37,225 nt of DNA from contig JAJZAT010000030.1 of NCBI GenBank assembly GCA_021799275.1, positions 1 through 37,225 on the forward strand, written 5' to 3'. The notes beneath the pieces are model-generated. The model worked only from the letters and a program-made list of their open reading frames with translations. It did not search any database and was not told the DNA's origin. A program made the translations under genes and the position numbers. Below are positions 1 to 37,225 of the stretch, piece by piece (position 1 is the stretch's first letter; every line of letters starts with the position of its first letter). The stretch comes from Bacillota bacterium (GTDB lineage Bacteria; Bacillota; Sulfobacillia; JAJZYS01; JAJYTV01).

Positions 1-515
1 ATCTGCAGCGCGAAGGCCCGCCCGTGCTCGCGCTCGAGCAGCTCGATCAGCATCGGGTTCCAGGCCAGTCGGCCGCGGCGTCGCAGGACGCCGTGCGTTG
101 CCTGAGGGGCGATCTCCACCGGCAGCAGCAGGGCGGGTGCCAGGGGAGGCTCCTGCTCGTCCCTGCGCCACGTCGCGAGCCCGAGACCGATGTGGAGCGT
201 GTGCGCGCCATATTCCTCGCGGCTCTCGAGCGCCCGGTCCTGGAGGAGGCGCAGGATCCGCGGCTCCGGTTCCCCACGCGGGCGCAGGAGGTCCGCGAAA
301 GCGACCGGCCTGCCGTGCAGGAGGTCCCGCAGCGCGTCCCGGTCGATCTCCCCGAGCTCCAAGGCGCCTTCCTCCGCGGCCTGCCAGCGCACGAGATTGC
401 TTCGGCTCGCCAATTCGTCAAGCCGGGCGATCCAGCTCTGGCACGCGCCCTGCACGAGAGCGGAGCGCGGCATGATACCGCCCGTGATGCTGCGCGGCCA
501 ATGCTCTGCGGCCAT
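1..515 (-). CDS. DUF4011-type helicase-like protein, N-terminal part (cut by window edge)
   Basis: The minus-strand frame stays open from an ATG at 515 to the left edge, so about 171 residues are visible and the C-terminal part lies outside. The start has an AAGGAGG site 7 nt upstream. The visible protein has a W-I-A-R-L-D-E-L segment near residue 28, then an R-N-L-V-R-W-like stretch, and around residues 100-133 a Y-G-A-H-T-L-H-I-G-L-G-L-A-T-W segment followed by APALLLPVEI. This order matches the DUF4011 region at the N-terminus of large superfamily 1 helicase-like proteins, as I know that family. No helicase motif is visible because the protein is cut. Such proteins are often found among accessory or defence genes, but nothing else here supports a defence role. 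It is divergent from nuoA. Confidence 0.6.
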   Translation of the reverse strand, partial: MAAEHWPRSITGGIMPRSALVQGACQSWIARLDELASRSNLVRWQAAEEGALELGEIDRDALRDLLHGRPVAFADLLRPRGEPEPRILRLLQDRALESREEYGAHTLHIGLGLATWRRDEQEPPLAPALLLPVEIAPQATHGVLRRRGRLAWNPMLIELLEREHGRAFALQ

Positions 516-850
516 CTCGGAACCTCCTTCGCCATACTCCCGGCGGCCTGGGGCCTAAGCCCATGGCAGGCTGGGTTAGTATGCGCGCCGCCAAGGCGCC
601 GAAATCGAGGAGGTCCGAAGGCTGTTGTGCCGTCGCCTTCTGCTGGCGTTGGCCGGGAGAGCTTTCCCTATTTGCCAGGCTCCGCTGGCCATGCCGTCCA
701 GCCGGTCGCATGGCCCGTGATACGCGGGCCCGCATTGGGTATCCTGTCGCGTGACGCGGCCGGCCGCCCCAGGGCGGCGCAGTTCCGCACCGGCGGGGAC
801 CGGAGGTTCAAGGGAGCATCCCCGACCAAGCACGGTTCAGGAGTGGGCCC
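516..850. other. Divergent intergenic region upstream of nuoA
   Basis: This 335-bp stretch separates the leftward helicase-like gene from the rightward nuo operon and holds no convincing gene. It should carry promoters for both. An 8-bp inverted repeat, GGCCATGC (687-694) and GCATGGCC (708-715) with a 13-nt spacer, lies about 135 bp upstream of nuoA and could be an operator or a leader hairpin. A smaller repeat, GAAGGC/GCCTTC with a 12-nt spacer, lies near 618-641. TATCCT at 740-745 is a weak candidate -10 element without a good -35. Confidence 0.4.
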
Positions 851-1197
851 ATGCTCGCGCAATACTTCCCGCTCGTCATCTATATCGCGATCGCCCTGCT
901 CATCGCGGCAGGCGTACTCGGCCTATCGCGCCTTTTGGGACCCAGACACCCGACCGAGAAGAAGCTCGAGACCTACGAATGCGGCATCACGCCCGAGAGT
1001 ACGGTCGGACCACGCTTCTCGGTCAAGTTCTACCTGGTCGCGATGCTGTTCATGATCTTCGACGTCGAGGCGGTATCGTTCTATCCCTGGGCGATCCTGC
1101 TGAGGCGGTTGGGCACCTTCGGTCTGAGCGAGATGGTGCTGTTCGTGATCGTGCTGGCGACGGGCTACGCCTACGTCTGGAAGCGGGGTGGTTTCCA

Positions 1198-1210
<13 letters not shown>
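851..1210 (+). CDS. nuoA: NADH-quinone oxidoreductase subunit A
   Basis: The 119-residue membrane subunit of respiratory complex I begins the operon. It has three predicted membrane helices (about residues 5-28, 60-82 and 90-110). The conserved loop with KKLETYECG and the [18 protein letters not shown] segment, which contains the acidic residues typical of subunit A/ND3, are present. Length matches the family. CAGGAG lies 7 nt before the ATG. The gene overlaps the start of nuoB by 13 nt. Its product sits at the junction between the membrane arm and the peripheral arm near the quinone site. Confidence 0.97.
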
Positions 1211-1703
<493 letters not shown>

Positions 1704-1707
<4 letters not shown>

Positions 1708-2171
1708 ACGAGCTCCTCGACGCGCTGCGCGAGACGTTCGGCGAGAAGGTCGCGGTGGCGCAGCGCATCGGTCAGACGGTGCTCACCCTGCCGAAGGACG
1801 ACATCGTCGACGTCGTGCGCTTTCTGAAGGAGCACGGCTTTTCCATCCTGCTCGACATCACCGGGGTGGACCACCTCGAGCGCGACCCGCGTTTCGATGT
1901 CGTCTACCACCTCTACCACCTGCAGCTGCACGACCTCGTCCGCCTCGTCGTGCAGGTCGGCGGGGAGGAGCCGGAGCTCCCCAGCGTGACCCAGCTCTTC
2001 TCGGCGGCCAACTGGGCGGAGCGCGAGATCTACGACCTCTTCGGTGTCACGTTCTCGGGCCATCCGGACCTCAGGCGCATCATGATGCCCGACGACTGGA
2101 TCGGCCACCCGCTGCGCAAGGACTATCCGCTGACGGGGCTCGGTCCGTTGCCGCCGCTCGTGCGCGAGTGA
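1704..2171 (+). CDS. nuoC: NADH-quinone oxidoreductase subunit C
   Basis: This is the 155-residue peripheral-arm subunit C (30-kDa subunit family) of complex I. The family hallmark is visible as [22 protein letters not shown] followed by [20 protein letters not shown] near the C-terminus; residues from about 105 onward pack against subunit D. It is a separate protein, not the C-D fusion found in some enterobacteria. Its ATG overlaps the nuoB stop codon as ATGA, and nuoD follows after 15 nt with its own purine-rich site. Confidence 0.96.
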
Positions 2172-2186
2172 AGGAGGGGAGAGCAG

Positions 2187-3404
2187 ATGGCCTACACCCA
2201 GGATCAGATCGTCAGCCAGATGGACGCGGAGCCCGGCCGCGGCGGCAACATGGTGCTGAACCTCGGCCCGCAGCACCCCAGCACCCACGGGGTGCTGCGC
2301 GTCAAGGTGGAACTCGACGGCGAGCAGGTGGTGCGCAGCGAGCCGGTCATCGGCTACCTCCACACCGGCATCGAGAAGACCTTCGAGGACCTCATGTACC
2401 AGCAGGGCTGCATGCTGGCGCCGCGGGCGGACTACGTCTCGCCGATCATCAACAACCTCTGCTGGGTGCTCGGGGTGGAGAAGCTCCTCGGCATCGAGGT
2501 GCCGAAGCGCACGCAGTACATCCGCGTGCTGTTCGCGGAGCTCTCGCGCATCGCGAGCCACCTCGTCTGGCTCGGCACGAGCGCCATGGACATGGGCGCG
2601 ATGTCGCCCTTCTTCTACACCATGCAGCAGCGCGAGCTGATCCTGGACCTCAACGAGATGGCCGCGGGCTACCGCATGAACCCGAGCTACTTCCGCGTCG
2701 GGGGATTGCTGCAGGACCTGCCACCGGGGTTCCCGGAGAAGCTCTACGCCTTCCTGGACGGCTTCCCGCACTGGCTCGCGGAGTACCACGAGCTCCTGGA
2801 CCGCAACCCGATCTGGATCGAGCGCCTGCAGCACACGGCCAGGATCAGCCTCGAGCAGGCGCTCGACTACGGCTGGACCGGGCCGCTGATCCGGGCGCTC
2901 GGCGTGCCGCTTGATCTCCGCAAGACGCACCCGTACTCGTCCTACGAGGACTTCGACTTCGACGTCCCCACCGAGACCGAGGGCGACGTCTACGCGCGCT
3001 ACAAGGTGCGCATGCGCGAGATGGAGGAGAGCCTCAAGATCGTGCGCCAGGCCATGGACAACATGCCGGACGGACCCTGGCGCGTCGCGGACGAGAAGAT
3101 CTACCCGCCCGAGAAGACGGAGATCCGCCAGAGCATGGAGGCCCTGATCTACCACTTCAAGCTCTTCTCGGAAGGTTTCATGGTCCCGCCTGGCGACGTC
3201 TTCAGCGCCGTGGAGGGGCCGAAGGGCGTGCTCGGATGCTACGTCGTCAGCGAGGGATCGTCGAGGCCCTACCGCGTCCACATCCGCGGCCCCTCGTTCT
3301 ACAACCTGCAGGCCCTGCCGGCCATGATCAAGGGCGGCATGCTGGCCGACATCGTGGCGGCGATCGGCTCGCTCGACATCGTGCTCGGGGAGGTGGACAG
3401 GTGA
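2187..3404 (+). CDS. nuoD: NADH-quinone oxidoreductase subunit D
   Basis: This is the 405-residue 49-kDa-type subunit, which forms much of the quinone-binding pocket with NuoB. The family signature LGPQHPSTHGVLR lies near residue 26 and GYLHTGIEK near residue 56. The C-terminal segment with DIVLGEVDR is the conserved end of the family. The start is ATG with AGGAGGGGAG upstream. The last four bases overlap the GTG start of nuoE (GTGA). The protein is evolutionarily related to the large subunit of [NiFe] hydrogenases but lacks the four nickel-binding cysteines, as expected for complex I. Confidence 0.97.
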   Translation: MAYTQDQIVSQMDAEPGRGGNMVLNLGPQHPSTHGVLRVKVELDGEQVVRSEPVIGYLHTGIEKTFEDLMYQQGCMLAPRADYVSPIINNLCWVLGVEKLLGIEVPKRTQYIRVLFAELSRIASHLVWLGTSAMDMGAMSPFFYTMQQRELILDLNEMAAGYRMNPSYFRVGGLLQDLPPGFPEKLYAFLDGFPHWLAEYHELLDRNPIWIERLQHTARISLEQALDYGWTGPLIRALGVPLDLRKTHPYSSYEDFDFDVPTETEGDVYARYKVRMREMEESLKIVRQAMDNMPDGPWRVADEKIYPPEKTEIRQSMEALIYHFKLFSEGFMVPPGDVFSAVEGPKGVLGCYVVSEGSSRPYRVHIRGPSFYNLQALPAMIKGGMLADIVAAIGSLDIVLGEVDR

Positions 3405-3883
3405 ACGAGGAGCACCTCGCGGAGGCGAAGAGCCTCCTGACGGCCTTTCCCGGCAAATCGTCGGCGCTGATCCCGATCCTGCACCTCGTGGAGGACGAGT
3501 TCGGCTACATCCCGCAGGAGGAGGTGGAGGTGGTCGCGGGCCTGATGGGCGTCACCGCCGCCTACGTCGAGGCCGTGCTCTCGTTCTACACGCTCTTCCA
3601 CCGCCAGCCGACCGGCAAGTATCTCATCCAGGTCTGCCGCGGACTGAGCTGCCACCTGAACGCCGCCGACCACCTGGCGCACTTCCTCTACGAGGAACTG
3701 GGGGTGCAGCGCGGCGGCACGACCGACGACGGGCTCTTCACCGTCGAGGAGGTCGAGTGCCTGGCGCTCTGCAAGGACGCGCCGGTGGTGCAGGTCAACC
3801 TCGCATACCGGCCGCGGGCCTCGGAAGAGCAGCTCAAAGGGCTGATCGAGGAGAGCCGGCGGGGGGTGGCGCAGCATGCCTGA
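3401..3883 (+). CDS. nuoE: NADH-quinone oxidoreductase subunit E
   Basis: This thioredoxin-like [2Fe-2S] subunit (cluster N1a) belongs to the NADH-dehydrogenase module with NuoF and NuoG. From GTG 3401 it has 160 residues. The four cluster ligands are Cys79 and Cys84 (CRGLSC) and Cys120 and Cys124 (CLALC). The GTG overlaps the nuoD TGA by 4 nt. The frame is open further upstream inside nuoD, but that extension is GC-rich shadow sequence. The gene overlaps nuoF by 8 nt. The presence of E, F and G shows that this complex I takes NADH, unlike the 11-subunit versions that lack this module. Confidence 0.95.
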   Translation: MNEEHLAEAKSLLTAFPGKSSALIPILHLVEDEFGYIPQEEVEVVAGLMGVTAAYVEAVLSFYTLFHRQPTGKYLIQVCRGLSCHLNAADHLAHFLYEELGVQRGGTTDDGLFTVEEVECLALCKDAPVVQVNLAYRPRASEEQLKGLIEESRRGVAQHA

Positions 3884-5156
3884 GACGCGGCTCCTGTTCA
3901 GGCACATCGACGTGCCCGGCATCGCGGGGATCGACGTCTACGAGCGCGAAGGCGGCTATCGGTCGCTGCGCAAGGCGGTCACGGAGATGTCCCCCGACGA
4001 CGTCGTGCAGGAGGTCATGACCTCGAACCTCCGGGGCAGGGGCGGGGCCGGTTTCCCCACGGGCCGCAAGTGGAGCTTCCTGCCGAAGGACGGCCGCACG
4101 CGCTATCTCGTCTGCAACGGCGACGAGTCTGAGCCCGGTACCTGCAAGGACCAGGAGATCATCTACCGCCACCCGCATCTGCTGATCGAGGGGGTGCTCA
4201 CGAGCGCCTACGCGATCGGGGCCGAGCAGGCCTTCATTTACCTGCGCGGCGAGTTCAAGGACGGCTACCTCACGTTGCGGCGCGCCATCGCCGAGGCCAG
4301 GGCCAAGGGCTACCTCGGCGATGACGTCCTCGGCAGCGGGCGCAGGCTCGACATCAGGCTCTACCTCGGGGCGGGCGCCTACATCTGCGGCGAGGAGACC
4401 GCGCAGCTCGAGAGCCTCGAGGGGAGGCGCGGCATGCCGCGCCTCAAGCCGCCCTTCCCGGCCACGGCCGGCCTCTACGGCATGCCGACGGTCGTCAACA
4501 ACGTGGAGACCCTTGCGGCGGTCGTGCCGATCGTCGAGATGGGGGGGACGGAGTACGCCAGGCTCGGCACCAAGGAGAGCGCCGGCACCAAGCTCTTCTC
4601 GGTCTCCGGCAACGTCCGCAGGCCCGGCAACTACGAAGTGGAGCTCGGCAAGGTGACCATGGGCGAGCTCCTCCATGACCTCGCCGGCGGGCCGCCCGAA
4701 GGGAGGAGCTTCAAGGCGGTCATCCCCGGCGGCTCGTCGGTGCCGTTCCTGCCGCCCGACAAGTTCGACACCCCCCTCGATTACGAGTCGATGCGCGCGG
4801 CCGGCACCATGCTCGGCTCCGGCGGCGTGATCGTGCTCGACGACCAGGCCTCCATCGTCGACGCCTCCCTGCGCCTCATGGAATTCTACCGCCACGAATC
4901 CTGCGGCAAGTGCACCCCGTGTCGCGAAGGCACCATGTGGCTCGAGCAGGCCCTCAGGCGGATCGTCGCCGGCGAGGGCCGCCAGGGCGACCTGAAGACG
5001 ATCGAGGGCCTGATCGCCCACATCGACGGCCAGACCTTCTGCCCCTTGGGCGACGCCGCGATCGCCGCGCTTGGCTCGGCCCTGCGCCTCTTCCGCGGCG
5101 AGTTCGAGGAACGCATCGCGACGCCCGAACGCCAGCTCGAGGAGGTGGCGCAGTGA
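3876..5156 (+). CDS. nuoF: NADH-quinone oxidoreductase subunit F (NADH- and FMN-binding)
   Basis: This 426-residue subunit binds NADH and FMN and carries [4Fe-4S] cluster N3. The glycine-rich NADH/FMN region RGRGGAGFPTGRKW begins near residue 52, and CNGDESEPGTCKD follows near residue 87. The N3 ligands are Cys343, Cys346 and Cys349 (ESCGKCTPCREGT) and Cys389 (TFCPLGDAA). The ATG lies inside the end of nuoE, and the stop overlaps the nuoG GTG. Length and all cofactor motifs are normal. Confidence 0.97.
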   Translation: MPETRLLFRHIDVPGIAGIDVYEREGGYRSLRKAVTEMSPDDVVQEVMTSNLRGRGGAGFPTGRKWSFLPKDGRTRYLVCNGDESEPGTCKDQEIIYRHPHLLIEGVLTSAYAIGAEQAFIYLRGEFKDGYLTLRRAIAEARAKGYLGDDVLGSGRRLDIRLYLGAGAYICGEETAQLESLEGRRGMPRLKPPFPATAGLYGMPTVVNNVETLAAVVPIVEMGGTEYARLGTKESAGTKLFSVSGNVRRPGNYEVELGKVTMGELLHDLAGGPPEGRSFKAVIPGGSSVPFLPPDKFDTPLDYESMRAAGTMLGSGGVIVLDDQASIVDASLRLMEFYRHESCGKCTPCREGTMWLEQALRRIVAGEGRQGDLKTIEGLIAHIDGQTFCPLGDAAIAALGSALRLFRGEFEERIATPERQLEEVAQ

Positions 5157-7324
5157 TCTCCCTGACGATCGACGGCCGGGAGGTTCAGGTGGAGCCTGGC
5201 ACCCTGATCCTGAACGCGGCCCGGCAAGCGGGGATAGAAATCCCGGTCTTCTGCTACCATCCGCGCCTCGCCCCGGTCGGCGCCTGCCGCATGTGCCTCG
5301 TGCGCGTCGACAAGATGCCGAAGCTCGTGCCGGCCTGCACCACGCCGGTCGCCGAGGGCATGGTCGTGCGCACCGACACGGACGACGTGCTGCAGTCCCA
5401 CGAAGGCGTCATGGACTTCCTGCTGAGCACGCATCCCCTGGACTGCCCGATCTGCGACGCGGGCGGCGAGTGCGAACTGCAGGACAACGCCATGCGCTAC
5501 GGCGCGAACCAGTCCCGCTTCGCCGAGCCGAAGCGTCATCTCAAGAAGGCAACGGAACTCGGCCCGATGGTGGAGCTCGACCAGGAGCGCTGCATCCTCT
5601 GCCTGCGCTGCATCCGCTTCATGCGCGAGGAGGTGGGCGACCCCGCGCTCACCCTGCACGAACGCGGCAACGACACGGTGGTCGACGTCGCCGAGGGGCG
5701 CACGTTCGACTCGATCTTCGCCGGCAACACGATCCAGATCTGCCCGGTCGGGGCCCTCACGTCGCGCCCCTACCGCTTCAAGGCCCGGCCCTGGGACCTC
5801 GACATGGTCGATTCGATCTGCCCGCACTGCCCCGTCGGCTGTCACATGTCCCTCTCGCTGCGCCACGGCGACGTCCTCAGGATCCAATCGCGCGACAGCG
5901 ACGACGTGAACTGGGCCTGGCTCTGCGACCGCGGCCGCTACGGCCACGGCTTCGTGCACCAGGGCCCGCGCCTGACGCGGCCGCTGGTGCGCCGGGGCGG
6001 GCAGCTGGGACCCGCCGACTGGCCGGAGGCCATCGATGCCCTCAGGAAAGGTCTCGCGGGGACGGTCGGCGCCCTCGGAGGCGCCCGCATCTCGCTCGAG
6101 GCGCAGTATCTGCTGCGCCGCTGGCTGCGCGAGGGGGTCGGCACGGACCATGTCGACCACCGCGTCCAGCCGCTGACGGCGGCGATCCCCCCGGGCCAGG
6201 TCGGGCGCATCGACGACATCGACCAGGCGGACCTCATCCTCGCACTGGAGGTCGATCTGCTGCAGGAGGCGCCGGTACTCGCCATCCGCCTACGCCACTC
6301 CGTCGAGGCCGGCAAGAGGCTCGTCGGCATCTCGAGGCGCAAGGGCATGCTCGACATGCCGCACGAGGAGATCGAGACCCCGGACGTCGCGAGGGCCCTG
6401 CTCGAGCTCGTGCGGGGCGGAGGCGCGCTCGGCGAGACCTTCCTGCACGCCGGGAAGGTGCTGATCCTCTGGAACGGGCGCGGGCGCGAGATCGGCGAGG
6501 CGATCGCCGAAGCGCACCGCCGGCGCCCCGGCGACACCTACGCGATGGTTGTCGGCGGACTCGGCAACTCGTACGGCGCCGAGGCGGCCGGTCTTGTGCC
6601 GGGGCCGTCGGGCCTCGACACCCGCGGCATGCTGGAGGCGGCCGCCCAGGGCGAGCTCGACGGCCTGCTCTTGGTGGCACAGGACCGGCGCGACTTCCCG
6701 GACCAGGAACTGCTGCGGGCGGCCCTCAGCCGCGTCCCCTTCCTCGCCGTGGCGGGGTTTTTGCCGAGCGACCTCACGGTAGAGGCCGACGTCGTGCTGC
6801 CGCTCGCGGCCTGGGTCGAGGCGGACGGGCACTTCGTCAACATGGAAGGCCGCGCCCAGCGCTACTTCGCCGGCGCCTCGCGCCCCGGCGAAGTCTGGGA
6901 GGACTGGCGGCTCTTCGCCCATCTCCTCGACTACGACTGGGACTACGGTCATGTCCTCGAGGCGGTCCGGCGCGATCTGCCGGACCTCTTCGCCGCCGAC
7001 CGCCGCACCGGCGGTCCGCCGCCGCACGGCGGCTACGTGGAGCCGCCCGGGGTCATCGTCGGGGCCAGCATCTTCCACAAGGGCGTCCTGCCGGATCCCC
7101 TCGTCCAGGCGATCGTGCCGCCGCCAAGGGTCGTTCTGGCCCCCGACCGCGCCGAGGCCCTGGACCTGAGGGAGGGACACATCCTCGATCTCGAACCCGG
7201 CAAGGCGGAGGTGGGCATCTCGCCCGACTTGCCCGCGGGAAGCGTCATGTGGCGAATCGGCCTCGAAGGGGCCGGCAAGGCGGTCGACCGGCTGGCCGCT
7301 GTCGCCGGCCCGTGCGGAAGGTGA
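5153..7324 (+). CDS. nuoG: NADH-quinone oxidoreductase subunit G
   Basis: This large iron-sulfur subunit has 723 residues from GTG 5153, which overlaps the nuoF stop. The N-terminal ferredoxin domain has [2Fe-2S] ligands Cys34, Cys45, Cys48 and Cys62. The His-Cys3 cluster uses His94, Cys98, Cys101 and Cys107. A second [4Fe-4S] uses Cys147, Cys150, Cys153 and Cys197. A fourth motif, Cys223-x2-Cys226-x3-Cys230-x27-Cys258, has exactly the spacing of the off-pathway cluster N7 retained only by some bacteria. The rest is a molybdopterin-oxidoreductase-like domain that is diverged and presumably carries no molybdenum. An upstream in-frame extension inside nuoF is not part of the gene. Confidence 0.96.
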   Translation: MISLTIDGREVQVEPGTLILNAARQAGIEIPVFCYHPRLAPVGACRMCLVRVDKMPKLVPACTTPVAEGMVVRTDTDDVLQSHEGVMDFLLSTHPLDCPICDAGGECELQDNAMRYGANQSRFAEPKRHLKKATELGPMVELDQERCILCLRCIRFMREEVGDPALTLHERGNDTVVDVAEGRTFDSIFAGNTIQICPVGALTSRPYRFKARPWDLDMVDSICPHCPVGCHMSLSLRHGDVLRIQSRDSDDVNWAWLCDRGRYGHGFVHQGPRLTRPLVRRGGQLGPADWPEAIDALRKGLAGTVGALGGARISLEAQYLLRRWLREGVGTDHVDHRVQPLTAAIPPGQVGRIDDIDQADLILALEVDLLQEAPVLAIRLRHSVEAGKRLVGISRRKGMLDMPHEEIETPDVARALLELVRGGGALGETFLHAGKVLILWNGRGREIGEAIAEAHRRRPGDTYAMVVGGLGNSYGAEAAGLVPGPSGLDTRGMLEAAAQGELDGLLLVAQDRRDFPDQELLRAALSRVPFLAVAGFLPSDLTVEADVVLPLAAWVEADGHFVNMEGRAQRYFAGASRPGEVWEDWRLFAHLLDYDWDYGHVLEAVRRDLPDLFAADRRTGGPPPHGGYVEPPGVIVGASIFHKGVLPDPLVQAIVPPPRVVLAPDRAEALDLREGHILDLEPGKAEVGISPDLPAGSVMWRIGLEGAGKAVDRLAAVAGPCGR

Positions 7325-7330
7325 GGTAGG

Positions 7331-8311
7331 GTGCTGCTCCTGGCGATCCTGATCGTGAAGAGCCTGATCACGGCCGTGCTGCTGCTTTCCGCCTTCGGCA
7401 TCATGACCTGGCTCGAGCGCAAGGTGCTGGCGCGCTTCCAGTTCCGGCCCGGGCCGAACCGGCTCGGTCCCGGCGGCGTGATGCAGTTCATGGCCGACGG
7501 GCTGAAGCTGGCCTTCAAGGAGGAGATCATCCCGAGGGCCGCGGACCGCAGGATCTACCTCCTGGCGCCCTTCGTGTCGCTGACCGCCGCGCTGGTCGCC
7601 TTCGCGGTGATCCCCTGGGGACCGCCGATCCACATCTTCGGCCAAAGGGTCGCCATGCAGATCGCGGCGCCCAACATCGGCATCCTCTTCGTGTTCGCCG
7701 TGACCTCGCTCGGCGTCTACGGACTCATCCTCGGCGGCTGGGCGTCCGCGAACAAATACAGCCTGCTCGGCGGGCTGCGCTCCACGGCCCAGATCATCTC
7801 CTACGAGCTCGCCATGGGGCTGGCGGTGACGGGGGTGCTGATCGCGGCGGGCTCGGCGGACCTCAACACCATCGTGCAGCGGCAGTACCATCTCTGGTTC
7901 ATCGTGCCGCAGATCCTGGGGTTCATCATCTACGTGATCACGATGGTCGCCGAGACGAATCGCACGCCCTTCGACCTGCCGGAGGCCGAGAACGAGCTCG
8001 TGGCGGGCTACCACACCGAGTACACGGGCCTCAAATGGGCGATGTACATGATGGCGGAGTACATCAACATGATCACCGTCTCCGCGCTCGCGACGACGCT
8101 GTTCCTCGGGGGCTGGCACGGGCCTCTCCTGCCGCCCGAGCTCTGGTTCCTGATCAAGGTGGCGTTCTTCATGTACTTCTTCATCTGGCTGCGCGCGACG
8201 CTGCCAAGGCTGCGCTACGACCGCCTCATGGCCTTCGGCTGGAAGGTGCTGCTGCCGATGGCCCTCCTCAACACCCTCGCGACGGCCGTCTGGGTGGCCG
8301 TCCGGGCGTAG
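7331..8311 (+). CDS. nuoH: NADH-quinone oxidoreductase subunit H
   Basis: This 326-residue membrane subunit (ND1 family) sits at the base of the peripheral arm and lines the quinone tunnel. It has about eight hydrophobic helices. Conserved features include the early WLERKVLARFQFRPGPNRLGP loop, the LRSTAQIISYELAMG segment with its glutamate, and the loop TNRTPFDLPEAENELVAGYHTEY. It starts with GTG 6 nt after nuoG, with GAGGTAGG directly upstream. It is the last nuo gene here: nuoI, which normally follows, is absent, and a convergent gene ends only 12 nt away. Confidence 0.97.
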   Translation: MLLLAILIVKSLITAVLLLSAFGIMTWLERKVLARFQFRPGPNRLGPGGVMQFMADGLKLAFKEEIIPRAADRRIYLLAPFVSLTAALVAFAVIPWGPPIHIFGQRVAMQIAAPNIGILFVFAVTSLGVYGLILGGWASANKYSLLGGLRSTAQIISYELAMGLAVTGVLIAAGSADLNTIVQRQYHLWFIVPQILGFIIYVITMVAETNRTPFDLPEAENELVAGYHTEYTGLKWAMYMMAEYINMITVSALATTLFLGGWHGPLLPPELWFLIKVAFFMYFFIWLRATLPRLRYDRLMAFGWKVLLPMALLNTLATAVWVAVRA

Positions 8312-8323
8312 GGGCCGCAAGGT

Positions 8324-9520
8324 TCAGTGCCCCAGGAGCCTGCTGGCGCCGTCAGACTTGGCCTGCGGCGTCGCCGCGGGCGGGCTGGTCCAGCTCAGAT
8401 AGCCTTCGCGGCGAAGGAGGCCGAGTCCGCCGATGCCGTAGAGATAGCGCAAGAGGGCCGGCTCGTGCACGATCTGGCCAGGCCGTCCCTGGAGACTAAG
8501 GTGGCCGAGGCGGGCGATGCCCCGCCCTCTTCCGAGCGAGGCCGCCATGCCGAGAATGCGCACCTGCAGCGGCTGCGGCTCCTGCCCCCGCATGACCCGC
8601 ACGATGTTGCGCGCCGCCCTGAACCCCTCCTGCACGGCCAACTGCGCCGTGGGCGGCAGGGCGTGACCGTCGGGACCGGGTACGGCCGCGACGTCGCCCG
8701 CCGCGAAGATGCCGGGGCAGCCGTCCACCTCGAGCGTCCCGAGCACCCGCAGGCGGCCGCGTCCGTCCACCGGCAGGCCCGCTTCCTGCGGCAGGGGGTT
8801 GCCGCGCACGCCACCGGTCCAGAGCACGAGATCGGCCGGCAGCAGGGCGCCCGAACTGAGCTGCACGCCCCCCTCCCCGACGCGCCGCACGCTCTCGCCC
8901 CGCCGCACGTCGATGTCGACCCGCTCCAGCACCCGCTCGGCGTAGGCCGCAAGCCTCGGCTCCTCGTCCGGCAGGATGGATGCCGCCGCCTGCGCCAGCG
9001 TCAGGTGGAACCGCCCCGGATGGCCGCTCGCGATCTCGCTCGCCAGCTCGACGCCCGTAAGGCCGCCGCCGACGATCACCACATGCCCGCCGCCGCGGCG
9101 GGCGAGGCGCTCCAGGCGACGCCGCACGCGCACGGCCGAGTCGAGGTACTGCAGGGTCAGGGCATGCTCCCTGGCTCCCGGAACGGCGTAGTACTCCGGC
9201 GTCGCGCCGAGGCAGACGAGCAAGCTCTCGTAGGCGATCGCGGCCCGGCTCGTCAGGACTTCCCGCCGGCGCCAGTCGAGGCGCTCGATGTCCGCTTGCA
9301 CGATCCTCAGGTTGCGGTGGTGGGGCAGCAGGCGGTGCAGAGGTATCTCGACGCGCGCGGGCTCGCGGTGTCCGGCCGCCACCTTGTACATCTCGGTCAG
9401 GATCTCTTGGCCCAGGTGGCGATCGATCAACACGACCTCCATCTCCTCGAGCCGCGCCGTCAGGGTCTGCGCCGCGCGCACGCCGGCGTATCCGGCGCCA
9501 AGAATGACCAGCCGCCGCAT
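8324..9520 (-). CDS. Type II NADH dehydrogenase-like NAD(P)/FAD oxidoreductase
   Basis: This 398-residue protein is a two-dinucleotide-fold flavoprotein of the NDH-2 type, which oxidises NADH and reduces quinone without pumping protons. The FAD fold begins RLVILGAGYAGVRAA at residue 2, and the NADH fold has VVIVGGGLTGVELASEI near residue 150. The second FAD-contact motif, GIFAAGDVAAVP, is followed by the LPPTAQLAVQEG segment typical of NDH-2. I chose the ATG at 9520 because GGGAGG lies 8 nt upstream; a start 27 nt earlier lacks this. The C-terminal region is short and lacks an obvious membrane helix. It is convergent with nuoH. Related quinone-dependent sulfide oxidoreductases are less likely because their cysteines are not seen. 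Confidence 0.8.
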   Translation of the reverse strand: MRRLVILGAGYAGVRAAQTLTARLEEMEVVLIDRHLGQEILTEMYKVAAGHREPARVEIPLHRLLPHHRNLRIVQADIERLDWRRREVLTSRAAIAYESLLVCLGATPEYYAVPGAREHALTLQYLDSAVRVRRRLERLARRGGGHVVIVGGGLTGVELASEIASGHPGRFHLTLAQAAASILPDEEPRLAAYAERVLERVDIDVRRGESVRRVGEGGVQLSSGALLPADLVLWTGGVRGNPLPQEAGLPVDGRGRLRVLGTLEVDGCPGIFAAGDVAAVPGPDGHALPPTAQLAVQEGFRAARNIVRVMRGQEPQPLQVRILGMAASLGRGRGIARLGHLSLQGRPGQIVHEPALLRYLYGIGGLGLLRREGYLSWTSPPAATPQAKSDGASRLLGH

Positions 9521-9590
9521 CCGAACCGCCTCCCGTCGGCTTAACATGAGGCGCGCCGCCTCCCCTCATGCGGCCAAGCCCGGTCGCGCA

Positions 9591-9599
9591 TGGTACAAT
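9591..9599 (+). promoter_or_regulatory. Extended -10 promoter candidate for rocA
   Basis: TG-G-TACAAT (TG at 9591-9592, hexamer 9594-9599) fits an extended -10 element about 105 bp before the rocA start and in the divergent gap with the NDH-2-like gene. There is no clear -35, which extended -10 promoters can tolerate. Transcription would start near 9606. Confidence 0.4.
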
Positions 9600-9704
9600 G
9601 TCCTACGGCAATTGCCTCCAGTCCGGCCAAGCAAGGCAATCCAGAAGAAGGGCAGGCGAGCCGACCGTGGCCATGGGCCACAGGGAGGCAGGTCGGCGTT
9701 ATAC

Positions 9705-11252
9705 GTGATCGATTCCTACCGTCCCGAACCGCTTGTCGACTTCCAGAATCCCGCGAACCGGGCGACCCTCGAGGCAGCCTTGAAAGAGGTCGGCGCTGAG
9801 CTTGGCCGCCACTATCCGATCGTGGTGGGCGGAGAGCGCCGCGAGCGCGAGAACCGCCTGCGTTCCTACAACCCCTCGCGTCTCGACGAGACGGTCGGCA
9901 CCGTCTCGAAGGCGACCCGGCAGGACGTCGAGGACGCCATCGCGGCGGCCGAGCAGGCGTTCAAGACCTGGAGCCGCGCCGGCGCGGCGTTCCGCGCCAG
10001 GGTCCTTTTGAAGGCGGCGGCCGAACTGCGCCGCCAGAAGGCGCTCTTCACCGCGCTCGAGATCTACGAGGCGGGCAAGACGTGGCCGGAGGCCGACGGG
10101 GACGTCGCGGAAGCCATCGATTTCATGGAGTATTACGCCCGCCAGGCGGTGCGCCTGGCGCAGCCGGTGCCGACGATCAACCTGCCGGGCGAGGAGGACG
10201 CGTCCTTCTACATCCCGCTCGGCGTCGGCGTCATCATCCCGCCCTGGAACTTCCCGCTCGCGATTCTCTGCGGCATGACCACAGGCGCGATCGTGGCGGG
10301 CAACACCGTGCTGCTGAAGCCGTCGAGCGTGACGCCGGTGATCGGCGCATGGTTCGTGAACCTGCTGGAGCAGAGCGGCCTGCCCAAGGGCGTCGTCAAC
10401 TTCGTTCCCGGCGACAGCCGGGAGATCGGCGACTACATGGTAGGGCACCCGCGCACGCGCTTCATCAGCTTCACCGGCTCGCGCGAGGTGGGCCTGCACA
10501 TCAACGAGCTCGCGGCGAAGCACCAGAAGGGCCAGCTCTGGATCAAGCGCGTCGTCGCAGAGATGGGCGGCAAGGACGCCATCGTCGTCGACGAGACGGC
10601 GGACCTCGAGGAGGCCGCGGCCGACATCGTCACCTCGGCGTTCGGCTTCCAGGGCCAGAAGTGCTCGGCCTGCTCGCGCGCGATCGTGGTGGACGCGGTC
10701 TACGACGAGGTGGCGCGCCTCGTATCGGAGCGCACCAAGAAGCTGACGCTCGGCATGGCGATGGATCCGGCGAACGCGGTCGGCCCGGTGATCGACCAGG
10801 GCTCCGAGAGCAAGATCCTCGGCTACATCGAGAAGGGCAAGAGCACCGCGAAGCTCCTCGCGGGCGGCGAGAAGGCTGGGGACGGGGGCCACTTCATCGC
10901 CCCGACCGTGTTCGGCGACGTCGCGCCCGACTCCGAGCTGGCGCAGGAGGAGATCTTCGGACCGGTGCTCTCGATGATCCGCGCCCGCGACTACGACCAG
11001 GCGATCGAGATCGCGAACGGCACCGAGTTCGGCCTCACCGGCTCCCTCTACTCGAAGGACCGCGAGCGCCTCGAGCGGGCCCGCCTCGATTTCCACGTCG
11101 GCAACCTCTACCTGAACCGCAAGTGCACCGGCGCCGTCGTCGGCGCGCACCCCTTCGGCGGCTTCAACATGTCCGGCACCGACTCCAAGACCGGCAGCCC
11201 CGACTACCTCCTCCTGTTCACCCAGATGAAGTGCGTCGCTGAGCGCATCTGA
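9705..11252 (+). CDS. rocA: L-glutamate gamma-semialdehyde (1-pyrroline-5-carboxylate) dehydrogenase
   Basis: This NAD-dependent aldehyde dehydrogenase converts glutamate semialdehyde, the product of proline or arginine breakdown, to glutamate. From GTG 9705 it has 515 residues, the usual RocA length. Catalytic Cys320 lies in [10 protein letters not shown] and general-base Glu286 in AEMGGKD. The NAD-binding segment PPWNFPLAI and the C-terminal [18 protein letters not shown] are typical of the RocA/PutC branch. The open frame extends upstream, but GTG 9705 is the only usable start near the family N-terminus; GGGAGG lies somewhat far upstream (about 16 nt). No proline dehydrogenase gene is nearby, so the partner enzyme must be elsewhere. 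Confidence 0.95.
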
Positions 11253-11260
11253 TCGTCGCC

Positions 11261-11293
11261 TGCAGGCGGCAGCCTTCCCGGCTGCCGCCTGCA
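11261..11293 (+). terminator. Strong hairpin downstream of rocA
   Basis: A perfect 13-bp stem, GCAGGCGGCAGCC (11262-11274) and GGCTGCCGCCTGC (11280-11292), with a 5-nt loop, starts 9 nt after the rocA stop; a flanking T-A pair makes it 14. No U-tract follows, so it may be a hairpin-only terminator or an mRNA 3' stabiliser. Confidence 0.55.
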
Positions 11294-11386
11294 TGTACCG
11301 CCAACAGGGGATCCTTTCGGGAGCGGCGAAGCACCACTCGTCCAAGTCCGAACCGCATGCAGACGGGCGGCAGAAGGAGACGCGAA

Positions 11387-12913
11387 ATGCTGACGATGGG
11401 TGAGGCCCTGGCCACCAACGGCCGGCGCTATCGGGACAAGGTGGCCCTGTGGTTCGACGACGTGAAGGTCACGTACAGCGAGCTCGACCGGCGGGTCAAC
11501 CAGGCCTCGCGGGCCCTGCAGAGCCTTGGCGTCGGCAAGGGCGACCGCGTCGCGCTGCTGCTGATGAACTCGATCGAGTACGTCGAACTCTACTTCGCCT
11601 GCGCCCGCACAGGCGCGGTGGCCGTGCCGGTCAACCTTCGCCTAGCGCCCGCCGAGATGGCCTACGTCCTCGGCCACTCCGAAAGCCGCGTCCTGATCGG
11701 CGACGGCCAGCTGCTCCAGGGTGCGCTCGAGGCCGGCATGCGGCCGGAGGGCGGCGCGCTCGAGAAGATCGTCCGCGTAGGGCCGGGACCCGACTTCCTG
11801 CCCTCCTACGAGGCGCTCAGGGACGCCCAGAGCGACACCCCCGTCGTGGCGGACGTGGACGAGAACGATCCCTGGGTGCTCGTGTACACCTCCGGCACCA
11901 CCGGCAAGCCGAAGGGCGCCCTGCGCTCGCACAAGAGCAACCTGATGATCGCCCTCCTGCTGGCGGCGGAGTTCGGCATCTCGTCGGACGACGTCGGGCT
12001 CTCCCTTCTGCCCATGTTCCACGTCAACGGCCTCTGGCTCGTTTCACTCTCGCTTTGCCTCGGCACGACCATGTCGATCTACCACCAGAGGAACTTCCAT
12101 CCGGTGCGGGTGATCGAGGAGATCAAGCGCCATGGCGCGACCTACTCGATGTTCGTCCCGTCGCTTCTGACGTTCCTCGCCGACGCGGCGGAGCGCGGCA
12201 CCCTCGATCCGGGCCAGCTCCGGGTCATGATCACGAGTTCCTCGCCGCTTTCGACGACCCTCAGGGACCGCATCGTGGCGGACTTCCCGAACGCCCACCT
12301 GATCGACATCTACGGCGCCACGGAGCTCGGCGCGGTCACCTGGATCCGCCACGGCCCCGGCAGCGTGATCGGCTCGATCGGCCTGCCGGCCTTGGCGCAG
12401 GACGTGCGCATCCTGCGCGAGGACGGCAGCGATGCGGATGTCGACGAGGTGGGGGAGCTGTACTGCGGCGGCCCGACCCTGATGGACGGCTATTTCAAGA
12501 ACCCCGAGGCCACGGCGCAGGCCTTCCGCGGCCGCTATCTCGCCGTCGGGGACCTCGCGCGGCGCAGCGCCGAAGGCTACCTCTACCTCGTGGACCGCAA
12601 GACCGACATGATCATCACGATGGGCGAGAACGTCTACCCGACCGAGGTGGAGGAAGTGCTGACCCAGCACCCTTCCGTCGCCATGGCCGCGGTCGTCGGG
12701 TTGCACGACGACCGCCGCGGCGAGGAGGTCGTCGCGGTCGTATCGCCGCGCGAAGGCCACGACGTCAAGGCGGAGGAGCTGCAGGACCTCTGCGCTCGCC
12801 TGCTCGCCGACTACAAGCGGCCACGCCGCATCTTCGTGTGGCCAGAGCTGCCGATCGGGGCTACCGGCAAGGTTCTTCGCCGCGCCGTCCGCGAGCAGCT
12901 GAGCCACGCCTGA
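11387..12913 (+). CDS. Acyl-CoA ligase (AMP-forming, fatty-acid type)
   Basis: This 508-residue class I adenylate-forming enzyme activates a carboxylic acid to an acyl-adenylate and then to the CoA thioester. The P-loop-like motif YTSGTTGKPKGA lies near residue 166, YGATELG near 308, the adenine/ribose motif GDLARR near 389 with VDRKTDMIITMGENVYP in the hinge, and the catalytic Lys495 in GATGKVLRR. The ATG at 11387 is preferred over an upstream in-frame ATG because AAGGAG lies 7 nt before it. The substrate cannot be deduced; fatty or aromatic acids are both possible. The next gene starts 1 nt after its stop. Confidence 0.88.
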   Translation: MLTMGEALATNGRRYRDKVALWFDDVKVTYSELDRRVNQASRALQSLGVGKGDRVALLLMNSIEYVELYFACARTGAVAVPVNLRLAPAEMAYVLGHSESRVLIGDGQLLQGALEAGMRPEGGALEKIVRVGPGPDFLPSYEALRDAQSDTPVVADVDENDPWVLVYTSGTTGKPKGALRSHKSNLMIALLLAAEFGISSDDVGLSLLPMFHVNGLWLVSLSLCLGTTMSIYHQRNFHPVRVIEEIKRHGATYSMFVPSLLTFLADAAERGTLDPGQLRVMITSSSPLSTTLRDRIVADFPNAHLIDIYGATELGAVTWIRHGPGSVIGSIGLPALAQDVRILREDGSDADVDEVGELYCGGPTLMDGYFKNPEATAQAFRGRYLAVGDLARRSAEGYLYLVDRKTDMIITMGENVYPTEVEEVLTQHPSVAMAAVVGLHDDRRGEEVVAVVSPREGHDVKAEELQDLCARLLADYKRPRRIFVWPELPIGATGKVLRRAVREQLSHA

Positions 12914-12914
12914 C

Positions 12915-14366
12915 GTGTCGCTCGGGGAGACTGCGCGGCCCACTGCCCGACAGGGCTGGGCCGCGCTCCTTCTCACGGCCTTGCCCGCGTTCCTGACGCT
13001 GGCGCTCGCGCTTTCGCAGCACGGCCTGCTCGGGGATATCGGCTTCGACATCGCGAACGGGCGCTGGATCCTGAGCCATGGCTACATCCCGCTCGCGAAC
13101 CACCTCACCTACGCCATGCACGGCGCCTACTGGTCGAACGAGGAGTGGCTCTTCGGCGTCTACACCGCCTGGCTCTACGGCCTGGGCGGCGGTCTCCCGG
13201 TCTACCTGGGCCTTCTGCCGCTCCTCGGGGGCGTCGCGCTCGTGGTGGCGCGCGCCGCGCGCAGCCTCGGCCCGTATTGGCAGACGCTCTGGGCCCTCGC
13301 GGCCGCGGTGGCGATCATGCCGGTGATGTCCCCCCGGCCGCAGCTGCTCTCGTTCCTGCTCTTCGCGTACACCCTTGCGGCCGTCCTGGCCGCTCGCCAG
13401 GGACGCCATCTCCACCTCTGGCTCGCGGCGCTCAGCACCGTCCTCTGGGTGCAGGTGCACGGCTCGGTGCTGCTCCTGCCGCTGGTGCTGGGCCTCAATC
13501 TGCTGCTGCCGACCGCGGAGCTGCCGCGCCGCAAGGTCTGGGGCCCGTTCGTGCTGTCAGTTCTCCTGCTGCTCGTGCGGCCAGGCGGCCCCTTGGCCCT
13601 GCTGCGCAACGCCTTGAACGTGGGCAGTGGCGGCAACACGAACGTCATCTCCGAATGGGCGTCGCCGAACTTCCACGAGCCGTGGGCGATCGCCGCGGGC
13701 CTCGTGCTGCTGGTCGCCATCGGCCTCTTGGCCCCCGAGCTGCGCCGTCGCGGCCGCTGGGCGGATCTCATCCTCCTGCTCGGAACCGCCGCGGCGCTCC
13801 TCTACGCCTCGCGCTTCCTCCCGTACTTCATCCTTTCGGCCGCCCTGCTCGGCGCGTCCTATGTGCCGCAGCACTGGCGACTCGCCGGACAGGACCAGAT
13901 CGCCTCGGCCTCCCGCCGCTCGCTCCTCCTGACCGTCCTCGTGACCCTCTTCCTCGGCGGCACGCTGCTGACGCGCCCTCTCTTCCCGCAGCGGGCGCCG
14001 CTGAAGGCGATCGGCTACCTCGCGCGCCAACGGGCCTCGGACGTCTTCGCCGCCTACCAGATCGGCGCGTCGCTCGAACTCTACGGCGTGCAGCCGTACC
14101 TCGACAGTCGCGACAACCTGTGGCTGCAGCGGCCGTGGTGGCCGCGCTTCCTCGACGTCACCCTCGGCAGCATGTCCGTAACCCGCTATCTAGAGCTCTA
14201 CGACCCCAAGGCGCGCTACGTGCTCTGGCCGACGCGCTCCCCGGTCGCGATCGAGCTCGATCAGAGCCGTCTCTGGCGCCTCGTCCTGGTCGACAGGAAC
14301 CGCCTCGGTCCCTCAGGCGCGAACTACGGCCCCTATGCCGTCTGGCGCAAGGTGGGCAAACCATGA
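12915..14366 (+). CDS. Polytopic membrane protein, GT-C-like
   Basis: This 483-residue protein has roughly ten hydrophobic helices and a soluble C-terminal segment of about 120 residues. Near the N-terminus it has GDIGFDIANGRWILSHGYIP and later YWSNEEWLFGVY. This order (an acidic residue after the first helix, a G-x-W-I-L-x-H-G stretch, then a W-x-x-E-W-L motif) resembles predicted GT-C-fold glycosyltransferase-like membrane proteins, but I cannot name a specific family or reaction. GTG 12915 follows the ligase stop by 1 nt, so the two genes are probably cotranscribed. Confidence 0.6.
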   Translation: MSLGETARPTARQGWAALLLTALPAFLTLALALSQHGLLGDIGFDIANGRWILSHGYIPLANHLTYAMHGAYWSNEEWLFGVYTAWLYGLGGGLPVYLGLLPLLGGVALVVARAARSLGPYWQTLWALAAAVAIMPVMSPRPQLLSFLLFAYTLAAVLAARQGRHLHLWLAALSTVLWVQVHGSVLLLPLVLGLNLLLPTAELPRRKVWGPFVLSVLLLLVRPGGPLALLRNALNVGSGGNTNVISEWASPNFHEPWAIAAGLVLLVAIGLLAPELRRRGRWADLILLLGTAAALLYASRFLPYFILSAALLGASYVPQHWRLAGQDQIASASRRSLLLTVLVTLFLGGTLLTRPLFPQRAPLKAIGYLARQRASDVFAAYQIGASLELYGVQPYLDSRDNLWLQRPWWPRFLDVTLGSMSVTRYLELYDPKARYVLWPTRSPVAIELDQSRLWRLVLVDRNRLGPSGANYGPYAVWRKVGKP

Positions 14367-14397
14367 GGCGTTTGCCGCTTGCCGAGGGGGCGTGCCG

Positions 14398-15177
14398 ATG
14401 AGGGCCGGATCCGCTCAGGGCAGCCGCCTCACGGCGCGCCGCCTGCTGCTCTGGCCGCTGGTCGCCATTGTCACGCTGCCGCTCTGGGCGCTGCTCCTGC
14501 ACGCCGGCACGACGTTCTCTCAGCTGCCGCCCGGCAGCGGCAGCGCGACCCTGACGAGCGTCACCTCGTCGCTCGCGGCGCTGGCCCTCACCCTGATCGT
14601 CGGCCTGCCGCTCTCCTGGTGGGCCGCTTCCGCGGGGCCGCGCAGCCAGCAGGGGCTCGAGCTGCTGCTGGCGGTGCCGCTCCTCCTGCCGCCCTTGGTG
14701 CTCGGCCTCGTGCTCGCCTACGTCTTTGGTCCGACCACCGGCTTCGGCCAGTGGCTCCTCAACCTGGGCATCGGCGCCACGAATAGCATGCTCGGCCTGA
14801 CGCTCGCCGGGTTCTACGAGGCGGTGCCGTACTTCGTCTACGCGGCCTGGGCGGCGTTCAGCGCCCTCGACCGCGACATCCTGGAGGCGTCCTGGCTCGC
14901 CGGGATGCGGCCCGCGACGGCGTTCTACCGGGTCGCGCTGCCGCTCGCGGCGCCAGGTCTCGCCGTCGCCGGCGCCATGGCGTGGGCGAGGACGATCGGC
15001 GCCTTCGGCGCGCCGATCGTCCTCGCGTACCATCCGACAGGCCTGCCGGTCGGGATCTGGATCGCCTTGAGCGAGTTCGGCCTCGCTCCGGCGCTGCAGC
15101 TCGCGCTTATCCTGGTCGCGATCGCCCTGCCGCTGCCGCTTGTGGCCATGGGGGTGGCCCGCCGTGCTGCGCGTTGA
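14398..15177 (+). CDS. ABC transporter permease, molybdate/tungstate type
   Basis: This 259-residue permease has about six membrane helices. The cytoplasmic EAA-like loop, EASWLAGMRPATAFYRVALP, is followed by LAAPGLAVAGAMAWARTIGAFGA, which resembles the end of ModB/WtpB/CysT permeases. An upstream in-frame start overlaps the preceding gene; the ATG at 14398 with GAGGGGG 7 nt upstream is preferred. The ATPase gene overlaps its end by 14 nt. No substrate-binding protein gene is adjacent, so molybdate or tungstate is a family-based guess; sulfate or another oxyanion cannot be excluded. Confidence 0.72.
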   Translation: MRAGSAQGSRLTARRLLLWPLVAIVTLPLWALLLHAGTTFSQLPPGSGSATLTSVTSSLAALALTLIVGLPLSWWAASAGPRSQQGLELLLAVPLLLPPLVLGLVLAYVFGPTTGFGQWLLNLGIGATNSMLGLTLAGFYEAVPYFVYAAWAAFSALDRDILEASWLAGMRPATAFYRVALPLAAPGLAVAGAMAWARTIGAFGAPIVLAYHPTGLPVGIWIALSEFGLAPALQLALILVAIALPLPLVAMGVARRAAR

Positions 15178-16090
15178 CGTGAAGGTGGCGGGCGGCGGCC
15201 ACTTGCGCGTCCAGGCGGCCTTCGAGCTCACGGCGGGTCAGGTCCTCGCGCTGCACGGACCTTCCGGCGCGGGCAAGACGACGCTCCTGCGCGCCGTGGC
15301 GGGCCTGCTGCCGGCGGAGGGCGCGGTCGAGCTCGACGGGCTAGACTTCAGGCGCCTGCCCGTCTGGCAGCGGCCGATCGGCTGGGTGCCCCAGCGCCAG
15401 GGTCTCGTGCCACACTGGACGCCCGAACAGCACCTGGCCGCCATGGGGCCGCATCTTGCCGTGGACCTCGAGGAGGCGCTCCGGCGCCTCGATCTCCTGC
15501 GGCTGCGGGCGCGGCCGGTGCGAGAGCTCTCGTTCGGCGAGCGCCAGAGGCTGGCCCTGGGACGCGCCATCTTCGCCGGTCGGCCACTCCTCCTGCTCGA
15601 CGAGCCCTTTTCCGCCCTGGACGCCAGGGCACGTCTCGAGATGGGGGACCTCTTGCGCGAACAGCTCTCCGCTACGGGTTCCCTGGCCCTCCTGGCCAGC
15701 CACGACCTGCGTGAGGTGCAGCGGCTCGGCGACCGGATCTGCCTGATCTCCTCCGGGCAACTGCTCGCCGAGGGACCGGTGGAGTCGACGATGCGCCGGC
15801 CGCCGAACCTGCGGGCAGCGGAGCTGCTGGGCTACCGCCCGCTGGCGGGCGGCCTCGTCGTACACCCCGCCCAGGCGGTCTTGCGACCGGGACCCGGCCT
15901 CATCGAAGTGGCCGGGGTGGTGGTGCGGGCCGTAGCGCAGGACTTCGGCTGGCGGCTCGAGCTGCGCACGAACGACGGGCGATCGTTTAGCGCGGACCTG
16001 CGCGACGCGCCCGAACTGCCCGCACAGGGCGACGATCTGCGGGTCTATTTCCCGGATCTGCGCCTCGATCAGTCGGGCGACGGGGTGTAG
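15164..16090 (+). CDS. ABC transporter ATP-binding protein, molybdate/tungstate type
   Basis: From GTG 15164 the protein has 308 residues. Walker A is GPSGAGKTT (from residue 32), the signature is LSFGERQR (from residue 122, with F replacing the usual glycine at the third position), Walker B ends at Asp146-Glu147 in LLLLDEPFSALD, and the H-loop is ASHD. The last 80 residues resemble a TOBE-type regulatory domain as in ModC/WtpC. It presumably powers the overlapping upstream permease. The start is uncertain: a TTG 24 nt upstream and a GTG 15 nt downstream are alternatives. The last 22 nt overlap the end of the convergent thioesterase gene. Confidence 0.75.
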   Translation: MLRVDVKVAGGGHLRVQAAFELTAGQVLALHGPSGAGKTTLLRAVAGLLPAEGAVELDGLDFRRLPVWQRPIGWVPQRQGLVPHWTPEQHLAAMGPHLAVDLEEALRRLDLLRLRARPVRELSFGERQRLALGRAIFAGRPLLLLDEPFSALDARARLEMGDLLREQLSATGSLALLASHDLREVQRLGDRICLISSGQLLAEGPVESTMRRPPNLRAAELLGYRPLAGGLVVHPAQAVLRPGPGLIEVAGVVVRAVAQDFGWRLELRTNDGRSFSADLRDAPELPAQGDDLRVYFPDLRLDQSGDGV

Positions 16091-16500
16091 GCGGGCAGGT
16101 CGGCCAGCAGGGCGTAGACCTCCGGAAAGGCACGGCGGGCATTCAGCGGCCGCATATCGCCCTTGCGCACGTAGGCGTGCTCCGTGAATCCCTCCGCCAG
16201 GAGCGATCCCTCCATCTCGAGGCGATAGTCGAAGCGCAGCCTCGTCGGCGAAACGCGCGCAGTCGTCTCCAGTTCGACCACGTCGTCGTAGCGGCAGGGG
16301 CGAAGGTAGCGCGCGCCCGTGCGCAAGACCGGCAGCAGCAGGCCATCATCCTCGATGCGCCGATATTCGCCGCCCAGTTGCCGCAGAAGTTCGGTGCGTC
16401 CTTCCGTGAACCAGTCGAAATAGTTGGCGTAGTACGCGATGCCCATGCGATCCGCCTCGCCGTAGCGCACCCGCAGCCGGATGCGGCAGGAAGCCTCCAT
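16069..16500 (-). CDS. Acyl-CoA thioesterase, 4HBT/YbgC-like hot-dog fold
   Basis: This 143-residue single hot-dog protein has RVRYGEADRMGIAYYANYFDWF near residue 8, matching the 4-hydroxybenzoyl-CoA thioesterase/YbgC motif in which the aspartate of A-D-R-M-G aligns with the catalytic acid, followed by TEGRTELLR. Such enzymes hydrolyse acyl-CoA thioesters in the cytoplasm. I chose the ATG at 16500, with GGAGG 8 nt upstream, rather than an in-frame start 105 nt earlier. It is convergent with the ATPase gene and divergent from the cyclase gene. The substrate is unknown. Confidence 0.82.
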   Translation of the reverse strand: MEASCRIRLRVRYGEADRMGIAYYANYFDWFTEGRTELLRQLGGEYRRIEDDGLLLPVLRTGARYLRPCRYDDVVELETTARVSPTRLRFDYRLEMEGSLLAEGFTEHAYVRKGDMRPLNARRAFPEVYALLADLPAYTPSPD

Positions 16501-16598
16501 GTCGTGCACCTCCACAATGTCTGCTGGGTTCTCCGTGGCGGCCCGCCTGGTCCTGCCACGATCAGAAGGGGACGCAAGGTGCCACGCCGAATGACCAA

Positions 16599-19007
16599 TT
16601 GGCATCCCTTACCTCTATCCCGGCAAAGCACCGGATCTGCGAGGCGAGATATTTGGCCGAGTGGGGAGCGACGGGCTTCACGGAGCCCGCCGAGTCCTCC
16701 GCCGACTGGGGCTGGCTCTCGGTCGGCCTGCCGCGGCGCATAGCGCGAGGCGCGGTACTGCTTCTTCTGGCTGGAGCCCTTCCGGCCACGCATCTGCCAC
16801 CCGACTGGCTGCTTCCTGCGGCCGCCGTGGTGCTCTTCGTGGCCGGCCTCGACGTCGGTCCCGTGCCGAGTCTGCTATTCGCCGTCGTCGCGGGCGTGGC
16901 CGCCCTGCTGGTGCACCGCCCGCAGAGCCCGAGCCTGGCCCTCGCGCTGGTCCTCGTGCCGCTGCTGGCGGCGGTCGCCGGCAGCGCCGTCGGCTACCGG
17001 GTGCGGCGGGTGCGGCAGGCGGCCATGGGGGCCGCCCGGCGCGCACGGCTGCTCTCGGAGGCCCTGTTGCGCCTGCCGCGTCTCGAAACCGCCGACGATG
17101 TTTTCCGCGAACTGCCGCACCTTCTGCAGGAGATCCTTGGCTTCAGCCATGCCGACGTCCTGGTGCCGGCCCAGGACGGCCAGCATCTCCAGGTCCACAC
17201 CACTTTGGGCTGGACGCCTCCGTCGGGCGTGCTGGTACCGCTGCAGTCGATCACAGGCAGAGCTCTGCGCACCAGGCGCTCTCAGCACGTGCCGAACACG
17301 CAGGCGGACCCGGAGTTTGTCCAAGGCGTCGGCATCACGGCCACCCACAGCGAACTCGCCTTGCCGATCCTGTCCGGTGACCAGGCGGTCGCGGTGCTGA
17401 ACGTCGAGCGTGGCAATCCTGGCGCGTTCCTGCCGGACGAGGTGGAGACGCTGGAGGCCCTGGTCCGCGCCGGTGGCGATGCCGTCTGGCGCCTCGGCCG
17501 CCTGAGCGCGACGCAGGAGACGACGCGCCTGCAGAACTTCCTCCTGGACTTCTCCCGCCAGATCACGCAGCTGCCCACACCGCAAGGCGTGGCCCAGCGT
17601 GCCCTGCAGCTCCTGCTGCCCTTCGCCGCCGCCGACGTCGGATCGCTGTGGCTGCCCGGCGGCGAGGCGCCCCATCTTCTAGCCCGCCAGAGCCTTGGCG
17701 ACTTCGAGTCGCCGGCGGCTGCGTCGCCCTTGGAAACCAGCTTCCGCGGGCAGATTCCGCGTCAGGCGTTCTGGGTGGCGTCCGCCGTGACATCGCCGTA
17801 CACCACAGCGCGGCAGCTGGACCTCGGCCTGCAGTCGTTCGCCCTCCTGCCCCTGATGGAGCCCGACGGCCGACCGCAAGCCGCGCTTGAGTTTCTCTTC
17901 TACCGCACGCCCGCGGGTTTCGGCGTCGGTGAGCGCCAGGCCCTGGAGCGCGCAGCCGACCGGCTGCGCATCGCATTGCAGGGCATCCTCGCAACGTCGC
18001 GGCTCACGGAGCTCCTCGCGAGTCTTCACGCGCTCGGCGCGATCGGGGACATGCAGGCCCTGTGCGACGAAGCACTTGCCGAGGCGATCCGGTTGATCCC
18101 GGCTGCCGACGCGGCCACCCTCTGGCTCGCCAATGGGACCCACCTCGACCTGAGGGCAGTCGCGGGCTACGACGACCCCTCGGCGCAGGGACACTGGCGC
18201 CTGCAGGAGGTCGAAGGAGCCATCGCCGTCTATGGCGGAGAGCGGAGCGCCTTCCTGAACGGCTTGCCACGCATCGTGACGCGACCCGAATCGGCGACGC
18301 AGGAAGGCCAGCCGCACGGGGCGGCCGCCAGCATCTTCGTGCCGCTCGTGCTGCACGGGGACCTCATCGGCCTCCTCAGCATCGACAACCTCACCGAGCC
18401 CGACGCGTTCTCGCAGGAGGCCCTCTCGCTCGCGGGGATGTTCGGTCTCCAGCTGGCTGTGCTGCTGGCACAAGGCAGGCACCTCAGCGCCTTGCGCATC
18501 GCAGCGAGAACCGATACTCTGACCGACCTCGGTAACCGCCGCGCCTTCGAGGAGCGGATGGTCTCCGCCTGGTCGGAGGCCGTGCGGTACCGCGAGCCCC
18601 TGGCGCTCGTGATCATGGACCTGCAGGGTTTCAAGGCGATCAACGACCAGTTCGGGCACCTGAGCGGGGACGAGGCCCTTACGGCAGTCGCGCGAGTTCT
18701 CGACGGTGTGCGGCGCGAGGGCGACACCGTCTTCCGCTGGGGCGGCGACGAATTCGCCATCCTCCTGACCCACGCGGACCAGGGGCAGGCTCTACAGGCC
18801 GCGAGGCGCTACCTGGACGCCGTGCGCCAGGGCCCTGTGCTTGTGCGACAGGGCCGCGAAGTCTACGTCGGGGCAAGGGTCGGTGTGGCCTCGGCACCGG
18901 AGGACGCCGACTCGATCGAAGGTCTCGTGCGAGCGGCCGACGAACGAGTGATCATGGCGAAGCGCCTGGGACAGAGTCTCTGGGCCGGCGACCCGCCCCG
19001 CAGCTAG
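16599..19007 (+). CDS. Three-GAF diguanylate cyclase with N-terminal membrane region
   Basis: Up to 802 residues. Hydrophobic helices lie at about residues 50-130, followed by three GAF-like domains (about 150-300, 320-470 and 480-625) and a C-terminal GGDEF domain. The cyclase domain starts with TDTLTDLGNRR, includes MDLQGFKAINDQFGHLSGDE, and has an intact GGDEF at 715-719. RxxD (R-E-G-D, 706-709) lies five residues before it, which is the inhibitory product-binding site. It should make cyclic di-GMP in response to signals read by the GAF domains. No EAL domain is present. The start is uncertain: TTG 16599 lacks a clear ribosome binding site, and TTG 16653 is an alternative. Confidence 0.88.
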   Translation: MASLTSIPAKHRICEARYLAEWGATGFTEPAESSADWGWLSVGLPRRIARGAVLLLLAGALPATHLPPDWLLPAAAVVLFVAGLDVGPVPSLLFAVVAGVAALLVHRPQSPSLALALVLVPLLAAVAGSAVGYRVRRVRQAAMGAARRARLLSEALLRLPRLETADDVFRELPHLLQEILGFSHADVLVPAQDGQHLQVHTTLGWTPPSGVLVPLQSITGRALRTRRSQHVPNTQADPEFVQGVGITATHSELALPILSGDQAVAVLNVERGNPGAFLPDEVETLEALVRAGGDAVWRLGRLSATQETTRLQNFLLDFSRQITQLPTPQGVAQRALQLLLPFAAADVGSLWLPGGEAPHLLARQSLGDFESPAAASPLETSFRGQIPRQAFWVASAVTSPYTTARQLDLGLQSFALLPLMEPDGRPQAALEFLFYRTPAGFGVGERQALERAADRLRIALQGILATSRLTELLASLHALGAIGDMQALCDEALAEAIRLIPAADAATLWLANGTHLDLRAVAGYDDPSAQGHWRLQEVEGAIAVYGGERSAFLNGLPRIVTRPESATQEGQPHGAAASIFVPLVLHGDLIGLLSIDNLTEPDAFSQEALSLAGMFGLQLAVLLAQGRHLSALRIAARTDTLTDLGNRRAFEERMVSAWSEAVRYREPLALVIMDLQGFKAINDQFGHLSGDEALTAVARVLDGVRREGDTVFRWGGDEFAILLTHADQGQALQAARRYLDAVRQGPVLVRQGREVYVGARVGVASAPEDADSIEGLVRAADERVIMAKRLGQSLWAGDPPRS

Positions 19008-19030
19008 CAGTTCCTCTGGAGGTACATGAC

Positions 19031-20491
19031 ATGATCGAGCGCTTGCCAGCCGACGTTACGCTGGATGAGCTTCAGTCCCTGTTGGGCGAAGGCGCCCTCA
19101 CCTCGGAAGAGCTCGTCTACCTGTGCCTCGACGCCGTCGCGAAGCGAAGCGGGGGACCTCAGGGTCTGAACGCGCTCATCGAGGTCAATCCGGACGCCGC
19201 GGCGATCGCGGCTGTCCTGGACCAGGAGCGCAAGGCTGGACGCGTACGCGGCCCCTTGCACGGCATCCCGGTCGTGCTCAAGGACAATATCGACACCGGC
19301 GACCATCAGCACACCAGTGCGGGCTCCCTCGCGCTCGCGGCCCACTACGCCCCGCGCGACGCGCACCTGGTGCGCAGGCTGCGCCACGCCGGGGCAATCA
19401 TCCTCGGCAAGGCCGGCATGACCGAGTGGGCGAACTTCATGACCGAAGGCATGCCCAACGGCTACTCCTCGCGTGGCGGCCAGGTGCTGAACGCCTGCGG
19501 CCCGTTCGATGCCGGCGGCTCGAGTTCCGGATCCGCCTCCGCCGTTTCGGGCGAGCTTGCGCCGCTTGCCGTGGGCACCGAAACATCCGGCTCGATCCTG
19601 AGCCCCGCCAGTCAGCAGGGCGTGGTCGGGCTGAAGCCCACCCTCGGCTACGTCAGCCGCAGCGGCGTCATTCCCATCGCCCACAGCCAGGACACGGCGG
19701 GGCCGATCGCGCGTAGCGTGCGTGACGCCCTGACCCTCCTCCGGGCCATGGTGGGCGGCGACCGGCGGGATCCCGTCTCGTACCTCGGCGAGTCCCATCC
19801 TCTGCCGCGGCCGGAGGAGCTTGAGGAGGGAGCGATCCAAGGCAGGCGATTCGGCGTGCCGCGCGACTACCTCGGCGAACTGCCCGCGCCCCTTGCGGCG
19901 GGCTTCGAGTCCGCGCTGAGAACGCTCGAGGCTCTCGGGGCGACCGTGGTGGACCCGGCCCCGATCCCGTCCGCCGGCAGGGAGTGGGGGGAGGAGGTCC
20001 TGTTCTACGAGTTCAAGTCCGACCTCAACGCCTATCTCGGCCACACGGGACCCGATGTCCCCGTGCACAGCCTGCGCGAGCTCATCTTCTTCAACGATCG
20101 CAACCGGCGCCTGCTCCTGCGTTATGGCCAGACCCTGCTCTTGCAGTCCGAGGCGACGTCGGGCACCCTGAGCGACCCCGCGTACCTCAGGGCGCGCCGG
20201 CGCGATCTCCTCTGGTCGCGGCAGGAGGGCATCGATCACACGCTCGCGGCGAACCGCCTGGACGCCCTGGTCTTCCCGAACAACTATGGCGCGGACATCG
20301 CCGCGCGCGCCGGCTACCCCTCGATCTGCGTCCCTGCGGGCGTGACCAGCGAAGGCGAGCCATTCGCGCTCACCTTCTGCGGCACCGCCTTCGCGGAAGC
20401 GCAGCTCGTGCGCTTCGGCTACGCCTACGAGCAGGCGACGCGCGCGAGGGCGGCGATGCCGCTGCGTCACCGCCAGCCCCCACAGGCCTAA
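19031..20491 (+). CDS. Amidase (amidase-signature family)
   Basis: This 486-residue enzyme has the Ser-cisSer-Lys triad of the amidase-signature family: Lys84 in VVLKDNID, the serine-rich GGSSSGSA at 162-169 with the cis-serine, and nucleophile Ser188 in [11 protein letters not shown]. It hydrolyses a carboxamide to acid and ammonia; the substrate cannot be read from the sequence. GatA is less likely because gatB and gatC are not adjacent. The ATG has GGAGG 8 nt upstream and lies 23 nt after the cyclase gene, so the two may share a transcript. It is convergent with the glycosidase gene, with only 7 nt between stops. Confidence 0.9.
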
Positions 20492-20498
20492 GGGAAGG

Positions 20499-21680
20499 TC
20501 ACGGTCCGGGCAGCCGGCCGTACCCCGCCCAAGGGGCGGGCGCATGCGTCTTGATGGCGGCATCTACGGCCAGGAGCCTCACAGCACCGCTTTGCGTGAG
20601 CAGAGGATGCCCGGCCGTTTTGGGCGGGGGACCCTGCCAGTCGTTTGCAACGAGGCCGTTGCCGTTACGCGCATCCGTCCAGGCGGAAGCGGCGCTCGAC
20701 GAGATCACCCGCGCGATCGCCGGATCGCCGGTCTCGTCGTAGAGCAGCAGCAGATTGTCCACCAACACCCCGCCGAACTCCGCCGGCGGTTCGATGGCTC
20801 CGTCCGCTCTGACCAGTTTGCGCAGCACGAACCCGGCCGTCTTGCGGGCTTGCCTGAGGTACGAGGCTTGGTGGGTGATGCGGTAGAGCAGCACCGCGGC
20901 GCCGATCACGGTGCCCTGGTTGTAGGTCCAGTCGCTGTGGGAGATGGCGCCCGTGCCGTCGATGTTCCCCCAGACCTGCCCGGTGCGCGGGTCGACGAGC
21001 GTGCGCACCTGCCAGTGATAGATCTTCTTGGCCCAGGCGAGGTAGGTGGAGCGTCCTGTGGCCAGATAGAGGCGGGCCGCCAGTTCGGCGACCGGGGCGT
21101 TCGAGACGGTGTTGCGCGTGTCGCGGTCGTCGTTCCAGTAGATCCCGCCCAAGCGGTTGTCCCAGCCGGTCTCCTCGTACCGGAACACCGCCTCCGCCTC
21201 CCGCAGGTAGCGCTCGTCCGCGGTGAGATCGAAGGCCTCGACCAGGTCGAGACCGACCCAGGCGTTGTCGTCGTAGTACTTGACGGCCGCGGGCCCCGGA
21301 TCGACGGTGGGGGCGTAGGCGGGCAGGCCGGCCTCCGTGTCCCAGTACCGGTCGAGATCGTCCGCCAGTCTCCGCACCACCGGCATGAAGCGCCGGCCCC
21401 CGGGCAGCGCCGCGACATCCTCGAGCGCTTTGAGAGCCCAGGAGTAGCCCCAGATCCTTGCGAACTGCGATGTGCCGGAGGGTGCGTAGCTCGTGAGGAG
21501 CCCGCGGTCCGGAAGGTAGTACCAGGCGAGCATGGCCTTCGCCGCCGCCTGGGCGCGCAGGACCGAAGTGGCCTTGACGGGGTTGGGCTGCGGGACGAAG
21601 CCACGTATGGCCACTAGGGCCAGCCCGAAGGCCGCGATCACCGCCGCCAGCACTGCGAGCGTACGCCGTTGCGCCAACAC
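20499..21680 (-). CDS. Secreted glycoside hydrolase, GH76-like
   Basis: About 393 residues, with an N-terminal hydrophobic segment (LAVLAAVIAAFGLALVAIRGF) that is a signal peptide or anchor. The body is an alpha/alpha-barrel type sequence with YYDDNAWVGLDLVEA (Asp137-Asp138) and SDWTYNQGTVIGAAVLLY, as in the GH76 family of alpha-1,6-mannanases, where two adjacent aspartates are catalytic. It probably acts outside the membrane on mannose-containing polymers. The start is GTG 21680 or TTG 21677, both just after AAAGGAG; a longer frame runs into the upstream binding-protein gene. It follows the second binding-protein gene in the same direction. Confidence 0.75.
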   Translation of the reverse strand: MLAQRRTLAVLAAVIAAFGLALVAIRGFVPQPNPVKATSVLRAQAAAKAMLAWYYLPDRGLLTSYAPSGTSQFARIWGYSWALKALEDVAALPGGRRFMPVVRRLADDLDRYWDTEAGLPAYAPTVDPGPAAVKYYDDNAWVGLDLVEAFDLTADERYLREAEAVFRYEETGWDNRLGGIYWNDDRDTRNTVSNAPVAELAARLYLATGRSTYLAWAKKIYHWQVRTLVDPRTGQVWGNIDGTGAISHSDWTYNQGTVIGAAVLLYRITHQASYLRQARKTAGFVLRKLVRADGAIEPPAEFGGVLVDNLLLLYDETGDPAIARVISSSAASAWTDARNGNGLVANDWQGPPPKTAGHPLLTQSGAVRLLAVDAAIKTHAPAPWAGYGRLPGP

Positions 21681-21772
21681 GGACTCCTTTCCTAGGCGCC
21701 GATGTCGCCAAAATATCGCGTCGATCGCCTCTATGAGGGTACCCGCGGCAGCCGGGCCCCACGCGAACGCTG

Positions 21773-21806
21773 GCGAGGCGGCTCCCGCCGGGCGGGCCCG
21801 CCTCGC
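21773..21806 (-). terminator. GC-rich hairpin between a binding-protein gene and the glycosidase gene
   Basis: CGAGGCGG (21774-21781) pairs with CCGCCTCG (21798-21805), extended by a G-C pair, with further GC pairing inside the loop. It lies just downstream of the binding-protein stop at 21818. There is no U-tract, so partial termination or mRNA 3'-end protection is as likely as full termination. Confidence 0.45.
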
Positions 21807-21817
21807 TGCTGACGCGG

Positions 21818-23491
21818 TCAGTGCGCCGCTACGCGCATGAACTCGAACTGGGGTGTCTTCACCGGGTGCAGGTAGTACATGAGGTCCCGGTGCGTCCCCT
21901 GCGGCTGCACCCAGGGCTGGACCAAGGCGTCGTTCCAATAGTTGTAGAGGAACGCCCAGGCCGCCTTCTGGACTGCGATCTGCTCGGCCTGCCGGTAGTC
22001 GGCCACGCGCTGCGCCTGCTGGCTGGCCGGCAGGGCGTCGGCCTCGGTGATCAGCCGCTGGAACTGGGGATCGGTCCAGTCGCCGACATTCGTCGCCCCG
22101 AATGCCTGCCGGCTGAGCAGGTTGAAGAGGAAGTCCTGGGCATCCGGATAGTCCTGGAACCAGTCGGTCCAGGCGATGTTCCAGCTGCCCTTGGGATTGT
22201 CCTCAAGGGGCCAGTAGTTGCCGATCTGGCTGGTGCCGACGAGAGACACCTTCATGCCGACAGCCGCAAGTTCGGTCTGGATGATCTCCGCGGTGCGGAC
22301 GTGGTCGCTCTCGTTGGACGGGTAGATGAAGGTGAGCTGCTGGCCGTGGTAGCCGGCCTGCTGCAGCAGCTGCCTCGCCTTGGTGGGGTTGTACGGGTAG
22401 GGGTCCTTGATCGACGGGTTGTAGCCCGCGATGCCAGGCGGCAGGGGCTGCGTCATCATGTTCGTGCGGTCGTTGGTGATGTTCTTCAGGATCAGCTGCT
22501 TGTTGATGGCGTAGTTGACCGCCTGACGCATCAGCACGTTGTTGAAGGGGGCCTTCGTCGTGTTGAACGCCAGGTATACGACGCCGTTCTCGACGACGTT
22601 GTGGTACTGGGACTTGAGCTGCGAGGAGGCCAGAACCTTCGCGTAGATCTCGGAAGGGAGGGGGCCGAACAGGAAGGCGTAGTCACCCTGCTGGTAGCGC
22701 AGGAGGGCCAGACTGGACGAGACGTTCTCGTCCATCACGACCTTGGGCTCGCCCTTGCGGTAGCGCCAGCTCGTCGTGTTCGGCAAGAGCACCATCTGAT
22801 GCCCGCGATTCCAGCTCGCGAGCTTGTACGGACCCGTTCCGACCGCGTGCGTCTGGTAGTTCTGGCCGTACTCCTTGACGACGCGCGGGTCGACGATCGC
22901 CGCCGACATCAGGGCCATCTCGTTGAGGAAGAACGCCTGCGGGGTCTTCAGTTTGATCCGCACGACGCCCGGTCTGGGCGACGTCAGGCCGGACATGCCC
23001 GTCATGCCGGCGGGCGGCGGGTTGCCGCCGTTGAACCAGTGGTTGTAGCCGACGATGTCGGAGTAGGCGAAGCCATAGGGAGCAGCTCCGCTCGAGTTCG
23101 CGTCGCCGCGGGTGACCCGGTTGAGCGAGTAGATGACGTCCTGCGCCGTCACCGGGTCGCCGTTCGAGAATTTGATGTCCTTCTTCAGCGTGAAGGTGTA
23201 GGTCTTGCCGTCGGGCGACACGGTCCAGCTGGCAAGACCAGGCTGAAGCCTCGTCGAGTACGGGTTGTACTCGACCAGCGTGTCGTAGATCTCCTGCATC
23301 GGCACCATCGAAGTCACGTCGGTCCACTGCGTGGGGTCGAGCGTCTCGATGTTGCTCGAGAAAGAGAAATGCAGCACCTGCGGCGTATTGGCACCGGTGG
23401 TTGTGGCAGCGCCACAGCCGGCGGCCGTCATGGCCAATGCCGCGACGCCCGCCGCGGCCGTGGTCCAGCGCCTCCAGAGTGGATTCGCCAT
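21818..23491 (-). CDS. ABC transporter substrate-binding protein, family 5, lipoprotein
   Basis: This 557-residue extracytoplasmic peptide- or nickel-type binding protein has a lipoprotein signal with Cys26 (TAAGC), so it should be lipid-anchored. The family-5 features follow: LHFSFSSNIETLDPTQWTD, then PGLASWTVSPDGKTYTF and FSNGDPVTAQDVIYSLNRV. The ATG at 23491 has AAGGAGG 6 nt upstream. It is closely similar along its whole length to the protein at 24763-26433, so the two are paralogues. A terminator at 23691-23729 separates it from the upstream permease gene, so it probably has its own promoter. The ligand is not known. Confidence 0.92.
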   Translation of the reverse strand: MANPLWRRWTTAAAGVAALAMTAAGCGAATTTGANTPQVLHFSFSSNIETLDPTQWTDVTSMVPMQEIYDTLVEYNPYSTRLQPGLASWTVSPDGKTYTFTLKKDIKFSNGDPVTAQDVIYSLNRVTRGDANSSGAAPYGFAYSDIVGYNHWFNGGNPPPAGMTGMSGLTSPRPGVVRIKLKTPQAFFLNEMALMSAAIVDPRVVKEYGQNYQTHAVGTGPYKLASWNRGHQMVLLPNTTSWRYRKGEPKVVMDENVSSSLALLRYQQGDYAFLFGPLPSEIYAKVLASSQLKSQYHNVVENGVVYLAFNTTKAPFNNVLMRQAVNYAINKQLILKNITNDRTNMMTQPLPPGIAGYNPSIKDPYPYNPTKARQLLQQAGYHGQQLTFIYPSNESDHVRTAEIIQTELAAVGMKVSLVGTSQIGNYWPLEDNPKGSWNIAWTDWFQDYPDAQDFLFNLLSRQAFGATNVGDWTDPQFQRLITEADALPASQQAQRVADYRQAEQIAVQKAAWAFLYNYWNDALVQPWVQPQGTHRDLMYYLHPVKTPQFEFMRVAAH

Positions 23492-23690
23492 GTTCGACCT
23501 CCTTGCACCGGGACATGCGTGATGTCTTCGTTCGTGCGGCCCTCGAACCATCACCTCCGCCCTTTGGGCAGCCGGCAGCGCCACAAGGCGCCGCAAGACC
23601 TCAGAGAGATCATTCGCAAGGGAACCCTCTTTTGGGTGGGACCGCCGGAATAGGGGAGTGGGGCGCGCTGTCTTCTGCTCAGCCGTCGCG

Positions 23691-23729
23691 CAGAACGAAA
23701 ACGGAACCGATCCCTCAGGACCGGTTCCG
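23691..23729 (-). terminator. Intrinsic terminator after the permease gene
   Basis: Read on the minus strand, CGGAACCGGTCC (23729-23718) and GGATCGGTTCCG (23713-23702) form a 12-bp stem with one G-U pair and the 4-nt loop TGAG. TTTTCGTTCT follows directly. It lies about 43 nt after the permease stop and ends the permease/binding-protein/permease transcript before the next binding-protein gene. Confidence 0.8.
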
Positions 23730-23771
23730 CCACAGGCAATGGGGCGGGACGTGCATGAAACCAGAGTGGAA

Positions 23772-24689
23772 TCAGCTGTAGGACACGCGCGGGTCCAGGA
23801 ACGCGTATACGATGTCCACTACGAGGTTCATGATGACGATGGCGCTTGCGGAGAAAAGCGTGACGCCCATGATCAGCGAGCCGTCGTCGTTGCCGATGGC
23901 CTGGTTCAGCAGAAAGCCGAGACCGCTCCAGTTGAAAATCGTCTCGGTCACGATGAGGCCCCCGAGCAGGGCTCCCAAGTCCAGACCGAGGTAGGTAATG
24001 ACCGGAATCAGGGAGTTGCGGATTGTGTGCTTGAAGAGCACGAGAGATTCCTTCGCGCCCTTGGCCCGGGCTGTGCGCACGTAATCCATGCGCATAGTCT
24101 CGAGGGTGGAAGAGCGCAGAATGCGGGCGTAAAAGGCGGAACCCGTGATCCCCACGGATAGGGCGGGCAGGATCACGCCCGAGGCTGAGACTCCGCCCAG
24201 TGGCAACCAGCCAAGCTTGAATGCCACCAGCAACAGCAGCATCGACCCGACCCAGTAGGTCGGCATGGAGATGCCAAGGATCGAGAGGAAGCGCAGGAAG
24301 TTGTCGACGAAAGAGTAGCGCTTCACTGCGGCGATGATGCCGATCGGGATGCCGATGATGAGTTCAAAGCATACGGCGACCACGGCAAGATAGAACGTCA
24401 GCGGCGCGGCTTGCAGGACCTGCCCTGCCACGGTGCGCCGCATGATGAAGTCATACCCCAGGTTGCCATGGATGAACTGATTTGCGAACACGAGGTAGCG
24501 GTACCAGAGGGGTCGGTTGAGGCCGAGAGCACGACGGATCGACGCCAGAGTCGCCGCACTCGCGTGCTGCCCCGCGATCAGGCGCGCCGGATCAGACGGA
24601 ACGAGATACGCGATGAAGTACGTCACGGTCAGGATCGCCCAGATCGTGATGACCGTCCAAAATAGGCGCCGGACCAGGTAGGACCCCAA
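23772..24689 (-). CDS. ABC transporter permease, peptide type (DppB/OppB-like)
   Basis: This 305-residue permease starts GSYLVRRLFWTVITIWAILTV and has six predicted helices. The extracytoplasmic loop after helix 1 contains the RRALGLNRPLWYRYLVF segment typical of DppB/OppB. The EAA-like loop includes MRMDYVRTARAKGAKESLVLFKHTIRNSLIP. The start appears to be TTG 24689, as it is the only start codon after an upstream stop, and its ribosome binding site is weak; lower translation than the binding proteins is expected. It pairs with the permease at 26529-27452. No ATPase gene lies in the window. Confidence 0.9.
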   Translation of the reverse strand: MGSYLVRRLFWTVITIWAILTVTYFIAYLVPSDPARLIAGQHASAATLASIRRALGLNRPLWYRYLVFANQFIHGNLGYDFIMRRTVAGQVLQAAPLTFYLAVVAVCFELIIGIPIGIIAAVKRYSFVDNFLRFLSILGISMPTYWVGSMLLLLVAFKLGWLPLGGVSASGVILPALSVGITGSAFYARILRSSTLETMRMDYVRTARAKGAKESLVLFKHTIRNSLIPVITYLGLDLGALLGGLIVTETIFNWSGLGFLLNQAIGNDDGSLIMGVTLFSASAIVIMNLVVDIVYAFLDPRVSYS

Positions 24690-24721
24690 AGTATATCACC
24701 CAAGCTTTCATGGCCGAGGAT

Positions 24722-24749
24722 GCCGGGGCCGGCCGTAGCCGGCCCCGGC
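24722..24749 (-). other. Perfect GC hairpin between a binding-protein gene and its permease gene
   Basis: A 12-bp stem made only of G-C pairs (24722-24733 with 24738-24749) and a 4-nt loop lies 13 nt downstream of the binding-protein stop and 33 nt before the permease start. No U-tract follows. Hairpins at this place in binding-protein operons commonly protect the upstream mRNA, giving more binding protein than permease; that role is inferred here. Confidence 0.6.
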
Positions 24750-24762
24750 GCGAAACGACGGC

Positions 24763-26433
24763 TCAGTGGGGCGCTACGTGCATGTACTGGAACTGTGGAG
24801 TCTTGACCGGGTGCAGATACAGCATCAGGTCCTGGTATGTGCCCTGCGGCTTGACCCACGGCTGGATCAGCGCGTCGTTCCACTCGTTGTACAGGAAGGC
24901 CCACGCCGCCTTGTTGACAGCGATCGACTCGGCCTTCGAGTAGTCGAGGTTACGCTGGTACTGCGCGCTGGCCGGCAGTTCGTCCGCCTGGGTGACGAGC
25001 CTCTGGAACGTCGGGTCGGTCCAGTTGCCGACATTGGTGGCGCCGAATGCCTGGGTGCTCAGCAGGTTGAACAGGAAGTCCTGGGCGTCCGGGTAGTCCT
25101 GGAACCAGTCGGTCCAGGCGATGTTCCAGTTGCCGCTGGCGTTGTCTTCGAGCGGCCAGTAGTTGCCGATCTGGCTCGTACCGGAGATCGAGACCTTCAT
25201 GCCGACGGCGCGGAGTTCCGTCTGGATGATCTCAGCCGTGCGGATGTGGTCCGTGTTGTTGGACGGGAAGATGAAGGTGATCGCCTGGCCCTTGTAGCCC
25301 GCCTTCTTCAGCAGGGTCTTGGCAAGCTTAGGGTTGTACGGGTAGGGGTTCTTGATGGACTTGTTGTAGCCGGGGATGCCCGGAGGCAGGGGCTGAGTCA
25401 TGGTCTGCGTGCGGCCGTTGGTGATGTCCTTGAGGATCAGGTTCTTGTCGATGGCGTAGTTGACCGCCTGACGCATGTACACGTTGTTGAACGGCGCCTT
25501 CGTCGTGTTGAAGGCGAGGTACACAACCCCGTTCTCGACGACGTTATGGTACTGCTTCTTCAGCGTCGGCGAGCTCAGGACCTTAGCGTAGACCTCGGAC
25601 GGCAAAGGACCGAAGTCGAAGGCGTACTGCCCTTGCTGGTACCGAAGCAGCGCAAGGTCCGGGTTGACGTTCTCGTCCATGACGACCGTCGGCTCACCCT
25701 TGGTGTAGCGCCAGCTCGTCGGGTTCGGCACCAGGATCATCTGGTGGCCCTGGTTCCAGCTCTTCAGCTTGTATGGACCGCTGCCGATCGCGTGCAGCTG
25801 GTAGTTCTGACCGTACTTGGCCACGACCGTGGGGTCGACGATCGCCGCCGACATCAAGGCCAGTTCGTTGAGGAAGAAGGCCTGCGGCGTCTGCAGGGTG
25901 ATCTGCACCACGGAGGGCGAAAGCGCCTTTAGGCCGCTCATGCCCGTCATGCCGGCGGGCGGCGGGTTGCCCTTGTTGTTCCACTGGCTGTAGCCAACGA
26001 TGTCCGAGTAGGCGAAGCCGTAGGGGGCCGCGCCGCTCGAGTTCGCGTCGCCGCGGGTCACACGGTTCAGCGAGTAGACGACGTCCTGGGCCGTCACCGG
26101 GTCACCGTTCGAGAACTTGATGCCCTTCTTCAGCGTGAAGGTATACACCAGGCCGTTCTTCGAGACGGTGTACGTGGCAATGCCGGGAACGATCTTGGCG
26201 GTGACATTGTTGTACTCGACGAGGGTGTCGTAGATTTCCTGCATCGGGTACATCGAAGTCATGTCGGTCCACTGGGTCGGGTCCAGGGTCTCAATGTTAC
26301 TAGAGAACGAGAAGTGCAGCACGTTGGCAGTGCTTGCAGTGGAAACCCCCGGCGCCACCATGGACGCTGTTAGAGCCAGTGTCGCCACCCCGGCCAAGCC
26401 CATGGACCATCGCTTCCAGGATGCGTTCGCCAT
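24763..26433 (-). CDS. ABC transporter substrate-binding protein, family 5, without lipobox
   Basis: This 556-residue family-5 binding protein is closely similar to the one at 21818-23491; long stretches such as VLHFSFSSNIETLDPTQWTD are identical. Its N-terminus is a plain secretory signal (about residues 1-34, ending near GVSTAS) with no cysteine, so it is not a lipoprotein. The ATG has GAGGAGG 7 nt upstream. It lies between two permease genes in one transcription unit. In a monoderm cell a non-anchored binding protein would need another way to stay at the surface, so it may be held by the signal segment or released. Confidence 0.92.
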   Translation of the reverse strand: MANASWKRWSMGLAGVATLALTASMVAPGVSTASTANVLHFSFSSNIETLDPTQWTDMTSMYPMQEIYDTLVEYNNVTAKIVPGIATYTVSKNGLVYTFTLKKGIKFSNGDPVTAQDVVYSLNRVTRGDANSSGAAPYGFAYSDIVGYSQWNNKGNPPPAGMTGMSGLKALSPSVVQITLQTPQAFFLNELALMSAAIVDPTVVAKYGQNYQLHAIGSGPYKLKSWNQGHQMILVPNPTSWRYTKGEPTVVMDENVNPDLALLRYQQGQYAFDFGPLPSEVYAKVLSSPTLKKQYHNVVENGVVYLAFNTTKAPFNNVYMRQAVNYAIDKNLILKDITNGRTQTMTQPLPPGIPGYNKSIKNPYPYNPKLAKTLLKKAGYKGQAITFIFPSNNTDHIRTAEIIQTELRAVGMKVSISGTSQIGNYWPLEDNASGNWNIAWTDWFQDYPDAQDFLFNLLSTQAFGATNVGNWTDPTFQRLVTQADELPASAQYQRNLDYSKAESIAVNKAAWAFLYNEWNDALIQPWVKPQGTYQDLMLYLHPVKTPQFQYMHVAPH

Positions 26434-26528
26434 TCTTCGACCTCCTCGCAGAAAAGCGGGCCAGGATTCTGCCTGTCAACCCGTTGCGCTTACGCCGACT
26501 GATCACCTCCCAATGTGCGCATCCACGC

Positions 26529-27452
26529 CTACTCGCCTGCGCGCGGGTTCAATGCGTCGCTGAGGCCATCACCCAGCAGGTTGAAGCCGAGCGTCGCCAG
26601 AGCGATCGCGATGCCGGGCCAGACAATCAGCCAGGGATCTGTCTGGTACCAGCTGAGGCCGAGGTTGATCATCTTGCCCCAGGAAACCGTCGGATCCGGC
26701 ACTCCAATCGAAAGGAACGAGAGTGCCGATTCGAGGAGGATGTTGCTCGCGATCAGCAGCGTTCCATAGACCACGATCGGGCCCATGATGTTCGGGAAGA
26801 TGTGCTTGAAGAGGATGCTCGGCGTGCGAACACCGACCGCCCGCGCCGATTCCACATACTCGAGCTTGCGTGCCGCGAGAGTCTGACCTCGCGTGATGCG
26901 CGCGATGCCCGCCCAGCCCAGGATGCCGATCACCTCGTAGACCGTGGCCACCGTGGGATGGATCACGACCGAGCGAAGGAGGATGACGAAGAGGAAGAGC
27001 GGGAACGCCAGCACGACGTCGGTGATGCGCATCAGGACGTTGTCGAGCATGCCGCCAACGTAGCCCGAGATAAGACCGATCACGACTCCGATCACCAGCG
27101 TGATCAGCGTGGCCATGAAGCCGACCTCCATGGACACCTGCGTGCCATAGAGCAGCATGCTCATCTCGTCGCGGCCGGAAGCGTCGGTGCCAAGGAAGAA
27201 GTGGTGCCATTGCCACGTCGGGTTTAGCGGCAATCCCTGCATCGTCGTGCCGTCGGGGTAGGACGTGTAGGGGCTCATTGGTGCAAGCGAAGGGGCAAAG
27301 ATGGCCAGGAGAATCATGATGACGACCAGGACTAGACCAAAGACGGCCAGCTTGTTCTTGAGGAATCGCCGCACCGCGGTCTGCAGCGGTGTGCGGATTT
27401 GCTCCTCGGCCAGCGATTGGGTGGGAACGGGATTCACCGCGGGAAGCGACAT
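26529..27452 (-). CDS. ABC transporter permease, peptide type (DppC/OppC-like)
   Basis: This 307-residue permease has the N-terminal cytoplasmic segment and first helix (FLKNKLAVFGLVLVVIMIL) of the DppC/OppC family, HHFFLGTDASGRDEMSMLLYG in the first loop, and an EAA-like loop ARKLEYVESARAVGVRTPSILF. The C-terminus ends with NLLGDGLSDALNPR, typical of the family. The ATG at 27452 has AAGGAG 8 nt upstream; earlier in-frame starts lack this. It is the first gene of the minus-strand transporter unit. Its partner permease is at 23772-24689. Confidence 0.9.
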   Translation of the reverse strand: MSLPAVNPVPTQSLAEEQIRTPLQTAVRRFLKNKLAVFGLVLVVIMILLAIFAPSLAPMSPYTSYPDGTTMQGLPLNPTWQWHHFFLGTDASGRDEMSMLLYGTQVSMEVGFMATLITLVIGVVIGLISGYVGGMLDNVLMRITDVVLAFPLFLFVILLRSVVIHPTVATVYEVIGILGWAGIARITRGQTLAARKLEYVESARAVGVRTPSILFKHIFPNIMGPIVVYGTLLIASNILLESALSFLSIGVPDPTVSWGKMINLGLSWYQTDPWLIVWPGIAIALATLGFNLLGDGLSDALNPRAGE

Positions 27453-27503
27453 GCTCCAGACTCCTTCTTTGAGCCGCCCGACGCACGGGTCTCGGGTCGC
27501 GCA

Positions 27504-27534
27504 ATAATACGCCTTCCGCAGGATTAAAACCTGC
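27504..27534 (-). promoter_or_regulatory. Promoter and operator candidate for the peptide transporter unit
   Basis: Upstream of the permease gene the minus strand has TATTAT (27509-27504) as a candidate -10. An inverted repeat, GCAGG (27518-27522) and CCTGC (27530-27534) with an AT-only 7-nt spacer, sits just upstream where the -35 would be. The local AT content is unusual here. A repressor or activator site is plausible but its regulator is unknown. Confidence 0.35.
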
Positions 27535-27689
27535 TTAAGATGAGAAGGATGGTCCATTCGTCCCGCGCCCGGTCCGACACACGGCGGCCCGCCCTGCACA
27601 GGCGGTCAACACCAATCCGCCCGGTATGTGCCGGGCATGCCGCGCCGGAGGAAAGAGCACACGTGCAGGCCTTTCGGCCGAGTACTTGG

Positions 27690-28133
27690 CTAGGCCCTAG
27701 CTTCCAGGCGTTCGAGGCGTCCGAGCACCTCTAGGAGAGCCTGACTCTGTGCCTCCAGGTGCTCGAGGATCACTCGGACTTCCTCCTCGGCCTTCTGGTT
27801 CAGCTCGAAGTCGAGGTGCGCCTCGAGACGGTCCTTCGCAGCCTGGCGGTTCTGCGACATCATGATGATCGGGGCCGCGTAGGCGGCCTGGAACGAGAGC
27901 GCGAGGTTGAGGAGGATGAATGGATAGGGGTCCCAGCGCATGATCCAGCCCGTCACGTTCAGCACGACCCAGCACAGCAGCAGGACGCTCTGCGCGATGA
28001 TGAAGGACCAGGATCCCATCACGGTGGCGAAGCGGTCCGCGACCCGATCCCCTCGGGAAAGGTGCTCGTCGTAGACCTGGTTGACGTTGCGTACCGGCGG
28101 ATGCTGGTGCAAGAACCGTGCCGGAAATTCCAC
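27690..28133 (-). CDS. DUF1003 membrane protein
   Basis: This 147-residue protein has two membrane helices (about residues 47-70 and 78-98) and a charged C-terminal helix with coiled-coil character. The segments DRVADRFATVMGSWSFI, WDPYPFILLNLALSFQAAY and MSQNRQAAKDRLEAHLDFELN match DUF1003, whose function is unknown. The start is GTG 28133, with GGGAGG 7 nt upstream; the longer frame to 28274 has no such site. It lies downstream of mntH in the same direction but a strong hairpin separates them. Confidence 0.82.
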   Translation of the reverse strand: MEFPARFLHQHPPVRNVNQVYDEHLSRGDRVADRFATVMGSWSFIIAQSVLLLCWVVLNVTGWIMRWDPYPFILLNLALSFQAAYAAPIIMMSQNRQAAKDRLEAHLDFELNQKAEEEVRVILEHLEAQSQALLEVLGRLERLEARA

Positions 28134-28287
28134 TGTCCAGCCTCCCTGGCCTCTGTCCGGGTCTAGCGGGGCCAGCCCCGCGGCCCACTGGAGCGGCCGG
28201 TTTCGACACGGCCGCCAGGCGTTCCTGGGAGGTAGAGGAAGCCAGCGGCTGAGGGGCAAAGTGGATGCAGCCACCTCGCCATGCGCA

Positions 28288-28331
28288 CGCGGAAGGCGAT
28301 GCAGGCCATGCGCTCTGCATCGCCTTCCGCG
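28288..28331 (-). terminator. Large hairpin downstream of mntH
   Basis: A perfect 17-bp stem (28288-28304 with 28315-28331) with a 10-nt loop lies 15 nt after the mntH stop. It is followed by no U-tract on either strand. It probably marks the 3' end of the mntH transcript. Part of the loop (CCATGCGC) repeats at 28279-28286, just outside the stem. Confidence 0.55.
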
Positions 28332-28345
28332 GTGCGAGCCCGCCT

Positions 28346-29644
28346 TCAGCCCAGGAGGGGCAAAGGCAGTCCCGCGGTCTGCCAGAGCAGCACGACATTG
28401 AGCAGAAGCACGAATCCCGTGGCGGCTACGGCTACCGCCGTCGTGAGGCGCGAGTTGACGAGCTCGCCCATCAGTTCCTTGCGCGCGGTGAACTTGACCA
28501 CGGCGATCATCGGCAGCGGGAGCACGAGACTCAAGATGACCTGGCTGATCACGAGGGTCATCGTCGGGTCCACGCCGAGCGCCACGACGATGACCGTCGG
28601 CACCATCGTGACCAGCCTGCGGACCCAGACGGGGATGCGGAACCCAACGAACCCCTGCATGATCACTTGACCGGCCATCGTGCCGACGGTCGAGCTCGAA
28701 AGTCCGGACGCCAGGAGCGAGACCAGAAAGACGAACGCGGCGCCATCACCGAGGAGCGGCATCAAGGTGCGATAGGCGCCGGTGATGTCCGCGACACCCG
28801 AGTGGCCGTGGTGGAAGACCGCGGCCGACATGTAAAGCATCGCCATGTTGATGAGCCCCGCGAGGGACATCGCGATCACCACGTCGAGCAGTTCGAAGTG
28901 GTGCACGCGGCGCTTCTCACGGGCGGTGCGGGCCGGCACGCGATCCTGCATCAGGCCCGAGTGCAGGTACACGGCATGCGGCATGATGGTCGCCCCGATG
29001 ATGCCCACGGTCAGGAGGACGCTCTTCGGTCCCTGCAGCCAGGGCACCACGGCATGGATGGCCACCTGCCCCCACGCCGGGTGCGAGAACCCCGTCTCCA
29101 GCAGGTAGCTCAGCGCGATCACCGCGACGAGAACGCCGATCGCGGCCTCCAAGGCGCGAAAGCCGTAGCGGTCCAGCGACAGCAGGAGGTACGTGAGGAC
29201 GCCGGTGACCAGCGTCGCCACGATCATCGGGATGCCCAGCAGCAGATTGAGCGCCAGGGTGGCCCCCAGGAACTCCGCGAGGTCCGTGGCCATGGCCGCC
29301 ACCTCGCTCACGACCCACATGCCGACGGACACCGGGCGGCGGAACTCCCGCCGGCAGAGCTCGGGCAAGTTGCGCCCCGTCGCAATGCCGAGCTTTGCGG
29401 ATAGATTCTGGAACAGCATCGCCATGACATTGGCGAGCAGCACGACCCACAGCAGGTGATATCCAAACTCGGCGCCGCTTTGAATATTGGTGGCGTAGTT
29501 GCCAGGATCGATATAGGCGACCGACGCGATGAACGCGGGGCCAACAAACGGCAGCAGGGCCTTGATCCCGCGCCTGCGTCCGTCGAGTGCCTGCCGCGCC
29601 GCGATTTGGACGCTGCTCTGCGGCACCGGCGCCAGATCACGCAT
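28346..29644 (-). CDS. mntH: NRAMP family Mn2+/Fe2+ transporter
   Basis: This 432-residue, roughly eleven-helix transporter imports manganese or iron with protons. The metal site is intact: Asp46 and Asn49 in the DPGNYATN motif of helix 1, and Met221 in the A-x-x-M-P-H motif (GATIMPHA) of helix 6. The ATG has GGAGG 9 nt upstream. The upstream region contains a palindrome with DtxR-family geometry and two hairpins, described separately. A hairpin lies downstream. Length is normal for the family. Confidence 0.94.
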   Translation of the reverse strand: MRDLAPVPQSSVQIAARQALDGRRRGIKALLPFVGPAFIASVAYIDPGNYATNIQSGAEFGYHLLWVVLLANVMAMLFQNLSAKLGIATGRNLPELCRREFRRPVSVGMWVVSEVAAMATDLAEFLGATLALNLLLGIPMIVATLVTGVLTYLLLSLDRYGFRALEAAIGVLVAVIALSYLLETGFSHPAWGQVAIHAVVPWLQGPKSVLLTVGIIGATIMPHAVYLHSGLMQDRVPARTAREKRRVHHFELLDVVIAMSLAGLINMAMLYMSAAVFHHGHSGVADITGAYRTLMPLLGDGAAFVFLVSLLASGLSSSTVGTMAGQVIMQGFVGFRIPVWVRRLVTMVPTVIVVALGVDPTMTLVISQVILSLVLPLPMIAVVKFTARKELMGELVNSRLTTAVAVAATGFVLLLNVVLLWQTAGLPLPLLG

Positions 29645-29756
29645 CGCCGGTCGCCTCCTCGGCAGACGAGCTGCGCAGCACGGTCACCCAGCGGCTCACC
29701 ACTTCTCGTTCCATTCCCTGGGTTGTCGACAGGGTGTGCATGGTGCGCAGCGTAGG

Positions 29757-29826
29757 CGTCGGCGTCGACCTCGTGGCCCGCGACGCCGACGTTGCGGCCG
29801 ACGGGTGCGGCCTCACGGCCGCACCC
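29757..29826 (-). promoter_or_regulatory. Two hairpins in the mntH 5' region
   Basis: Read as a minus-strand transcript, GGGTGCGGCC (29826-29817) pairs perfectly with GGCCGCACCC (29812-29803) around GTGA, a GNRA-type tetraloop. Just downstream, CGTCGGCGTCG (29791-29781) pairs with CGACGCCGACG (29767-29757) around a 13-nt loop. They would sit about 110-180 nt before the mntH start. This could be a structured leader, but I do not recognise a known riboswitch; the conserved core of the yybP-ykoY manganese riboswitch was not found. Confidence 0.45.
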
Positions 29827-29917
29827 TCCAGGCGGCAGGTCCCGGGAAGGCTATACGCAGGGCCGGCGCCAAGGCGCTTAGGCGTGTCATCAACCATCTT
29901 TAAGACCCCCTGGGCGG

Positions 29918-29941
29918 ATGGATTAGTCGTGTCTAATCCAT
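29918..29941. promoter_or_regulatory. DtxR-type palindrome upstream of mntH
   Basis: ATGGATTAG (29918-29926) and CTAATCCAT (29933-29941) form a perfect 9-bp inverted repeat with a 6-nt spacer. The core TTAG-N6-CTAA has the same geometry as the DtxR/IdeR box (TTAGG...CCTAA family). Manganese importers are commonly repressed by DtxR-family MntR proteins, so an mntH operator is a reasonable inference. It lies about 275 bp upstream of the mntH start. Confidence 0.5.
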
Positions 29942-30272
29942 GGCTGATGCACCCATATGCCGCGAAGTTCAAAGCGGTCACGGACGCACCGCGTCGGCGA
30001 CTGCGGCGCAAGCCCCGAGGTCGTTCCGTGGGCGCCGCACGCCTCGACCGAACGCCCGCAGCATCAGCGCGACTGTTGGCAGATCCGCACCCGAGAGCAC
30101 GATGGAAGACTGATTGGTCGCACGCGGACCGACTGCTGGCCTCCCCTGGACCCAGCCCCCACCAAGATCACATAATATCTATTATCGGACGTAGCAGGGA
30201 GCGGCGAGGAAGGCACCAGGTACGGCCTGCGCGAACCTATCCCCCATCCGGATAGCTGGACGGAGGCAGGGC

Positions 30273-30473
30273 ATGAACGCAGAGATCACATGCACCCACT
30301 GCAGCACCGCGCTCGAGCTGGTCGGCGAAGAAGACTTCCGCACCGGCGGCGCCGCCGGTATCGCCGCCATGTTCCTCGGCAACTTCAATCAGCTGAGCGA
30401 AGGCATCCTGGCCTTGCAGATGTATCGCTGTCCGCAATGCGGCCACGTGGAGTTCTTCCTGCCCGGACGCTGA
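30273..30473 (+). CDS. Small zinc ribbon protein
   Basis: This 66-residue protein has two CxxC pairs, Cys7/Cys10 (ITCTHC) and Cys53/Cys56 (YRCPQCGH), which should bind one zinc ion as a zinc ribbon. The middle segment (EDFRTGGAAGIAAMFLGNF) and the ending VEFFLPGR resemble a conserved family of small uncharacterised zinc ribbon proteins. The ATG has GGAGG 6 nt upstream. No function can be assigned. It is divergent from mntH and convergent with the GrpB-family gene. Confidence 0.82.
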   Translation: MNAEITCTHCSTALELVGEEDFRTGGAAGIAAMFLGNFNQLSEGILALQMYRCPQCGHVEFFLPGR

Positions 30474-30568
30474 GCATCAGATCCGCTGGTTGCCTTAGGC
30501 AGGCTTGGCGGTGACGCCGACGACGCAGGTCGAGCGCTGGCGCGCCGGTGTTTCGTCCGGTCGACGCG

Positions 30569-31093
30569 TCAGGTTGGCCGCCCGTCCCCGCACGCCTGGC
30601 GCAGAACGCCTTGGATGAAGGCGGTCTTGGCTTCCGTGTAGGCGTCGCGGTCCTCGCGATGGCGCACGGCCAATCGGCGCTTGAGCTCCGCGTACGCCAG
30701 ACGCAGGTCTGGGTGGCTGCGCAAGCAGTCGCGGAACGCGACGTGGCGGCGGAACTCTTCGCTGCCGGGCATGCAGACGTACAGATGGTGCCGGGGCTCT
30801 CCCGCCGGCCACCTGAATGCCTCGCGGCCCGGGATGCCGAGATCTCCCTCGTGGTGGTAGCCGATCCCCTCGAGGGCCGCGATGGCTGCCGGCAGATCGT
30901 TCCCGCTTCGCAGCAGCGCGTCGACGTCGATGATGGGTTTCGCGGCAAGGCCGGGTACTGCGGTGCTGCCCACATGCTCGATGCGCACCGCCAGGGTGCC
31001 GAGGGCGGACGCGGCCCTGTCCTTGAGTGCAGCGAACAGCGCTGGCCACTCGGGGTCGTAGTCGACCACCACGATCGGGTCGATCGCCCCCAC
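30569..31093 (-). CDS. GrpB-family (UPF0157) protein
   Basis: About 174 residues with DPIVVVDYDPEWPALF near the start and RIEHVGSTAVPGLAAKPIIDVD after it, the hallmark of the GrpB/UPF0157 family, a nucleotidyltransferase-like fold of uncertain function. The conserved HHLYVCMPGSEEFRRHVAFRDCLR follows. The start is uncertain: GTG 31093 gives the usual family length, GTG 31111 is possible, and longer in-frame extensions would overlap the start of the divergent lipoprotein gene. No ribosome binding site decides this. Confidence 0.78.
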   Translation of the reverse strand: MGAIDPIVVVDYDPEWPALFAALKDRAASALGTLAVRIEHVGSTAVPGLAAKPIIDVDALLRSGNDLPAAIAALEGIGYHHEGDLGIPGREAFRWPAGEPRHHLYVCMPGSEEFRRHVAFRDCLRSHPDLRLAYAELKRRLAVRHREDRDAYTEAKTAFIQGVLRQACGDGRPT

Positions 31094-31166
31094 CCCCCAT
31101 GCATCGACCACATACTGGATCGGATCTACACCCAAGGATGGCTCACCTGGCGCCGGAGGTGCCCGC

Positions 31167-31976
31167 ATGAAGAGACGCACGGTCTCCATCGCGATGATCG
31201 CTGTCGGCGTGGTTCTCGGAGGATGCGGCGCAGGTTTCTCCGCGACGCACCAGGGCGCCAAGGCGACAGCCTCGGCCGCATGCCTCGCGCCGCACACCGT
31301 CTATCTCTTCCCTGGTGGCACCATGATCCAGCAGGGCGAAAGCGCGGCATGGCTGCGTCTTTCGCTCGACCCCGCACGCCGCCCCGCCGTCGTGGAGGAC
31401 GAACTTGTCGAAGCCGTCGTGCCTTCTACGACCGCATGGACGGTGAGAGACCTGACACTGGGTGCCAAAGATGGAGAGCACGTCGCGCAAGCCTGGCAGG
31501 AGGCCCAAGCCACCTCCCCTGACGTCCAGAAGGTCTTGTCCGCTGAGGTCTGCTTCACCGCCTGGGACCAGGTGACGGTCCGGAAGCTTTCGACCGTCGC
31601 AGGCGCAGCCGCCCAGCGCGCGCAGCACCTCATGCGCGGCATGTACGCGGCGGGCCCGCGGGTCCTGCGGCCCGGCGGGTCGTTCCTGGTGGCGGTGTTC
31701 GCGGGCAGCCTCGACGGCACCCTCTACCGCAACATGCGAACCAATGCGAACGTCGCCTGGTACGCCGTCGACGAGGCCGCTCCCAGGATCTACGGTGTCA
31801 CCCTGGCACAGTTCACATCGTTGGGCAATTTGGACTTCTACGAGTTTTCGCTGCCGGGGCGCATACCGCCCGGCGCCTACGTCCTGGCTCCCCTGACCCA
31901 TGAGAGGGCGGCGAACGTGGGCCCGGGGTTCATGAACGGTGCCGCAGACGGTGACTTCACGTTCGAGGTCCAGTAG
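31167..31976 (+). CDS. Predicted lipoprotein of unknown function
   Basis: This 269-residue protein starts with a lipoprotein signal: KRR, a hydrophobic stretch and the lipobox LGGC with Cys20. The ATG has GGAGG 7 nt upstream. The mature part contains two more cysteines (in SAACLAPH and SAEVCFTAWD), which could form a disulfide. I recognise no domain. It is divergent from the GrpB-family gene and convergent with the selenoprotein candidate, which makes disulfides or reduces oxidised thiols, but a functional link is only a guess. Confidence 0.72.
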   Translation: MKRRTVSIAMIAVGVVLGGCGAGFSATHQGAKATASAACLAPHTVYLFPGGTMIQQGESAAWLRLSLDPARRPAVVEDELVEAVVPSTTAWTVRDLTLGAKDGEHVAQAWQEAQATSPDVQKVLSAEVCFTAWDQVTVRKLSTVAGAAAQRAQHLMRGMYAAGPRVLRPGGSFLVAVFAGSLDGTLYRNMRTNANVAWYAVDEAAPRIYGVTLAQFTSLGNLDFYEFSLPGRIPPGAYVLAPLTHERAANVGPGFMNGAADGDFTFEVQ

Positions 31977-32002
31977 CCGAACGTGCGCCTTCGCAGCTCT
32001 GC

Positions 32003-32623
32003 TCAGCGCTGTTCGGCCGCGATGTCCCGCAGGGCGTCGCGCAGGGCCTCGTATGGGTGGGCTCCGACGATCATGTACTTGCCGTCGACGATGAACGTCG
32101 GAACACCGGTGATGCCGATCTCGCGCGCCCGCTCGAGCGAGCGCTCCACGCGTTCGCGGTAGTCCGGCCGCTCGAGGGACGCCATCGCCACCTCGGGATC
32201 GAGTCCCGCCCTCGCGGCCATCTGCCGCAGCACCTCGTCGTCGGCCAGGTTTAGGCCCTCGACGAAGTTGGCTCTGAAGAGCTCCCGGTGCAGGGCTTCC
32301 AGCTGTCCTTCGTCGCGCGCGTACTCCGAAAGGATGTGCGCCTTGCGCGTGTTGGTCAGGAGCTCAGGCGAGGCGAAGGGCAGCCCGAGCTCGCCGGCTC
32401 GCGTGCGAAGCCGTTCCTGCATCCTTTCGACCTGCTCCCGTGGCCTCCCGAAGTACTCCGCGACCGCAATGCCTTCCTCCGGGGTATCCTCGTGCAACTC
32501 GAAGGGCTGCCAGGTGACGTCCAACGTAAGTCCAGGTTCCTGGTTCAGCTTGTCGACGAGACCCTCGCCGATGTAGCAGAACGGTCAAACGTAATCCGAG
32601 AATATCTCCACCTGCAATGCCAT
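32003..32623 (-). CDS. DsbA/FrnE-like thiol oxidoreductase, candidate selenoprotein (TGA read as Sec13)
   Basis: Read from ATG 32623, the frame gives M-A-L-Q-V-E-I-F-S-D-Y-V, then TGA at 32587-32585, then P-F-C-Y-I-G-E-G-L and onward without interruption to a TGA at 32003. FrnE/DsbA-family proteins have S-D-x-x-C-P-x-C here, so the TGA exactly replaces the first active-site cysteine, giving U13-P-F-C16. The protein would have 206 residues. The cis-proline loop GVPTF lies at 173-177, and the helical insert typical of FrnE separates the two. The start has GAGGTGATC, a long match to the 16S rRNA 3' end, 5 nt upstream. A SECIS-like hairpin follows the TGA. Without recoding, the gene would start after the active site (TTG near 32524) and lack catalytic residues. 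A sequencing error (TGC to TGA) or a pseudogene are the alternatives. Confidence 0.85.
32543..32582 (-). promoter_or_regulatory. Bacterial SECIS-like hairpin downstream of the in-frame TGA
   Basis: Starting 2 nt after the TGA, the minus-strand RNA folds as GUUC, U, GCU, ACA, UCGGCGAG, loop GGU (32563-32561), then CUCGUCGA, CA, AGC, U, GAAC. That is 15 base pairs (one G-U), a U-U mismatch and a small internal loop in 40 nt. The apical loop begins 22 nt after the TGA, inside the 16-37 nt window usual for bacterial SECIS elements, and has the G-U pair seen in the loop of the E. coli fdhF element. SelB would bind it to deliver Sec-tRNA. Confidence 0.78.
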
Positions 32624-32925
32624 GCAGGATCACCTCATCTTCCTTGTTGGTGATTGTTCCGACCAGATCGTATCGACCTTCACAGTCTTAGTATATCCGC
32701 AGTCCGTTGGGGCCGCCGCATTGTCCTGACAATCTTCGCGTCGGCTCCCTGCCTGTGGCGCTCTCTCCCAATGGCACATGGCTGCCCGTCCGGGTACCTG
32801 GCCTGTGTCACGCTCCCTCCTTGGCGTGAGCCCATGGTGCCTCCATGTGTATACCTGAGTCTTCAGGTTATCTTAAGAGTTTTGTCCGTAATCTTTAGGC
32901 GAGTCACTGCGAAGGAGGGTCCCCT
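32624..32925. other. Divergent regulatory region with two palindromes
   Basis: This 302-bp region holds no convincing gene and separates the selenoprotein candidate from the surface-protein gene. It is less GC-rich than its surroundings. ATTGTC-CT-GACAAT (32720-32733) is a perfect 14-bp palindrome, and ACCTGA-GTCT-TCAGGT (32853-32868) is a 6-bp inverted repeat about 58 bp before the plus-strand start. A candidate -10 for the minus gene, TATACT, lies at 32695-32690, but no matching -35 was found. Confidence 0.45.
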
Positions 32926-34473
32926 GTGGAGTTGCGTAAGCTTGGTCTGGTAGCCGCCCTGGTAGCAGCTGCCGGTTTCGTGGCCCCTGTAGCGGTCGGC
33001 GCCCAGACCGCGACTGTCCCAGACTTTATGAATCTCGGCTTCTCGATGGTCGCCGCCTCGACCAACCTCGCGGCAGGTGCCGGTGGGTCGCTCCACTACG
33101 GATCCATCACCGTTCAGATACCGCAAGGAACCTTCACAGATCCCGTCACGTTCGAGCTCTTGCAAGGTCCGGTGTCGAACTTCCAGTCGGCCGCGCCCTC
33201 TGGCGAGACCGTGGTGACCGACTTCGCTCTGCGCGCGGTGGACACCAAGACACAACAGCCCCTCGCGAGCTTCCTCAAGCCAGTGATGGTCACGATCACG
33301 CAGAATGACATCAGTTCCGCCAGCCAGTACGACAACGTCACCCAGACAGGACAGATCGTGGCCAATCCCGTCGCCGCCATGGTCAGCGGCGACGTCCTCA
33401 CCCACCCCATCACCGCCGACGTGGTCGGCTGGGTCGTGCTGAGTCCGAGCAGTTCGGTGCCTGCCGTGCCCGATTTCACGCAACACGGTTTCCCGACCGT
33501 CGTCGCCTCGACTGACCTGGCAGCTGGTGCGGCTGGATCGGTGCATTACGGCGCGGTCTCAATCGGCATCCCGCAGGGCGCGTTCAGCCAGGCGGTCAAG
33601 GTTCAGCTGCTCCAAGGTCCGGTCATGAACTTCCAGTCCGCTGCACCCGCCGGTCAAACCGTGGTGACGGACTTCGCGCTGCGCGTGATCGACCCGAGCA
33701 CGGGTCAACTCATCGGTACGTTCCTCAAGCCGGTGACTGCCACCCTCACCCAGAGTGACATTGGCAGCACCAGCATGTACGACAACATCACGCCAAGCGG
33801 GCAGATCATGATGAACCCCATGCCCGCGGCCATCCATGGCGACGTCCTCACCCACCCCATCGCCGCTGCCACGGTTGGATGGGCGGTGCTCAGCCCGACG
33901 ACTTCGGTCCCGGCGGTGCCCGACTTCATGCAGCACGCCTTCCCCAACCTTGTTGCCTCCGTCAGCCTTGCTCCAAGTGCCGGCGGAACGGTGCACTACG
34001 GCGCGGTCTCGGTCAAGATCCCGCAAGGGGCGTTCACGCAGGCGGTGAAGTTCGAGTTGCTGCAAGGCTCGGACGCAACCTTCCAGGCGAGCGCCCCCGC
34101 CGGTGAGACGGTGGTATCGAACTTCGCTCTGAGGGCGGTCGACACCGCCACCGGGCAGCTGATCGGAACCTTCTCCAAGCCCGTGACGGTCACCATCAGC
34201 CAGAACGGGATCAACTCCGCGAGCACCTACGACAACGTCACCACAGCCGGGCAGATCATGCCGAACCCAATCCCTGCCAAGATCTCCGGCGATGTGCTGA
34301 CGCATCCCATTCCTGCCGCGATGGTCGGCTGGGTCGTCCTGAGCCGCGCCGCCACGGTGCCTGGCGCCACATCGCCAACCACCGGCATTCCCATCCTGCC
34401 GCTGGTGGGATCCGGCGCTCTGTTGATCGCCGCTGGCGCCCTGCTGGTCCGGTATGCGCGAGCTCACGCGTAG
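32926..34473 (+). CDS. Surface protein with three 150-residue repeats and sortase-type C-terminus
   Basis: 515 residues. A signal peptide (about residues 1-26, ending VGA) is followed by three repeats of exactly 150 residues starting at 31, 181 and 331, each opening V-P-D-F and containing H-Y-G-(A/S)-(V/I)-(S/T)-V-x-I-P-Q-G-(A/T)-F. They faintly resemble ZU5-like beta domains, but I cannot assign a family. The C-terminus has SPTTG (483-487), a hydrophobic segment and the basic tail RYARAHA, the layout of a cell-wall sorting signal with a variant of LPxTG. GTG 32926 has AAGGAGG 7 nt upstream. The sortase gene overlaps its end by 20 nt, so this is its probable substrate. Confidence 0.82.
   Translation: MELRKLGLVAALVAAAGFVAPVAVGAQTATVPDFMNLGFSMVAASTNLAAGAGGSLHYGSITVQIPQGTFTDPVTFELLQGPVSNFQSAAPSGETVVTDFALRAVDTKTQQPLASFLKPVMVTITQNDISSASQYDNVTQTGQIVANPVAAMVSGDVLTHPITADVVGWVVLSPSSSVPAVPDFTQHGFPTVVASTDLAAGAAGSVHYGAVSIGIPQGAFSQAVKVQLLQGPVMNFQSAAPAGQTVVTDFALRVIDPSTGQLIGTFLKPVTATLTQSDIGSTSMYDNITPSGQIMMNPMPAAIHGDVLTHPIAAATVGWAVLSPTTSVPAVPDFMQHAFPNLVASVSLAPSAGGTVHYGAVSVKIPQGAFTQAVKFELLQGSDATFQASAPAGETVVSNFALRAVDTATGQLIGTFSKPVTVTISQNGINSASTYDNVTTAGQIMPNPIPAKISGDVLTHPIPAAMVGWVVLSRAATVPGATSPTTGIPILPLVGSGALLIAAGALLVRYARAHA
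33016..34365 (+). repeat. Three tandem 450-bp coding repeats
   Basis: The V-P-D-F codons start at 33016, 33466 and 33916, so each unit is exactly 450 bp and the register holds to the end of the third unit at about 34365. The DNA has diverged (many synonymous and some amino acid changes), so the duplications are not recent. The second and third units are more alike than either is to the first in the opening segment. Confidence 0.85.
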
Positions 34474-35557
34474 GACAAGCTGGCTGGGGGCTGCGCTGAT
34501 CACCATCGGTGCAGCCCTTGTGGCCTTGCCGCTGCTCATGCCTTACTACTCGAACTGGCGCCAGGCGCAACTGGCGCAGGCTGCTGCGCCCTGGCATGCA
34601 GGCAGGCATCCGCAGGCAGCCAGGGCTGTAGCGGTCACGGCGGCGCCTCTCCCCGCGCGAGCCCAACCCGGCACAGGGCAGGTGGCGGCCTACCTGCGCA
34701 TCCCCAAGATCGACGTATCCGCCACCGTCCTGCAGGGTACGTCCGACGCGCTGCTGGCATCAGCGCCAGGGCACGAGCCGCAGAGTGTCATGCCCGGCAC
34801 GCCCGGAACCTCCGTCATCGTGGCGCACAACCTCACGTTCTTCCGCCACATCGACGCGCTCAGGCCGGGCGACACCGTCGTCGCCGGCACCGCCCAAGGT
34901 GTCTTCACGTTCAAGGTGACGCGATCCCTCGTGGTGCCCGCGAACTCGTCGCTGCCGAACACCACCTGGCCGAGCCTGGACCTCGTGGCCTGCTACCCGC
35001 TGAACGCGCTCTACTACACCTCCGACCGCTATGTGGTCGAGACGGCGCTCGTCAGCGCATCCCCCGCACCCGCGGGCAGCGTCGCGGGGCTCCGTCCCGG
35101 CACACCGCAGTTCCTGGCCACCCTGCCCCCCAAGCTCGCGTCGCAGCCCCTCTGGCTCTCCGACACGGGCTACGAGGTCGGGAGTGCCACGTTCACGGGC
35201 GGGCCCAGTCTGCGGCTCACGGCCAGCGGCGCCAGCTGGAGCCTGGTGGCGCAGAGCATCCGCATGTTCGCGGCGACCGTCAGGGCTCTGCGCGTAGCCG
35301 CACCCTCTCCCCTCGCGGGGTTTGGACCGGATCCGGCCATGCAGGGTCTCGCGGGCGGCGGCCCCTGGGTCGTGGTGCCGCAGGCGCCGCTCGACGTGTC
35401 GATCGAGCTCGGCGCTTCCGGCCAGCCACTCGCCGTGACCGTGGAGACGCCCCTGGCGCGCGTCGCAAGCCCAGGTGGGGCGACGAAGGCTCCCTTCGCC
35501 GTCACGCTCCTCGTGCGCGGGGGCGTCCTCTACCTGCGCAGCGCCGGCACAGCCTGA
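34454..35557 (+). CDS. Sortase (class D/E-like) with C-terminal extension
   Basis: This 367-residue protein has an N-terminal membrane helix (about residues 9-31) and a sortase domain at about 75-200. The catalytic triad is His125 (VIVAHN), Cys180 (DLVACYPL) and Arg192 (TSDRYVV), in the normal order. YLRIPKIDVSATVLQGTS opens the domain as in class D/E enzymes. It should cut the sorting signal and link the overlapping upstream protein to the cell wall or another acceptor. About 165 residues after the domain are unusual in length and have no recognised fold. The start overlaps the upstream gene; its ribosome binding site is weak, so coupling is likely. Confidence 0.87.
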   Translation: MRELTRRTSWLGAALITIGAALVALPLLMPYYSNWRQAQLAQAAAPWHAGRHPQAARAVAVTAAPLPARAQPGTGQVAAYLRIPKIDVSATVLQGTSDALLASAPGHEPQSVMPGTPGTSVIVAHNLTFFRHIDALRPGDTVVAGTAQGVFTFKVTRSLVVPANSSLPNTTWPSLDLVACYPLNALYYTSDRYVVETALVSASPAPAGSVAGLRPGTPQFLATLPPKLASQPLWLSDTGYEVGSATFTGGPSLRLTASGASWSLVAQSIRMFAATVRALRVAAPSPLAGFGPDPAMQGLAGGGPWVVVPQAPLDVSIELGASGQPLAVTVETPLARVASPGGATKAPFAVTLLVRGGVLYLRSAGTA

Positions 35558-35570
35558 TCCATCGCGGGGC

Positions 35571-35605
35571 AAAGGGCTCGACCTCAGGTCGGGCCCTTTC
35601 TCCTA
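35571..35605 (+). terminator. Intrinsic terminator after the sortase gene
   Basis: AAAGGGCTCGACC (35571-35583) and GGTCGGGCCCTTT (35587-35599) form a 13-bp stem with one U-G pair and a TCA loop, 13 nt after the sortase stop. The stem ends in TTT and is followed by CTCCTACCC. It ends the surface-protein/sortase transcript. Confidence 0.78.
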
Positions 35606-35705
35606 CCCCTCGGCGTCCCAGGGGAGGTGCGCGCCCTGCCGCCGAGAATCCCACCTATGGTTCTGGAACTGGACACGCGCCGGCAGGCGCACCAGGAGGG
35701 ATGGC

Positions 35706-37055
35706 ATGAGCATCGACACGCGGCGGCGGGAAGCCCTGCTGCCTGAGCAACTGGCGGCCATGCGCGCCGGCATCGCCGCGGACAGGCACGTGCTGGCCAT
35801 GCAGAACGCGGTCGGCAAGAACGGCATCCTGAAGGTGGCCGAGAACCAGGACGTCCTCGCGGCGACGCTGCACACGTTCTCCGACGAGCTGCCTTCGCTC
35901 GCCGTGACGAACCAGATGAAGAGCGGGCGCTGCTGGATGTTCGCAGGGCTCAATGTGCTGCGCAGGGCGGCGGCCAAGCGTCTCGACCTGGGCGAGTTCG
36001 AACTCTCGCAGAACTACCTGATGTTCTGGGAGAAGCTCGAGAAGGCGAACAGCTTTCTCGGCGACGTCCTCGCGACTCTGGACGAGCGGAAGGACAGCCG
36101 GCTCGTGACGCATATCTTCGAAGGGCCGGCCGCGGACGGCGGCGAGTGGGAGCTCTTCGCGAACCTTGTGCTGAAGTACGGCGTGACGCCCAAGGCCGCC
36201 ATGCCGGAGACGCAGGGCTCGAGCGACTCGCACGCGATGGACCATGTGCTCAACGTGAAACTCCGGGAGCAGGGCCTGGCGCTGCGCGCGGCGCACGCCG
36301 CCGGCAGCGGGGGGGAGGAACTTCTCGCCCGCAAGGAGTCCATGCTGGCTGAGATCTACCGTATTCTGACGGTGTTCCTCGGCGTCCCGCCCACCAGCTT
36401 CGACTTCGAGTACCGCGACAAGGACGAGCGGTTCCACCGGGAACGCGGCCTCTCGCCGCAGCAATTCTTCGAGCGGTTCGTTGCCTTCGACTTCGACGCC
36501 TACGCAAGCGTCGTCAACGTTCCCGCGCCCGACAAGCCGTTCGGTCGGACGTACGTCGTCGCGAATCTTCCCGTCGTGCGCGGCGGGCCGGCGCGCCCCT
36601 ACCTCAACGTCGACGCACAAGCGATGCGTTCCCTCGCCCTCAGCCAGCTGAGGGACGGCGAGGGCGTGTACTTCGGCTGCGATGTCGTGCAGATGATGGA
36701 CGGCGAAGCGGGCGTGCTGGCCGACCGCCTCTACGACTTCGAGGGCGTCTTCGGCGTACCCATCGGTCTTGCCAAGGCGGATCGCCTCGACTACCTGGGC
36801 GAGATCGCCGGCGGCCACCAGATGGTCCTGACCGGCGTCGACCTCGTCGATGGCACTCCCGTGCGCTGGAAGGTGGAAAACAGCTGGGGCGACGAGCGTG
36901 GCCAGAAGGGCTACTTCGTCATGAGCGACGGCTGGTTCGAGGATTACGTCTACCAGGTCGTGGTGCGCAGGGACTACCTCCCCGCGGATCTCCAGGCGGC
37001 GCTCGAGAAGGAGCCGCAGGTGCTCCCGCCCTGGGACCCCATGCGCGGACTCTGA
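35706..37055 (+). CDS. pepC: C1-family aminopeptidase (PepC/bleomycin hydrolase)
   Basis: This 449-residue cytoplasmic cysteine aminopeptidase has the full papain-type active site: Gln70 and Cys76 (NQMKSGRCWMFA), His371 (GGHQM, where many relatives have GGHAM) and Asn392 (VENSWG). Family members form hexameric rings and remove N-terminal residues from peptides; the last residue is leucine after MRG, as the C-terminus often enters the active site. The ATG at 35706 has AGGAGGG 5 nt upstream; the frame is open upstream into the sortase gene but that part is not protein. It fits peptide use together with the peptide transporter of this window, though not linked in an operon. Confidence 0.94.
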   Translation: MSIDTRRREALLPEQLAAMRAGIAADRHVLAMQNAVGKNGILKVAENQDVLAATLHTFSDELPSLAVTNQMKSGRCWMFAGLNVLRRAAAKRLDLGEFELSQNYLMFWEKLEKANSFLGDVLATLDERKDSRLVTHIFEGPAADGGEWELFANLVLKYGVTPKAAMPETQGSSDSHAMDHVLNVKLREQGLALRAAHAAGSGGEELLARKESMLAEIYRILTVFLGVPPTSFDFEYRDKDERFHRERGLSPQQFFERFVAFDFDAYASVVNVPAPDKPFGRTYVVANLPVVRGGPARPYLNVDAQAMRSLALSQLRDGEGVYFGCDVVQMMDGEAGVLADRLYDFEGVFGVPIGLAKADRLDYLGEIAGGHQMVLTGVDLVDGTPVRWKVENSWGDERGQKGYFVMSDGWFEDYVYQVVVRRDYLPADLQAALEKEPQVLPPWDPMRGL

Positions 37056-37225
37056 GGCGGTTCCGCCCGAGAGTGAAGCAAGGCAGGCGGCGCCCGTGCA
37101 GGATGGCCCGAAGCCTGTTGAAAATCGAATCCCAGGGTGACGGTCTGGCCGGCGAGGTGGCCAGGCGGGCGTGAGGAGCAGGGTATGGTGAGGGGCTCGG
37201 GCCTGAAGGCGACGGAGGACGTGCA
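37056..37225 (+). other. Right-edge region with a possible gene start
   Basis: After pepC the sequence holds no complete gene. A short frame starts with ATG 37185, preceded by GAGGAG 6 nt upstream, and runs to the edge (M-V-R-G-S-G-L-K-A-T-E-D-V), so it may be the beginning of a gene. An upstream 23-codon frame (about 37104-37175) ends just before this site. I could not identify either one; a mobile-element origin is possible but unsupported. Confidence 0.3.

Follow-up and report, generated by a model that had tools for sequence, protein, structure and literature searches.

The window, a stretch of 37,225 nucleotides from contig JAJZAT010000030.1 of a Bacillota bacterium (assembly GCA_021799275.1), carries on its reverse strand, at positions 32003-32623, a gene that we call frnE-U and that is predicted from its translation, its DSBA match and its fold to encode a selenocysteine (Sec)-containing FrnE/DsbA-like protein of 206 residues. 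The reading frame starts with the ATG at 32623, ends at 32003 with a TGA of its own (32005-32003), and is interrupted once, by an in-frame TGA at 32587-32585. The translation begins with MALQVEIFSDYV, reaches the stop at codon 13, continues with PFCYIG and closes with AAEQR before the terminator. Translation thus confirmed that this TGA is the only internal stop of the frame, as the first-pass annotation had stated, and the ribosome binding site that it had placed before the ATG is there as well: GAGGTG (32631-32636, reverse strand) stands 7 bases upstream, and two relatives have the same upstream bases. The predicted Sec codon (32585-32587, reverse strand) occupies position 1 of the motif U-P-F-C, and a TGC at 32576-32578 on the same strand encodes the resolving Cys16, the sole Cys of the protein. 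Ordinary gene calling was expected to leave a 173-residue remnant devoid of the active site, and the mechanical list of open reading frames indeed contains at this place only a TTG-initiated frame of that length (32003-32524, reverse strand). The locus is therefore a clear example of how standard annotation would lose the catalytic residue of an enzyme.

When the TGA is read through, the Pfam DSBA domain (PF01323) covers residues 4-198 of 206 with an E-value of 3e-42, and the TGVP segment aligns with Deinococcus FrnE, in agreement with the earlier claim that the remainder of the protein is intact and retains its cis-Pro loop. An AlphaFold2 model, built from an 18-row alignment with Sec entered as Cys, has a pLDDT of 92.3 and a pTM of 0.88. 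In this model residue 13 follows a strand (residues 3-9) and directly precedes helix 1 (residues 14-27), the order found in thioredoxin folds. Deinococcus FrnE entries and Streptomyces SCO1869 make up the six best-matching solved structures, with TM-scores of 0.89-0.91 by query length, and the protein has the DsbA-like domain of FrnE, i.e., a thioredoxin fold with a helical insert and a cis-Pro. The CP(W/F)C motif of FrnE is present as UPFC, Sec replacing the first Cys. The C-terminal CXXXXC motif was not found in the frnE-U protein; though present in many FrnE proteins, this motif is no defining feature of FrnE, since it is also missing from the FrnE proteins of D. maricopensis and S. roseofulvus (PMC8945050). 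Cys16 being the only Cys, Sec13 would form a redox pair with it. Visual inspection of the N-terminus shows no evident signal peptide, which agrees with FrnE being a cytoplasmic enzyme (PMC8945050). The only other PF01323 match in the source genome is a distant protein of 213 residues on contig C28, which has no CxxC near its N-terminus. None of the NCBIfam models matches the frnE-U protein above its cut-off, and frnE-U could seed a model of that type.

The 173-residue frame from TTG 32524 is the longest uninterrupted one here, and one could suppose that it specifies the real, redox-dead product and that the codons upstream are a mere leader. We consider this very improbable: such a protein would have neither strand 1 of the fold nor its CxxC, residues 1-12, with their SDYV, are conserved as coding sequence in relatives, and the ribosome binding site precedes ATG 32623.

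The conservation of the interrupted frame is extensive. Among the source genome and 60 relatives, 12 genomes carry strong frnE-U homologues, in which codon 13 is TGA in 11 cases and TGC in one, the latter in a 3.6-Mb genome assembled as a single contig (G035). A sample of 398 genomes from the phylum yielded six further TGA forms, which are 34-39% identical and belong to five other families, along with Cys forms. Altogether, TGA is found at codon 13 of 20 loci from 17 distinct genomes. The alignment of Cys-containing homologues at residue 13, which had been proposed as a check, places Cys at this position in 83 other loci; the U of UPFC thus takes the place of the first Cys in a FrnE-type active site (CPFC), as initially suggested. 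With TGA at one and the same position in 17 distinct genomes and Cys there in 83 other homologues, the internal TGA is far beyond what chance would produce. The relatives with TGA range from 96% down to 34% protein identity across several families, with coding conserved on both sides of the TGA. This conservation shows that selection has kept the Sec form in the family of the source genome and in other families of the phylum.

Immediately 3' of the UGA lies a region with the character of a bacterial SECIS element (32540-32584, reverse strand), the 45 bases of which fold with -18.0 kcal/mol (z -2.72). Comparative folding delimits within it an apical stem-loop, TCGGCGAG-GGT-CTCGTCGA (32553-32571, reverse strand), the loop of which starts at base 22 after the UGA; in the RNA this hairpin, TCGGCGAG-GGU-CTCGTCGA, has a GGU loop on an 8-bp stem, and 21 nt separate the loop from the UGA. 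PMC13188914 gives as rules for bSECIS elements a loop of 3-9 nt, a stem of 4-16 bp, a spacing from the UGA of 16-37 nt, a G in the first two loop positions and a minimum free energy of at most -7.5 kcal/mol, and the frnE-U hairpin agrees with every one of these rules. Rfam returned no match within the window at the gathering threshold, and the element was therefore judged by comparative folding. Across 16 Sec genes, a 7-bp apical core is paired in 98.2% of cells, the pair of columns 19 and 27 is G-C in ten genes, A-U in four and C-G in two, and the covariation score of the apical stem was reached by none of 500 shuffles. This last count is supportive and not to be taken as a probability, because the register and the set (Sec genes only, excluding G030, which has no hairpin) were chosen after the folds had been seen and because the rows are related; an earlier count of pairs that took in the weak lower stem as well as the Cys orthologue gave no covariation excess.

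The putative Sec insertion signal and the constraint on the protein act on the same bases, so that part of the hairpin's conservation reflects the peptide IGEGLVD. Three further comparisons are independent of covariation. In genes of the family, the paired and conserved codons Gly19, Leu22 and Val23 are all frozen at their third positions (3 of 3) and the unpaired loop codon Gly21 varies between GGT, GGG and GGA; elsewhere the third position is frozen in only 3 of 34 comparable codons. The two closest Cys orthologues (in G035 and G186) have a near-identical peptide but use CTG GTG, which breaks the stem. In the same register, 6.7 of 7 pairs form in Sec genes versus 3.6 of 7 in Cys homologues, most of which also differ in peptide at that stretch. 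One distant TGA homologue at 37% identity (G030, locus L027, 1501-2052) has no hairpin in the shared register; SelB is present in its genome. G030 apart, the anatomy and the comparative evidence suggest that this SECIS-like hairpin would act as the bacterial SECIS element of frnE-U.

A lone in-frame stop in a draft assembly may also mark a pseudogene or a sequencing error, i.e., a nonsense mutation or a wrong base call in what had been a Cys enzyme. This explanation is even less probable than a truncated product. It would require the same codon to have been hit in 17 genomes assembled separately, one of them (G260) into a single contig, and the coding sequence downstream of the TGA is fully conserved, whereas a disabled gene would hold neither 63-96% identity within the family nor a frozen hairpin. 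The seemingly stop-broken gene is very probably a genuine selenoprotein gene.

The source genome is a draft of 3.14 Mb in 61 contigs and is 97.5% complete, and all four of selA, selB, selC and selD, on the presence of which the first-pass annotation had made its reading depend, were found in it. The tRNA-Sec scores 68.7 bits (cut-off 47) and is called by ARAGORN as tRNA-SeC with the anticodon TCA (UCA in the RNA); SelA is encoded with a score of 522.9 bits and SelB with a score above its family cut-off. SelD is represented by two genes of the source genome (G000), on contigs C59 and C45 (L013 and L014), each of which carries, at the known Sec position GG(U)GCK, an in-frame TGA followed by a hairpin, so that at least two other genes appear to use the Sec code. 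One of the two selD genes lies directly after selA. Judged on its gene content, the source cell should be able to read UGA as Sec. SelB is encoded in 17 of 17 genomes with Sec-FrnE and in one of six sampled genomes with Cys-FrnE, that one being G035, and although single gene absences carry little weight because many of these genomes are drafts, the pattern is nevertheless uniform. In G008, a 95% complete genome of the source genome's family, neither FrnE-U nor SelB was found. That the frame continues beyond the UGA could also reflect genome-wide reading of UGA as Trp, Gly or Cys or a near-cognate read-through leak, but this is no more probable than a pseudogene or error, as UGA also serves as an ordinary stop (six of nine genes checked, frnE-U included, end with it), the residue aligns with a catalytic Cys and not with Trp or Gly, and the genome encodes tRNA-Sec and SelA, SelB and SelD.

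The machinery, the conserved TGA, the covarying SECIS-like hairpin and the strict co-occurrence with SelB together favor the reading as a Sec enzyme with which the analysis began. We estimate at about 0.96 the probability that the locus encodes a cytoplasmic Sec-containing thiol-disulfide oxidoreductase of the FrnE type, with Sec inserted at codon 13. From the anatomy of the locus and its conservation, SelB with Sec-tRNA(Sec) would dock on the hairpin 3' of the UGA and insert Sec at codon 13. Sec13 would be the attacking residue of U13-P-F-C16, located where helix 1 of the thioredoxin fold begins and facing the cis-Pro of TGVP. The chemistry of the family suggests attack on a substrate disulfide by Sec13, or oxidation of Sec13 itself, and then resolution with Cys16 as a selenenylsulfide. 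Since the Deinococcus-type C-terminal CXXXXC is absent, regeneration would need another partner, which may be, for example, thioredoxin/thioredoxin reductase.

The presumed match in subfamily between frnE-U and previously published Sec-containing DsbA-like proteins is based on COG2761, the FrnE group. Sec-containing DsbA-like proteins with a UxxC motif are reported under COG2761 from the Sargasso Sea (9 sequences; PMC1088965), from Anaeromyxobacter, Desulfovibrio and Desulfotomaculum, including Desulfotomaculum reducens (PMC1794560), and from the GOS ocean metagenomes ("DsbA 1", 63 sequences; PMC2398784), and are listed in a review and catalogue of 2026 (PMC13188914). This kind (COG2761/PF01323, "DsbA-like form 1") resembles frnE-U in its DSBA domain, in having Sec first in UxxC and in having a bSECIS after the UGA. 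The earlier statement that Sec-containing DsbA-type proteins exist is thus borne out by a published UxxC family, whereas the novelty that it implied has to be rated lower, the family being already known. Publication of such proteins since 2005 limits what is new here, and frnE-U is, on good support, a newly found and lineage-conserved case of a known kind. The passages of these reports that were consulted do not name its lineage, and in papers combining FrnE with selenocysteine or selenoprotein no title or abstract concerns a Sec-FrnE family.

The best solved relative is Deinococcus radiodurans FrnE (DR_0659; PDB 5CNW and others), which matches over the full length at 1.4e-29 and shares with frnE-U the fold (TM 0.89-0.91), a CPWC aligned to UPFC and a predicted cytoplasmic location. 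It differs in having Cys instead of Sec, a chain of 260 residues and a C-terminal CXXXXC at 239-244 (PMC8945050). The Deinococcus enzyme acts as a disulfide isomerase and reductase, and its C-terminal CXXXXC is thought to aid regeneration (PMC8945050). The second solved relative by sequence is Streptomyces coelicolor SCO1869 (PDB 3GL5; 1.1e-21, TM 0.89), which is 32% identical to frnE-U in the fold match. Sec-containing proteins of the DsbA superfamily also include the Rcas_1661/DsbG-like (seleno)lipoprotein family (NF041057), and a DsbG-like selenoprotein is described from Symbiobacterium (PMC1794560); membership of frnE-U in NF041057 was rejected, the score being 40.6 bits against a cut-off of 190 with only the C-terminal part aligned.

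In a tree of 39 rows, at least four changes are required to account for the Sec and Cys labels, and the starred branches force only one; for this reason the tree demonstrates neither a single origin of Sec nor several. One half of the tree holds the Sec rows and five Cys rows; the other consists of a well-supported clade of Cys rows only, mostly of Bacillales. A more far-reaching scenario, which we advance tentatively and regard as rather unlikely, is that Sec-FrnE is ancestral and actively maintained in a distinct, phylum-wide FrnE clade, that the Cys forms of that clade reflect repeated Sec-to-Cys replacement upon loss of the Sec trait or of the need for it, and that the Sec form carries out, without a C-terminal regenerating motif, a reduction to which the Cys form is poorly suited. 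With this locus, the Sec DsbA-like family gains members in an uncultured lineage (labelled Clostridia/Bacillota) in which the SECIS-like hairpin is well conserved and covaries, and the availability of Sec and Cys orthologues at ~53% identity offers direct material for testing the benefit of Sec in a FrnE enzyme.

The neighboring genes do not point to a functional link with frnE-U, and synteny with relatives is only partial. Ordinary neighbors in the window are genes for a NuoG-like subunit (4910-7324, forward strand), a GAF-GGDEF diguanylate cyclase (16599-19007, forward strand) and an Nramp metal transporter (28346-29644, reverse strand). A gene at 32926-34473 (forward strand) encodes a secreted-looking protein of 515 residues, which contains three diverged repeats, each ~150 residues long, and ends in a hydrophobic tail, and it overlaps the start of a sortase gene (34454-35557, forward strand; PF04203, 1.1e-20); the two products are possibly a sortase and its substrate.
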